Below, piece after piece: positions 1 through 51,756 of a stretch of DNA of 51,756 bases. The notes below the pieces were generated by a model. That model saw only the letters and a program-made list of their open reading frames with translations. It did no database searches and was not told the origin of the DNA. A program made the translations under genes and the position numbers. Origin of the DNA: Lachnospiraceae bacterium (GTDB lineage Bacteria; Bacillota; Clostridia; Lachnospirales; Lachnospiraceae); assembly GCA_017511045.1 (NCBI GenBank), contig JAFWLM010000077.1:1-51756 (forward strand). The letters are read 5' to 3'. Each line of letters begins with the position of its first letter. Position 1 is the first letter of the stretch.

Positions 1-612
1 GATCTCCGTCAGGTCTTCCGGCGTTGCCCGTCTGGCCTCCACCTGATCCGGGAAGATCACGTCCTTACAATCAGACCTTAAAAAGATCTTTCCGCCATGC
101 ATTCCTGTGCAGGGAAAATACCCAACGATCTTTTTCTGTCCGGCATTCAGTCCCAAAACGATGATCTTTCCGCCGGCCTGATATTCTCCCAAGAAACTTC
201 CGGCGGTTCCTCCGATCACCATGACCGGCATCTTTTCCTTATAGGCTTTCATATGGATCCCGGTACGGTATCCGGCATTTCCTTTCACGAAGATGGCTCC
301 GCCGCGCATAGCATATCCTGCTGTATCTCCGATATTTCCATAAACGACGATCTCGCCCTCATTCATAGTATCTCCGACTGCATCCTGGACATTCCCGTTC
401 ACAGTGATCTTCGCTCCATTCAAATAAGCGCCAAGTGCATTTCCGGGAACGCCGTCGATCACGATGTTTTTCCCGCTCATCCCGGCTGCAATGAATCGCT
501 GTCCGCAGCAGCCGGTAACCGTGCAGTCATCACCCGATCTCCGGATTCTTTCATTTACATCTTTAAAATCCAATTCTTTCGCATCAATAATTGTCATTTT
601 CTTTTCTCTCAT
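1..612 (-). CDS. Glutamate synthase GXGXG-domain subunit (partial, runs off left edge)
   Basis: Separate protein corresponding to the C-terminal Gly-rich beta-helix (GXGXG) domain of the glutamate synthase large subunit. In the split, archaeal-type enzyme this domain packs against the FMN synthase subunit made by the gene at 2399. Reading leftward from the ATG at 612 the frame is open to the window edge (204 codons seen, beginning MREKKMTIID). Repeating Gly turns such as GNVQDAVGDTMNEG and GNIGDTAGYAMRGG are the family signature. AGGA lies 5 nt before this ATG; an in-frame ATG at 597 is possible but has a poorer ribosome site. It is the last visible gene of the five-gene glt operon, 29 nt after the flavoprotein gene. 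The stop codon lies outside the window, so total length is unknown. Confidence 0.88.
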   Translation of the reverse strand, partial: MREKKMTIIDAKELDFKDVNERIRRSGDDCTVTGCCGQRFIAAGMSGKNIVIDGVPGNALGAYLNGAKITVNGNVQDAVGDTMNEGEIVVYGNIGDTAGYAMRGGAIFVKGNAGYRTGIHMKAYKEKMPVMVIGGTAGSFLGEYQAGGKIIVLGLNAGQKKIVGYFPCTGMHGGKIFLRSDCKDVIFPDQVEARRATPEDLTEI

Positions 613-641
613 TTCAATCCTGGCTTTCTCTTTGAAATGCT

Positions 642-1889
642 TTAATGTACGGCAGAAAAAGCGCCCTTGCGTTTTTCTTCTGTAAATGCTGCGTTCGTTG
701 CGGCTCTCTTCAACAGATCAAAATCCACTTCGGCAAGCGGGATCTTTTCACGGATCATTGAAGTGTAGATCCCGGCACGTTCCTCTCTTCCAATCAGGAT
801 GAATCCGGTCAGAAAACCGTCTTTGGTAAACAGACGCTTTATCGAGTTTTCCGTTTTTTCCTCATACATCCTGCCGCCGTCTGCTTCGGTGTAATAGCTG
901 CCCGCAGTCATGGCATGAAAACCGAAAAAGCCGATCGAATTCATTGGGATCCCTTTATCAAAAACTGCCTGGCCTCCGGCCATATTGACGCCGGCGCAGT
1001 ATCCCTGCATGTAAGCGTTCGGAAGGATCGCGAGAACTTTATGCTCTCCGGATGTGATATCGGTGCCCTCAGCACAGTCGCCTGCAGCATAAATATGTTC
1101 CATCGAAGTCTGCATCCTGTCATTGATCAGGATTCCTCTATTTACTTCACATCCTGCCTCTTTTGCAATCTGCGTATTCGCGCGGACTCCGACAGCAAGA
1201 ACGAGAACATCAAATTCCACTTCTTTACCGCTGTTCATTATTGCTTTGTTTCCGGAAAAGGATTTTGCGCTGTCTCCGAGCAGGAAACTGATCCCGTTAT
1301 TTTCCAGATGTTCCTGCATCAAAGCGGCACACTCAGTGTCCAAAATACTGGACAGAACTCTTTCTGCCAGATCACAGACCGTGATCTCTTTCACCCGTTC
1401 TTTCAGTCCTTCGGCACATTTCAGCCCAATCAGGCCGGCTCCGATGATCAGGACGCGGGATTCTTCTGACACAGCTTTTTCCAATGCGTACGCGTCATCC
1501 AGTGTCATAAAGGAGTACTTTTCCGGAACCGTTTCAAGTCCTTCGAACGGCGGAACAAAAGGAGAAGATCCGGCTGCAATACAGATATCTGTATAGGCGA
1601 TCTCATTTCCTTTCTCCGTCACAATTCTTTTCCGCTCGGTATCGATCGAAGCTGCTTTTTCTTCATAGAGCACCTTCGCTCCGTTTTCCTGATAAAAGTC
1701 CGCTCCTCTGTACTTCATCTTTTCGGCATCTGTTTTTCCTTCCAGATAGTAGGAGATCAACGGACGGCAATAGACTTCATAAGGCTCCTCCGAGAGCACG
1801 GTCAAAGTACCCTGCGGATCGACGCTTCGGATTCCTTCGATACACGCAGCCGCCGCAACTCCGTTTCCTATGATCACATAACGTTTCAT
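642..1889 (-). CDS. FAD-dependent NAD(P)H oxidoreductase of the split glutamate synthase operon
   Basis: 415-aa pyridine nucleotide-disulfide oxidoreductase of the NADH:rubredoxin / nitrite-reductase-like group. An N-terminal FAD-binding Rossmann fold is marked by IIGNGVAAAACIEG near residue 6. A second NAD(P)H-binding fold is marked by VLIIGAGLIGLKCAEG near residue 145, and the FAD-contacting motif IYAAGDCAEG falls near 265. The CxxxxC redox disulfide of the thioredoxin-reductase type is not apparent. Lying between a four-cluster ferredoxin and the GXGXG subunit, it probably feeds electrons from NAD(P)H, via the ferredoxin, to the FMN of the synthase, replacing the usual GltD small subunit. 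This role is inferred from context; the enzyme class is clear from sequence. Confidence 0.85.
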   Translation of the reverse strand: MKRYVIIGNGVAAAACIEGIRSVDPQGTLTVLSEEPYEVYCRPLISYYLEGKTDAEKMKYRGADFYQENGAKVLYEEKAASIDTERKRIVTEKGNEIAYTDICIAAGSSPFVPPFEGLETVPEKYSFMTLDDAYALEKAVSEESRVLIIGAGLIGLKCAEGLKERVKEITVCDLAERVLSSILDTECAALMQEHLENNGISFLLGDSAKSFSGNKAIMNSGKEVEFDVLVLAVGVRANTQIAKEAGCEVNRGILINDRMQTSMEHIYAAGDCAEGTDITSGEHKVLAILPNAYMQGYCAGVNMAGGQAVFDKGIPMNSIGFFGFHAMTAGSYYTEADGGRMYEEKTENSIKRLFTKDGFLTGFILIGREERAGIYTSMIREKIPLAEVDFDLLKRAATNAAFTEEKRKGAFSAVH

Positions 1890-1913
1890 TTTCTCTCACC
1901 TCCGGAAGTTTTC

Positions 1914-2396
1914 TCAGTCACCGACATAAAGTGTGCGGCCGTCAGGATCCACCTCTGTCTGTACCTCATCCCTGCTTTCATATACGATCGCATTATTCGG
2001 ACAGCCGCTGACACAGGCCGGCTCCCCGAAAGAATTTGTCAGGCAAAGCTCACACTTTTGCATGATGCCGTTTTCGTTCGGGGCGAGCGCTCCGTATGGA
2101 CATACCAGAACGCAGGTCAGACAGCCGACACATTTATCCTGATCCACGCAGACGACTCCATCCCTTTTCGAGATCGCTCCTGCAATGCAGCTTTTCACGC
2201 AGATCGGATCCTCACAGTGTCTGCAGGAGACCGCAAAGGTGATGCGGTCGTTTTCTTCCACGTGGATCCGCGGAAAGATCTTCTTTCCCTTCAATGCCTC
2301 TGCCATATCATCCATCCCTGAATTGGCAAACGCACAGTTATATTCACATAAGTGGCACCCGAGGCACCATTCTTCATTTACATAAACCCGTTTCAT
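1914..2396 (-). CDS. Four-cluster [4Fe-4S] ferredoxin (HycB/DmsB-like electron carrier)
   Basis: 160-aa cytoplasmic ferredoxin with sixteen-Cys architecture typical of HycB/DmsB-like electron-transfer subunits. The groups are CLGCHLCEYNC (residues 12-22), CRHCEDPICVKSC (about 58-70), CVGCLTCVLVCP (about 89-100) and CELCLTNSFGEPACVSGCP (about 114-132). There is no signal peptide or membrane segment. It starts 2 nt after the stop of the FMN synthase gene and is followed 24 nt later by the flavoprotein gene. Translation is therefore probably coupled within the glt operon, and the product is a good candidate for wiring the flavoprotein to the synthase. Direct electron donation to glutamate synthase is inferred, not visible. 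Confidence 0.88.
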   Translation of the reverse strand: MKRVYVNEEWCLGCHLCEYNCAFANSGMDDMAEALKGKKIFPRIHVEENDRITFAVSCRHCEDPICVKSCIAGAISKRDGVVCVDQDKCVGCLTCVLVCPYGALAPNENGIMQKCELCLTNSFGEPACVSGCPNNAIVYESRDEVQTEVDPDGRTLYVGD

Positions 2397-2398
2397 AT

Positions 2399-3904
2399 CT
2401 ATTCTCCCGCATGTGAGATTCCTAAGATCTCAAGCTCTTTTTCCGTAAGACCGACGCCTCTTAACATCAGTCTGTTTCCCCGCAGCGCTTCAATGGAGTT
2501 GATACCCATTCCGCCCATCATCTCCTTGATCTCATGCTTCCATGCAGTAAGGAGATTGATCAGGCGCCGGCTTCCGATATCCGGGTTCAGACGTTTCACC
2601 AGTTCCGGCCTCTGCGTCGCAATGCCCCAGTTGCACTTTCCTGTCTGGCAGGTCCTGCAAAGATGACATCCCAGTGCAAGCAATGCTCCGGTTGCGATAT
2701 AGCAGGCATCTGCCCCAAGCGCGATCGCCTTTACAATATCTGCTGCAGAACGGATGCTTCCTCCGACAACTAAGGAAACATTGTTCCTGATCCGTTCATC
2801 ACGAAGTCTCTGGTCAACGGCCGCAAGCGCAAGCTCGATCGGGATTCCGACATTGTCACGGATCCTGGTCGGTGCCGCTCCTGTACCTCCGCGGATTCCA
2901 TCAATGGCAATGATGTCAGCTCCGCTCCTTGCGATACCGCTTGCAATGGCTGCGATATTGTGGACGGCCGCAACTTTTACGATGACCGGTTTCTTATATT
3001 CGGTTGCCTCTTTCAGGGAATAGACCAGCTGTCTTAAGTCTTCAATTGAATAGATATCATGGTGCGGAGCCGGTGAGATCGCATCGCTTCCTTCCGGGAT
3101 CATTCGTGTTCTCGATACATCTCCGACGATCTTGGAGCCAGGCAGATGACCTCCGATGCCAGGCTTTGCGCCCTGTCCGATCTTAATCTCGATCGCAGCT
3201 CCTGCTGCCAGATACTCTTCATGGACACCGAATCTTCCGGACGCCACCTGAACGATCGTGTTCGGACCGTACTGATAAAAGTCCTCATGCAGACCGCCCT
3301 CACCGGTGTTATAGTATGTGCCCATCTCTGTAGCGGCTCTTGCAAGCGAAGCATGTGCGTTATAGCTGATCGAGCCGTAACTCATCGCAGAAAACATGAC
3401 CGGAAGATCCAGCTCCAACTGCGGCGGAACCTTGCAGATCAGATTTCCACTCTCATCTCTTTCCGGTTTTACATTTTTCTTTCCGAGGAATACACGGGTC
3501 TCCATCGGCTCTCTTAACGGGTCGATGGAAGGGTTCGTAACCTGCGATGCATTGATCAGCATCCGGTCCCAGTAAACAGGAAGCTCTTTCGGATTTCCCA
3601 TGGAAGATAGCAGCACGCCGCCACTGTTTGCCTGTTTATAGATCTCTCTGATCCCGTCATTCTGCCAGTTTGCATTTTCCCGAAGCTTACAATCGCTCTT
3701 TACGATCTTGAGCGCTCTTGTCGGACAGAGGGAAACGCAGCGCTGACAGTTCACACACTTGCTTTCATCACTGACCATTTTGTCCAGACGCTCGTTATAG
3801 GCATGAACCTCATTCGCGCACTGCCTCTCGCAGACCCGGCAGGTAATGCAGCGGTCCATATTTCGTACTACTTCAAATTCAGGATATAAAAAATCGATAC
3901 TCAT
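2399..3904 (-). CDS. Glutamate synthase FMN (synthase) subunit with N-terminal ferredoxin domain
   Basis: 501-aa synthase domain of the archaeal-type split glutamate synthase, which reductively aminates 2-oxoglutarate with ammonia channelled from the amidotransferase subunit. Residues 1-65 hold two [4Fe-4S] motifs (CITCRVCERQC and CVNCQRCVSLCP). The rest is the FMN-binding TIM barrel with family hallmarks EGGLHEDFYQYG, KIGQGAKPGIGGHLPG and IDGIRGGTGAAPT. The Cys group GCHLCRTCQTGKCNWG near residue 418 is the place of the [3Fe-4S] cluster in the family. It overlaps the upstream amidotransferase gene by 4 nt (ATGA), a sign of translational coupling. Total length and order fit this family well. 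Confidence 0.93.
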   Translation of the reverse strand: MSIDFLYPEFEVVRNMDRCITCRVCERQCANEVHAYNERLDKMVSDESKCVNCQRCVSLCPTRALKIVKSDCKLRENANWQNDGIREIYKQANSGGVLLSSMGNPKELPVYWDRMLINASQVTNPSIDPLREPMETRVFLGKKNVKPERDESGNLICKVPPQLELDLPVMFSAMSYGSISYNAHASLARAATEMGTYYNTGEGGLHEDFYQYGPNTIVQVASGRFGVHEEYLAAGAAIEIKIGQGAKPGIGGHLPGSKIVGDVSRTRMIPEGSDAISPAPHHDIYSIEDLRQLVYSLKEATEYKKPVIVKVAAVHNIAAIASGIARSGADIIAIDGIRGGTGAAPTRIRDNVGIPIELALAAVDQRLRDERIRNNVSLVVGGSIRSAADIVKAIALGADACYIATGALLALGCHLCRTCQTGKCNWGIATQRPELVKRLNPDIGSRRLINLLTAWKHEIKEMMGGMGINSIEALRGNRLMLRGVGLTEKELEILGISHAGE

Positions 3905-4998
3905 ATCTGGACACCTTCTTTCAGTCTGACCACTACCGGCTCTCCTCCGCTCGGAGCCCAGATGTTTTCAGCATCCGGTTCCATCGTGCGGATCGCAGCT
4001 TCCTCGCTGGCAATAAAGACCTTGTCATCCTTCTCGCCAACGACCATGCTTCTGAGCTTCAGCCGGTCGTTTAATGCCATCAGTCCGCCGTTGAATCCCA
4101 TAACGATTGAAAACGGTCCTGTGATCAAAAGGCTCGGATAAAGCGTCCTGAGATAGATATGCTTCTCTTTATCATTCAGATCCGTTTTCCGGTCGATCGT
4201 GCTCCAGAACGGTGCCGCGATCACACTGGCAGCTTCTTCCAGTGTCAGATGCTGCACACGGATCAGATAATCAAGGATATAAGTGATAACTTCTGTATCT
4301 GTCTGAAGATTGCATTTATAGCCAAACATTTCGATATATCGGCGGTTCGCATCATAAGAAGAGATCTCACCGTTATGAACAATGGAAAAATCAAGCAGAG
4401 TAAAAGGATGTGCTCCGCCCCACCAGCCCGGTGTGTTGGTCGGATATCTTCCATGCGCGGTCCAGGAGTATCCTTCATATTCTTCTAAGCGGTAAAAAAT
4501 TCCGACATCTTCCGGAAAGCCGACGGCCTTAAATGTTCCCATATTCTTTCCACTGGAAAAAACATAGGCGCCGTTCATTTCCGTGTTGATCCTGGTCACA
4601 GCACGAACAACATATTCCTCTTCCTCAACCTGCATGGCAGCTACCTTGGACTGTAACGGTGCAACAAAGTACCTCCAAATGATCGGCTCGTCCGTGATCG
4701 CAGGAATCTTTCTGGTCGGAATGACCTCAGCATGAACGACCTCAAACCGTTCTTTCAAGAATGCTTCACAGTCTTTTCTGGTCGCTCTTTCATCAAAGAA
4801 CATATGAAGCGCATAGAATTCTTTGTAGTCCGGATAGATTCCATAACCTGCAAAGCCGCCGCCCAGGCCATTTGAGCGGTCATGCATCGGACGCATTGCT
4901 TCTGCGACCAGTCCTCCGGAAATCTTCTTTCCTTCTGTGGAGATCACAGCTGCGATCGCGCAGCCGGATGGAATTCGGACCTGTCCTTCTTTTTTCAT
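3901..4998 (-). CDS. Glutamate synthase glutamine amidotransferase subunit (class II, Ntn hydrolase)
   Basis: Class II glutamine amidotransferase that releases ammonia from glutamine for the synthase subunit. I place the start at 4998 (MKKEGQVRIPSGC), giving 365 aa. The longer open frame back to 5112 translates straight through the leader terminator at 5026-5087 and is unlikely to be protein. The catalytic Cys is then residue 12 (IPSGCAIAAVIS), so a short propeptide must be removed to expose it, as in other glutamate synthases. Further landmarks are HDRSNGLGGGFAGYG, WTAHGRYPTNTPGWWGGAHPF and SIVHNGEISSYDANRRYIE. It is the first gene of the glt operon and overlaps the next gene by 4 nt. Its leader suggests control by antitermination. 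Confidence 0.92.
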   Translation of the reverse strand: MKKEGQVRIPSGCAIAAVISTEGKKISGGLVAEAMRPMHDRSNGLGGGFAGYGIYPDYKEFYALHMFFDERATRKDCEAFLKERFEVVHAEVIPTRKIPAITDEPIIWRYFVAPLQSKVAAMQVEEEEYVVRAVTRINTEMNGAYVFSSGKNMGTFKAVGFPEDVGIFYRLEEYEGYSWTAHGRYPTNTPGWWGGAHPFTLLDFSIVHNGEISSYDANRRYIEMFGYKCNLQTDTEVITYILDYLIRVQHLTLEEAASVIAAPFWSTIDRKTDLNDKEKHIYLRTLYPSLLITGPFSIVMGFNGGLMALNDRLKLRSMVVGEKDDKVFIASEEAAIRTMEPDAENIWAPSGGEPVVVRLKEGVQI

Positions 4999-5025
4999 CT
5001 TAGATTCCCCTTTGCCGTTTTGAAA

Positions 5026-5093
5026 ATAAAAAAAGCAAAGGCATTCATCCCGCCACAGTTTTCCTGTAACGAAATGAACGCCTTTGCTCATTT
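5026..5093 (-). promoter_or_regulatory. glt leader: tandem hairpins overlapping an intrinsic terminator (candidate ANTAR target)
   Basis: Read leftward. P1 spans 5093-5072 with an 8-bp stem (innermost TGAGC/GTTCA) and hexaloop AAAGGC (A at 1, G at 4). P2 follows without a gap at 5071-5051, an 8-bp stem CGTTACAG/CTGTGGCG with loop GAAAA. The terminator pairs 5087-5074 with 5048-5035 (GCAAAGGC arm against GCCTTTGC) and is followed by a U-rich run at 5034-5026. The terminator's left arm contains the P1 loop and right stem, so P1 and the terminator exclude each other. The operon start codon lies 28 nt beyond. Base pairs are seen in sequence; ANTAR binding is inferred. Confidence 0.75.
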
Positions 5094-5099
5094 GTAGAA

Positions 5100-5129
5100 A
5101 TTCTAAACCCATCTCTCATTTTGTGTCAA
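5100..5129 (-). promoter_or_regulatory. Sigma-A-type promoter of the glt operon
   Basis: Reading leftward, a perfect -35 box TTGACA (5129-5124) and a -10 box TAGAAT (5105-5100) are separated by 18 nt (17 nt if TTAGAA is used). The predicted transcript start near 5093 coincides with the first base of the P1 hairpin, so almost no RNA precedes the regulatory element. Confidence 0.75.
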
Positions 5130-5235
5130 GACGAATTCGCTCATCATTTTTCACAACAAACTTTTTCGCATTTTTTCTCTTTTCGTTCTTTTCCACAAAA
5201 AGAATCTTTCGCCGAAAAAAATTACGAGGAATTTC

Positions 5236-5264
5236 TTGACAGTCAAAAAAACTTGCTGTAAGAT
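5236..5264 (+). promoter_or_regulatory. Sigma-A-type promoter of amt-glnK
   Basis: TTGACA at 5236-5241, a 17-nt spacer, then TAAGAT at 5259-5264. The predicted start near 5271 is only about 4 nt before the P1 hairpin of the leader. The 250-nt gap between glt and amt holds this promoter, the divergent glt promoter and both leaders; between the two promoters I see only A/T-rich sequence. Confidence 0.75.
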
Positions 5265-5274
5265 TCCGCATCAT

Positions 5275-5320
5275 AGAGGCAAGGGCGTCTTTGGAAAATT
5301 CCAAAGGCGCCTTTCTTTAT
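5275..5320 (+). promoter_or_regulatory. amt leader: hexaloop hairpin overlapping terminator (candidate ANTAR target)
   Basis: P1 at 5275-5292 is AGAGGC / loop AAGGGC / GTCTTT, a 6-bp stem including two G-U pairs, with A at loop position 1 and G at 4. The terminator pairs 5284-5296 with 5299-5311 (13 bp, one wobble) followed by TTTCTTTAT. Its upper part can also be read as P2, stem TTTGG/CCAAA with a six-base loop AAAATT. P1 and the terminator share 5284-5292, so they are alternatives. The amt ribosome site (AGGAGG) follows about 38 nt later. Confidence 0.75.
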
Positions 5321-5363
5321 GCCCAAATAATGGGACAGCATTTGTTAAGGAGGCGAAATTACT

Positions 5364-7124
5364 ATGTCTGCAGAAATTACGACACTCGTTTCAGATCTTG
5401 TGGGAAGCGAAGTTTTCGGCGTCTGGTTTTTGATCGGTGCCGCTCTGGTATTCTGGATGCAGGCCGGCTTTGCCATGGTGGAGGCCGGTTTCACAAGAGC
5501 TAAGAACACAGGAAATATCATCATGAAAAACCTGATGGATTTCTGTATCGGAACCGTTGTCTTTATCCTGATCGGCTTTGGCCTTTTGATGGGAGAAGAC
5601 CTGGTGGGTTTTATCGGAAAGCCGGGATTTGATCTGTTCACCGCTTATGCAAACTTTGATTTTTCAAGTTTTGTCTTTAACCTGGTCTTCTGCGCAACGA
5701 CCGCAACGATCGTATCCGGAGCTATGGCAGAAAGGACCAAGTTCCTCTCCTACTGTGTTTATTCCGCAGTGATCTCCGCTCTGATCTATCCGATCGAAGC
5801 GCACTGGATCTGGGGAGGTGGCTGGCTCTCAAATCTTGGATTCCATGACTTTGCAGGTTCCTGTGCGATCCATATGGTCGGCGGTGTCTCTGCTCTGATC
5901 GGCGCAAAGATCTTAGGACCCCGTATTGGTAAATTCAAAAAAGACCCCGGTGGAAAGATCATTAAAGTTAACGCATTTCCCGGTCACAATATCGCACTTG
6001 GTGCGCTGGGTGTCTTTATTCTCTGGCTTGGCTGGTATGGCTTCAACGGTGCTGCCGCTACATCGATCGATCAGTTAGGTTCCATCTTCCTGACGACCAC
6101 GGTCTCTCCTGCAGTTGCGACTGTCGCATGCATGATCTTTACCTGGCTGAAATACGGGAAGCCCGATGTTTCCATGTGTCTCAACGCCTCGCTTGCGGGC
6201 CTTGTTGCAATCACCGCAGGCTGTGACGTGACAGATGCCTTAGGCGCAGCCATCATCGGATTGATCTCAGGACTTCTGGTCGTATTCGGTGTCTGGCTCT
6301 TAGATCACAAGCTGCATATCGACGATCCGGTCGGTGCAGTTGCTGTGCACTGTCTCAACGGTATCTGGGGAACGATCGCGGTCGGACTGTTTGCAACGAC
6401 TTCCGCCCCGGGCTATTCCATCGCCGATTCTTCCGGAACTGTCATCTGCGGACTCTTCTATGGCGGAGGCTTTAAACTTCTGGGGCTGCAGCTTCTGGGT
6501 TTTGCCTCTGTTGCCTGCTGGACAGCCGTTTTCATTACTGTGGCTTTCCTGGTGATCAAGAAGATCTTTGGACTTCGCGTTACGAGGGAGGAAGAGACGC
6601 TTGGGCTTGACAACACAGAACATGGTCTTCCATCCGCTTATGCGGGATTTTCCATGACTCCGGAATATGTCGAAGAAGGCGCACCGGTCCCGGTCCTTGT
6701 TTCCGGTGACATTCCTGTGGCAGAAGCGATCCCGGTCAAAAAGGTTCCGACCTTCGAAGAAGGGGTTCCGAAATTCACCAAGGTTGAGATCATCTGCAAA
6801 GAATCCCGTCTGGAATCTCTGAAAGAGGCAATGATGAATATCGGCATCACCGGCATGACCGTCTCCCATGTCTTAGGTTTCGGACTCCAGAAAGGAACTC
6901 CGGAATACTATCGTGGTGTTCAGGTAGAAAGCAATCTCCTTCCGAAAGTACAGGTCGATATCGTTGTCAGCAAAGTCCCTGTGCGCAGCGTTATTGAAAC
7001 TGCAAAACAGGTCCTTTATACAGGCCACATCGGTGACGGAAAAATCTTTGTTTATGACGTTGAAAATGTCGTAAAAGTCCGTACAGGCGAAGAAGGCTAT
7101 GACGCTCTGCAGGATGTAGAGTAA
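5364..7124 (+). CDS. amt: Ammonium transporter fused to a P-II signalling domain (Amt-GlnK)
   Basis: 586-aa fusion. Residues 1 to about 415 form an Amt/Mep/Rh ammonium channel with eleven or so hydrophobic helices and family motifs GFAMVEAGFTRAKNTGNI, IYPIEAHWIWGGGWL, HMVGGVSALIGA, and DDPVGAVAVHCLNGIWGTIA. After a linker rich in Val, Pro and Glu, residues about 470-575 form a P-II (GlnB/GlnK) domain. It begins FTKVEIICKESRLESLKEA and holds a T-loop with GLQKGTPEYYRGVQV, then LLPKVQVDIVV and TGHIGDGKIFVYDV, which are ATP/2-oxoglutarate binding signatures. Fusing the gate-keeper to its channel makes the transporter sense nitrogen status directly. It is monocistronic, with its own antitermination-type leader and a terminator at 7164-7214. 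Confidence 0.95.
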   Translation: MSAEITTLVSDLVGSEVFGVWFLIGAALVFWMQAGFAMVEAGFTRAKNTGNIIMKNLMDFCIGTVVFILIGFGLLMGEDLVGFIGKPGFDLFTAYANFDFSSFVFNLVFCATTATIVSGAMAERTKFLSYCVYSAVISALIYPIEAHWIWGGGWLSNLGFHDFAGSCAIHMVGGVSALIGAKILGPRIGKFKKDPGGKIIKVNAFPGHNIALGALGVFILWLGWYGFNGAAATSIDQLGSIFLTTTVSPAVATVACMIFTWLKYGKPDVSMCLNASLAGLVAITAGCDVTDALGAAIIGLISGLLVVFGVWLLDHKLHIDDPVGAVAVHCLNGIWGTIAVGLFATTSAPGYSIADSSGTVICGLFYGGGFKLLGLQLLGFASVACWTAVFITVAFLVIKKIFGLRVTREEETLGLDNTEHGLPSAYAGFSMTPEYVEEGAPVPVLVSGDIPVAEAIPVKKVPTFEEGVPKFTKVEIICKESRLESLKEAMMNIGITGMTVSHVLGFGLQKGTPEYYRGVQVESNLLPKVQVDIVVSKVPVRSVIETAKQVLYTGHIGDGKIFVYDVENVVKVRTGEEGYDALQDVE

Positions 7125-7163
7125 GAAAGAAGACAACGGCTTTTCTGCATGTGCCGTGTCTAT

Positions 7164-7214
7164 AAAAAAAGGGAGCAGCGTACACAAAACCCCTTTGCTG
7201 GCTGCTCCTTTTTT
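7164..7214. terminator. Bidirectional intrinsic terminator between amt and dapL
   Basis: Stem GGAGCAGC (7172-7179) pairs with GCTGCTCC (7201-7208), flanked by an A7 run on the left and a T-rich run on the right. It can serve both the rightward amt and the leftward dapF-dapL transcripts. The loop is long (21 nt). Confidence 0.75.
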
Positions 7215-7227
7215 AATATTCTTTTTC

Positions 7228-8415
7228 TTATTTCATCAGCAGTTGTTTCATTCTTTCCGCTGCAGTTTTTGTATCCTCCGGATCGCCGAACGTGGAAAAA
7301 CGGAAGTAGCCTTCCCCGCAGGCTCCAAATCCCTCTCCCGGAGTTCCCACGATCTGGACCTCATTTAAAAGATGATCAAAGAATTCCCAGCTTCCGAACC
7401 CCTCAGGGCATTTCATCCAGATGTATGGTGCATTCTTTCCGCCGCAGTACCAGATCCCGCAGGCATCCAGGGCTTCCATCAGGACTTTTGCATTGTTCTT
7501 GTAGATCTGAATGTTTGCATGGATCTGCTTCTGACCTTCTTCCGTAAAAACAGCTGCCCCTGCTTTCTGCAGGATATAGGAGACACCATTCGTCCGCGTC
7601 GTCCGGTTCCGTACCCACATGTCATTCAGCTTCATTCCGGCTCTTTCCAGTTCTTTCGGAATCACGGTATAGCCCATGCGTGTCCCGGTAAATCCGGCGG
7701 TCTTTGAAAGAGAACAGATCTCGATCGCACAGGTCCTTGCTCCTTCAATCTCAAAGATGCTGTGAGGAAGTTCCGGATCTTCGATAAACGCCTCATACGC
7801 TGCATCAAACAGGATCACCGCCCCTCTGCGGTTTGCAAAGTCCACCCATTCCTTCAGCTGCTCTTTTGAAAAAACGGCTCCCGTCGGATTGTTTGGAGAA
7901 CAGATATAAAGAAGATCTGCTTCCATGCCCTCATCCGGAACCGGAAGGAAACCATTTTCTTTTCCCGACGGAAGGTGAACGACTTTTCTTCCTGTCATGA
8001 CATTGGCATCCACATAAGCCGGATATGCCGGCTCAATGACAAGGGAAGAATTAGAAACGTCAAAGAGATCCAGAATGTCTCCCAGCTCATCACTGGCACC
8101 GCTGGATACAAAGACTTCCTCCGGATCCAGGGATATGCCTCTTCTTCCGTAATACTCCGCAATCGTCCTCCTAAGTTCCGGATCACCACACTCCGGCATA
8201 TAACCATGAAAGCTCTCCTGTTTTGCCTGATCATCCACCGCGCCGTAAAGTTCCCGGATCACTGCTCCGCACAAAGGCAGGGAAACATCTCCGATCCCCA
8301 TGCGATATAAATGGGTTCGGGGATGTGCATCAACATACGCTTTTGTTTTCTGCGCGATATTATAGAACAGATAAGAATCTTTCAATTCTGCATAATGGGT
8401 ATTTGGTTTTAACAT
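7228..8415 (-). CDS. dapL: LL-diaminopimelate aminotransferase
   Basis: 395-aa PLP-dependent class I/II aminotransferase that converts tetrahydrodipicolinate and glutamate directly to LL-2,6-diaminopimelate, bypassing the succinylase or acetylase steps. N-terminal YLFYNIAQKTKAYVDAHP and MGIGDVSLPL are characteristic of DapL. ICSPNNPTGAV carries the Asn that contacts PLP, and EICSLSKTAGFTGTRMGYT contains the PLP lysine (SLSK). It lies 51 nt downstream of dapF in a two-gene operon, and both act on LL-diaminopimelate in lysine and peptidoglycan synthesis. Because it consumes glutamate, its placement behind a nitrogen-type leader is sensible. Confidence 0.93.
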   Translation of the reverse strand: MLKPNTHYAELKDSYLFYNIAQKTKAYVDAHPRTHLYRMGIGDVSLPLCGAVIRELYGAVDDQAKQESFHGYMPECGDPELRRTIAEYYGRRGISLDPEEVFVSSGASDELGDILDLFDVSNSSLVIEPAYPAYVDANVMTGRKVVHLPSGKENGFLPVPDEGMEADLLYICSPNNPTGAVFSKEQLKEWVDFANRRGAVILFDAAYEAFIEDPELPHSIFEIEGARTCAIEICSLSKTAGFTGTRMGYTVIPKELERAGMKLNDMWVRNRTTRTNGVSYILQKAGAAVFTEEGQKQIHANIQIYKNNAKVLMEALDACGIWYCGGKNAPYIWMKCPEGFGSWEFFDHLLNEVQIVGTPGEGFGACGEGYFRFSTFGDPEDTKTAAERMKQLLMK

Positions 8416-8466
8416 AGTTCCTCTCTTTCAAATCTTTCGTTTCTGTCTCAGTTCCGCTTTTATAAA

Positions 8467-9309
8467 TTACTGTTCCGGCTCCTTTGTTCTTACCGGGTAC
8501 TCTGCGTCATAGACAAATTCCGCCGGACCCGTCATTTCAATACTTCCGTCTTTTTCGACGCAGATCGATAAAACGCCGCCATCCAGATGCACGGCAATCG
8601 GCGTATTGTATTCACAGAAGCCTTTCCGGACAGCTGCCGCAGCGCTGGCGCAGGCTCCGGTCCCGCAGGCCATTGTGATTCCGCTTCCCCGCTCCCAGAC
8701 GCGCATACGCAGCTCATTTGCTTTTATCTGCTGTACAAACTCTGCATTCACTCCGCCCGGAAAGGCTTCATAGTGCTCGACTGCCGGGCCGATCTCAGAT
8801 AATGGAACTGCCTCCGCATCCTGAACAAAAAAGACCGCATGTGGATTTCCAACAGAGACCGGTGTGCAGATCACATCTTCAAAGATGAAATTGTCATGCT
8901 TATATTCTCCGGACAGCGCAGTAAGCACCAGGTCGTTAGAAGCGACTGTAACACCCATGTCCACTGTCACTTCTTTGACTTTGTTATACTCCACCTTTAA
9001 TTTCAGCTGCTTGATCCCGGAGAGTGTTTCGATCTCCAGCTCTGTTTTATTTGTATAGCCTTTTTCATAAACATACTTTCCGACACAGCGGATCCCGTTT
9101 CCGCACATCATCGCTTCGCTTCCGTCTGCATTAAAGATGCGCATCTTAAAGTCCGCCGTTTCCGATGGACTGATGTAGATCATGCCGTCGGAACCTGCTC
9201 CGAAATGCCGGTCAGATAGTTTTACAGAGAGTTCCCGGATATCTTCCGGGACTTCTCCAAAGACATAAAGATAGTCATTACCAAGTCCATGCATCTTTGT
9301 GAATTTCAT
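8467..9309 (-). CDS. dapF: Diaminopimelate epimerase
   Basis: 280-aa PLP-independent epimerase converting LL- to meso-diaminopimelate. Start chosen at 9309 (MKFTKMHGLGNDY) because AGGAGG lies 8 nt upstream; the longer open frame back to 9360 only reads the leader hairpin. The two catalytic Cys are in MMCGNGIRCVGKY (about residue 71-83) and GSGITMACGTGACA (about 213-226), matching the DapF active-site pair. Other landmarks are GNPHAVFFV and the N-terminal HGLGNDY. First gene of dapF-dapL, with its own promoter and a tandem-hairpin leader. Confidence 0.95.
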   Translation of the reverse strand: MKFTKMHGLGNDYLYVFGEVPEDIRELSVKLSDRHFGAGSDGMIYISPSETADFKMRIFNADGSEAMMCGNGIRCVGKYVYEKGYTNKTELEIETLSGIKQLKLKVEYNKVKEVTVDMGVTVASNDLVLTALSGEYKHDNFIFEDVICTPVSVGNPHAVFFVQDAEAVPLSEIGPAVEHYEAFPGGVNAEFVQQIKANELRMRVWERGSGITMACGTGACASAAAAVRKGFCEYNTPIAVHLDGGVLSICVEKDGSIEMTGPAEFVYDAEYPVRTKEPEQ

Positions 9310-9325
9310 TACGACCGCCTCCTGT

Positions 9326-9376
9326 AAATAAAAGAGGCGTCCTTGAACACGAGTGTTCAAAGACGCCTTTGCCTCT
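9326..9376 (-). promoter_or_regulatory. dapF leader: tandem hexaloop hairpins overlapping a terminator (candidate ANTAR target)
   Basis: Read leftward. P1 at 9376-9359 is AGAGGC / AAAGGC / GTCTTT (6-bp stem, loop A1 and G4). P2 at 9360-9343 is TTGAAC / ACTCGT / GTTCAA (6-bp stem, six-base loop starting with A but C at position 4). The terminator joins 9368-9362 to 9341-9335 with P2 as its tip and is followed by a U-rich run at 9334-9326. The right arm of P1 is also the left arm of the terminator. Confidence 0.75.
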
Positions 9377-9385
9377 AACGCGATT

Positions 9386-9414
9386 ACTTTATCACTTTAC
9401 ATTGACAAAATCAA
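9386..9414 (-). promoter_or_regulatory. Candidate promoter of dapF-dapL
   Basis: Reading leftward, TTGATT (9414-9409), 17-nt spacer, TAAAGT (9391-9386). Each box matches the consensus at four of six positions. The predicted start near 9379 again lies just before the P1 hairpin. Its -35 region interleaves with that of the divergent purA promoter. Confidence 0.55.
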
Positions 9415-9430
9415 GAAATGGTCTGATAAT
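9402..9430 (+). promoter_or_regulatory. Sigma-A-type promoter of purA
   Basis: TTGACA at 9402-9407, 17-nt spacer, GATAAT at 9425-9430. The predicted transcript start near 9437 is about 4 nt before the leader hairpin. Confidence 0.75.
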
Positions 9431-9440
9431 ACATCTCGTG

Positions 9441-9483
9441 AAGGCAATGGGGTCCAAGGAAAAATGGAACTGTTGCCTTTTAC
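9441..9483 (+). promoter_or_regulatory. purA leader: degenerate copy of the hexaloop/terminator element
   Basis: The same layout as the other nitrogen-type leaders but weaker. Loop AATGGG (9446-9451; A1 and G4 kept) sits on only three pairs (GGC/GTC). A larger hairpin pairs 9441-9448 with 9472-9479, with an inner TCCA/TGGA helix, and is followed by TTTTA. The two structures share bases and exclude each other. AGGAGG and the purA ATG follow about 15-25 nt later. Membership of the group rests on position, loop and the overlap rather than on stem strength. Confidence 0.55.
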
Positions 9484-9507
9484 ACTTGAATTACAGGAGG
9501 AAAAAAC

Positions 9508-10785
9508 ATGTCTTGCTGCGCAATCGTTGGAATCAACTGGGGAGATGAAGGAAAAGGCCGCATGGTCGATCTGCTGACGGAAGAATACGATATCGTCGTC
9601 CGTTATCAGGGCGGCGGAAACGCCGGACATACGATCGTAAATGAATACGGAAAATTTGCTCTGCATCTTCTTCCTTCCGGTATCTTTCGGAAAGGAGTCG
9701 TGAGTGTCATCGGAAACGGTGTTGCCTTAGACCCTGAAAATCTTTGGAAAGAAATTGAAGAAGTCCGATCCCGCGGGATCGAGATCACGCCGGAGAACTT
9801 AAAGATCAGTGACCGTGCTTCCGTTCTGCTCCCGTGGCACAGAGACTTGGACAGCCTGGAAGAGGCACGTCTCGCCGATAAAAAATACGGATCCACCAAG
9901 CAGGGCATTGCTCCTTTCTATTCTGATAAATATCAAAAGAAAACCATTATGGTCGGCGAACTGTTTTATCCGGAGTACGTCAGAGAACATTTAGCCGGCA
10001 TCACGGAATGGAAGAACCTGATCCTGGACAAAGTCTACGGAGCAAAACAGTACACAGAGAAAGAACTGCTCGACTGGGTCGACGAATATGCGGATAAATT
10101 AAAACCATTCGTCTGCAGCACAAAAGAGTTTTTGGAAGGTGCCGTCAAAGAAGGAAAGAATATTTTATTTGAGGCACAGCTCGGCGCTTTAAGAGACCTG
10201 GACTACGGCATCTATCCTTATACGACTTCCTCCAATGCGATCGCAGCGTTTGCACCGGTCGGAAGCGGACTCTCCTCTGCAAAACTTGATCAAGTCATCG
10301 GCGTAGTAAAAGCCTATTCCACCTGCGTCGGCGAAGGACCTTTCGTCTGCGAATGGTTTGGCGAAGAAGCAGACAAGCTGCGCGAAGCAGGTCATGAATT
10401 CGGAGCAAAGACAGGAAGAGCGCGCCGCGTCGGTCCGTTAGATATCGTTGCAACAAGATACGGGGTGGATGTTCAGGGCGCAACGGATCTTGCGCTGACG
10501 AAAATGGATATCTTGAGCTACATGGAAAAAATTCCGGTATGCACCAAATATATCATTGACGGCGAAGAAACGGATCTCTTCCCATTCCCTGCGCTGCTTG
10601 GAAAAGCACAGCCGAAGATCGAATATCTGGATGGATGGAACTGTGATATCTCAGGTGTCCGCAAATGGGAAGATCTTCCGGAGAACGCGCGGAAATACGT
10701 GGAATATATTGAGCAGGCAGTCGGCTGCCATATTACTTATGTATCAGTAGGAGCAGAACGGGATGCTTATATTTATCGAAGCTGA
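9508..10785 (+). CDS. purA: Adenylosuccinate synthetase
   Basis: 425-aa cytosolic GTP-dependent ligase joining IMP and aspartate to form adenylosuccinate, the first step from IMP to AMP. The N-terminal P-loop-like GINWGDEGKGRMVDLL, the active-site GGGNAGHTIV, and GLSSAKLDQVIGVVKAYSTCVGEGPF are diagnostic; so is KTGRARRVGPLDIVATRYG. Length is normal for the family (about 425-430). The ATG at 9508 is preceded by GGAGG at 7-8 nt. It is transcribed alone or with pyrG: no terminator separates purA from the pyrG promoter other than the pyrG leader terminator itself. Confidence 0.96.
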   Translation: MSCCAIVGINWGDEGKGRMVDLLTEEYDIVVRYQGGGNAGHTIVNEYGKFALHLLPSGIFRKGVVSVIGNGVALDPENLWKEIEEVRSRGIEITPENLKISDRASVLLPWHRDLDSLEEARLADKKYGSTKQGIAPFYSDKYQKKTIMVGELFYPEYVREHLAGITEWKNLILDKVYGAKQYTEKELLDWVDEYADKLKPFVCSTKEFLEGAVKEGKNILFEAQLGALRDLDYGIYPYTTSSNAIAAFAPVGSGLSSAKLDQVIGVVKAYSTCVGEGPFVCEWFGEEADKLREAGHEFGAKTGRARRVGPLDIVATRYGVDVQGATDLALTKMDILSYMEKIPVCTKYIIDGEETDLFPFPALLGKAQPKIEYLDGWNCDISGVRKWEDLPENARKYVEYIEQAVGCHITYVSVGAERDAYIYRS

Positions 10786-10804
10786 ATACAAAAGAACGAA
10801 GCTG

Positions 10805-10833
10805 TTGACGGATAAAAAATCCGGGGGTAAAAT
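10805..10833 (+). promoter_or_regulatory. Sigma-A-type promoter of pyrG
   Basis: TTGACG at 10805-10810, 17-nt spacer, TAAAAT at 10828-10833. The start is predicted near 10840, about 5 nt before the P1 hairpin, the same geometry as glt, amt, dapF and purA. Confidence 0.7.
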
Positions 10834-10844
10834 AACTCTTTGTT

Positions 10845-10889
10845 AAGGCAAAGGGGTCTTTGAACACTCGTGTTCAAGACCCCTTTTTT
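10845..10889 (+). promoter_or_regulatory. pyrG leader: tandem hexaloop hairpins overlapping a strong terminator (candidate ANTAR target)
   Basis: P1 at 10845-10860 is AAGGC / AAAGGG / GTCTT, a 5-bp stem with loop A1 and G4. P2 at 10860-10877 is TTGAAC / ACTCGT / GTTCAA, identical in stem and loop to the dapF P2. The terminator pairs GGGGTCTT (10853-10860) with AAGACCCC (10876-10883), with P2 as its tip, and ends in T6 (10884-10889). P1 and the terminator share 10853-10860. Confidence 0.78.
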
Positions 10890-12671
<1,782 letters not shown>

Positions 12672-12712
12672 AACGCCTTACTTATATTTTTCTATAAATA
12701 CACTTCGGTGCA

Positions 12713-12721
12713 TGATATAAT
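12713..12721 (+). promoter_or_regulatory. Extended -10 promoter of glmS
   Basis: TGATATAAT at 12713-12721: a perfect TATAAT with the TGn extension. No good -35 box is seen at 17 nt, which is tolerated for extended -10 promoters. Unlike its neighbours, this leader has no hexaloop/terminator element; the ATG is only 35 nt away. Confidence 0.6.
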
Positions 12722-12755
12722 TAAGTATTATTTTTTTGAAGGAGACTAGACATCT

Positions 12756-14594
12756 ATGTGTGGAATTGTTGGATATACAGGAACAGACGCAGCTGCTCCG
12801 ATTCTTTTAGAAGGACTTTCAAAACTGGAATACCGCGGATATGATTCCGCCGGTCTTGCTGTTCGGAATGAAGACGGAGAGATCTCTGTTGTCAAAGCAA
12901 AAGGAAGACTTCATGTTCTTGCCGAAAAAACGGATGACGGACGCGCGGTCAAAGGAACCTGCGGAATCGGTCATACCCGTTGGGCAACGCATGGCGAGCC
13001 TTCGGAAGGCAATGCCCATCCGCACTGCTCTGATGACGGAAATGTTGTCGGTGTTCATAACGGGATCATTGAAAACTATCAGGAAATCAAAGATAAGCTG
13101 ATCAAGAACGGATATCAGTTCCACTCCGAGACGGATACCGAAGCTGCGATCAAGCTGATCGATTATTACTATAAAAAATATTTCGGAAATCCGATCGACG
13201 CAATCAACCGTATGATGGTCCGTGTCCGTGGATCTTACGCGCTTGCTTTAATGTTCAAGGATTATCCGGGAGAGATCTATGTTGCAAGAAAAGACAGCCC
13301 GATGATCATCGGAAAAGAAGGAAACGGCTGTTATCTGGCATCAGATGTTCCGGCAATTCTGAAATATACAAGAACCGTTTACTACATCGGAAACCTCGAG
13401 ATCGGACGTCTTGCTAACGGCGAGGTCACCTTCTTCAACCTGGATGGTGACGAGATCGAGATCGAACCGACTGAGATCACCTGGAATGCGGAAGCTGCAG
13501 AAAAAGGCGGCTTCGAGCATTACATGATGAAAGAGATCCACGAACAGCCGGAAGCGATCAACAACACTCTGAATGCTTATATCAAAGATGGAAAGATCGA
13601 TTTTTCCGAGATCAATCTTACAGACGAAGAAATCAAAAATCTGGACAATATCTACATTACAGCCTGTGGTTCTGCTTACCACGCAGGAGTAGTCGGACAG
13701 TATGTGATCGAGGATCTGGCGAAGATCCCGGTGAGAGTGGAACTTGCATCTGAATTCCGTTACCGCGATCCTCTGCTCAGCAAGAACTCTCTGGTGATTG
13801 CGATCAGCCAGTCAGGAGAAACCGCGGACACGCTTGCGGCGATCCGCGAGGCAAAGAGCAAAGAAAGAAAAACCCTTGGCATCGTCAACGTGGTCGGAAG
13901 CTCCATTGCCCGTGAGGCTGATAATGTTTTATACACCTACGCAGGTCCTGAGATCTCCGTTGCGACGACCAAGGCTTACAGCGCCCAGCTTGTCTCTGTC
14001 TACTGCATCGCGATCCACTTTGCATATGTTCGCGGTGAGATCGATGAAGCAAAATATTCAGAGCTTGTCGAAGAATTAAAAACACTTCCTGCAAAGATCG
14101 AAAAGATCCTGGACGATAAAGAACGCATCCAGTGGTTTGCTGCAAAGCAGTCCTCTTTAAAGGACATTTTCTTTATCGGCCGCGGCATCGACTATGCGAT
14201 CAGCATGGAAGGAAGCCTCAAAATGAAGGAGATCTCCTATATCCATTCCGAAGCTTATGCAGCCGGCGAATTAAAGCACGGAACGATCTCTCTCGTTGAG
14301 AACGGAACTTTACTGATCGGAGTACTGACCCAGAATAAGCTTTATGAAAAGACAGTCAGCAACATGGTCGAGTGCAAAGCAAGAGGCGCTTACCTGATGG
14401 GACTGACCACTTATGGAAACTACGACATCGAAGACCGCGCAGATTTTGTTACTTATGTACCGAAAACAGACGAGCATTTTACCGCCAGCCTTGCGATCAT
14501 CCCGCTGCAGCTGATGAGCTATTACGTCAGCGTCGCCAAAGGTCTGGATGTTGATAAACCGAGAAACCTTGCAAAAAGCGTTACCGTCGAATAG
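12756..14594 (+). CDS. glmS: Glutamine--fructose-6-phosphate aminotransferase (isomerizing)
   Basis: 612-aa enzyme making glucosamine-6-phosphate from fructose-6-phosphate and glutamine, the first committed step to amino sugars for the cell wall. The N-terminal class II amidotransferase starts MCGIVGYTGTD, with Cys at position 2 as the nucleophile after Met removal, and has HTRWATHGEPSEGNAHPH and GVHNGIIENYQEIK. Two SIS sugar-isomerase domains follow, from about residue 290 (ACGSAYHAGVVGQY; SQSGETADTLAAIREAK) and about 465. The C-terminus PRNLAKSVTVE is the conserved GlmS tail. No glmS ribozyme was recognised in the short leader. First gene of the operon glmS-glnA-ANTAR-carA-carB (24-nt gap to glnA). 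Confidence 0.96.
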   Translation: MCGIVGYTGTDAAAPILLEGLSKLEYRGYDSAGLAVRNEDGEISVVKAKGRLHVLAEKTDDGRAVKGTCGIGHTRWATHGEPSEGNAHPHCSDDGNVVGVHNGIIENYQEIKDKLIKNGYQFHSETDTEAAIKLIDYYYKKYFGNPIDAINRMMVRVRGSYALALMFKDYPGEIYVARKDSPMIIGKEGNGCYLASDVPAILKYTRTVYYIGNLEIGRLANGEVTFFNLDGDEIEIEPTEITWNAEAAEKGGFEHYMMKEIHEQPEAINNTLNAYIKDGKIDFSEINLTDEEIKNLDNIYITACGSAYHAGVVGQYVIEDLAKIPVRVELASEFRYRDPLLSKNSLVIAISQSGETADTLAAIREAKSKERKTLGIVNVVGSSIAREADNVLYTYAGPEISVATTKAYSAQLVSVYCIAIHFAYVRGEIDEAKYSELVEELKTLPAKIEKILDDKERIQWFAAKQSSLKDIFFIGRGIDYAISMEGSLKMKEISYIHSEAYAAGELKHGTISLVENGTLLIGVLTQNKLYEKTVSNMVECKARGAYLMGLTTYGNYDIEDRADFVTYVPKTDEHFTASLAIIPLQLMSYYVSVAKGLDVDKPRNLAKSVTVE

Positions 14595-14618
14595 ACGGAG
14601 ATAAAGGAAGGAAATGCC

Positions 14619-15827
14619 ATGAAATTTTCCAGCCAAGAAGTCATTCAGTATGTGCAGGAAGAGGATGTGAAATTTATCCGCCTCGCTTTCTGTGACGTGT
14701 TCGGAAAGCAAAAGAATATTTCGATCATGCCGGAGGAGCTTCCGAGAGCATTTGATACCGGTATCGCGATTGACGGATCTGCAATCAAGGGATTCGGTGA
14801 TGAAACTCATTCCGATCTTCTTCTGCATCCGGATCCGGAGACATTGATGCTGCTTCCGTGGAGGCCGGAGCACGGACGTGTCGTTTTAATGTACACGACA
14901 GTCACCTGGCCGGATGGTACGCCGTTTGCACAGGATACCCGGACTCTGCTTAAGAATGCAATCGCGGAAGCAAAAGCAGCCGGCTATCAGTTTTCCTTTG
15001 GCGCAGAACTGGAATTCTATCTGTTCCTTTTAGATGAAAACGGAGAACGTACGGATAAACCTTATGACACGGCCGCATATATGGACATTGCGCCGGAAGA
15101 TAAAGGAGAAAATGTGCGTCGTGAGATCTGCCTGACGCTTGAGCAGATGAACATTTTCCCGGAAAGTTCTCATCACGAAGAAGGTCCGGGACAGAACGAG
15201 ATCGACTTCCGTTTTTCCGAAACATTGAATGCCGCCGACAATGCGCAGACCTTCCAGAATGTCGTAAAGACGATTGCAAGAAGGTATGGCCTGTATGCGG
15301 ACTTTTCCGCGAAACCGTTAAAAGACGGCCCCGGCAACGGCTATCACATCAATATTTCCGTGAACAATAATGAATCCCCGGAGGATTTCAATTATATGAT
15401 CGCCGGTATTCTGAAACATGTGCACGATATGACGCCGTTCCTGAATCCGACAAAAAATTCCTATGACCGTTTCGGAAGCAATAAGGCTCCGAAATATATT
15501 TCCTGGTCTCATGAAAACCGCTCACAGCTGATCAGGATCCCTGCAGCCACCGGCCAGTACACGAGATGCGAACTGCGTTCACCGGATCCGTCTGCAAATC
15601 CTTATCTGGCATATACGCTTATGATTTACGCGGCTTTGGACGGGATCATAAACAAACTTCCGCTTCCGGAAGCTGCCGATTTCAATTTATTCAAGGCAGA
15701 CATGCAGACCCTGGAGCAGTTCAAGACCCTGCCGTTAAGTTATGGCGAAGCTTGTGAGGCCGCAAAATCCAGTGAATTTATCAAAGCACATATCCCTGCA
15801 TCGATTTTAGATATTTATTGTAAATAG
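14619..15827 (+). CDS. glnA: Glutamine synthetase, type I (short form)
   Basis: 402-aa glutamine synthetase (glutamate + ammonia + ATP to glutamine), about 40 residues shorter than the B. subtilis enzyme. Beta-grasp N-domain with FIRLAFCDVFGKQKNISI and IDGSAIKGFG. Catalytic barrel with FGAELEFYLF (metal ligands), HHEEGPGQNEIDF, GNGYHINIS and NRSQLIRIPAATGQYTRCELR (NRS...IR signature). The C-terminus is shortened, and the adenylylation loop of the beta form (NLYDLP) is absent. It lies 40 nt before an ANTAR regulator gene, an arrangement known from clostridia. No promoter of its own is obvious; it is probably transcribed from the glmS promoter. Confidence 0.95.
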   Translation: MKFSSQEVIQYVQEEDVKFIRLAFCDVFGKQKNISIMPEELPRAFDTGIAIDGSAIKGFGDETHSDLLLHPDPETLMLLPWRPEHGRVVLMYTTVTWPDGTPFAQDTRTLLKNAIAEAKAAGYQFSFGAELEFYLFLLDENGERTDKPYDTAAYMDIAPEDKGENVRREICLTLEQMNIFPESSHHEEGPGQNEIDFRFSETLNAADNAQTFQNVVKTIARRYGLYADFSAKPLKDGPGNGYHINISVNNNESPEDFNYMIAGILKHVHDMTPFLNPTKNSYDRFGSNKAPKYISWSHENRSQLIRIPAATGQYTRCELRSPDPSANPYLAYTLMIYAALDGIINKLPLPEAADFNLFKADMQTLEQFKTLPLSYGEACEAAKSSEFIKAHIPASILDIYCK

Positions 15828-15867
15828 CAGGTTTCCCTGAATATTCAGAAGAAAGGAGGTAATGAAG

Positions 15868-16461
15868 ATGAACTTTGAGCAGGATGTCTCAAGCGTCCTT
15901 TTAGTCTCCTCTTCAGAAAAATTAACCTCCTCTCTTACCAGCCTTTTGCCCGGTTCTGCTTATTTTCCTGTCCACAAAGTTAAAAACATCAGTGCCGCAG
16001 AGCGAATGCTTGCTGAACGCGACTATGATTATGTTATAATAAGTTCACCGCTTCCGGATGATGCCGGAATCGAGTTTGCAATGGACACAGGAAGAGATAC
16101 CTTAAGCCTTGTACTGTTTCTGGTGGCAACAGAACTGTATGAAGAGATCTATGAAAAAGTATCTCCCGCCGGAGTCTTTACAATTGCGAAGCCTGTGACC
16201 AGACAGACCTTTGAGCTGGCACTCAAGTGGCTTGCAGTTGTGAAATCCCGCAGCAGAAAAGTTCAGAAGAAAACGCTTTCCCTGGAAGAAAAAATGGCGG
16301 AGATCCGCATTGTGAACCGCGCAAAGCTTCTTCTGATCAGTGAAGAAAAAATGAATGAGGATAGTGCTCACCGCTATATTGAAAAACAGGCAATGGATCA
16401 TTGCAGGTCAAAAAAGGAAATAGCGGAAAGCATTATCTCCCGTTATACAGAAAAAAACTAA
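15868..16461 (+). CDS. ANTAR-domain RNA-binding antiterminator with pseudo-receiver domain
   Basis: 197-aa response-regulator-like protein. Residues 1-120 are a receiver fold: beta-1 VLLVSSSEK has SS where the acidic pair should be, DYVIISSPLPDDAG has Ser where the phospho-acceptor Asp belongs, and GVFTIAKPV keeps the conserved Lys. After a helical linker, residues about 135-195 form an ANTAR domain (EIRIVNRAKLLLISEEKM, then AHRYIEKQAMDHC and KKEIAESIIS). ANTAR domains bind paired hexaloop RNA hairpins and prevent terminator formation. Start at 15868 is chosen because GGAGG (15855-15859) lies 8 nt upstream; the ATG at 15862 is too close. It sits between glnA and carA, like NitR of clostridia, and the five leaders at 5026-10889 are its likely targets. 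Loss of the Asp argues against phosphorylation control. Confidence 0.9.
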   Translation: MNFEQDVSSVLLVSSSEKLTSSLTSLLPGSAYFPVHKVKNISAAERMLAERDYDYVIISSPLPDDAGIEFAMDTGRDTLSLVLFLVATELYEEIYEKVSPAGVFTIAKPVTRQTFELALKWLAVVKSRSRKVQKKTLSLEEKMAEIRIVNRAKLLLISEEKMNEDSAHRYIEKQAMDHCRSKKEIAESIISRYTEKN

Positions 16462-16473
16462 TGGAGCAACAGC

Positions 16474-17568
16474 ATGAAGCAGAAAGACCGGAAAATCGTT
16501 TTAGAAGACGGAAGTGAATACTTAGGATACGGCTTTGGCAGCAATGTCGAGCGCGTCTGTGAGATCGTCTTCAACACCTCAATGGTTGGCTATCAGGAAA
16601 TCGTCTCTGACCCTTCTTATACGGATCAGATGGTCGTCATGACTTATCCGCTGATCGGAAACTACGGGATCACGGACGATGATTATGAGACCAAGATCCC
16701 GACCTTAGGAGGCCTGATCGTTTATGACTACAACGACATGCCTTCCAACTTCCGCTATACAAAGACCTTATCAGAACTTTTAGAAGAATACGGGATCCCC
16801 GGAATCTCCGGTGTTGATACAAGAAAGATCACGCGGAGTATCCGTGACTTAGGCTCAAGAAGAGTTGTGATCACCTCGATCGATACCCCAAAAGAGAAAG
16901 CGCTTGAGATCATAAAGAATACTCCTGTTCCGCACGATCAGGTCTCCCGTGTCAGCTGCAAAAAACGCTGGTACAGCCGGACGGCGGATCATAAATATAA
17001 TGTTGTGGCGATTGACTGCGGCATCAAGCTGAACATCATCCGCTGCCTGAACGCCTGCGGATGCAACGTTACGGTCGTTCCATACAATACGACGGCAGAA
17101 GAGATTGAATTCATGAAGCCGGACGGGATCTTCCTTTCCAACGGGCCCGGAGATCCGGAAGACGTTGTAGAAGTCATCGAAACGGTCAAAGCATTAAAAG
17201 GAAAGTATCCAATCTTCGGCATCTGCTTAGGCCATCAGATGATCGCTCTTTCCTATGGAGCAAAAACTTATAAATTAAAATTCGGACACCGCGGCGGAAA
17301 CCATCCGGTGAAAAATATTGAGACCGGAAAGGTGGAAGTCACTTCGCAGAACCACAGCTATGCAGTGGATGCGAAATCGGTGGAAGGTACCGGTCTTAAG
17401 ATCACACATATCAACCTGTTAGATCAGACCGTTGAGGGTCTGGAATGCGAAGAAGACCACGTCTTCAGCGTTCAGTACCATCCGGAGAGCGCTCCGGGCC
17501 CGCAGGACAGCAAATATCTTTTCGACAAGTTTATCAAGATCATGGAGGAGGTGAAGGTAAATGCCTAA
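16474..17568 (+). CDS. carA: Carbamoyl-phosphate synthase, glutamine amidotransferase (small) subunit
   Basis: 364-aa small subunit that hydrolyses glutamine and passes ammonia to CarB. The N-terminal CarA domain shows [23 protein letters not shown] and [12 protein letters not shown]. The C-terminal class I amidotransferase shows [11 protein letters not shown], the nucleophile in FGICLGHQM, and the His/Glu pair in [12 protein letters not shown]. It starts 12 nt after the ANTAR gene and overlaps carB by 8 nt, so all are probably in one operon. It supplies carbamoyl phosphate for arginine and pyrimidines. Confidence 0.96.
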
Positions 17569-20500
17569 GAGAACAGACATCCACAAGATCCTGGTCATTG
17601 GTTCCGGTCCGATCGTCATCGGTCAGGCTGCTGAATTTGACTATGCAGGAACGCAGGCATGCCTCGCCTTAAAAGAAGAAGGCTATGAAGTCATCCTCGC
17701 CAACTCCAATCCGGCAACGATCATGACGGATACGATCATCGCAGATAAAGTGTACATGGAGCCGCTGACTCTTGAGTATGTTTCCCGCATCTGCCGTTTA
17801 GAGCGTCCGGACGCGATCGTTCCGGGAATCGGCGGACAGACCGGCTTAAACCTTGCTGTCGAGCTTGCAAAAGACGGCGTTTTAGAGGAATGCGGCATTG
17901 AGATCTTAGGAACCAGCGCCGATTCCATTGAGACCGCAGAAGACAGAGAGCTCTTCAAAGAACTCTGCGAGCAGATCGGTGAACCTGTCATTCCTTCGAT
18001 CATCACCTACAGCATCGAAGAAGGCCTCAAGGCCGCAGAAGAGATCGGCTATCCGGTCATCCTCCGCCCTGCCTTTACTTTAGGCGGCACAGGAAGCGGC
18101 TTTGCAGATGATCCCGAAGAACTGAAAGTTGTAATGAAAAAAGCCCTTGAGCTTTCCCCTGTCCATCAGGTACTGGTCGAGAAAAGCATCAAAGGCTATA
18201 AAGAGATCGAATACGAAGTCATGCGCGATGCAAACGACACCGCGCTGACCGTCTGCAACATGGAAAACCTGGATCCTGTCGGGATCCATACCGGAGATTC
18301 CATTGTTGTCGCACCGAGCCAGACTTTAACGAATAAGGAATATCATATGCTGCGTGACAGCGCGCTGAAGATCATCCGTGCGCTGGACGTAAAGGGCGGC
18401 TGCAACTGCCAGTTTGCTTTAGACCCGAACTCCCTTCGTTACTATGTCATCGAAGTCAACCCGAGGGTCTCAAGATCCTCTGCGCTGGCATCCAAAGCAA
18501 GCGGCTATCCGATTGCGCGCGTTTCCGCAAAGATCGCGGTCGGCATGCACTTAGACGAGATCCCGCTGGCAAACACTCCGGCATCCTTTGAGCCGAGTCT
18601 GGACTACGTGGTTACAAAGATGCCGCGCTTCCCGTTTGATAAATTCCCGGCGGCGCAGAACAAGCTGTCCACACAGATGAAGGCAACCGGCGAAGTCATG
18701 AGCATCGGCCGTTCTTTTGAAGAAAGCCTCTTAAAGGCGATCCGCTCTCTGGAAGAAAGCAAGAACCATCTGCATATGCCGAAGTTCGACTCTGAGCATA
18801 TGAGCGTGGATGAACTTTTAGACTACATCAAAGAAGGCACGGACGACCGCCTCTACGCGATCAGCCAGCTGATGTGGATGGGCGTCGACCACTCCCGAAT
18901 CTGCGACATCACCGGCATCGATATGTTCTTCCTGGATAAGATCAAACATATCGTGGACTTCGAGCGTGAGATGGAAGAAAACGTCGGCTCACTGGAACAT
19001 CTGAAAGAAGCGAAGCGCCTGGGCTTTTCTGATTCCTACGTTGCAGAGCTCTGGAAGATGACCGAGGATGAGGTCTATCAGCTGCGCTGTGAAAAACAGC
19101 TGTTCCCGGTCTATAAGATGATCGACACCTGCGCAAGCGAGTTTGACAGCTATGTTCCATACTTCTACTCCACTTACGCAGAAGAGAACGAGTCCATCGT
19201 TTCGGACAATAAAAAGATCATCGTTTTAGGTTCCGGCCCGATCCGTATCGGCCAGGGTGTGGAGTTCGACTACTCCACCGTTCATGCGCTCCGTACGATC
19301 CGCGAAGCCGGCTATGAAGCGATCGTTATCAATAATAACCCGGAGACGGTTTCTACGGACTATACAACCGCAGACAAGCTGTATTTTGAGCCGCTGACCT
19401 GCGAGGATGTGATGAATATCATCCATTTGGAAAATCCGATCGGCGTCATCGCAACGCTCGGAGGACAGACTGCAGTCAACCTGGCGGCGCCTCTTACAAA
19501 GCGCGGTGTCAAGATCATTGGTACCGATAAGGTTGCCATTGACAAAGCGGAAGACCGCGACCTGTTTAATGAGCTGATCATTTCCTTAGGGATCCCGAAT
19601 CCGCAGGGAGAAGCAGTCACCAATATCGAGGCAGGTGTGGAAGCTGCCGAGAGGATCGGATATCCGGTCCTGGTTCGTCCGAGTTTTGTTCTCGGCGGAC
19701 GTGCGATGGAGATCGTTGCAAACGAGACCATGCTCCGCAAGTACTTAAAGAGCGCCGTGGAAGTCGATGAAGATAAACCGGTCCTGATCGATAAGTATCT
19801 TGTCGGAAAAGAAGTGGAGATCGATGCGATCTGCGATGGAAAGGAAGTTTTCCTTCCGGGCATCATGGAACTGGTCGAGCGTACTGGAGTACACTCCGGC
19901 GACAGCATCAGCGTCTATCCGCCGTTCTCCATCTCCGAGAAAGTCAAAGATACGATCGCGGACTATTCGACCCGCTTAGGACTCGGTATCGGCATTATCG
20001 GATTGTTCAACATTCAGTTTATCGTAGATAACGAGGAACACGTTTATGTCATCGAGGTCAATCCGCGTGCTTCCAGAAGCGTGCCGTTCCTTTCCAAGTC
20101 CACCAACTGCAATCTGGTTACGATCGCGACCCGCGTGATGCTCGGAGAAAGCCTGAAAGATCAAGGCGTCACGGACCTGCGTCCTGCAGAAAGCAAGAGA
20201 TGGTATGTCAAAGCACCTGCTTTCTCCTTCCGGAAGTTAGACGGCATGGATGCTTATCTTTCACCGGAAATGAAATCCACAGGAGAGGCGATCGGCTACG
20301 ATAAACAGATCAACCGCGCGCTTTATAAGTCGCTCTTAGCGGCCGGTGTCACAGTCAAAGACTGCGGAAGTGTTCTTGTTACCGTTGCAGATGAAGATAA
20401 AGAAGAGACCCTGCCTCTGGTACGCCGCTTCTACGATCTCGGATTCAACATCGAGGCAACCACGATGACCGCAGATTATATCAAAGAGCACGGCATCCGC

Positions 20501-20749
20501 TGCGTCAAGCATCCGAACCTTTCCGAGGGAAGCGAGGAGATCCTGGATGTGATCCGTTCCGGAAGAGTCAGCTACATCATCAATACACGTGCGATCCTTT
20601 CCGGAGTGCACTATATCAACGGTGTGGCGATGCGGCAGTGTGCCGTACAGAACGGTGTTACGATCTTCACCTCACTCGATACCGTCCGGATCATGCTTGA
20701 TATCTTAGAAGAACTGATCCCGAACATTTCGACGATTGATTCTGAGTGA
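17561..20749 (+). CDS. carB: Carbamoyl-phosphate synthase, large subunit
   Basis: 1062-aa large subunit with the normal duplicated architecture. The first ATP-grasp half carries [22 protein letters not shown] and [15 protein letters not shown]. An oligomerisation domain lies in the middle, and the second ATP-grasp half begins about residue 550 ([33 protein letters not shown]). A C-terminal MGS-like allosteric domain follows from about residue 930. Length matches the family and no lesion is seen. It makes carbamoyl phosphate from bicarbonate, two ATP and glutamine-derived ammonia. Last gene of the operon; a strong terminator follows 25 nt after the stop. Confidence 0.97.
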
Positions 20750-20774
20750 TAGAAAAAAATGAAATAAACCACTG

Positions 20775-20812
20775 AAAAAAGCCGGTAATCCGTCTGGATT
20801 ACCGGCTTTTTA
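20775..20812 (+). terminator. Intrinsic terminator after carB
   Basis: Perfect 11-bp stem GCCGGTAATCC (20781-20791) / GGATTACCGGC (20796-20806) with a 4-nt loop, an A6 run before it and T6 after it. It could also act leftward. Confidence 0.9.
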
Positions 20813-20818
20813 TTTAAC

Positions 20819-20844
20819 AATTCTGTAATAGGGTATACAGAATT
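20819..20844. promoter_or_regulatory. Perfect 9-bp inverted repeat upstream of the small peptide gene (operator-like)
   Basis: AATTCTGTA (20819-20827) and TACAGAATT (20836-20844) separated by 8 nt. It lies about 50 nt before the small membrane-peptide gene, and GATAAT, a possible -10 box, occurs shortly after it. The regulator is unknown. Confidence 0.5.
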
Positions 20845-20895
20845 CGCATGATACGATAATGCTGTTGCTACTCCCAATCTGGCAACGGAGAGGGG

Positions 20896-20994
20896 GTGAT
20901 TTACATAGACAGCTTTATTTCATTCTTAATCTCATTCGCAGCAGGTATAATCTCATATTGTATCTGCAAGTGGCTGGATCGAGATTCAAAGTAG
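20896..20994 (+). CDS. Small (32-aa) single-pass membrane peptide, uncharacterised, type I toxin-like
   Basis: GTG-initiated 32-codon frame (starts VIYIDSFISFLISFAAG, ends KWLDRDSK) preceded by GGAG at about 5 nt and followed at once by an intrinsic terminator, so it looks like a complete stand-alone gene. The peptide has one hydrophobic helix (about residues 7-24, with two Cys) and a short charged C-terminal tail. I recall similar tiny proteins ending in a CKWLD-type motif, often repeated in Firmicute genomes and of unknown function; I cannot verify this here. Size, one membrane helix and charged tail resemble type I toxins, but no antisense RNA promoter was identified. It fills most of the 376-nt gap between carB and the trpB-like gene. 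Confidence 0.6.
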   Translation: MIYIDSFISFLISFAAGIISYCICKWLDRDSK

Positions 20995-21010
20995 CAATCA
21001 GCACATAATC

Positions 21011-21044
21011 AAAAAACCACGAGGTAGCAGCTCGTGGTTTTTTT
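21011..21044. terminator. Intrinsic terminator after the small membrane-peptide gene
   Basis: Stem CCACGAG / CTCGTGG with loop GTAGCAG, flanked by A6 and T7, so it can work in both directions (the leftward trpB-like gene ends at 21127). Confidence 0.85.
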
Positions 21045-21126
21045 GTGATTCACATTAGCTTTATTTCATTCCAGCGACTTTATTTTACTATGTTTACTCT
21101 ATTTGTCAAGCACCATAAAACGCCTG

Positions 21127-22500
21127 TTATTCTGCGACCTGCGGAAGTCCTGCGAAACCTTTTTCGAGTTCTTCGTCCGTCGGGATGTAGTCTGTCATCT
21201 CGCCGTCGTTGTACTGCTGATATCCTTTCAGGTCGAAGTATCCAGTTCCGGTCAGACCGAAGACGATCGTCTTTTCTTCGCCTGTTTCTTTGCACTTCAG
21301 TGCCTCGTCGATCGCTGCCTTAATCGCATGTGAGCTTTCCGGTGCCGGAAGTGTTCCTTCGCATCTTGCAAACATTTCAGCTGCTGCGAAGACATCACTC
21401 TGTTTTGCGGAAACAGCTCTCATATAGCCGTCATGATACAGCTGGGAGAGGATCGTACTCATGCCGTGGAAACGAAGTCCGCCTGCATGGTTTGCGGAAG
21501 GAATGAATCCGCTTCCCAAAGTATACATCTTTGCGAGCGGGCAGATCATACCGGTGTCACAGAAGTCATATGCAAACTTTCCTCTTGTAAAACTTGGGCA
21601 GGATGCCGGCTCAACAGCAATGATATCGTAGTCTGCTACTCCGCGAAGCTTTTCTCCCATGAACGGAGCAATGAGTCCGCCGAGGTTGGATCCGCCGCCG
21701 GCACATCCGATGATGGTGTCTGCTTTGATTCCGTATTTATCTAAAGCCGCCTTGGTCTCAAGACCGATGATGCTCTGATGAAGAAGGACCTGATTCAATA
21801 CGCTTCCGAGAACATATCTGTATCCTTCATTCTTAACAGCAACTTCAACAGCCTCTGAGATCGCGCATCCCAAAGAACCTGTTGTTCCAGGGAACTGCTC
21901 TAAGATCTTGCGGCCGACTTCCGTTGTGTCGGAAGGTGATGCTGTAACATCAGCGCCGTAGACTCTCATGACTTCGCGGCGGAACGGCTTCTGCTCATAG
22001 CTGATCTTAACCATGTAAACTTTGCAGTCCAGATCAAAATATGCACATGCCATGGAAAGCGCGGTTCCCCACTGGCCTGCTCCGGTCTCTGTTGTTACAC
22101 CTTTCAGGCCCTGCATCTTTGCGTAATATGCCTGAGCGATCGCGGAATTCAGCTTGTGGCTGCCGGAAGTATTGTTGCCTTCAAACTTGTAATAGATCTT
22201 TGCCGGTGTTCCCAGCGCTTCCTCCAGGAAGTATGCTCTTACCAGCGGAGCCGGACGATACATCTTGTAGAACTTGATGATCTCTTCCGGGATTGGGAAA
22301 TATGCCGTGTCGTTGTCCAGTTCCTGTTTGCACAGTTCCTCGCAGAAGATCGGTGATAGTTCTTCCAGCGAAAGCGGCTGTCCGGTTCCCGGATTCAGCA
22401 GCGGTGCTGGTTTGTTCTTCATGTCAGAACGAATGTTATACCAACTTGTTGGGATCTCACTCTCTTCCAGGTAGATTTTGTAAGGGATTTCTTTACTCAT
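21127..22500 (-). CDS. Tryptophan synthase beta-like protein (TrpB2 type)
   Basis: 457-aa PLP enzyme of the TrpB2 class, longer than ordinary TrpB (about 400 aa) and with the TrpB2-style N-terminus (YLEESEIPTSWYNI). The PLP lysine is in GNNTSGSHKLNSA. ETGAGQWGTALS and the phosphate-binding GCAGGGSNLGG are conserved, and LGCAISEAVE is typical of the class. Start at 22500 (MSKEIPYKIY) is chosen over 22509 because AAAGG is then well spaced. TrpB2 makes tryptophan from indole and serine and is usually not bound to TrpA; no other trp gene is in the window. It may salvage indole. The Trp-specific T-box upstream strongly supports a role in tryptophan supply. Confidence 0.92.
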   Translation of the reverse strand: MSKEIPYKIYLEESEIPTSWYNIRSDMKNKPAPLLNPGTGQPLSLEELSPIFCEELCKQELDNDTAYFPIPEEIIKFYKMYRPAPLVRAYFLEEALGTPAKIYYKFEGNNTSGSHKLNSAIAQAYYAKMQGLKGVTTETGAGQWGTALSMACAYFDLDCKVYMVKISYEQKPFRREVMRVYGADVTASPSDTTEVGRKILEQFPGTTGSLGCAISEAVEVAVKNEGYRYVLGSVLNQVLLHQSIIGLETKAALDKYGIKADTIIGCAGGGSNLGGLIAPFMGEKLRGVADYDIIAVEPASCPSFTRGKFAYDFCDTGMICPLAKMYTLGSGFIPSANHAGGLRFHGMSTILSQLYHDGYMRAVSAKQSDVFAAAEMFARCEGTLPAPESSHAIKAAIDEALKCKETGEEKTIVFGLTGTGYFDLKGYQQYNDGEMTDYIPTDEELEKGFAGLPQVAE

Positions 22501-22540
22501 ATTGCACATCCTTTCTTTTTTGGGGATCAGGAAATTTCTG

Positions 22541-22591
22541 TTAAAAGTCCTGGCTGCTTCGCTTTCTTATTTTGCTGTCCGGGACTTTTAA
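22541..22591 (-). promoter_or_regulatory. Second hairpin in the trpB2 leader, after the T-box terminator
   Basis: A perfect 10-bp inverted repeat, TTAAAAGTCC (22541-22550) with GGACTTTTAA (22582-22591), lies between the T-box terminator and the ribosome site. There is no U-run, so it is not a terminator. It could stabilise the mRNA or mask part of the leader. Confidence 0.5.
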
Positions 22592-22593
22592 AA

Positions 22594-22885
22594 CAAAAAA
22601 ATCCTGTCCCACAGTAAATTACTACTGCTGGGACAGGAGAATATACTTTTCACCTGCGGTGCCACCCAACTTGATGCATTGCTGCATCCACTCTGCGTAT
22701 GCCATCACATACCGGATTTGTTTACGAAGCTCCCACTCCGTCTCACATACTCCAGGACTTCCATCCTGTTTCAGCTCGCCCTCTGGAGTCCATTCGGTTT
22801 TTCATTTCCACCACGCTTCCACCATCCGCGGCTCTCTATCGGTAAAGAGGAAAAACTTACTTACTCTCCATCAACGGTTTAATTG
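22594..22885 (-). promoter_or_regulatory. T-box riboswitch, tryptophan (TGG) specifier
   Basis: Read leftward from about 22885. Stem I has base helices GGAG/CTCC and GTTTTTC/GAAAAAC around a specifier loop. The 5' side holds AGTAAGTAA and the 3' side CGAATGGA, placing the codon TGG at 22792-22790 followed by the usual purine. The conserved T-box TGGCACCGCAG (22664-22654) forms the antiterminator bulge that pairs with an uncharged tRNA acceptor end. The terminator pairs 22638-22629 (TCCTGTCCCA arm) with 22611-22602, extended by CAGTA/TACTG, and ends in a U-run at 22600-22594. Uncharged tRNA-Trp should therefore turn on trpB2. This fills most of the 557-nt gap between trpB2 and aroF. Confidence 0.92.
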
Positions 22886-22891
22886 TTGCCA

Positions 22892-22919
22892 ATTATACTC
22901 GGATAATTTTCATTGTCAA
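22892..22919 (-). promoter_or_regulatory. Sigma-A-type promoter of the T-box/trpB2 unit
   Basis: Reading leftward, TTGACA (22919-22914), 16-nt spacer, TATAAT (22897-22892): both boxes perfect. Transcription should start near 22885, just before the T-box stem I. Confidence 0.8.
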
Positions 22920-23057
22920 CACAAAATGTTTAATTTGTATTTTAAATATATTGTTTCTGTCGGTTTAATGCGTTAAATTAGCGCTTTCCCGAAGACTCTT
23001 ATGCAAAATCAGAATAACTGATTGCTTCTCACCGACAACTATTTCGCCCTGTAATTA

Positions 23058-24086
23058 TCATCTGACATCTGCCAGATCTTTGATCAGACGTTCCGTTTTC
23101 GGCCAGCCAAGACATGGATCGGTAATGGATTTTCCATAGACTCCGCCATCCGGTTTCTGGTTTCCGTCCTCAATATAGGACTCGATCATCAGACCTTTGA
23201 TCAGGCCGTAAATCGCCTTGGAATGTCTTGCGCTGTGCAGAACTTCTTTTGCGATGCGGATCTGTTCCTCATATTTCTTCCCGGAATTGGAATGGTTGCA
23301 GTCGATCACGATTCCCGGATTCTGATAGTTCTCTTTTTTATAAAGATCGCTGACCGCATGAAGATCCTCATAATGGTAGTTCGGAATATTCTTTCCGTAA
23401 CGGTTGACCGCACCACGCAGGATCGCGTGTGTCAGAGGATTTCCTTTGCTCTCCACTTCCCTGTCGGTAAAGATAAAAGAATGTGATGCCTGAGCTGCTT
23501 TGATGGAATTCATCATAACGGAAAGGTCTCCGCTGGTCGGGTTTTTCATTCCCACCGGAACGCTGATTCCGCTCGCAACCAGCCTGTGCTGCTGGTTTTC
23601 CACAGACCTGGCTCCTACCGCAACATAGCCTAACACATCAGACAGGAAACGGTAATTCTCCGGATACAGCATCTCATCTGCGCAGGAAAAACCGGTCTCC
23701 TGGAGCACGCGGATATGGAGTTTGCGGATCGCAATCACACCTTTTAAAAGGTTCGGTCTCGCATTCGGATCCGGCTGATGGAGCATTCCTTTATAGCCCT
23801 CACCTGTCGTCCTCGGCTTATTGGTGTAAACACGCGGAACGATCAGGATCTTCTCTTTCACCTGTTCCTGTACTTTCTGCAGTCTGGAAATGTATTCCAG
23901 CACCGCATCATCACGGTCTGCACTGCACGGGCCGATGATCAGGATCAGTCTGTCGTCCTCTCCGGTGAAGATGTTTTTGATTGCTTTGTCATTCTCTGCC
24001 TTTTGCTTTTTATCTTCCGCCCGGAGTGGATACATTTCCTGTACTTTTTTCGCTGCCGGCAATTTTCTTTTTAATTCGATATTCAT
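23058..24086 (-). CDS. aroF: 3-deoxy-7-phosphoheptulonate synthase, type I-alpha
   Basis: 342-aa DAHP synthase of the E. coli AroF/G/H (I-alpha) kind, condensing phosphoenolpyruvate and erythrose-4-phosphate. Landmarks are LIIGPCSADRDDAVLEY, PRVYTNKPRTTGEGYKGM, the metal-ligand Cys in TGFSCADEMLYPENY, GARSVENQQHR, PVGMKNPTSGD and IDCNHSNSGKKYE. Ligands and substrate residues look intact. It is the last gene of the leftward operon pheA-aroB-aroC-aroEK-aroA-aroF, 18 nt after aroA. A second, unrelated-subclass DAHP synthase lies at 30379, so the pathway entry is doubled. Feedback specificity cannot be read from sequence here. Confidence 0.95.
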   Translation of the reverse strand: MNIELKRKLPAAKKVQEMYPLRAEDKKQKAENDKAIKNIFTGEDDRLILIIGPCSADRDDAVLEYISRLQKVQEQVKEKILIVPRVYTNKPRTTGEGYKGMLHQPDPNARPNLLKGVIAIRKLHIRVLQETGFSCADEMLYPENYRFLSDVLGYVAVGARSVENQQHRLVASGISVPVGMKNPTSGDLSVMMNSIKAAQASHSFIFTDREVESKGNPLTHAILRGAVNRYGKNIPNYHYEDLHAVSDLYKKENYQNPGIVIDCNHSNSGKKYEEQIRIAKEVLHSARHSKAIYGLIKGLMIESYIEDGNQKPDGGVYGKSITDPCLGWPKTERLIKDLADVR

Positions 24087-24104
24087 AATACTTCTCTCTA
24101 TTGC

Positions 24105-25358
24105 TTAACTCTGCTCTTCTGCGTCAAGCCCTGCTGCCTTCATTACTTCAAAAAACTCCGGCCAGCTTTTTCTGACCGCTTCCGCCCCTTCGATCATCCC
24201 TCCGGTAACAGATGCCAAAACGCTGAGGGCCATGACGATCCGGTGATCATTATGTCCGTTTAAAGGAACTTCAGGTTTTCGCAGAAGCGACTGCAGAACC
24301 ACGACCTCATTCTCTCCGACCATGCATTGCACACCGAATTTCTGCAATTCTTCCGCCATCGCCTGTGCGCGGTCGCTTTCCTTGATCCGAAGCCTTCTGG
24401 TTCCTGTAAAATATCCTCCGCGCAGCGCAGCCGCTGCCGCGAACAGAACAGGGCCAAGATCCGGCGTATTGGAAAGATCGATTGAAAGTTCCTCCGCAGT
24501 TGCCGCGCTTTTTCCTGTCAGCTGGTCGAAACAGGAAACACAGACTCTGTCTCCCTGGATGCTATGCTCATTTAAGCCATCGATCTCCAGTTCATTTCCG
24601 ACAGCATTAAAGGCATAAAGAAACGCTGCATTAGACCAGTCCCCTTCGACCCGGTAACTTCCGGCCTGATAGTTCTGTCCGCCACGGATCGTAAACAGGT
24701 TTTCTTTTTCTTCTGTTACCTGAACCCCGAAGATCTTCAGGACATCGATCGTAATATCGATATAGGCCCGGCTTTCCACCGGGGGAAGGACCTCGATCCG
24801 GCTCTCCTCGTTTAAGAGTGAAAGTGCAAACAGCATACCGGTGATGAACTGGCTGCTGACATCTCCCCGAATTTTATACTCTCCTGCGGAAAGTTTTCCA
24901 CGGACGGAAATTGAGTTATTCGTTTTATCCACAGAAATTCCACGGTCTGAGAAAAGATCCTCATAGATCCCGATTCCTCTCTCGATCAGTCTCGGCGCGC
25001 CGGTAAAACAGCCGCCTCCACACACAGCAAGAGCCACAGGGATCATAAACCTTAAAGTGCTTCCGCTCTCCCTGCAGGGAAACTTGGGAAGATGAGCCGC
25101 TGTCCGGATCTCTCTTCCGTCCGGATGACCGGCTTTTATTCCTTTGATCTTCACCCGGGAATCTGTCTTTTCACATTCCGCACCAAGAGCTGTAAGGCAG
25201 TCTAAAGTCGCCAGCATATCTTCGCTGGAAGAAATGCCTGAGATCTCGCTTTGGCCGTCTGTAAACGCCGCACTGATCAGCATGCGATGAGCATAGCTTT
25301 TCGAAGGCGGAGCCGTAACGCGTCCATTCAGTTTTCCGGGTTTGATCGTGATTCTCAT
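24105..25358 (-). CDS. aroA: 3-phosphoshikimate 1-carboxyvinyltransferase (EPSP synthase)
   Basis: 417-aa EPSP synthase adding the enolpyruvyl group of PEP to shikimate-3-phosphate. N-terminal PPSKSYAHRMLISAAF carries the substrate-binding Lys and Arg. ESGSTLRFMIPVALA corresponds to the family's SGTTxR region with Ser for the middle Thr. GDVSSQFITGMLFALSLL, GDWSNAAFLYAFNA and LRIKESDRAQAMAEEL follow, with HNDHRIVMALSV near the end. Complete length. It sits 43 nt after aroE/K and 18 nt before aroF. The Gly-rich loop near residue 98 reads CRESGSTLRF (Gly-Ser-Thr), so it may differ from E. coli AroA in inhibitor binding; this is inference. Confidence 0.94.
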   Translation of the reverse strand: MRITIKPGKLNGRVTAPPSKSYAHRMLISAAFTDGQSEISGISSSEDMLATLDCLTALGAECEKTDSRVKIKGIKAGHPDGREIRTAAHLPKFPCRESGSTLRFMIPVALAVCGGGCFTGAPRLIERGIGIYEDLFSDRGISVDKTNNSISVRGKLSAGEYKIRGDVSSQFITGMLFALSLLNEESRIEVLPPVESRAYIDITIDVLKIFGVQVTEEKENLFTIRGGQNYQAGSYRVEGDWSNAAFLYAFNAVGNELEIDGLNEHSIQGDRVCVSCFDQLTGKSAATAEELSIDLSNTPDLGPVLFAAAAALRGGYFTGTRRLRIKESDRAQAMAEELQKFGVQCMVGENEVVVLQSLLRKPEVPLNGHNDHRIVMALSVLASVTGGMIEGAEAVRKSWPEFFEVMKAAGLDAEEQS

Positions 25359-25401
25359 TTCAGTAATAATGTATTCTCATTCAACTGACAGCAGCTGTCA
25401 A

Positions 25402-26685
25402 TTAGTTCGTTTCGATATTCAGCATCCGAAGGATCTGACCGGCGACCTCTTCCGCGCTTCCGCTTCCATCCACGCGGTAATCTGCCGTATAGCAATAAAT
25501 GTCATACCGCTCTTCATACCGTTTTTTCAATGCTTCCGGGTCCGCGGAAAACGGGCGGTCAGCAGTCGCCTGTAAAAGATCAAGCGGACGGTCAATAAAG
25601 ACCAGGACTCCGTTTCTCTTCAGCGCTCTGACGTTTTCTTCCCGCAGGACCACACCGCCTCCGGTGGCAATGATCGAACCTCCTTCTGAAGCTGCCTCCT
25701 GTACGATGCTGCTTTCCACATCGCGAAAAGCCGTCTCTCCGCAAAGAGCTGCACATTCAGCGATCTCCATTCCGATCCGTTCTACGATCTTCGCATCGGT
25801 ATCGATCAACGGCATTTGAAGACGCTCCTGCAGAAGATTTCCGATCGTGGTCTTGCCACAGGAGGGCATGCCGCAAAGGACAATGTTTCGTTTCTGATCG
25901 AGGACACTTTGATAAGCCTTATCGATCTCTTCCGTGCTGATCTCCCGGTTCAGAAAATGCCCACAGGCGTATACTGCCTGAGCAGCCAGCATATAAAGAC
26001 CGCCTTCTGCGGGGATATCCAGTTCCTCTGCATCCAGGATCAGGTTGGTACGCAGAGGATTGTAGATGACATCTAAGACACCTTCCATCTCAGGAAAGCG
26101 TGAAAGATCAATCGGTTTCTGCGTGACCTCCGGATACATACCGGACGGCGTCGTGTTGATGATGATCTCTGAATCAGAATGAAGAGACACTGCCTCCTGA
26201 TAAGTCACAGGTACCGTAAGGCCTTTTTCCTCCATCCAGTTAATTTTTACATCAGACAGTTTTCTGGAAACATGCAGGATCTCAGCTGCACCAAGGAATT
26301 CCAGAACCGCATGTGCGGTTTTTGCAGTTCCTCCAGTCCCTAAGATCAAAGCTTTTTTGCCTTTTGCCTCAATCCCGATCTTCCGGATCAGCGCGAGCAT
26401 TCCATCAAAATCGGTATTGTATCCATACAGTTTTCCATCCCGATTCACGATCGTATTCACTGCACCGATCTTCTCTGCCCTTTCATCAACAAAGTCCAGA
26501 AACGGAATCACATCCTGCTTGTACGGGATCGTAACATTGATTGCTTTAAAATCACGCTTTGAAAGAAAGCCATCCAGTTCAGACGGCTCCAGTTCCTTCA
26601 GCTCATATTGATAATCTGCAATCTGTTCATGGATCTCTTTGGAATAGCTGTGTCCCAGCACTCTTCCGATCAATCCGTATTCCAT
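25402..26685 (-). CDS. Bifunctional shikimate dehydrogenase / shikimate kinase (AroE-AroK fusion)
   Basis: 427-aa fusion of two successive shikimate-pathway enzymes. Residues 1-260 are AroE: GLIGRVLGHSYSKEIH, NVTIPYKQDVIPFLD (catalytic Lys), NTDFDGML, and the NADP fold ALILGTGGTAKTAHAVLE. Residues about 268-427 are AroK: a Walker A loop GMPSCGKTTIGNLL, the DTD of shikimate binding in LIDTDAKIVERIG, FRDVESSIVQEAA, ATGGGVVLREEN, and the lid region TADRPFSADPEALKKRYEER. Both halves keep their key residues, so both activities are expected. The order in the protein (dehydrogenase, then kinase) matches the order in the pathway. It lies 50 nt after aroC and 43 nt before aroA. Confidence 0.94.
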   Translation of the reverse strand: MEYGLIGRVLGHSYSKEIHEQIADYQYELKELEPSELDGFLSKRDFKAINVTIPYKQDVIPFLDFVDERAEKIGAVNTIVNRDGKLYGYNTDFDGMLALIRKIGIEAKGKKALILGTGGTAKTAHAVLEFLGAAEILHVSRKLSDVKINWMEEKGLTVPVTYQEAVSLHSDSEIIINTTPSGMYPEVTQKPIDLSRFPEMEGVLDVIYNPLRTNLILDAEELDIPAEGGLYMLAAQAVYACGHFLNREISTEEIDKAYQSVLDQKRNIVLCGMPSCGKTTIGNLLQERLQMPLIDTDAKIVERIGMEIAECAALCGETAFRDVESSIVQEAASEGGSIIATGGGVVLREENVRALKRNGVLVFIDRPLDLLQATADRPFSADPEALKKRYEERYDIYCYTADYRVDGSGSAEEVAGQILRMLNIETN

Positions 26686-26735
26686 ATAACTTGCTCCAGA
26701 TAAAACTTTTTGTATCCGTTCTCCTCTCCGGCTTT

Positions 26736-27863
26736 TCAGGCAAGATAATCTGTGCCAAATCTTCCGGTAAGGAGATCTGCTATCACGATCGCTGCTGCCG
26801 CATCGATCACCGGACAGATCCTGCGGATAATGGCCGGATCATGGCGTCCCTGGATCTGATGGTCGATATTTTCCTTCTTTAAAAAGTCGATCGTCTTTTG
26901 CTCTTTTGAAATAGACGCTGTCGGCTTTACTGCGCAGCGGAAGCAAAGCGGCATCCCGTTTGTAATGCCTCCGTTGATGCCTCCGTTATTGTTTGACAAA
27001 GTATAAACGCTGCCGTTTTCAGAAACTCTGAATGCGTCATTGGCTTCACTTCCCATGAGTCCTGCCATTTGAAATCCCAGGCCGAACTCCACACCCTTTA
27101 TTCCGCCGATACTGAACATCATATGGGACAGCTCACTTTCCACGCTGTCAAACCAGGGGTCTCCAAGTCCTGAAGGAAGCCCGACAGCCAAAGTCTCTGT
27201 AACGCCTCCGACACTGTCTCCTGCTTCTTTTGCTTCCAGGATCTTCCGAATCATCGCAGCGCCAAGCGTGTCGTCCAATGCAGGAAACTCTTTCTGTCGT
27301 ACCTTACGGATGCAGTCTGTAAGAAACTCCAGATGGATCTCTTCTTCTCCCGGCTCCATAAACACCGTACGAAGACTGATGTCGTTTATGCCCGCGCAGC
27401 TTGCGATACGGGTGCCGACCAGAATCCCCTTCTTTTCAAGTGCAGGGATCAGGATTCCCCCTGCTGCTACTAATGCAGCGGTGATGCGTCCGGAAAAATG
27501 TCCGCCGCCTCTGTAGTCTTCAAATCCATGATACTTACAGTATGCTGCATAATCTGCATGGGAAGGTCTCGCCGGACCATAGGAGTAGTCTCTGCTCTTC
27601 GTATCCTCATTCGGGATCAGGATCGTAAGAGGAGTTCCCGTGGTCTTTCCGTTGAATACACCGCTTACGAGCTGGAAATGATCCGGCTCCTGTCTTGCAG
27701 TATCAACTCCGGAAGACGGTCTTCTTCTTGCAAGATGTTTCCGGATGATCTCCTCATCCACGTCCATGCCCGGAGCCAGTCCGTCCAAGACTGCGCCGAC
27801 AGCCGGTCCGTGGCTTTCTCCAAATAAGGTGATCGTTAAATTATTTCCAAATGTATTTTTCAT
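26736..27863 (-). CDS. aroC: Chorismate synthase
   Basis: 375-aa FMN-dependent chorismate synthase (EPSP to chorismate). N-terminal FGESHGPAVGAVLDG, ARRRPSSGVDTARQEPD, PNEDTKSRDY, RPSHADYAAYCKYHGFEDYRGGG (given in parts: RPSHADYAAY, DYRGGGHFSGR), GGINGGITNGMPL and RHDPAIIRRICPVIDA are all family signatures, including both His/Asp active-site regions. Complete. Upstream gap to aroB is 24 nt; AGAGG precedes the ATG. Confidence 0.96.
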   Translation of the reverse strand: MKNTFGNNLTITLFGESHGPAVGAVLDGLAPGMDVDEEIIRKHLARRRPSSGVDTARQEPDHFQLVSGVFNGKTTGTPLTILIPNEDTKSRDYSYGPARPSHADYAAYCKYHGFEDYRGGGHFSGRITAALVAAGGILIPALEKKGILVGTRIASCAGINDISLRTVFMEPGEEEIHLEFLTDCIRKVRQKEFPALDDTLGAAMIRKILEAKEAGDSVGGVTETLAVGLPSGLGDPWFDSVESELSHMMFSIGGIKGVEFGLGFQMAGLMGSEANDAFRVSENGSVYTLSNNNGGINGGITNGMPLCFRCAVKPTASISKEQKTIDFLKKENIDHQIQGRHDPAIIRRICPVIDAAAAIVIADLLTGRFGTDYLA

Positions 27864-27887
27864 CTTTTATCCTCTGTCTGCGTTATC

Positions 27888-28913
27888 CTACTGAGGAATA
27901 TATTGTTCCAATTCTTCCGATGTGATCTCACGAATCTCATACTGTCCGATCGAAGGGACAAAAATCACGGAGATTGTACTCTGATTCATTTTCTTATCAT
28001 GCAGGATAAACGGAAGCAGCTCTTCCCTGCCCGCATCACAGCTTACAGGAAGATGATATTTTTCAAGTACAGGCTGCAGTTCCTTCCGCACATCTTCACT
28101 GCACATAGGAAGCATTCCCATTGCCACACATTCGCCGTGCAGGTACTTTCCATCATAGAATGCCTCGATCCCATGACCGATCGTATGTCCGAAATTTAAG
28201 ATCTTCCGAAGTCCCTGCTCTTTCGGATCCTGCTCCACAACGCTCTTTTTAATGAGCAGTGATCCTTTGATGATCTCTCCCAGATCAGCTGAAAGATCAT
28301 TGCTGTTTTTGATCCGCTCAAATAATTCCGCGTCACTTGTTAAAGACATCTTGACCGCTTCTGCCAGTCCTGCAGAAAGCTGTCTTTGATCCAGAGTATT
28401 CAACGTGTCCGGATCAATCAGGACTTTCTTCGGCTGGTAAAAAGCTCCAACGATGTTTTTCACCCCGTCTAAGTCGATGGCCGTTTTTCCACCGATGGAA
28501 GAGTCGACCTGGGAAAGCAGCGTCGTCGGAACATTATAAAAATCGATCCCGCGCATATAGCAGGCTGCCGCAAAGCCGGAAAGGTCTCCGATCACTCCGC
28601 CGCCAACAGCTACAACACAGTCTTTCCTTGTAAAAGAAGCTTCCAGCATTTTGGAAAGCAGCATCTTGTAGTTTTCAAAATTCTTGCTGCCTTCACCTTG
28701 CGGGATCGTTACAGGGACCGGCTCTTTGCACTGCGAAGTGATCGTCTCCGCATACTCCTTCGGAACGCCGTCATCAGTAACGACCAGGACCTTACGGTCC
28801 AGATCCAGATAGTCCTTCGCATTCGCCAATGCTCCGCGCTCAATCACAATATCATAACTGTCTTTTTCTAAGTCTAAATGAATGATCAATCTTTCTTCCA
28901 CTTTCAGTTTCAA
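27888..28913 (-). CDS. aroB: 3-dehydroquinate synthase
   Basis: 341-aa NAD- and metal-dependent enzyme converting DAHP to 3-dehydroquinate. PQGEGSKNFENYKMLL, CVVAVGGGVIGDLSGFAAACYMRG (NAD-binding Gly-rich loop), VPTTLLSQVDSSIGGKTAID and the zinc-ligand His in NFGHTIGHGIEA are clear, as is YLHGECVAMGM. The start appears to be TTG at 28913 (KLKVEERLIIH follows); an ATG 4 nt upstream is out of frame, and the ribosome site (GGAA) is weak. The true start is thus a little uncertain. It is second in the pheA-led operon, 21 nt after pheA. No 3-dehydroquinate dehydratase (aroD/aroQ) occurs in the window. Confidence 0.94.
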   Translation of the reverse strand: MKLKVEERLIIHLDLEKDSYDIVIERGALANAKDYLDLDRKVLVVTDDGVPKEYAETITSQCKEPVPVTIPQGEGSKNFENYKMLLSKMLEASFTRKDCVVAVGGGVIGDLSGFAAACYMRGIDFYNVPTTLLSQVDSSIGGKTAIDLDGVKNIVGAFYQPKKVLIDPDTLNTLDQRQLSAGLAEAVKMSLTSDAELFERIKNSNDLSADLGEIIKGSLLIKKSVVEQDPKEQGLRKILNFGHTIGHGIEAFYDGKYLHGECVAMGMLPMCSEDVRKELQPVLEKYHLPVSCDAGREELLPFILHDKKMNQSTISVIFVPSIGQYEIREITSEELEQYIPQ

Positions 28914-28934
28914 ACATTTGTTTCCGGAACGCCT

Positions 28935-30032
28935 TTATGACAGCTCGTTTGAATAACTGCCCGCCAGCTTCAGCTGTCCGCAGACAGCGCTGATCTCACG
29001 CAGCATATCCTGTCCTTCTTCAGAAGCAATATTACCTTCTGCCTCTACATAGAAGTAATAGTTCCAGAGCAGACCTTTCAACGGACGGCTCTTTAAGTTT
29101 CTCATATTGAAGCCATGGGAACCTATGATATCCAGTGTCATTGCAAGGGCTCCCGCTTCATTCGGAACCGTAAACATTAAGATAAAGCTGCAGCTGTCGT
29201 CCCGCATCTCCGGAGTCGGCAGATTCTGCACTCTCGAGAACACGCCGAAACGTGAGGAATTATTTCTTGTCGTATGAACTCTTCGGTCGATCACTTTAAG
29301 TCCGAACAGTTCTGCAGTCTCTTCCGAAGCAATCGCTGCAACGGACTTGTCATTCAGTTCCTTCACGTATTCTGCAGCGCGTGCCGTATTGGAATACTCA
29401 AGCGTTTTGTATTTATGCTTTTTGATATATTCATCGCACTGCGCTAAAGCCTGCGGATGACTAACGACCGTTTTCACAGTTTTCGCACTTGCTCCGGAAA
29501 CACCCATCAGGTAATGCTCGATATCCAGATTCATAACACGATTCACATAGAGGTTTCCGGAAAACATCAGGTCCATAACAGCACCGACTTCTCCGGCATA
29601 ATTATTCTCCATAGGAAGAACCGCAAAATCGATCTCTCCTTTTTCCGCTGCACGGAATGCAGGTTCAAAATTAGTATAAGAAATAAGCTCTGCTTCCGGG
29701 AACAGTCGTTTCGCTGCAATATATGCATAAGCTCCCGGAACCCCGCTGTATCCAACCTTCATGCCATCTAAGAGTTTCGACTGGAGTGCGCAGGAAATAT
29801 TCATAACACTCTTTTGAAAGTCTACATAATACGGCTCGATCTCTTCGTCCTCAATGCGCTTTTTGCTCATGCCGATCACAGCGTTTTCCCGCGCCGTATC
29901 TTTGACCGGCAGGCCATGTTCTTTTTTATACTCGCCGATTGCCTTGCTGACATGCATCCGCTCTTCAAAAAGCTTTGCAAGTTCATTATCGATCCTGTTG
30001 ATCTCTTCTCTGTACTGATCTAGATTTCCCAA
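28935..30032 (-). CDS. pheA: Chorismate mutase / prephenate dehydratase (P-protein)
   Basis: 365-aa bifunctional enzyme of phenylalanine synthesis. Residues 1-85 are an AroQ chorismate mutase (YREEINRIDNELAKLFEERM, VSKAIGEYKKEHGLPV). Residues about 100-275 are prephenate dehydratase (VGYSGVPGAYAYIAAKRLFP, PMENNYAGEV, SHPQALAQCDEYI, HTTRNNSSRFGVFS, carrying the catalytic Thr). Residues about 287-360 are an ACT domain (FTVPNEAGALAMTLDIIGSHGFNMRNLKSRP) that in the family binds Phe for feedback. The start is TTG at 30032, with GGAGG 8 nt upstream. First gene of the six-gene leftward operon and divergent from the tyrosine-side unit. Confidence 0.95.
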   Translation of the reverse strand: MGNLDQYREEINRIDNELAKLFEERMHVSKAIGEYKKEHGLPVKDTARENAVIGMSKKRIEDEEIEPYYVDFQKSVMNISCALQSKLLDGMKVGYSGVPGAYAYIAAKRLFPEAELISYTNFEPAFRAAEKGEIDFAVLPMENNYAGEVGAVMDLMFSGNLYVNRVMNLDIEHYLMGVSGASAKTVKTVVSHPQALAQCDEYIKKHKYKTLEYSNTARAAEYVKELNDKSVAAIASEETAELFGLKVIDRRVHTTRNNSSRFGVFSRVQNLPTPEMRDDSCSFILMFTVPNEAGALAMTLDIIGSHGFNMRNLKSRPLKGLLWNYYFYVEAEGNIASEEGQDMLREISAVCGQLKLAGSYSNELS

Positions 30033-30080
30033 CTTAAAACCTCCGGAATCTATTATATAACTTAAATCTATTAAAGAATC

Positions 30081-30110
30081 ATATTAGCACCGAAAACATG
30101 GACCTGACAA
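30081..30110 (-). promoter_or_regulatory. Candidate promoter of the pheA-aroF operon
   Basis: Reading leftward, TTGTCA (30110-30105), 18-nt spacer, TAATAT (30086-30081). A closer TATAAT at 30057-30052 lacks a good -35 and would leave a very short leader. No leader peptide or T-box was seen on this side. Confidence 0.4.
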
Positions 30111-30118
30111 CCTTTTTC

Positions 30119-30147
30119 TTGACATTAACGCTTTAAAGCGTTACAAT
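30119..30147 (+). promoter_or_regulatory. Promoter of the DAHP synthase-tyrA unit with an 18-bp palindrome in the spacer
   Basis: Perfect -35 TTGACA (30119-30124), 17-nt spacer, TACAAT (30142-30147). The spacer is almost entirely occupied by the perfect palindrome TAACGCTTTAAAGCGTTA (30126-30143), which touches the -10 box. A bound dimeric repressor would block RNA polymerase. The regulator is not identified. Confidence 0.8.
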
Positions 30148-30180
30148 CCTTTGCAATAACGTAAAGAAAAGGAATTCGAA

Positions 30181-30255
30181 ATGATTTTATTCACAGCAAT
30201 CACTTATTACGGATATTACTATCTGGCTCCGGAAGACAAGCGGGGAACTTTGTGA
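30181..30255 (+). CDS. Tyrosine-rich 24-aa leader peptide (candidate attenuator peptide)
   Basis: ATG-initiated 24-codon frame beginning about 27 nt after the predicted transcript start, with AAAGG 8 nt upstream. The peptide contains TYYGYYY at residues 8-14: five Tyr in six residues. It ends before an intrinsic terminator (30289-30320) that lies in front of the DAHP synthase and tyrA genes. This is the classic layout of ribosome-mediated attenuation, in which stalling at Tyr codons when charged tRNA-Tyr is short would prevent the terminator. I could not draw a convincing antiterminator by eye, so the mechanism is inferred. Confidence 0.7.
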   Translation: MILFTAITYYGYYYLAPEDKRGTL

Positions 30256-30288
30256 TGCAGTGAAACCATGAACACACATGAGCTTTAT

Positions 30289-30320
30289 GCGGCACAGAGA
30301 CCCTGTGCCGCTTTCTTTGT
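30289..30320 (+). terminator. Leader terminator (attenuator) before the tyrosine-side DAHP synthase gene
   Basis: Perfect 9-bp stem GCGGCACAG (30289-30297) / CTGTGCCGC (30303-30311) with a 5-nt loop, then TTTCTTTGT. It ends 34 nt after the leader-peptide stop and 58 nt before the gene. A TGCTATAAT extended -10 (30320-30328) just after it may be a second, terminator-independent promoter. Confidence 0.75.
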
Positions 30321-30378
30321 GCTATAATAGACGGGCTCGAATTGAATCGACTGAAAGAATATCGGAGGAAAACTAAAA

Positions 30379-31383
30379 ATGATCGTAGTACTGAAACCGC
30401 AGGTAACAGAAGAAAAAAGAGATGAACTGATCTCCTGGTTTAAAGAATTAGGACTCGGTGTTCATGTATCCGTCGGAAAATTCCAGACGATCCTGGGATT
30501 GATCGGAGATACGGCGACCGTGGATATGGATCTGATCGGGTCATTAGATATCGTTGATTCCGTAAAACAGATCACAGAATCCTTTAAATGCTGCAACCGG
30601 AAATTTCATCCGGATGACACCATTGTTGAAGTTGGTGATGTAAAGATCGGCGGCGGAAACTTCTGTATGATCGCAGGACCTTGTTCTGTTGAGTCTGAAG
30701 AGCAGATCGTTACGATCGCCAAGGCTGTCAAAGAAGCCGGTGCCAATATGCTTCGCGGCGGTGCTTTTAAACCGCGTACTTCTCCATATGATTTTCAGGG
30801 ATTAAAAGCAGACGGTCTTGAATTCCTTCGCATCGCACGTGAAGAGACCGGCCTTCCAATCGTCTCAGAGATCATGAGTGCTTCTGACCTGCCTCTGTTT
30901 GAGGATGTCGATGTTCTTCAGATCGGTGCTCGCAACATGCAGAACTTTGATTTATTAAAAGAAGTCGGCGCGACAAACAAACCCATCCTGTTAAAGAGAG
31001 GCCTGGCGAATTCCCTGAAAGAGCTTTTAATGAGTGCAGAATATATTATGGCAGGCGGAAACGAGCAGGTCATCTTATGTGAGCGCGGCATCCGTACTTT
31101 CAGTGACTACACCAGAAATACCTTAGACCTTACTGCAGTTCCAATGCTGCATGAGCTTTCCCATCTTCCGGTGATCGTAGATCCGAGCCATGCAACCGGT
31201 ATCGCAAGACTGGTGCCTTCCATGGCAATGGCAGCAACTGCTTGCAAGGCAGACGGCCTGATCATTGAAGTTCATAACGACCCGAGACACGCCCTCTGCG
31301 ACGGCGCGCAGTCTCTGAAGCCGGAAGAATACGCAAAACTTGCAGAGAAGATCCGTGCGATCCTTGAAGTAGTTTCAGAATAA
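30379..31383 (+). CDS. 3-deoxy-7-phosphoheptulonate synthase, type I-beta, with N-terminal ferredoxin-like domain
   Basis: 334-aa DAHP synthase of the I-beta subclass. Residues 1-70 are the ferredoxin-like regulatory domain (IVVLKPQVTEEKRDELISWF) found in Thermotoga-type enzymes, where it mediates Tyr inhibition. The barrel begins about residue 90 (FCMIAGPCSVESEEQ) and contains MLRGGAFKPRTSPYDFQG, ARNMQNFDLLKEVG, ILLKRGLANSLKE, ILCERGIRTF and IVDPSHATGIARLVPSMA. It is 17 nt upstream of tyrA. Together with its Tyr-rich leader this marks it as the tyrosine-linked entry isozyme, in contrast to the I-alpha enzyme at 23058 in the pheA operon. AGGAGG-like sequence (GGAGG at 30364) lies upstream of the ATG. 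Confidence 0.95.
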   Translation: MIVVLKPQVTEEKRDELISWFKELGLGVHVSVGKFQTILGLIGDTATVDMDLIGSLDIVDSVKQITESFKCCNRKFHPDDTIVEVGDVKIGGGNFCMIAGPCSVESEEQIVTIAKAVKEAGANMLRGGAFKPRTSPYDFQGLKADGLEFLRIAREETGLPIVSEIMSASDLPLFEDVDVLQIGARNMQNFDLLKEVGATNKPILLKRGLANSLKELLMSAEYIMAGGNEQVILCERGIRTFSDYTRNTLDLTAVPMLHELSHLPVIVDPSHATGIARLVPSMAMAATACKADGLIIEVHNDPRHALCDGAQSLKPEEYAKLAEKIRAILEVVSE

Positions 31384-31400
31384 GGCGAGGGGCTTAAACA

Positions 31401-32324
31401 ATGACGAATATCAACAACTTAATTGAAACAATAAATAAGAAAAAAGCGGAAGACACTTCAGTTAATACTGAGCAGGAAGCACCTGCGCAGAAACTGACAG
31501 TCGGCGTCATGGGAATCGGCCATATCGGAGGTTCCTTCGCAAAAGCTTATCATTATTTAGGACATAAAGTGCTGGCATGTGATACGGATCGTTCCATGCT
31601 CCAGTTTGCAAAAATCAGCGGCGATGTGGACGAGGAACTAACCAGAGAAAACATGGGTTCCTGTGACCTTATCCTTCTTTGCGCATATCCGCAGGCAACG
31701 ATCGACTTTTTGAACAACGAAGGTCCGTTTATCGGACCGCATCCGATCGTGATCGACTGCTGCGGCACCAAGCGTGTTATTGTGGATGCCGGTATGGATG
31801 CTGCCAAGCGTTTTGGCTTCACATATGTCGGCGGTCATCCGATGGCAGGAACACAGTACTCCGGTTTCAAGCATTCACGGAAGGATCTTTTCTTCGGTGC
31901 GCCAATGGTCATCGTACCTCCGACCTTTGATGACATTGAACTGTTAACACGGATCAAAAGCATGCTCGAGCCGATTGGCTTTAAACAGATCTCTGTCACG
32001 ACTGCCGATGCGCATGATGAGATGATCGCTTTTACATCCCAGCTGGCACACGTTGTTTCCAGCGCATATATCAAAAGCCCGACAGCAGGCTCCCATAAAG
32101 GTTTTTCTGCGGGAAGCTACAAAGACATGACGCGTGTTGCCTGGCTGAATCCTCCGATGTGGGCGGAACTCTTTATCGACAATAAAGAATATCTGCTGAA
32201 CGAGATCGATACGCTGATAAACAATATTTCTCAATACAGAAAAGCAATTGCCGAGGAAGACGAGGAAACGCTTGTCTCACTCTTAGAAGACGGCAGAAAC
32301 CGAAAAGCAGAAATCGACGGTTAA
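31401..32324 (+). CDS. tyrA: Prephenate dehydrogenase
   Basis: 307-aa NAD(P)-dependent prephenate dehydrogenase giving 4-hydroxyphenylpyruvate, precursor of tyrosine. After a polar N-terminal extension of about 30 residues comes the Rossmann motif VGVMGIGHIGGSFAKAY. ILLCAYPQATIDFL, IDCCGTKRVIVDAG, VGGHPMAGTQYSGFKHS (with active-site His) and FTSQLAHVVSSAYI follow. No ACT domain is fused at the C-terminus, which is short, so feedback may act at the leader or on the DAHP synthase instead. It forms a two-gene unit with the I-beta DAHP synthase and is followed by a duplicated terminator (32430 and 32560). Confidence 0.94.
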   Translation: MTNINNLIETINKKKAEDTSVNTEQEAPAQKLTVGVMGIGHIGGSFAKAYHYLGHKVLACDTDRSMLQFAKISGDVDEELTRENMGSCDLILLCAYPQATIDFLNNEGPFIGPHPIVIDCCGTKRVIVDAGMDAAKRFGFTYVGGHPMAGTQYSGFKHSRKDLFFGAPMVIVPPTFDDIELLTRIKSMLEPIGFKQISVTTADAHDEMIAFTSQLAHVVSSAYIKSPTAGSHKGFSAGSYKDMTRVAWLNPPMWAELFIDNKEYLLNEIDTLINNISQYRKAIAEEDEETLVSLLEDGRNRKAEIDG

Positions 32325-32331
32325 TGATATT

Positions 32332-32404
32332 GGGGTAAAAGTGAACTTATTCGCCTATTGACATCGGGAGCAAAAGTGAACCTCTACCCCTATTGTTATC
32401 GGGA
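32332..32404. repeat. Two tandem 36-38-bp repeats resembling IS21-family ends (element remnant)
   Basis: Two head-to-tail copies (about 32332-32369 and 32367-32404) share AAAAGTGAAC, then CCTATTG and ATCGGG at the same spacing. Multiple short repeats with GTAAAAGTGAAC next to C-rich blocks are what I recall at the ends of IS21-like elements in Firmicutes. No transposase reading frame is near, so this would be a solo end left after deletion. The IS family assignment is from memory and needs a database check. Confidence 0.5.
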
Positions 32405-32429
32405 AAAAATGACTTGGAGAGCAAAAAAA

Positions 32430-32466
32430 GCACAAAATCCTTTAGCATGCCTGAGGATTTTGTGTT
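32430..32466 (+). terminator. Terminator hairpin after tyrA, copy 1
   Basis: Stem CACAAAATCC (32431-32440) / GGATTTTGTG (32455-32464), with a CATGC-containing loop, followed by TTTTCT. Almost identical to copy 2 at 32560-32602. Confidence 0.75.
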
Positions 32467-32559
32467 TTCTCATTTTCAGTCACAAAAAGGGCTCAAAAAC
32501 TGTTTTAAAAGGGCAATTATGACGGCTTTTTGCGTCAAAAAAGCGTTGAAAACAGCTAA

Positions 32560-32602
32560 AGCACAAAATCCCTTAGCATGCCTGAGGATTTTGTGCTTTT
32601 TT
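32560..32602. terminator. Terminator hairpin between tyrA and cbiC, copy 2
   Basis: Stem AGCACAAAATCC (32560-32571) / GGATTTTGTGCT (32586-32597) followed by T6. It differs from copy 1 at only a couple of positions, so one is a duplication of the other (131 bp apart). A small GACG/CGTC hairpin lies between them at about 32521-32535. It may also end the leftward cobalamin operon. Confidence 0.8.
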
Positions 32603-32616
32603 ATGTTCCGAATCAG

Positions 32617-32754
32617 ATAAAACTTAGATTTGGCTGTTCAGTTCATGTTAAAACAATGCCTTGACTGTTTAGTCCATGTTATAAAGACATTCAATACAGA
32701 TGGTTATCACATAAAACTACGATTTGACGGTTCAGTCCATGTTGTAAAGAAGTG
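32617..32754. repeat. Decayed repeats of the cbiC 3' end
   Basis: The segment over the end of cbiC (32711-32754) is repeated at 32617-32657 (sharing ATAAAACT, GATTTG, GTTCAGT and CATGTT in order) and partly at 32661-32690 (GACTGTTTAGTCCATGTT). Because the right-most copy contains the cbiC stop, the others look like partial tandem duplications of the gene tail that have since drifted. Confidence 0.7.
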
Positions 32755-33373
32755 CGTTGCAGATCGCTGCGGCGATATTGCTTCCGCCTTTTCTTCCGCG
32801 GGCAACGATGTACGGAACGCCTGCAGTCATGATCAGCTCCTTGGATTCCACGACGTTCACGAATCCGACCGGAACACCGATGATTCCGCAAGGTTTGAAT
32901 CCTTCTTCGTCAATCAGTTCTTTGATGCGGATGAGTGCAGTCGGAGCGTTGCCGATGGCAAGGATCACCGGTCTGTCCAGTTTGGCAGCCTTGTTCATGG
33001 ACGCCACTGCTCTGGTGTAACCGTTTGCTTTTGCTTCTGCGGCTACATCTTCATCGCTCATAAAGCAGAACACTTCTCCGCCGTATTTTGCAAGCGTCGG
33101 TTTGCTGATTCCGGACTTAGCCATCTGCGTATCTGTTACGATGCATGCGCCGTTCCGGATCGCGTCCTTAAAAATGGACACTGCATTATCGGAAAAGCAA
33201 AGGTTCTCATAATAATCAAAATCCGCAGAGGTGTGGATGCAGCGTTTGATGATTGGCTCCTGCTCCGGATCCAGCGTTACATCACCAAGCTCCTGCGTGA
33301 TGATCTCAAAGCTTCTTTTTTCAATATCTTTCGGAAGGATGTGTTCAATTTTCCCGATCTTTAAATTCTCCAT
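32732..33373 (-). CDS. cbiC: Precorrin-8X / cobalt-precorrin-8 methylmutase
   Basis: 213-aa CbiC/CobH, which shifts a methyl group from C11 to C12 to give cobyrinate. Landmarks are IEKRSFEIITQELGD, KRCIHTSADFDYYENL (the conserved active-site His in HTSAD), GACIVTDTQMAKSGIS, IGNAPTALIRIKELI, GVPVGFVNVVESKELI and ARGRKGGSNIAAAICNALLYN. Length is normal. Last gene of the leftward cobalamin run, 94 nt after cbiP; the intergenic bases hold no structure I recognise. Its 3' end has been partly duplicated downstream (32617-32754). Confidence 0.95.
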   Translation of the reverse strand: MENLKIGKIEHILPKDIEKRSFEIITQELGDVTLDPEQEPIIKRCIHTSADFDYYENLCFSDNAVSIFKDAIRNGACIVTDTQMAKSGISKPTLAKYGGEVFCFMSDEDVAAEAKANGYTRAVASMNKAAKLDRPVILAIGNAPTALIRIKELIDEEGFKPCGIIGVPVGFVNVVESKELIMTAGVPYIVARGRKGGSNIAAAICNALLYNMD

Positions 33374-33467
33374 TATCTATACTCACTTTCTGATGATAGT
33401 TTTTTACTTCTATTATCCGTGCCGGATGTGTGAGAATTCTCCACACGTGAAGGCGCGGGCTCAATAA

Positions 33468-34964
33468 TTATAAACCAAGTATCTGATAGATCTTCGCCAT
33501 ATCCACACTGGCGCGGATGCCGTCAGCTAAAAGGTCGTACTGTTCTTCCTTATACTCCTGATAGGTCTTGCTGTGGCCCTTTGTATATTCAATGCCTTTC
33601 CGCTCGCAGATGATCTGAAGAAGGGCGTCGCGGAAATCTTCCTCGTCAAAGATTCCGTGCAGGTAGGAACCTGCTGCATTTCCGCTGAAGCATCCATCCG
33701 GAGATCCTTCGAGGCTGGTGAAGAGATGTCCTTCTTCAAGCTGCTCCGACTCTCCCATGTGGATCTCATATCCGCTGATCTTACGTCCGCTCAGTTTCTC
33801 ATAAGCTCCGCTGACATTTTGGATCACGCCGTTCTTTCTGGTCCGGGTCTTCTCTTCCGCAAAAACAGTTTTGATCGGAAGCAGTTCCATGCCGCGGATC
33901 GTGCCAAAGCCTTCCACACCGGATTCATCCGTCACACTCTGGCCCATCATCTGATAGCCGCCGCATACACCGAATACGAGCGTTCCGTTTGCTGCCTGAT
34001 GCTTGATCGCAGCTTCCAGTCCGTTTTCTCTCATCCATTTGAGGTCGTCCATCGTGCTCTTGGTTCCAGGAAGAATGATCAGGTCCGGATTTCCAAGTTC
34101 ATCCGCACGTCCGACATAACGGACCGAGGCCTGCGCTTCCAGATCCAGTGCCTGGAAGTCTGTGAAGTTTGAAATTTTCGGAAGACGGATCACTGCAATG
34201 TCGATATCTGCTTTTGCATCTTTGACCGAGAGCACTTCCGCGAGAGAATCCTCATCTTCGATATTGACTTTCATATAAGGGATGACGCCAAGCACATCTT
34301 TTTTGCAGAGGTCTTCGAGCATTGTAAGTCCCGGTTTCAAGATCTCCACATCCCCGCGGAACTTATTGATCAGCAGGCCTCTGATGCGCTCCTGCTCATT
34401 CGGCTCCAAAAGGGCGACCGTTCCGTAAAGCTGGGCAAAGACGCCGCCACGGTCAATATCTCCGACCAGAAGGCACGGCGCATCGACCATCTCGGCCATT
34501 CCCATATTTACAAAATCATTATCTTTTAAGTTGATCTCTGCAGGGCTTCCGGCACCTTCGATCACGATGATGTCGTACTGCTCGGCGAGTTCATTGTATG
34601 CGTCCAGGATCACCTGACGGTATTTCTCTTTTTTCTGATAGTACTCCGTGGCCGTCATGTTGCATTCGACTTCTCCACGGACGATGACCTGCGAACCCAT
34701 GTCGGTGGTCGGCTTCAGCAGGATCGGATTCATCAGTACGCTGGGCTCGATCCCGCATGCTTCCGCCTGTACGACCTGTGCGCGCCCCATCTCAAGATTC
34801 TCTTTCGTGATAAAAGAGTTGAGCGCCATGTTCTGTGATTTAAACGGCGCAACTTTATAGCCGTCCTGTTTAAACACACGGCAGAGTCCGGCACACACCA
34901 TACTCTTTCCGGCGTTTGACATGGTCCCCACGATCATTAAAGGCTTCGCCATTTTCTTTTCCAT
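33468..34964 (-). CDS. cbiP: Cobyric acid synthase (glutamine-dependent amidase)
   Basis: 498-aa CbiP/CobQ, amidating the b, d, e and g side chains of the corrin ring with glutamine-derived ammonia. The N-terminal dethiobiotin-synthetase-like ATP domain has LMIVGTMSNAGKSMVCAGL, QNMALNSFIT, EMGRAQVVQAEA and DIDRGGVFAQLYG. The C-terminal class I amidotransferase-like domain has the nucleophile in FGVCGGYQMMG and the His in GSYLHGIF. Full length. The ATG at 34964 has AGAGG 7 nt upstream. A 138-nt gap without recognisable features separates it from cobD. Confidence 0.95.
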   Translation of the reverse strand: MEKKMAKPLMIVGTMSNAGKSMVCAGLCRVFKQDGYKVAPFKSQNMALNSFITKENLEMGRAQVVQAEACGIEPSVLMNPILLKPTTDMGSQVIVRGEVECNMTATEYYQKKEKYRQVILDAYNELAEQYDIIVIEGAGSPAEINLKDNDFVNMGMAEMVDAPCLLVGDIDRGGVFAQLYGTVALLEPNEQERIRGLLINKFRGDVEILKPGLTMLEDLCKKDVLGVIPYMKVNIEDEDSLAEVLSVKDAKADIDIAVIRLPKISNFTDFQALDLEAQASVRYVGRADELGNPDLIILPGTKSTMDDLKWMRENGLEAAIKHQAANGTLVFGVCGGYQMMGQSVTDESGVEGFGTIRGMELLPIKTVFAEEKTRTRKNGVIQNVSGAYEKLSGRKISGYEIHMGESEQLEEGHLFTSLEGSPDGCFSGNAAGSYLHGIFDEEDFRDALLQIICERKGIEYTKGHSKTYQEYKEEQYDLLADGIRASVDMAKIYQILGL

Positions 34965-35102
34965 AGTTTATCCTCTGTGTCTATTATTCAAACATACACT
35001 CTTGTGCAGTATGTGAATTCTTCCAGTAAAAAACTGAGCACATCCAGTGCGCACTTCCAGCTAATAACAGATACGACCTTTTCATGCAGCCTGTTAAAAG
35101 CT

Positions 35103-36152
35103 TTAGGAAATGAGCTCCTTTAAAATATCAATGAACGCTCTGTTTGCTTCCGGTGTCCGGATCCCGATCCGGAAGTATCCTTCCCCAAGTCCCGTATAGT
35201 TGTTGCAGGAACGAATCAGGACTCCTTTTTCAAGGAAGCGCGCAGCAAGGTCGTCCGCAGCTTTAAAAAAGATGTAATTTGCCTTCGGCTCGCCGATGAT
35301 CTCAACTCCCAGCTTTTTCATTTCGGAAAGCAGATACTCACGTTCTTCGCGGACCAGCTTCTTGGTCTTCCGTACATACTCGTCTTCATCGAGCGCCGCC
35401 ATCGCTGCTGCCTGCGCAGGGATCGAAACATTCCATGGCTGCATGACTCCGCGGATCGTCTCGAGCAGTTCTTTATTCTCAGAAAGCAGATAGCCAAAAC
35501 GGATCCCTGCCATTCCGTAGATCTTCGTAAAAGCTTTCAGAATCATCAGATGCGGAAACTCTGACAGATAGCCCTTCATCGTGTAGTCTTCCTCATCGTC
35601 CATGAACGGAAGAAAGCATTCATCAAGACAAAGGAAGGTGTCGGTCTGCTCACAGCGCTCCGCAATTTTGATCAGCAGCTCCCGTGACATGACCTGCCCT
35701 GTCGGATTATTCGGATTGCAGAGAAACAGCAGCTCCACTTCTTCCGTAATATGATCCACGATCGATTCCGTCAGAGCAAATGCATTTAACTCTTCTAAAG
35801 CTTCGTAAAGCACGATCCCACCATTGATCCGAACCGCAGCCTCATACTCTTTGAACGTCGGTGCAGTGACCATTGCCTGAAGAGGCAGTTGTGCCTGGCA
35901 AAGCGCATAGATCAGTTCCGATGCGCCGTTTCCGCAGATCACGTTTTCCGCTGTCGCTTTATCCCCAAGTTCCTTCTGCGCGATTTTCGCACGCAGTTCT
36001 GTCATCTCACAATCCGGATAGCAGGATGCATTTTTAAGAGAGCTAATGATCGCTCTCTCACAGGACTCCGGCATGCCGTATGGATTTACATTTACCGAAA
36101 AGTCAAAGTCGACCCGGTTGCGATAAATATCGCCGCCATGATTGCTTCGCAA
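35103..36152 (-). CDS. cobD: L-threonine-O-3-phosphate decarboxylase (CobD), PLP aminotransferase fold
   Basis: 349-aa fold-type I PLP enzyme that makes the aminopropanol-phosphate arm of the cobalamin nucleotide loop. The N-terminus NHGGDIYRNRVDFDFSVNVNP is the CobD-type start (shown in parts: HGGDIYRN, DFSVNVNPYG). ICGNGASELIYALCQAQ, LCNPNNPTGQVMSRE, CLDECFLPFMDDEED and LKAFTKIYGMAGIRFGYL (PLP Lys in AFTK) follow. The start is TTG at 36152 with AGGAGG 6 nt upstream, so it overlaps the end of cbiB by 61 nt. A histidinol-phosphate aminotransferase is the main alternative, but context and N-terminus favour CobD. The zinc-finger tail of the longer CobD forms is absent. Confidence 0.88.
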   Translation of the reverse strand: MRSNHGGDIYRNRVDFDFSVNVNPYGMPESCERAIISSLKNASCYPDCEMTELRAKIAQKELGDKATAENVICGNGASELIYALCQAQLPLQAMVTAPTFKEYEAAVRINGGIVLYEALEELNAFALTESIVDHITEEVELLFLCNPNNPTGQVMSRELLIKIAERCEQTDTFLCLDECFLPFMDDEEDYTMKGYLSEFPHLMILKAFTKIYGMAGIRFGYLLSENKELLETIRGVMQPWNVSIPAQAAAMAALDEDEYVRKTKKLVREEREYLLSEMKKLGVEIIGEPKANYIFFKAADDLAARFLEKGVLIRSCNNYTGLGEGYFRIGIRTPEANRAFIDILKELIS

Positions 36153-37135
36153 ATAATACCTCCTGCGATCAGGATCGCTGATGACATGTACATCAGCTTA
36201 ACTGATCTTTTTATATCTTCAGCCTCGATCGGGCGGGTAGCGTCTCCGATATAAGGCTTCTCATAAACCTGTCCAAAATAAGTGGCATTGCCCGCAAGCT
36301 GAACACCCAGCGCGCCGGCGCAGACAGATTCCGTCTGTGCGGAATTCGGGCTAGCATGTTTTTTTCTGTCCCGGTGAAAGATCCTGCTTGCGCCTTTTCC
36401 GTCAAGCCCTGTAAGGTATGCCGCCAGGATCATGCAGATCCCGGAGACTCTCGCGGGAACAAAATTTAAAACATCGTCCAGCTTTGCTGCTGCCGTACCG
36501 AAATAACGGTACTTGTCATTTTTATATCCAACCATGGAATCCATGGTATTGACTGCCTTGTAAAAATACATCCCCGGGATCCCTAAGATCAGGAAAAACA
36601 TCATCGGCGCGATAATGCCGTCCGAAGTATTTTCCGCAACCGTCTCTACCGTCGCTTTAATGATTCCGGTCTCATCCAGAGCTTTTGTATCGCGTCCTAC
36701 GATCATGGAGACCGCATAGCGGGCATCATCTAAGGTTCCGGTCTTAAGCGTCTTATATACGCCGTTTGCCGCCTGAGAAAGGGACTTTCCTGCAAGCATC
36801 TGCCAGCACATGATGAATGCCAGGATCGCCTGAAGCCACCAGCCTGCAAATCCGCATGCCCAGATGATCAGGAAGCTTAAGCCTGTAGTTATCAGGCATA
36901 CGACAATGACAAGGATCACGCCGGCTCTGAACTTTGCTTCTTTATCCGCTTCCTTCGCCTCTCCCATCGGGATCGCTTTCCGAAGGATCTTTTCCGTGAG
37001 GCTGATCAGCTTTCCGATTCCGACGACCGGATGGATCATCCCGAACGGATCTCCAATCAGAACGTCAAGGAGTGCTGCCGCGATCAGGATGATGACTCGC
37101 AGTCCGAATAGTTGGACAATACCGGCAAAGATCAT
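36092..37135 (-). CDS. cbiB: Adenosylcobinamide-phosphate synthase CbiB (membrane)
   Basis: 347-aa integral membrane protein that attaches aminopropanol (phosphate) to cobyric acid. Motifs are AALLDVLIGDPFGMIHPVVGIGKLI (in parts: LDVLIGDP, HPVVGIGK), VSMIVGRDTKALDETGIIKATVETVAENTSDGIIAP (in parts: VGRDTKALDE, ETVAENTSDG), NTMDSMVGYKNDKYRYFG, and APNSAQTES-like HASPNSAQTESVCAGALG. Several hydrophobic helices occur, including the first 30 residues and a C-terminal pair. It overlaps cbiA by 4 nt (ATGA) and cobD by 61 nt, so translation of all three is likely coupled. CbiB and CobD act one after the other on the same side arm. Confidence 0.95.
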   Translation of the reverse strand: MIFAGIVQLFGLRVIILIAAALLDVLIGDPFGMIHPVVGIGKLISLTEKILRKAIPMGEAKEADKEAKFRAGVILVIVVCLITTGLSFLIIWACGFAGWWLQAILAFIMCWQMLAGKSLSQAANGVYKTLKTGTLDDARYAVSMIVGRDTKALDETGIIKATVETVAENTSDGIIAPMMFFLILGIPGMYFYKAVNTMDSMVGYKNDKYRYFGTAAAKLDDVLNFVPARVSGICMILAAYLTGLDGKGASRIFHRDRKKHASPNSAQTESVCAGALGVQLAGNATYFGQVYEKPYIGDATRPIEAEDIKRSVKLMYMSSAILIAGGIICEAIMAAIFIATGSTLTFR

Positions 37136-38565
37136 AACGTCTCTCCCTGCGTGTCAGTATTGTTTGTATCGGTTTGAGGAGCTGTGTTCTGCCCAATCCC
37201 GTATGTTTTTGCTGCTTCTAAATAACGAAACAGCATTTCCGGATGATTGTAAAAATAGAAATGCGGGAAACCTGCCTCTAGTGTTTCCGTCTGGAAAATA
37301 CACTGCCAGCTTCTTTTTCCGACAGGCTTCGCTGCCGTGAAGGCTTCTCCGTTTTCCGTGCAGTCCCAATAGTGAAACTCATGTCCACGGATCTTTTCAC
37401 CTTTCTTCGCGAGCAGACCGTCTTTTTCCGCTGTCGCTTCGATATAGCCGAAACGGCTGAGCTTATTCACCGGATATGCATCTCCGGACAATGCGCCGAC
37501 AAGAGAATGCTTCACTCCCTCTGCGTCTTCTAAACTCTGATTTAAATACATGAAGCCGCCGCATTCCGCAATGCACGGCATTCCTGCCTGAATCGCTGCA
37601 CGGATGCTTTGAAGCATACTTGTATTATCCGATAATTCTTTTGCGTAGATCTCCGGGTATCCGCCGCCAAACATCAATGCGGAAACCCCCTTCGGAATCT
37701 CCTGATCTTCAATTGGGGAGAAACGGACGATCTCTGCGCCCATCTGCTCCATCAATTCAAAATTCTCTGTATAGTAGAAGGAGAATGCCGCATCAAAGGC
37801 AACTCCGACTTTCACTTTTTCCTGACCGGCAGAATAAGAAAGCTTTGGAAGCTCCGGCGACTTGCCTTCTACCAAAGGTGCCTCTTTCGAAAGTGCAATG
37901 ATACCGTCGATATCCAGTGTATCTCCCATCGCGTCAGCTAAGGTCTCGCTCCAGGTCTGGAACGACTTGATCTCTTCCGGAGCAACGAGTCCTAAATGTC
38001 TTGATGGAACCTCGAGATCTTTGATCTCCGGTACATAGCCAAGCGGCTTTACGCCGGTCTCCTGAAGGATCACATCTTTCAGCCGCTCATAGATCATCCC
38101 GTTCGTGCGGTTTAAGATAACGCCCTGAATATTGCTGTCTTCCTTAAACTCCTTAAATCCTTTGACGATCGCTGTCAGGGAAAGGCTGGAACCTTTTCCA
38201 TCGATCACAAGGATCGTCGGGGTCTTGGTGACGCGGGAAACATCATATGCGCTTGCTTCAGGCTCTACTCCGCCAAGTCCGTCATAGTATCCCATCACGC
38301 CTTCGATCACGGTGATATCTGCCTTTTCCGCTTTCTGCTTCAGAAGGTAACGCAGCGTTTCCGGCTCCGTAAAATAGGTGTCCAGGTTTCCGGACGGAAC
38401 GCCCAGCACCTGCCTGTGGAACATCGGGTCGATATAATCCGGACCGCATTTAAACGCAGCAACATTCAGCCCCTTTTTCTTAAGGAGCGTGATGATGCCG
38501 CATGTGATCATTGTTTTTCCGCTGCCGCTTTTCGGCGCGCAGAGTAATACCCTGTTTTGTGCCAT
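37132..38565 (-). CDS. cbiA: Cobyrinic acid a,c-diamide synthase
   Basis: 477-aa CbiA/CobB, amidating the a and c carboxylates of cobyrinate with glutamine. The N-terminal ATP domain has LLCAPKSGSGKTMITCGI (P-loop), FKCGPDYIDPMFH, NLDTYFTEPETL and VIEGVMGYYDGLGG. The C-terminal amidotransferase-like domain has VGVAFDAAFSFYYTENFELM, FGGGYPEIYAKELS, the Cys nucleophile in CIAECGGFMYL, and EFHYWDCTENG with HFYFYNHPEM at the end. A Thr/Asn-rich tail of about 15 residues follows. Starts 51 nt after the cbiJ-E-T fusion gene. Confidence 0.95.
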   Translation of the reverse strand: MAQNRVLLCAPKSGSGKTMITCGIITLLKKKGLNVAAFKCGPDYIDPMFHRQVLGVPSGNLDTYFTEPETLRYLLKQKAEKADITVIEGVMGYYDGLGGVEPEASAYDVSRVTKTPTILVIDGKGSSLSLTAIVKGFKEFKEDSNIQGVILNRTNGMIYERLKDVILQETGVKPLGYVPEIKDLEVPSRHLGLVAPEEIKSFQTWSETLADAMGDTLDIDGIIALSKEAPLVEGKSPELPKLSYSAGQEKVKVGVAFDAAFSFYYTENFELMEQMGAEIVRFSPIEDQEIPKGVSALMFGGGYPEIYAKELSDNTSMLQSIRAAIQAGMPCIAECGGFMYLNQSLEDAEGVKHSLVGALSGDAYPVNKLSRFGYIEATAEKDGLLAKKGEKIRGHEFHYWDCTENGEAFTAAKPVGKRSWQCIFQTETLEAGFPHFYFYNHPEMLFRYLEAAKTYGIGQNTAPQTDTNNTDTQGETL

Positions 38566-38616
38566 AGTTTTTCTATTTCAAATGATTTCTTAAGTGTTTT
38601 TCTCTGATGCTGTCTC

Positions 38617-40611
38617 TCAGAATGTAATTACATAAATCGGATTTTCCGCGTTCATCAGATGATACTTGCCGGCTTTTCTTCCGCGGGAGATCTGCATCTG
38701 CACGATCTCGCCTCCGAACTCAAGAGCCTGCGACAAGGATTCCGGTGTAATGACATTCATCACAAATCTTGCATCCGGATTCTTCGCTCTCACCAGTTCC
38801 ACGATCTCTTTTAAGTTGCCTTTCGTTCCTCCGAGGAATACATGGGTCGGTGCCGGGAGATCTGTCATGCATTCCGGAGCCATGCCCGGAACGATTTCCA
38901 CATTATCAACGCCAAACTTCTCTGCGTTCTGACGGATCAGATCCACAGCCTCTTCATTCGTCTCAATGGCATAGACTTTACCATCTGTGCAGTAGCCTGC
39001 CATCTCGATCGTTACAGAGCCTGTACCCGCTCCGACATCATAGACCACAGAGTCTTTATGCAGTCTGAGTTTCGAGATGGAAACTGCGCGGACTTCCTCT
39101 TTTGTCATCGGAACTTTTCCGCGGATGAACTCCTCATCCGGCACACCGAATCCGCCGACCTTAACGACCGGATCACTGTTCTCAAAGAGAGCTACGGAAA
39201 GAGAGGTGATCTCTTTTCCGATAAAGTCCTCCGGCGTTCCGCTGATGATCGTCTCATCAGGATAAGAGAATCTGGAGCCGACAGTCACTTTCACATTTGC
39301 CAGTCCCATCTTCTGAAGCTTTTCGCAGATGTCTGAGACATCTGTTTTGCTTCCTAACAATGTGCAGACTTTTTTCTGCGTGCGGATCATCTCGATCAGA
39401 TTCACCTGCTGACCATGCACGCTGGTAAAGCTGCAGTCATCCCAGGAGATCCCAAGCCGGTCCATAAAGTAGATCGGGGAAGCGATGCCCGGAATATATT
39501 TCAGTTCGATATTTTCTTTGTTACCTAAAACATCCGAAAGTCCTTTTGCGCCGGAAAAATATCCGATATCTCCGGAAAGCAGGATCGCAATTTTCCGGTA
39601 CTCCGGATGTTCGTCAATATACGCCGCGATCTCATCTTTGAGATAGGCTTTGTAAAACGGTTTATTGATCGGATAGGATTCCAGCATGCGCTGCGCGCCG
39701 ATCAGAAGATCACTCTCTTCGATCGTCTTCACCGCTTCACCTGTCATCAGTTCTTTGCTGCCCGGCCCGATGCCGACGAGAGAGACAATTCGCTTGTCAC
39801 CAGCATCTGTCGAATCTGCCTTCTGCTTTGCTTCATCATTTACAAGATGATACTCGTCTTCCAGCTTCCGGATCATTTCCTCTAAGGAAACACATTCTTC
39901 GGCTTCTTCTGCGGGGCGTCCGATCACAACGATCTTAACTCCCGCACGGATCGCCGCATCCCACTTCGCCTGAAAACCGCCGGCATCTCCTGTATTCTTT
40001 GTCACCATCCAGGATGCGCCATACTCTTTCAGCATCGCATAGTTGATCTCTTCACCAAACGGTCCCTGTGCCGCGATGATGTGTCTTCCGGGAAAGCCCA
40101 GGTCTTTACACATCTGAACGACTTCCGCGCTGGATAAAACACGCGCAATAAGACGTTCTTCAAAATTTGAAAGCTGCGTAAAAGTCTTAAGTTCCTTGCT
40201 TCCTGTTGTAAGAAAGATCACGCCTTCCGTATCCTCCAGGAAACGAACTGCTTCTTCCGTATCGGAAACGATCACTATGTTCTCGCCATCTTCAGAAAGC
40301 TCTGCCTCGTTTCGTTTTACGCGGATATAAGGAACCTGTTTCTCCGCACAAGCCTTTCGGATATTTTCCGATACATTTGTTGCATAAGGATGTGTCGCAT
40401 CGATTCCAAGATCCGGCTTTACCTCTTCTAATAGAGCTGCCATCTCCTCGGCATCAAGCCTTCCTGCATGCGCATGAATGTTAGACGCTTCCGGAAGAAG
40501 ATCTTTTCCATAGCCGGTCGCAACACAGACCGTAACATCTGCATCTGTTCCGCTTAAATATTCAGCTAATTTGCGGCCTTCAATTGTGCCGCCCCAAAGT
40601 ACAATTTTCAT
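38617..40611 (-). CDS. Trifunctional CbiJ-CbiE-CbiT: precorrin-6A reductase fused to precorrin-6Y/7 methyltransferases
   Basis: 664-aa fusion of three cobalamin enzymes. Residues 1-255 are CbiJ (VLWGGTIEGRKLAEYL, IDATHPYATNVSENI, IAAQGPFGEEINYAML, VTKNTGDAGGFQAK), which reduces precorrin-6A. Residues about 272-475 are CbiE (SLVGIGPGSKELMTGEA, LLSGDIGYFSGAKGL, PGIASPIYFMDRLG, SVHGQ), the C5 methyltransferase. Residues about 480-664 are CbiT (GVPDEEFIRGKVPMTKEEVR, YDVGAGTGSVTIEMA, HVFLGGTKGNLKEIVE), the C15 methyltransferase/decarboxylase. E-T fusions (CobL) are well known; adding J at the front makes one chain for three consecutive steps. A Lys/Asp-rich linker separates J from E. It lies 4 nt after cbiH. 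Confidence 0.94.
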   Translation of the reverse strand: MKIVLWGGTIEGRKLAEYLSGTDADVTVCVATGYGKDLLPEASNIHAHAGRLDAEEMAALLEEVKPDLGIDATHPYATNVSENIRKACAEKQVPYIRVKRNEAELSEDGENIVIVSDTEEAVRFLEDTEGVIFLTTGSKELKTFTQLSNFEERLIARVLSSAEVVQMCKDLGFPGRHIIAAQGPFGEEINYAMLKEYGASWMVTKNTGDAGGFQAKWDAAIRAGVKIVVIGRPAEEAEECVSLEEMIRKLEDEYHLVNDEAKQKADSTDAGDKRIVSLVGIGPGSKELMTGEAVKTIEESDLLIGAQRMLESYPINKPFYKAYLKDEIAAYIDEHPEYRKIAILLSGDIGYFSGAKGLSDVLGNKENIELKYIPGIASPIYFMDRLGISWDDCSFTSVHGQQVNLIEMIRTQKKVCTLLGSKTDVSDICEKLQKMGLANVKVTVGSRFSYPDETIISGTPEDFIGKEITSLSVALFENSDPVVKVGGFGVPDEEFIRGKVPMTKEEVRAVSISKLRLHKDSVVYDVGAGTGSVTIEMAGYCTDGKVYAIETNEEAVDLIRQNAEKFGVDNVEIVPGMAPECMTDLPAPTHVFLGGTKGNLKEIVELVRAKNPDARFVMNVITPESLSQALEFGGEIVQMQISRGRKAGKYHLMNAENPIYVITF

Positions 40612-40615
40612 TTTA

Positions 40616-41347
40616 TTAAATATGATATCCTCTCGGAGTTACCATGTGTCCGCTTAAATTCTTCGTCTGGGAATTGCCAATGAAGACTGTTGTGAACATA
40701 TCCACCTGTGTGTCGCGAAGTTCCTTCAGCGTAAGAACGGTAGCACTTTCCCCTTCTCTTCCGATGTTGCGTACAAAGCCGCAAACCGTATCCGGAGATT
40801 TATGCTCCAGCATCATATCGCAGACCTTCTGCAGGTAATCGCTTCTCTTTTTGCTGGACGGATTATAAAGCGCGATCACGAAGTCCGCTTCTGCAGCTGC
40901 GTGAATTCTCTTTTCGATCTTCTCCCACGGAGTTAAAAGATCACTTAAGCTGATGATTGCAAGATCGTGTGTGATCGGAGCGCCTAATACAGATGCACCT
41001 GAGAAAGCTGCAGATACGCCCGGAAGCACGATGATCTCAACATCCGGAAATTCAGCCTCTGCAATTTCATAAATGATGCCTGCCATTCCGTAAAGACCGG
41101 AATCGCCACTGCAGACCATTGCGACTTTACGCTCTTTCTGTGCTTCTTCTAACGCCATGCGGCAACGCTCAGCCTCACGAGTCATGCCCGTCTGCAGATA
41201 TTCTTTATCCGGGAAATGCGGTTTTAAAAGATCATTATAAACCGTATAACCAACGATGCAGTCACACTGCTTGATCGCTTCAATGGCTTCCATCGTCATC
41301 TTTTCATAAGCTCCCGGTCCCATTCCGATTACATATAATTTTTTCAC
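40616..41347 (-). CDS. cbiH: Cobalt-precorrin-3B C17-methyltransferase
   Basis: 243-aa SAM-dependent methyltransferase of the tetrapyrrole methylase fold; CbiH methylates C17 with ring contraction in the anaerobic pathway. Landmarks are LYVIGMGPGAYEKMTMEA, CDCIVGYTVYNDLL, VAMVCSGDSGLYGMAGI, VLPGVSAAFSGASVLGAPITHD and FVIALYNPSSKKRSDYL. Length excludes the long CbiGH fusions. It sits 54 nt after cbiG and 4 nt before the cbiJET gene; GGAGG precedes the ATG. Confidence 0.94.
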   Translation of the reverse strand: MKKLYVIGMGPGAYEKMTMEAIEAIKQCDCIVGYTVYNDLLKPHFPDKEYLQTGMTREAERCRMALEEAQKERKVAMVCSGDSGLYGMAGIIYEIAEAEFPDVEIIVLPGVSAAFSGASVLGAPITHDLAIISLSDLLTPWEKIEKRIHAAAEADFVIALYNPSSKKRSDYLQKVCDMMLEHKSPDTVCGFVRNIGREGESATVLTLKELRDTQVDMFTTVFIGNSQTKNLSGHMVTPRGYHI

Positions 41348-41401
41348 TTTGTGTTACCTCCGTGTAATAATGTCATACTTATACAGATCCGCAGCGTCTT
41401 C

Positions 41402-42436
41402 TTAAAAGCTGATAGAAAAAAGTTTTCTGCTCAGCGCAAGCGTTACCTGCGGATATTTTGTTTTTTTGATCAGGAGTTCTCCGCCTTCCGCTACAGCTGC
41501 TCTCTCACAGACACCTGAAACTCCGGTCACACTTTCTACGAACTCCGATTCAGAGAACTCGCCTTCAAGGGCAGAAAGCTGTTCCGCAGAATATGTGTGG
41601 AAAGGAATCTTATGTTTTTGAGCAAAGGCTAAAAGTCCCTCTTCATTTGCCTTAAGATCAATGCTGGAAAGAACTGCTACAGAGCGAAGATCAAATTCAT
41701 GTTCGCTCATAAACTCTGATACTGCAGTCTCGATCATATCCTGAGGAGTCTCTTTTCGGCAGCCGATACCAAGTGTAAGGTCTGGCACAAGAAGTTTTAG
41801 GCAGCGGTCATTTCCCTTTTCTTTTTTCTGATCCGTTACATGGATATACATCATATCTTCCTGTCCGGTATATGGGACAATGCCCTCCGGCAGTTCTCCC
41901 CCGATCGGATAATCCGAAAGAATTCCAACCTTTTTCCCGGAAAGAATCTCAACGGAAATAAATTTCGCGGTCTTCCAGTTTGCAACAATAAGGCCATTCT
42001 CTCTTGCAAAAACATCAACAGCAAATTTGCCTTCCAGGTCCGATGCGGTTGTGATCACAGGATCCGCCCCGGTCATCGCTGCAAGCATATGGGTATAGGC
42101 ATTTGCACCACCTGCATGGCCTGAAAGAAGCGAGATACAATGTCTTGCCTGATCGTCCATAACCAGCACAGCAGGGTCAACGGATTTATGTTTTAGCACA
42201 GGCGCAATCGCGCGGACCGCAATTCCTGTTGCGCAGATAAAAAGCAAAACCTCGTACTCTGTAAAATGCTCCCTTACATAGTCTTCCATCTTACCTTCCA
42301 AAGAAAGCTCCGGAAGCATCTTCGTTTTTACAATATGACGGGCATGAATCGAAGGGTCATGAAGAAGCCATTCTTCTTTGACCCTTTCCCCGAGTTCATA
42401 TCCGTTTTTACTGCAGGAGATGATCAATACTTCCAT
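41402..42436 (-). CDS. cbiG: Cobalt-precorrin-5A hydrolase CbiG
   Basis: CbiG opens the delta-lactone of cobalt-precorrin-5A, losing acetaldehyde. I start it at ATG 42436 (MEVLIISCSKNGYELGE; 344 aa). The open frame back to 42490 overlaps the end of cbiF and its extra 18 residues are not family-like. The N-terminal and central part has LLFICATGIAVRAIAPVLKHKSVDPAVLVMDD (in parts: FICATGIAVRAIAP, KHKSVDPAVLVMD) and CISLLSGHAGGANAYT. The C-terminal domain has LGIGCRKETPQDMIETA and ALSRKLF at the end. The ribosome site is weak, consistent with coupling to cbiF 7 nt upstream. Confidence 0.93.
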   Translation of the reverse strand: MEVLIISCSKNGYELGERVKEEWLLHDPSIHARHIVKTKMLPELSLEGKMEDYVREHFTEYEVLLFICATGIAVRAIAPVLKHKSVDPAVLVMDDQARHCISLLSGHAGGANAYTHMLAAMTGADPVITTASDLEGKFAVDVFARENGLIVANWKTAKFISVEILSGKKVGILSDYPIGGELPEGIVPYTGQEDMMYIHVTDQKKEKGNDRCLKLLVPDLTLGIGCRKETPQDMIETAVSEFMSEHEFDLRSVAVLSSIDLKANEEGLLAFAQKHKIPFHTYSAEQLSALEGEFSESEFVESVTGVSGVCERAAVAEGGELLIKKTKYPQVTLALSRKLFSISF

Positions 42437-42443
42437 ATTAGTT

Positions 42444-43202
42444 TTATTTTTCCGTTGCCTCTCTGAACTCTGTAGAGAACGTCGGATCATATAATTTCGA
42501 AAGTTTATAGTCGCTGTTCAATACATGACCAACAACGATCATTGCCGTCTTTGTGATGCTTTCTTTCTTCATATCTTCCGGCAGATTCTCAAGCGTTGTA
42601 TGCAGGATCCTCTGATCCGGCCAGGTTGCTTTATACACAACAGCAACCGGAGTCGTCGGCTCATATCCACCTTCGATCAGATCAACCTTTACTTTGTCTG
42701 CAAGGGACGAAGAAAGGAACAGCAGCATGGTTGCCTTATGGCAAGCCATGGACTTGAGGCTCTCTTTTTCCGGAACTTCCGTTCTTCCTTCTGCACGGGT
42801 GATGATGATCGTCTGGGAAACATCCGGAAGTGTGTATTCCACTTTCAGGGCAGATGCAACACCCGACATGGAGCTTACGCCCGGGCAGACATCATATTCA
42901 ATATTCTTGGTATCAAGACCATCCATCTGCTCTTTGATCGCGCCATAGATGGACGGATCTCCTGTATGAAGACGCACGGTCATAAGACCTTTTTCTTCAG
43001 CTTCGAAGATTACATTCAAAACTTCATCAAGCGTCATGTACGCGCTGTCGTAAATCTTGCAGCCTTCTTTTGCATTCTTTAAAAGTCCCGGATTGACCAG
43101 ACTCCCTGCATAAATAATAATATCCGCTTCCTGAAGAAGTCTCTGTCCTCTGACGGTGATCAGATCTTCAGCTCCAGGGCCAGCGCCCACAAAATGTACC
43201 AT
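42444..43202 (-). CDS. cbiF: Cobalt-precorrin-4 C11-methyltransferase
   Basis: 252-aa CbiF/CobM methyltransferase. Start chosen at ATG 43202 (MVHFVGAGPGAEDLITVRG) with GGAGG 8 nt upstream; a TTG at 43217 lies inside that ribosome site. Landmarks are ADIIIYAGSLVNPGLL, VRLHTGDPSIYGAIKEQM, VCPGVSSMSGVASALKVEYT, ITRAEGRTEVPEKESL and VAVVYKATWPDQRILHTTL, all typical of CbiF (the HTGDPSIYGA core especially). It stands between cbiD (21 nt) and cbiG (7 nt), in pathway neighbourhood. Confidence 0.95.
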   Translation of the reverse strand: MVHFVGAGPGAEDLITVRGQRLLQEADIIIYAGSLVNPGLLKNAKEGCKIYDSAYMTLDEVLNVIFEAEEKGLMTVRLHTGDPSIYGAIKEQMDGLDTKNIEYDVCPGVSSMSGVASALKVEYTLPDVSQTIIITRAEGRTEVPEKESLKSMACHKATMLLFLSSSLADKVKVDLIEGGYEPTTPVAVVYKATWPDQRILHTTLENLPEDMKKESITKTAMIVVGHVLNSDYKLSKLYDPTFSTEFREATEK

Positions 43203-43223
43203 GTTGTTTTCCTCCAAATATAT

Positions 43224-44408
43224 CTAATTCTTTTCTTTCTCTTCTGCTTTTACCGCTTCAAGGATTTCCTCTGCCAAAGAGGTCTGTCCCAAAAGCCCGT
43301 ATTTTTCTGAGAACATATAGACGCCTGTCTTCATGCTCTCTCCTGCCCGCATGCTGACATATTTTTCCACACGCTCCATGATTCTTGTCATGACCGGTTT
43401 GATCAGATCTTCCTGATCCAAATATTTCAGCATCTCCTCGGTCGTGATACAGCCCTCCAGAGTTACAAGCAGTTCTTTCGATGCGCCGCACATTGCCGCG
43501 TTTGCTGCAATGATCTCCCATCTGCAGTCCGCAGTGTGGGAATGCGTATTCATAATGCCTGCCGAAAGTTTTGCGATCTTTCCGATATTTCCGACAAGCA
43601 GAAACTGTTTAAATTCATAGGATACGGCAAGGTCGATCGTTTCTCCCATAAAGTTGCTGCACTTGATGGAAGCGGAAAGATCCATGCCGAGATAATCCGT
43701 AACATAACCCTGTCCATAGTTGCCCGGCGTTACAAGCAGCGTCTCATGCCCTAAGCCTTTTCTTTGGCGGATCAGAGTCTCCGTCGTGTCCACGATCGCT
43801 TTATCGCTCATCGGCTCAATGATGCCACTGGTTCCTAAAACAGAAATTCCGTTTTCGATTCCAAGACGCGGATTAAAGGTCTTCTTTGCAAGTGTCCTTC
43901 CTTCCGGAATATGGACCGTGATCAGGAAGCAGCCATGCTCGTCCGCAGAATCTAAAACATCAGCGACTGCCTGGAAGATCATGCTTCGCGGAACTTCATT
44001 GATCGCCGCATAGCCGACCGGCTGCGTAAGCCCGGGTTTTGTAACTCTGCCGACGCCTTCGCCGCCGTCTAAATAAAGATTTGGATACAGCTCGCTGTGA
44101 AAAGCAAATTCCGGAATTTCATTTTCGGATGCTCTTCTGACCGAAGTATGAATATAGGTACCATGCGTGACATCCGGATCGTCTCCGGAGTCTTTCTTGA
44201 TGCGGTACTCTGCCTTTTCTTTGCTGTCTTCAACCAGCTCGACAGGGAAAGTCACTCGGATTCCCTTCGGTGTCATCAGCGAACTTTCACTGACAGGACC
44301 ATAGCCCATAAGATGCAAAGTGGCTGCGCGAGCCGTTAAAGCTGCGCAGCTGCCAGTGGTAATTCCCAGCGCCATCTTCTTTTGGTTTTTATAAATGTAT
44401 TGGTCCAT
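43224..44408 (-). CDS. cbiD: Cobalt-precorrin-5B C1-methyltransferase CbiD
   Basis: 394-aa CbiD, the C1 methyltransferase specific to the oxygen-independent route and not found in the aerobic pathway. Landmarks are LGITTGSCAALTARAATLHL, VTHGTYIHTSVRR, GEGVGRVTKPGLTQPVG, AIDEVPR-like AAINEVPRSMI, NPRLGIENGISVLGTSGIIEPMSDKA, with LVTPGNYGQGYV and CSNFMGETID. Complete length. It is the first cbi gene after the transporter genes (64-nt gap); the ribosome site is poor (AAAGAAAAAA). Its presence fixes the pathway type as anaerobic. Confidence 0.96.
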   Translation of the reverse strand: MDQYIYKNQKKMALGITTGSCAALTARAATLHLMGYGPVSESSLMTPKGIRVTFPVELVEDSKEKAEYRIKKDSGDDPDVTHGTYIHTSVRRASENEIPEFAFHSELYPNLYLDGGEGVGRVTKPGLTQPVGYAAINEVPRSMIFQAVADVLDSADEHGCFLITVHIPEGRTLAKKTFNPRLGIENGISVLGTSGIIEPMSDKAIVDTTETLIRQRKGLGHETLLVTPGNYGQGYVTDYLGMDLSASIKCSNFMGETIDLAVSYEFKQFLLVGNIGKIAKLSAGIMNTHSHTADCRWEIIAANAAMCGASKELLVTLEGCITTEEMLKYLDQEDLIKPVMTRIMERVEKYVSMRAGESMKTGVYMFSEKYGLLGQTSLAEEILEAVKAEEKEKN

Positions 44409-44472
44409 TTTTTTCTTTTACCGAAAGTTTATTTTGTTGTTTAAATGTTCAGTAATTTTACAGGCTGTCTAA

Positions 44473-45573
44473 CTAATTATTATAAAGCTTTCCGGCCTGC
44501 TTTGCATAGTCTAAAATCTCCTGAATACCTTGATTGTATTCCCCGATTTCAACGCCTGCATTGATCACTCGGCTACACTTATCGATCGCTGCCTTTGCCT
44601 TTTGAACGCTCTCTTCACTGATTGCGCAAAACGGCTTTTCTTCGATGATCTCAGATGCCAACTGTTTTGCAAGTTCGTAGTCCAGATCATTGGTATATAA
44701 AATGCCTGCGATGAACGCTGCATTTTCTTTTTGCAGTTTTCTGAAGACCGGGATTCCTTTGCCGCATGATGAGATAACAAACGTATCCGGTTCTCCCTTC
44801 GGCCGCGGAAGTTCGATGCTTCCGTACAGCGGATCGTAGCTTCCATTATCGATGGAATACAGATCTCTGATGTTATCGTAAGTGAAAATATTTTCCGGCT
44901 CTCCAAAGAGTGAGATGTGGTCACCCTTAACGCAGATAACTTTATCTGAAATCTTCTGTGCAAGATCGATCTCATGCAAGGACATGATGACTGTGATGTT
45001 TTTCTCTTTTGCCATGCTGCGGAGGATCGCAAGCAGCTCCAACTTATGTTTGATATCCAGGAAGGAGGTTGGCTCATCAAGCAGGATGATCTCCGGCTGC
45101 TGGCAGAGTGCTCTTGCTAAAAGAATTCTCTGGCGCTGTCCATCACTGATGGCATCAAAGTTCTTGGAACCAAGCTCCACCGCATGCACTCTCTTCAAGG
45201 ACTCTTCTACGATATCTTCATCTTCTTTCGACAAAATGCCGAGACGTCCCGTGTACGGATAACGTCCGGTTGCAACGATTTCGTAGCAGGTCATATACTC
45301 CGTCTTGATCCGCTCAGTCAGCATGACCGCCATCTTCTTGGAAAGATCGCGGAAGGTCATGTCGCGGATCTCGTTGTTTTCCAAGGTGACGCAGCCTGCA
45401 AGAAGCTCTAAGTTTCTTGAAATACTCTTGAGAATGGTAGACTTGCCGGAGCCGTTCGGTCCGATAAGAGTGATGATCTCACCTTTATTGATTCCGATTT
45501 CAATATCTTTGATCAGGGGCTTTTTGTTATAGCCGACTGTCATATTATTCATGTGAAAATAGTAATCAGCCAT
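44473..45573 (-). CDS. ABC transporter ATPase, FecE/BtuD family, with C-terminal extension (probable corrinoid uptake)
   Basis: 366-aa ATPase. Residues 1-250 are a normal FecE/BtuD domain: Walker A LIGPNGSGKSTILKSI, Q-loop region MLTERIKTEYMT, signature DAISDGQRQRILLARAL (ISDGQ instead of LSGGQ), Walker B IILLDEPTSFLD and switch MSLHEIDLA. Residues about 255-366 are an extra domain (DTFVISSCGKGIPVFRKLQ, AAFIAGILYTNDLDYELAKQL) of unknown job, possibly regulatory. It starts 2 nt after the permease gene. Linkage to the binding protein, permease and cbi genes suggests corrinoid import; heme or siderophore transport cannot be excluded, since the family covers all three. Confidence 0.88.
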   Translation of the reverse strand: MADYYFHMNNMTVGYNKKPLIKDIEIGINKGEIITLIGPNGSGKSTILKSISRNLELLAGCVTLENNEIRDMTFRDLSKKMAVMLTERIKTEYMTCYEIVATGRYPYTGRLGILSKEDEDIVEESLKRVHAVELGSKNFDAISDGQRQRILLARALCQQPEIILLDEPTSFLDIKHKLELLAILRSMAKEKNITVIMSLHEIDLAQKISDKVICVKGDHISLFGEPENIFTYDNIRDLYSIDNGSYDPLYGSIELPRPKGEPDTFVISSCGKGIPVFRKLQKENAAFIAGILYTNDLDYELAKQLASEIIEEKPFCAISEESVQKAKAAIDKCSRVINAGVEIGEYNQGIQEILDYAKQAGKLYNN

Positions 45574-45575
45574 GT

Positions 45576-46643
45576 TTAATTCCCCCTCTTCTTCTGCAAC
45601 ATCATAAAGATTACGACCGGCGCACCAAAGATGGATGTGACCGTACTGATATTCAGCTCTAACGGTGCGAATGCCATTCTAGCGATCAGGTCGCAGACCG
45701 TACAGAATACCGCGCCTCCAAGGAAGGTCGCAGGTATAACGACGATCGGTTTTGATGTGTTTAATAAACGTTTGATCAGGAACGGAACCGCGATACCGAC
45801 AAAAGAGATCGGACCTGCAAATGCGGTTACGCATGCAGAGAAAACGCTCGATACCAGAATCAACAGAACACGGAAGGTTTTGATATTAACGCCCATGCTC
45901 TGTGCATAAGCCTCGCCAAGCTGATATGCACTGATCGGTTTTGACATTAAGAAAGTCAGCACTAAACATATGCCGGTAATGATCACTGCCACCTGAACAT
46001 TGTCCCAACTCATGCCGGAAAAACTTCCAAGGGACCATCCACGAAGGTTAACGATATCAGAATCTTCTGCGAAAGTGACGATGAAATCTGTCACCGCAGA
46101 ACAGATATAGCCGATCATAATACCGCCGACAAGCAGCGTTCCCATATGATGCACCCGCCTTGAAATCAGGATAATAAAGAGGGTTGCGATCATCGATCCG
46201 ATGAACGCGGCACCAATCAATACGTAAGAGGAAACTGCTGCAAAGTGCTGCAGGAAATAGATCATCGTAAGCGCAACGACCATCTTCGCGCCAGAAGAAA
46301 TACCAAGTACGAACGGACCTGCAATCGGGTTGTTAAAGAAGGTCTGCAGCAGGAAACCGGAAAGCGAAAGTCCTCCGCCTAAAATGGCAGCCATGAGGAT
46401 ACGAGGAAGACGGATTTTCCAAATGATGTTATATTCCGTTCCGACACCGTTTCCGCCACTGAAGATGATCTTTAAAATCTGCCCAACAGAAATGTGCACG
46501 TTACCTGTGTTGATGTTAAGAATGATTACCACGAACAGCGCAGCAAGCAGGACGATAAAAACGGCTGTATAACGCGTCCGCCGTTTGAAGTTCTCGTTCC
46601 GGAAAGTGCCGACTGCCGGCTGTTCTCCTTTGTTCTTGCTCAT
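45576..46643 (-). CDS. ABC transporter permease, FecCD/BtuC family (probable corrinoid uptake)
   Basis: 355-aa permease with about ten hydrophobic segments and family motifs GTEYNIIWKIRLPRILMAAILGGGLSLSGFLLQ (in parts: WKIRLPRILMA, GGGLSLSGFLLQTFF), NNPIAGPFVLGISSGA, LVGGIMIGYICSAVT, GWSLGSFSGMSWD and AFAGPISFVGIAVPFLIKRLL. Start taken at ATG 46643 (MSKNKGEQPAV), where GGGAG lies 6 nt upstream; GTG 46667 is a less likely start. It forms the membrane channel with the ATPase at 44473. The gene is separated from the binding-protein gene by a perfect 15-bp hairpin (46669-46706). Confidence 0.92.
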   Translation of the reverse strand: MSKNKGEQPAVGTFRNENFKRRTRYTAVFIVLLAALFVVIILNINTGNVHISVGQILKIIFSGGNGVGTEYNIIWKIRLPRILMAAILGGGLSLSGFLLQTFFNNPIAGPFVLGISSGAKMVVALTMIYFLQHFAAVSSYVLIGAAFIGSMIATLFIILISRRVHHMGTLLVGGIMIGYICSAVTDFIVTFAEDSDIVNLRGWSLGSFSGMSWDNVQVAVIITGICLVLTFLMSKPISAYQLGEAYAQSMGVNIKTFRVLLILVSSVFSACVTAFAGPISFVGIAVPFLIKRLLNTSKPIVVIPATFLGGAVFCTVCDLIARMAFAPLELNISTVTSIFGAPVVIFMMLQKKRGN

Positions 46644-46668
46644 AAAAACTCCCGTTAAAATACGCACT

Positions 46669-46706
46669 TTCGGCTAATCATATTTTTGAGGATATGATTA
46701 GCCGAA
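46669..46706 (-). repeat. Intercistronic hairpin between binding protein and permease genes
   Basis: Perfect 15-bp inverted repeat (TTCGGCTAATCATAT at 46669-46683 with its complement at 46692-46706, 8-nt loop). No U-run follows on the leftward transcript, so it is not a terminator. In transporter operons such hairpins protect the upstream binding-protein mRNA and raise its level over the permease; that role is inferred. Confidence 0.75.
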
Positions 46707-46763
46707 TCAGTCAATTTAGTTATGCCAATTATATCAGAATCCACAGTTGAATTCTGTTACTAA

Positions 46764-47999
46764 TTACTGTACTTTTGTAATAAATGTCATGCTACTTTCA
46801 TCACCGTCTGTGACCATGTGATTGATATCCAGAATGAACTCTCCAACAATATCGGTTGCCTGATACATGTTGTTACCCGTGCACCAAACATTTCCTTCTT
46901 TGACGGCTTTAAAATCCTTGAAGAGTTCGCTCAAAGCATATAGCTCATCCATAGATTTAATCGGCTCTGCAATCGTGCCATTATAAACCAGGTAATCAGC
47001 ATCAACTGCAGTCGCATAGAATTCTTCCATTGAAATGTTAAGCGTGGAACTTGTGTCGGAATTTGTAGCTATATCCCGGAATGCATAACGTGCTCCGCCG
47101 AGTTCAACCATCGTTGCAATATAATCTTTCGGGCTTCTGATCTGAACAGTTCCATCTGTTTTGACATTGAAAACTGCGACTGTCTTTTCTGTGTTTTTGA
47201 AATTCTCCATATCTTTTACGATCTGGGATTTCTCAGCAAACATCGTCTCTGCAGCTTCTTCTTTGTCATACATTGCACCATAAAGCTTGACCCACTCTGT
47301 TCTTCCGAGCGGATGAGATTCATAGCTTGCCCTGTCTATGAAGACCGGAATATCCATCTTCTCGATCATCTCCTGAACCTTAGGAGTATGCAGAATCATG
47401 GTTGATTCGATCGCAAGATTGCACCCGCTATCAATTAAAAGTTCATAATCCGGCTCGCTGTATTTTCCGGCATAGACCATCTGACCATTGTTCACCATTT
47501 CTGCCGCTTCCGGAATAAACCAGCCGGATGCATTCGTTCCCGTCAGGGTGACATAGTTTCCCGCATCGATTGCCAGGATCAGCGCCATTGCAGAAGTTGC
47601 TGCCAGATAGGTGTGATCCAAAGGCGCCTGAAGGATAAACAAATCTCCGGTTTCCGCCGGAGCCTCTTTTCCTTCCGGAACTAAAAGGTACTGTCTCCCA
47701 TCACTGACACTTAATACCTTAAAGCCATCGGAATAATAGAATACATCAAACTCTGTGGCATATTCTTTTTCCATGGTGGACTCTAAAGTTAAGCCGGCGA
47801 TTTCAGGAGCCGGTTTGAGTGTGCCGGAAGAACTCTTTGATCCTTCACCAGAATTATCCGAAGCAGCAGTGCTTTCTTCATTTTGAGCTCCGCTTCCAGC
47901 CGGCTGTTTCTCTGAACTACCACAAGCTGTAAGAACCAGACACATCGCAAGTAACACTGCCATGCATAATACTAATATTTTTGCGTTTTTTTTCTTCAT
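46764..47999 (-). CDS. Substrate-binding lipoprotein of the corrinoid-type ABC transporter
   Basis: 411-aa lipoprotein: signal peptide with lipobox LTAC (Cys near residue 26), then a Ser/Gly/Glu-rich tether. From about residue 65 comes a class III (BtuF/FecB/TroA-like) binding fold. The N-lobe has PEIAGLTLESTMEKEYATEF, LLVPEGKEAP and LIDSGCNLAIESTMIL (CNLAIES near the hinge), then IPVFIDRASYESHPLGRTEW. The C-lobe has KTVAVFNVKTDGTVQIRSP, MVELGGARYAF, and GNVWCTGNNMYQATD. It would hand its ligand to the permease at 45576. Gene order with cbi genes suggests a corrinoid; the fold alone does not prove it. It is similar over its N-lobe to the C-terminus of the 862-aa protein encoded just upstream. 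Confidence 0.88.
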   Translation of the reverse strand: MKKKNAKILVLCMAVLLAMCLVLTACGSSEKQPAGSGAQNEESTAASDNSGEGSKSSSGTLKPAPEIAGLTLESTMEKEYATEFDVFYYSDGFKVLSVSDGRQYLLVPEGKEAPAETGDLFILQAPLDHTYLAATSAMALILAIDAGNYVTLTGTNASGWFIPEAAEMVNNGQMVYAGKYSEPDYELLIDSGCNLAIESTMILHTPKVQEMIEKMDIPVFIDRASYESHPLGRTEWVKLYGAMYDKEEAAETMFAEKSQIVKDMENFKNTEKTVAVFNVKTDGTVQIRSPKDYIATMVELGGARYAFRDIATNSDTSSTLNISMEEFYATAVDADYLVYNGTIAEPIKSMDELYALSELFKDFKAVKEGNVWCTGNNMYQATDIVGEFILDINHMVTDGDESSMTFITKVQ

Positions 48000-48062
48000 G
48001 TTTCCCCTTTAACTTTGGATTAGTTATTTGTTTATTATATTGTATTTGTTTGATGGCTGCAT

Positions 48063-50651
48063 TTATTTTTTTATCATATTAAATGCATCTTTCGCTTCCT
48101 GCTCACAGCCAAAAAGAATTCCGTAAACCTTCAGCCATTCAGCTTTTGCATTGTCTGTCTTTTCATACGCAGCACGGTCAACAATTACTGCAATATCAAG
48201 ATTCGCGAGATCCTCTGCAACGCTGTTAAAGTTCTCTCTTTCCTTTTTATCTTGTACGCTGTCTTCCGGCAGAAGCACTACATCACACTTACTCTTTACA
48301 AGTGCTTTAAAATCCAGATCTTTGTAATCACCTGCCGCCTGAATCTCTGTATTATCCTTATCTTCTTCAGGCTGGCTTTTAATAAGATTATCGACTTTCA
48401 GATCTTTCATTGTGTCCGTTATCTCCTTATCGCCAGAATAAACATTCTCAACCGGCAAGGTGATAACAATGGTCTCTTTATCAAGGCCTGCAGGGATTTC
48501 GACATCCTCCGGTACGAGCAGATATTTGATTACATTGCCCTTGTACAGTTCCGCCTGTGCTTCAGCTTTGCTTGCAACAAGCGTGATCTCCATACCGGTT
48601 TCTTCGTCTATAACCGTTTTCACGGTGTCTTCTTCGGGCTCTTCCTGAGCTTCCTCTTCTATGATATCCTCAGTATCGGTGCTGGTCTGCTCGTCATTAT
48701 CGTCATCTTTCTGGTCTTCTTTACGAAGACGCATATCAACTTCTAAAAGACGAATACCGTCCGAATAATTGAACACCTTAAAATATTCAGCATATTCAAT
48801 TTCTTCTTCATCCTGAAATTCAAGACCTGCGATGACAGGGGCTTCTTTATCCAATTCTGTGTTAGAAGTTAATGCACTTCCCTTCTGTGCATCAGCACCA
48901 GCAATATAAACAAATATTGTATATGCTATTTCATGGGCTGCATTCATCTTTGTTGTCATAGCCAGGATCGTGTTATTTTTATTCAGCTCAACCGGAATGG
49001 TAACAATGGAAGTGCCTCCGCTTTGCGTACAATAATACTTGCCTCCGCTCGCTTTTACATATCCCATTTCAGTTGATCCTGATTTGGTGTTTCTGAATAC
49101 GATCGTTGCATAGGCTTTTCCGCCTTTGACTTCAACTTTAGTACAGGTGATAGCAATTTTACCGGTTCCACCGGAGAAGGAGAACTTGTCAGGAGTATAA
49201 ACACCGTCAGCTAAGCTGGTAGAATTATCTACTGCTCCAGTAGAACCACCTGTTGTATCTTCATAATCCTTTTTATCTCCACTGTTTCCTCCCGGTGTCG
49301 GAGTTGGTGTTGACGGTTTAGTACCATCATCAGAAGAATCATCTTCTTTGACTTCATCGATAACTAAGGTTCCGTTTTCTTCATTGATTGTCAGTTTTCT
49401 CTCATACCACTCATTCTTTCTAACCGAATGGAAAGAAAAAGTCACTGTGGAACCAATGATTGTCTGCATTGTTTCCGGCTGGCCAAAGATTTCAACCCAT
49501 CTAACCGGAATGGTAAATGTTCTTCCATTGATATCATAAACTGCTTCTGAAGTTGGTGCTTCTTCTTTTGTTCCGTAGCAGACTTTATCAAAAGAGTCGC
49601 TTCCCATTGTCAGCAGAAGATTTGATTTATAGTTATTGGAGTTCGGTCCACCAACAGTTTCCAAAACTGCAGTTTCGGGTTTGAACATATCTACATTGTT
49701 CGTGATAGACAAAAGCTGGTTGCTGTTGTAATCATCTGTAACAAGGGTTTGGGCATCGATATCCAAAACAAATTGTCTTGGATAGAATGCTCTTTCTACA
49801 ACATTTTCTCCCTTCCGATACTTTTCCACGTAGCTATTTGAGATTGCAACGATAGGAATATATGATTCTCCAGAGCTCACAGGAATAGAGAACTCCCATT
49901 TCCCCTCAGTGTTTACTGCTCCATGAATCCAATTACCTTCGTTTGCTCCGTTTGCAGCCGCCTGCTCATAGGTTCCTTTAAAAAGTTCATGGTATCCAGA
50001 GCCAGAAAGAGCAACAACCAATGTTGTTTGCTTATCTACTGTTTCCAGATAAGCAGATTCCGCTTTAAACATACCCGTATTATTCGTTATGCTTAACTGT
50101 ATTTTTCCGTCTTCAACCGGCTTCTCAACAAGCGCAGCAATTGCATCTTCGATCGCTTTCGCCATTGCATCAACTGCCGTCTGTTCGCTTGCAACTTTAT
50201 CTCTTACAACTGCCGCCTGAGCTTCCTTTAAAGTGGCAACGCTCTCATCCGTGTAGATACTTAAATCAGCAGGGATCTTTGCAATGGCCGCATCAACAGC
50301 CGTGTAGTCTGCAAGTTCATTGTCTTCTGACTGATTGTCTGAAGACAACAAAGTAGTTTCTTGAACGCCAGACGCTAGTCCAACTCTGTTATACTCCGTA
50401 TTATCTATACCCTGATCTGAATCAACTGATTCGCCTTTCGGCTCTTCAACTGGTTCAACCATCTCATTTTTCTCCGCAGTAACGTCTTCCTGTTGAGGCA
50501 AAATATTATCTTCGGGAGTGATTATTTCGCCCGTTCCGATTTCCGCTGTTACAGTTTGCTCCTCGTCTGCAGCAAATCCTATAATCGGAAACAGGGAAAC
50601 GATCATACTTACCGCAAGCGTCATGGATAGCACTTTAATTAACCGTTTCAT
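48063..50651 (-). CDS. Secreted multidomain protein ending in half of a BtuF-like binding protein (candidate surface corrinoid-capture protein)
   Basis: 862-aa exported protein, not a known named family as a whole. Order seen: signal peptide 1-28 (ends GFAADEE); acidic linker to about 115; one FIVAR-like three-helix module (about 116-178, with TAVDAMAKAIEDAIAAL). Two tandem related domains follow (about 184-310 and 313-440), each opening SITNNxxMFKxE and carrying Tyr/Trp-rich strands, then a Thr/Pro/Gly linker. A third beta domain (about 483-600) holds FSFSGGTGKIAITCTKVEV and AMTTKMNAAHEIAYTIFV. The last 250 residues resemble the N-lobe of the 411-aa binding protein (APVIAGLEF, KVFNYSDGIRLLEV, IAVIVDRAAYE, AEWLKVYG) but carry an acidic Asp/Glu insert and stop where the C-lobe should begin. 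No lipobox, sortase signal or terminal membrane helix was seen. It lies 63 nt upstream of the binding-protein gene, so both are probably co-transcribed. Confidence 0.8.
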   Translation of the reverse strand: MKRLIKVLSMTLAVSMIVSLFPIIGFAADEEQTVTAEIGTGEIITPEDNILPQQEDVTAEKNEMVEPVEEPKGESVDSDQGIDNTEYNRVGLASGVQETTLLSSDNQSEDNELADYTAVDAAIAKIPADLSIYTDESVATLKEAQAAVVRDKVASEQTAVDAMAKAIEDAIAALVEKPVEDGKIQLSITNNTGMFKAESAYLETVDKQTTLVVALSGSGYHELFKGTYEQAAANGANEGNWIHGAVNTEGKWEFSIPVSSGESYIPIVAISNSYVEKYRKGENVVERAFYPRQFVLDIDAQTLVTDDYNSNQLLSITNNVDMFKPETAVLETVGGPNSNNYKSNLLLTMGSDSFDKVCYGTKEEAPTSEAVYDINGRTFTIPVRWVEIFGQPETMQTIIGSTVTFSFHSVRKNEWYERKLTINEENGTLVIDEVKEDDSSDDGTKPSTPTPTPGGNSGDKKDYEDTTGGSTGAVDNSTSLADGVYTPDKFSFSGGTGKIAITCTKVEVKGGKAYATIVFRNTKSGSTEMGYVKASGGKYYCTQSGGTSIVTIPVELNKNNTILAMTTKMNAAHEIAYTIFVYIAGADAQKGSALTSNTELDKEAPVIAGLEFQDEEEIEYAEYFKVFNYSDGIRLLEVDMRLRKEDQKDDDNDEQTSTDTEDIIEEEAQEEPEEDTVKTVIDEETGMEITLVASKAEAQAELYKGNVIKYLLVPEDVEIPAGLDKETIVITLPVENVYSGDKEITDTMKDLKVDNLIKSQPEEDKDNTEIQAAGDYKDLDFKALVKSKCDVVLLPEDSVQDKKERENFNSVAEDLANLDIAVIVDRAAYEKTDNAKAEWLKVYGILFGCEQEAKDAFNMIKK

Positions 50652-50702
50652 TGTGTTCCTCCAATAAAAATAGTCTTAATTCTTTCTCTTTTTTAATGCC
50701 CG

Positions 50703-50737
50703 AGACAGGGGCATGCCAAAATGGCACGTCCCTGTCT
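50703..50737 (-). repeat. Intercistronic hairpin between the two surface-protein genes
   Basis: Imperfect inverted repeat AGACAGGG (50703-50710) to CCCTGTCT (50730-50737) with inner TGCCA/TGGCA. No T-run follows in either direction, so it is more likely an RNA processing or stability hairpin than a terminator. Confidence 0.55.
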
Positions 50738-50768
50738 GAAAAAGCGTGTTTATTTATTATGTCCTTGC

Positions 50769-51756
50769 TTATCTGTTATTTGTTTTTCTTCTTACAAGGA
50801 TTACAGAAGCTGTTCCTGCTGCAAGTGCAAGAGCCATAATGATGATCCAAAGCATCATATTATTATTGTCACCAGTTTTGGCAGCATTATTGTCGGAAGC
50901 AGATTTATTGTCTGTGGCTTTCTTTGCAACTGTAAAAGTTGTCTCAACAGAGCCATCATCGAAGTTAACCTTCAGAGTATGTTTGCCTTCTGAAAGTGTC
51001 GCCATATAATCTGCTTTCAAGGAAGCCTTCAGGCTTCCAGATACTGCAGTATAGTTTGCAGGATCAAGCACCTTTCCATCTACTTCAATACTTACGAAGT
51101 GGTCAATTGTTTTACCATCTTGATAGGTTCTGTGAACTGTGAAATCGAATGGTTTGTTGCTGCCAACTTCCCAATTCATTTTCTCTGCACTTTCAGATTC
51201 AAATTTGTACTCAATCTTCGTTTCTGTGAAAGTTGCTGTATAAGTTGCATCTCCTTTTACAGAACTTACAGCCGGAGTCCAATCTTTGAAGGTATAGAAC
51301 ACTTCTTCTGTTGCCGCTTTTTCCGGAGTGGTTCCAGAATAGGATGGGGTCTGTCCATACTTCACTTCATCTGTTGCAAGGACTGTTCCGTCCTCGTTCT
51401 TCCAGGTGATTGTAAAGGATTTGTAATCAAGGGCAGAAAGTGCATCTTCGATTGCCTTTGCCATTGCATCTACAGCTTCCTGCTCGTCAATCATCTTGCC
51501 CCTCTCAACAGTTGCAACAGCCTCTTCGACTTTTGCTAAACTCTCTGGTGTATAGATTGATTTATCAAGTTTTTCTGCTTTTCCCAGTGCATTATCTACA
51601 GCTGAATAATCTGCTGGTTTTAACTTTAATGCTGCAATCGCATCTTCAATTGCTTTCGCCATTGCATCTACAGCTTCCTGCTCATCAACTGATTTTCCTT
51701 CAACAACTGCCGCAACCGCTACATCAACAGCTGCAAGGCTCTCTGCTGTATAAAGA
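50769..51756 (-). CDS. Cell-wall-anchored surface protein with FIVAR repeats (partial, 5' end beyond right edge)
   Basis: The frame is open from the window edge (329 codons seen), so the N-terminus is missing. Visible order: the end of one and then two FIVAR-like helical repeats, recognised by YTxES then EQEAVDAMAKAIEDA. Next comes an InlB-type beta repeat (ITWKNEDGTVLATDEVKYG, then FKDWTPAVSSVKGDATYTAT), then an Ig/X2-like domain (VSIEVDGKVLDPANYTAVSG, LSEGKHTLKVNFDDGS). The C-terminus is a sortase-type tail: AAKTGDN, a hydrophobic helix, then RRKTNNR. The pentapeptide is a variant (AKTGD rather than LPxTG). FIVAR modules are shared with the 862-aa protein downstream, suggesting related surface partners at the start of the corrinoid locus. 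Ligand unknown. Confidence 0.82.
   Translation of the reverse strand, partial: LYTAESLAAVDVAVAAVVEGKSVDEQEAVDAMAKAIEDAIAALKLKPADYSAVDNALGKAEKLDKSIYTPESLAKVEEAVATVERGKMIDEQEAVDAMAKAIEDALSALDYKSFTITWKNEDGTVLATDEVKYGQTPSYSGTTPEKAATEEVFYTFKDWTPAVSSVKGDATYTATFTETKIEYKFESESAEKMNWEVGSNKPFDFTVHRTYQDGKTIDHFVSIEVDGKVLDPANYTAVSGSLKASLKADYMATLSEGKHTLKVNFDDGSVETTFTVAKKATDNKSASDNNAAKTGDNNNMMLWIIIMALALAAGTASVILVRRKTNNR

Follow-up and report, generated by a model that had tools for sequence, protein, structure and literature searches.

Single-hexaloop leader RNAs as probable ANTAR antitermination targets of nitrogen metabolism genes in Clostridia

Introduction

Known RNA targets of ANTAR proteins have in common the loop bases A1 and G4 and a terminal C:G pair (PMC3369931, PMC7496416), and both hairpins of a target are held to be necessary for antitermination (PMC3369931, PMC8934654), even after the minimal ANTAR binding motif was redefined as one hexaloop (PMC8934654). 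Two genome searches for ANTAR targets demanded two hairpins (PMC3369931, PMC8164766), and an antiterminator, nitR, is mentioned in PMC4676874.

We analysed a stretch of 51,756 nucleotides from a Lachnospiraceae bacterium, hereafter the window, in which a sequence-only reading had proposed a local ANTAR regulon with hexaloop hairpins in the leaders of glt, amt, dapF, purA and pyrG, likened to the established tandem target. In all, we consider it quite probable that these leaders belong to an ANTAR antitermination regulon for nitrogen metabolism whose targets have one hexaloop, at the 5' end of the transcript, and in which binding by the ANTAR protein is inferred.

The leaders in the window

The five leaders and their neighbourhood contain the following genes.

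3901..4998 (-): glt, amidotransferase domain protein, first gene of a glt-like cluster (start and cluster name assigned by eye; PF00310 for the 3901-5112 ORF)
5364..7124 (+): amt, ammonium transporter fused to P-II (PF00909, PF00543)
7228..8415 (-): dapL, LL-diaminopimelate aminotransferase, next after dapF (TIGR03542)
8467..9309 (-): dapF (TIGR00652)
9508..10785 (+): purA (profile matches)
11079..12671 (+): pyrG (PF06418)

The nitrogen theme ascribed to these genes is apparent, but not all of them move glutamine, glutamate, aspartate or ammonia, as had been claimed, because dapF itself moves no nitrogen. The dapL product takes an amino group from glutamate.

Leader features are listed below with hexaloops in square brackets and with E values from R1, a promoter-plus-hairpin model whose seed of 35 sequences includes the five window leaders. 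Promoters and transcription starts are predictions throughout.

5100..5129 (-): glt promoter TTGACA-18-TAGAAT, -10 end 9 nt from the 5-bp stem
5072..5093 (-): glt hexaloop hairpin AAATGAGC[AAAGGC]GTTCATTT, 8 bp in total, inner stem TGAGC[AAAGGC]GTTCA; R1 match 5072-5129(-), E 2.2e-7
5028..5093 (-): glt terminator (hairpin plus U-run), which the hexaloop excludes and vice versa (folding energies)
5236..5264 (+): amt promoter TTGACA-17-TAAGAT, 11 nt to stem
5274..5293 (+): amt hexaloop hairpin TAGAGGC[AAGGGC]GTCTTTG, 7 bp in all, inner stem GAGGC[AAGGGC]GTCTT; R1 E 5.7e-7
5280..5318 (+): amt terminator, ends approximate (folding)
9386..9414 (-): dapF promoter TTGATT-17-TAAAGT, 10 nt to stem
9357..9378 (-): dapF hexaloop hairpin TTAGAGGC[AAAGGC]GTCTTTGA, 8 bp overall, inner stem GAGGC[AAAGGC]GTCTT; R1 E 1.1e-5
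9328..9368 (-): dapF terminator, ends approximate (folding)
9402..9430 (+): purA promoter TTGACA-17-GATAAT, 10 nt to the 5-base stem position
9443..9454 (+): purA weak hexaloop hairpin GGC[AATGGG]GTC, 3 bp; R1 E 1.6e-5
9440..9481 (+): purA terminator, ends approximate (folding energies)
10805..10833 (+): pyrG promoter TTGACG-17-TAAAAT, 11 nt to stem
10845..10860 (+): pyrG hexaloop hairpin AAGGC[AAAGGG]GTCTT, 5 bp; R1 E 1.4e-7
10850..10888 (+): pyrG terminator, ends approximate (folding)

The hexaloop hairpin with A1 and G4 that the sequence-only reading had described is present in 5/5 leaders, and its overlap with the left arm of an intrinsic terminator was likewise seen in 5/5. The hairpins are not tandem; each leader has one hexaloop and none a pair. 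Stems said to differ and still to pair do so in glt, amt, dapF and pyrG, but that of purA is weak, with 3 bp only. The terminator is the best form in all five leaders, at -17.9 to -42.0 kcal/mol as compared with -2.7 to -17.8 when the hairpin is enforced (-42.0 and -17.8 kcal/mol, respectively, for the minimum free energy forms of glt), indicating that the terminator is the default and that the hairpin needs help. The predicted -10 box ends 9–11 nt upstream of the stem, so the predicted transcript starts at the hairpin and leaves a first hairpin, P1, no room upstream. The sequence TTTGAACACTCGTGTTCAA is common to the dapF and pyrG terminators.

Genome-wide, the pattern RRGCAANGGSGTYY, derived from the five window leaders themselves, has 6 matches in 2.04 Mb and its reverse has 5, so that the number of matches alone is uninformative; five of the six fall in the window leaders, within 5.8 kb.

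Distribution of the element

R1 identified 7 sites in the own genome (E 1.4e-7 to 1.6e-4), two of them outside the seed, before a type III glutamine synthetase (GSIII) gene and before asnA, as well as matches in 98/293 genomes of the class Clostridia (E<=0.01). Contrary to the first description, the regulon is not local: the genome has two additional sites in other places, and relatives have many. We examined 119 matches at E<=1e-3, own genome included, leaving out a 120th (G050:C57:20946) located at a contig end. A hairpin with A1 and G4 occurs in 114 of the 119, from 64 genomes; pairing and loop conservation among matches are partly built into a model trained on A1/G4 hairpins. By script, the matches lacking a proper hairpin are L113, L162, L166, L171 and the window purA, and an intrinsic terminator was detected for 94/114. 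From loci retrieved through similarity to ANTAR or Amt proteins, the window excluded, we also collected 35 sites (promoter, hexaloop and terminator) without demanding any loop letters; A1 and G4 are found in 31/35, and three of the other four are, by their letters, register shifts of the same elements. Some loci contain two complete hexaloop and terminator units in series.

Most of the examined matches precede ammonia, glutamine or aspartate genes. Downstream we found glt, GSIII, amt, gdhA, pyrG, glnA, purC, asnB and asnA, and further glmS, dapF, purA, carA, aspS, purB, nadE, icd, and murT-like and gatD-like genes; the tally is probably 5 for pyrG and 27 for GSIII (listed as 6 and 26, with two L114 matches sharing a label). 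A covariance-type search, here run with R1, had been expected to yield nitrogen genes only; it did so for the most part, but two genes are off theme, an ATP synthase subunit a gene and a symporter-like gene.

This distribution bears on two other explanations. That the leaders are chance or recently copied terminators could be argued from TTTGAACACTCGTGTTCAA occurring in both the dapF and pyrG terminators, but in many genomes the element recurs upstream of the same set of genes while its stem differs, and we give this explanation practically no weight. A metabolite-binding leader, such as a glutamine riboswitch, or a nucleotide-sensing start site would fit the glutamine and ammonia metabolism common to the genes. 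Conservation, however, is confined to the promoter boxes and the hairpin of ca. 22 nt, which leaves an aptamer no room, and an Rfam search of the elements gave no match at gathering score, the only hits being sub-threshold matches to microRNAs; such a leader is thus very unlikely.

Stem covariation

Stem pairs change together across hairpins, with two of five covariation measures not above shuffles. The measures were taken on 89 distinct hairpins, drawn only from the 114/119 R1 matches with at least 4 inner pairs. Both-side changes numbered 163 cells compared with 74.5 in shuffles, and the covariation score was 0.554 compared with 0.285 (0/500 shuffles reach either value), slid versions giving at most 0.208. 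At the third pair, counted from the loop, 43 hairpins have A-U and 41 have G-C; at the fifth, 46 have A-U and 35 have U-A; and the closing pair is C-G in 89/89 hairpins of this set limited to at least 4 inner pairs. There was no excess in the number of pairs with both-side change (6, and 5.4 in shuffles; 225/500) or of further pair types (22, and 21.6 in shuffles; 284/500) for the 89 hairpins, nor for these two measures in a separate run (5 and 13, with 5.2 and 15.4 in shuffles). These are the two measures least inflated by relatedness.

One hexaloop or two

In 54 strict elements, a set from which one in-gene L018 match had been dropped beforehand, the -10 box ends 8–13 nt upstream of the stem in 37, and 7 elements are the second units of a tandem. 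Searching the 25 nt upstream for an AxxGxx hexaloop on a stem of 4 bp or more, we found one in 1/54 (other letter pairs: 0–5/54). The only candidate is in the window dapF leader, starting 15 nt before the predicted start.

The scan for dual sites was also run on the 30 best eutP loci, where it flagged two, one of them (L176) convincing; it can therefore detect a dual site but may well overlook others. Of nine eutP loci with a neighbouring ANTAR gene, three (L189, L194 and L200) contain hexaloop pairs, none with a terminator; L176, included as a tenth, is the only one with both a hexaloop pair and a terminator. A loop-size control (counts of 11, 32, 3, 93, 7, 68 and 12 for sizes 3 to 9) was not used because it is confounded, the same hairpins being countable at sizes 4 and 8.

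The leaders might still be classical dual-hexaloop targets with P1 degenerate or lying further upstream, given that verified EutV, NasR and AmiR targets are described as dual (PMC3369931, PMC8934654), that the dapF leader offers a candidate, and that a scan flagging 2/30 eutP loci may be insensitive. Against this, upstream candidates are no more frequent than those for other letter pairs, the -10 box lies just upstream of the stem in most strict elements, and seven are second tandem units. We rejected the dual reading, which we regard as distinctly improbable, since its P1 is found in 1/54 only and outside the predicted transcript. Accordingly, the window leaders differ from the established tandem target invoked at the outset: they carry a single hexaloop at the predicted transcription start, where P1 has no room.

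The ANTAR protein and its co-occurrence with the element

The ANTAR protein reported near position 15868 is indeed encoded there, directly after a glutamine synthetase gene.

14619..15827 (+): glnA, glutamine synthetase, directly 5' of the ANTAR gene (profile matches)
15862..16461 (+): ANTAR protein, 199 aa, pseudo-receiver and ANTAR domain (Pfam PF03861, 1.9e-14)

No other ANTAR gene was detected in the own assembly (81% complete), and the adjacency of this one to glnA recurs in 27/30 fetched homologous loci. In solventogenic Clostridium, NitR is likewise said to be an ANTAR protein encoded beside glnA and a proposed antiterminator of ammonia assimilation.

The window protein has an AmiR-type build (pseudo-receiver plus ANTAR domain), and its receiver scores below the Pfam cut-off. 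In 26/26 aligned proteins the first acidic position of the receiver is Ser, and the phospho-Asp position is N in 23, H in 2 and S in 1; a phosphorylatable receiver of the EutV type, with an acidic pair and a phospho-acceptor Asp, is absent from all 26. In an alignment to EutV that is weak (E 0.059), the residues corresponding to K149, E160 and M172 are kept in 26/26, R142, R168 and Y164 are replaced by Ile, Glu and His, respectively, in 26/26, and R175 by Cys in 20/26. R142, R168, Y164 and R175 are RNA contacts of EutV, and the change of the residues aligned with them in this ANTAR subfamily is a point against the ANTAR reading, as the kept residues are one for it; AmiR likewise has His opposite EutV Tyr164.

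In raw genome counts, uncorrected for shared ancestry, an ANTAR gene is present in 32/33 genomes with the element at E<=1e-4, 53/57 at 1e-3 and 79/98 at 0.01, as compared with 156/293 overall. Conversely, 77/156 ANTAR genomes have no element at E<=0.01, with strict scan filters. Within the genus, 10/14 genomes contain elements and 9/14 an ANTAR gene, whereas G006, G009 and G011 have neither; each of the three discordant genomes is at most 81% complete. The incomplete assemblies G010 and G013 are exceptions to the presence of an ANTAR gene alongside the element. In G050, which has strong elements, we found no ANTAR homologue in an assembly that is 97% complete and 6% contaminated.

The strong elements of G050, where no ANTAR gene was detected, would suit another RNA-binding protein reading the hairpin, or a hairpin that merely tunes an unregulated start-proximal terminator. 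We consider this improbable, in view of the identity of the loop with ANTAR targets, the co-occurrence with ANTAR genes and the joint absence of both from three genomes of the genus. We infer binding by the ANTAR protein because of this co-occurrence, the match of loop and closing pair to known targets and the single ANTAR gene found in the 81% complete assembly, which together uphold its earlier designation as the likely partner.

Proposed mechanism

Transcription would begin at a sigma-A-type promoter, with the predicted start a few bases 5' of one stem-loop that is closed by a C-G pair and has the loop AANGRN. By default, as anatomy and folding energy suggest, the nascent RNA would rearrange, drawing the loop together with its 3' side into the intrinsic terminator, and transcription would stop before the gene. 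The ANTAR protein encoded after glnA would bind the hexaloop as it leaves the polymerase, blocking the terminator and allowing read-through. Because the receiver of this protein lacks the usual phosphorylation residues, control by a partner protein is probable, candidates being the neighbouring glutamine synthetase and the P-II domain of Amt. Judging from the observed gene list, one switch would serve ammonia uptake, GS/GOGAT/GDH and the main pathways that use glutamine, ammonia and aspartate.

A broader scheme, to which we give less than even chances, is a Clostridia-wide global nitrogen switch made of 5'-terminal single-hexaloop RNAs and one pseudo-receiver ANTAR protein signalled by the adjacent glutamine synthetase. 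It would span ammonia uptake, GS/GOGAT/GDH and the synthesis of Asn, purines, pyrimidines, amino sugars and NAD as well as cell-wall amidation; in one family it would also take in a structured small RNA that exposes an anti-Shine-Dalgarno stretch. The published two-hairpin rule would become a special case. The single-hexaloop reading itself, if right, would provide a candidate master regulator of nitrogen assimilation for many Clostridia known mostly from metagenomes, place the main nitrogen-spending pathways under ANTAR control in addition to nitrogen uptake, and make directly testable why EutV needs two hairpins, nature using one here. Searches requiring two hairpins (PMC3369931, PMC8164766) should miss the single-hexaloop class.

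Comparison with known systems

The window ANTAR protein and the leaders resemble described systems in part. With NitR the protein shares a proposed role as ammonia-assimilation antiterminator and, reportedly, the position beside glnA. With AmiR of Pseudomonas aeruginosa it shares the pseudo-receiver and ANTAR domain (PMC7496416); AmiR is controlled by AmiC (PMC8934654), whereas the neighbour here is a glutamine synthetase. The leaders agree with Walshe et al. 2022 (PMC8934654) in that the binding unit predicted here is exactly one hexaloop and single-hexaloop sites were foreseen there; these authors expected single sites where the transcription time limit is absent, whereas here single hexaloops overlap terminators. 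Finally, the dual targets of EutV, NasR and AmiR described by Ramesh et al. 2012 (PMC3369931) share with our elements the six-base loop with A1 and G4, the terminal C:G pair, the overlap with the 5' arm of an intrinsic terminator, the association with nitrogen genes and the ANTAR protein. They differ in that the elements described here have one hexaloop, not two, located where the transcript is predicted to begin, that some loci carry two hexaloop and terminator units in series, and that purine, pyrimidine, cell-wall, Asn and NAD genes also lie downstream.

Hexaloops in the leaders of five genes

The window is one entire contig (C36) of an assembly of 2.04 Mb that is 81% complete. It holds five leaders with a six-base hairpin loop, and in all five the loop has A at position 1 and G at position 4, as the sequence-only reading had described.

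Loop positions and strands in the window, with the distance from the end of the −10 box to the 5-base stem; in every case the hairpin shares bases with the left arm of an intrinsic terminator
5085, minus strand: glt leader hexaloop, 9 nt
5281, plus strand: amt leader hexaloop, 11 nt
9370, minus strand: dapF leader hexaloop, 10 nt
9446, plus strand: purA leader hexaloop, 10 nt
10850, plus strand: pyrG leader hexaloop, 11 nt

According to folding energies, the terminator is the stabler form in the five leaders (−17.9 to −42.0 kcal/mol, versus −2.7 to −17.8 kcal/mol with the hexaloop enforced); the purA hairpin is poor, with 3 bp. Each hairpin is preceded by a predicted promoter of the sigma-A type, its boxes 17 or 18 bp apart. 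If +1 is placed, as is customary, seven bases downstream of the −10 box, the predicted RNA begins ca. 3–5 nt ahead of the 5-base stem. By itself, the hexaloop pattern count in this genome was not significant (6 matches versus 5 for the reversed control), but five of the six matches sit in these five leaders. For a second amt gene of the own genome (L048, contig C3; 73% identical), apparently behind another same-direction gene as judged by eye, neither inspection by eye nor the scan showed an element in the 473 nt upstream.

Other elements are found nearby. A Clostridiales-1 RNA (RF01699, 83.8 bits; 10892–11052, plus strand), missed by a faster whole-window scan, sits downstream of the pyrG attenuator and ahead of pyrG itself, and a DNA search retrieved no second copy from the assembly. 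The loop-to-start distance of the pyrG leader is 229 nt in the window and 102 nt in the sister genome G013. A T-box leader (22626–22883, minus strand; 85 bits, slightly short of the 93-bit gathering score) precedes a TrpB-like gene, named by eye, at 21127–22509. A small hydrophobic peptide, MDSFISFLISFAAGIISYCICKWLDRDSK (about 20880–21040, plus strand), has a terminator-like repeat downstream and, by eye, is similar to small type I toxin-like peptides.

Conservation and single-hexaloop architecture

The covariance model R1, comprising promoter and hairpin, was built from 35 seed sequences that include the five window sites. It identified seven sites in the own genome, these five plus leaders of GSIII (contig C25) and asnA (contig C87), and matches in 10 of 14 genomes of the genus (E≤0.1) and 98 of 293 of the class (E≤0.01); the regulon is thus wider than the five leaders that had been read as a local one. 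At E≤1e-3 there were 120 matches including the own genome, of which 119 were inspected, leaving out one at a contig end; 114 (64 genomes) have a hairpin with A1 and G4. Because R1 matches are biased toward the model, we used as an independent check 35 promoter–hexaloop–terminator sites from loci not retrieved with R1, with loop letters free, and 31 showed A1 and G4. Among 89 distinct hairpins, both-side changes and covariation score were higher than in any of the 500 shuffles or any slid version; the numbers of pairs with a both-side change and of further pair types were not above shuffles.

The tandem hairpins proposed from sequence alone are absent. We collected 54 strict elements, promoter not required, from the window and from loci retrieved through their similarity to ANTAR or Amt, after removing one in-gene match in L018. 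A clear promoter precedes 42, 37 of them at 8–13 nt; seven stand second in a tandem and five lack a clear promoter. These seven tandems (loci L012, L013, L016, L019, L022, L033 and L035) consist of complete hexaloop and terminator units 63–144 nt apart; in L013, L022 and L033 the gene 3' of them resembles glnA weakly and may be GSIII. An upstream AxxGxx hexaloop was detected in only one of the 54, ahead of the predicted start and hence outside the predicted RNA, with a scan of uncertain power for true dual sites.

Target genes

The next downstream gene of the 119 matches (E≤1e-3), named by best BLAST match, was glt (30), GSIII (26, probably 27), amt (8), gdhA (7), pyrG (6, probably 5), PPDK-like, purC, glnA and asnB (4 each, one asnB labelled by eye), glmS and asnA (3 each), dapF and purA (2 each), or gatD-like, aspS and carA (one each). 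Thirteen had no BLAST assignment; named later among them were purB, nadE, murT-like and NADP-isocitrate dehydrogenase genes, together with ATP synthase subunit a and a sodium/solute-symporter-like gene, both outside the nitrogen theme. Four of the 13 are followed by a non-coding region.

In family f17 (loci L155, L156, L168, L169 and L205–L215), 11 of 38 genomes contain the 16-mer TACACTTTCTCCTTTA, with a promoter and hexaloop 101–113 nt 5' of it in all 11. Four inspected copies show the hexaloop, then a terminator and a stretch that, by eye, has no gene-like ORF. A closing stem (e.g. GGCCGTTTG/CAAACGGCC) flanks the anti-Shine-Dalgarno-like TACACTTTCTCCTTTA, and one copy, which has its own end hairpin, folds at z −7.8. 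No Rfam family matched this region, a candidate nitrogen-regulated small RNA.

The ANTAR protein

We found one ANTAR gene in the own genome, in the order glmS-glnA-ANTAR-carA-carB. Of 30 homologous loci that were fetched, 27 have glnA directly 5' of the ANTAR gene, and in two of the remaining three the contig starts at this point. In an alignment of the window protein with 25 of these 30 homologues, neither the acidic pair nor the phospho-acceptor is present in the receiver domain of any of the 26, indicating an AmiR-like pseudo-receiver.

An ANTAR gene occurs in 32 of 33 genomes with an element at E≤1e-4, versus 156 of 293 overall, and in 53 of 57 at 1e-3 and 79 of 98 at 0.01. This co-occurrence favours the ANTAR link of the sequence-only reading, against which stands the lone exception at 1e-4, G050; a protein search gave no ANTAR homologue there, nor in G197, G090 and G166. 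Within the genus, the ANTAR gene occurs without elements in G002, and elements occur without the gene in G010 and G013, all three assemblies being at most 81% complete; gene and elements are both absent from G006, G009 and G011, and one in-frame stop is reported in the G001 copy.

In all, the element combines a conserved anatomy, mutual exclusion of hairpin and terminator by pairing, paired stem changes, its target genes and co-occurrence with the ANTAR gene. The conserved nitrogen regulon of single-hexaloop antiterminators is real, and very probably under ANTAR control. The ANTAR protein would bind the single hexaloop and prevent termination, its signal probably arriving via a protein partner, perhaps GlnA or P-II. 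The inducing state may be nitrogen limitation, to which the targets glt, amt and GSIII point, or nitrogen supply, which could be read from gdhA, purA and pyrG.

Comparison with known ANTAR systems

ANTAR control of nitrogen genes was already known, since Ramesh et al. 2012 (PMC3369931), who defined the dual hairpins and showed both to be necessary, reported matches ahead of ammonium transporters, P-II, and glutamate and glutamine synthases; purA, pyrG and dapF do not appear in its main text. In searches of an open-access library we found no report of terminator-coupled single-hexaloop ANTAR targets. An actinobacterial survey (PMC8164766) again required dual stem loops, and in the redefinition by Walshe et al. 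2022 (PMC8934654) a single hexaloop is the unit of binding, with two still regarded as necessary for antitermination. For NasR (PMC7496416), SELEX yielded C:G closing, A1 and G4, and a single hairpin was bound at about 12 μM. In a weak alignment, numbered as in PMC8934654, our ANTAR domain keeps residues matching EutV K149, E160 and M172, whereas other residues aligned with EutV RNA contacts are changed; at EutV position 164 this subfamily shares His with AmiR.
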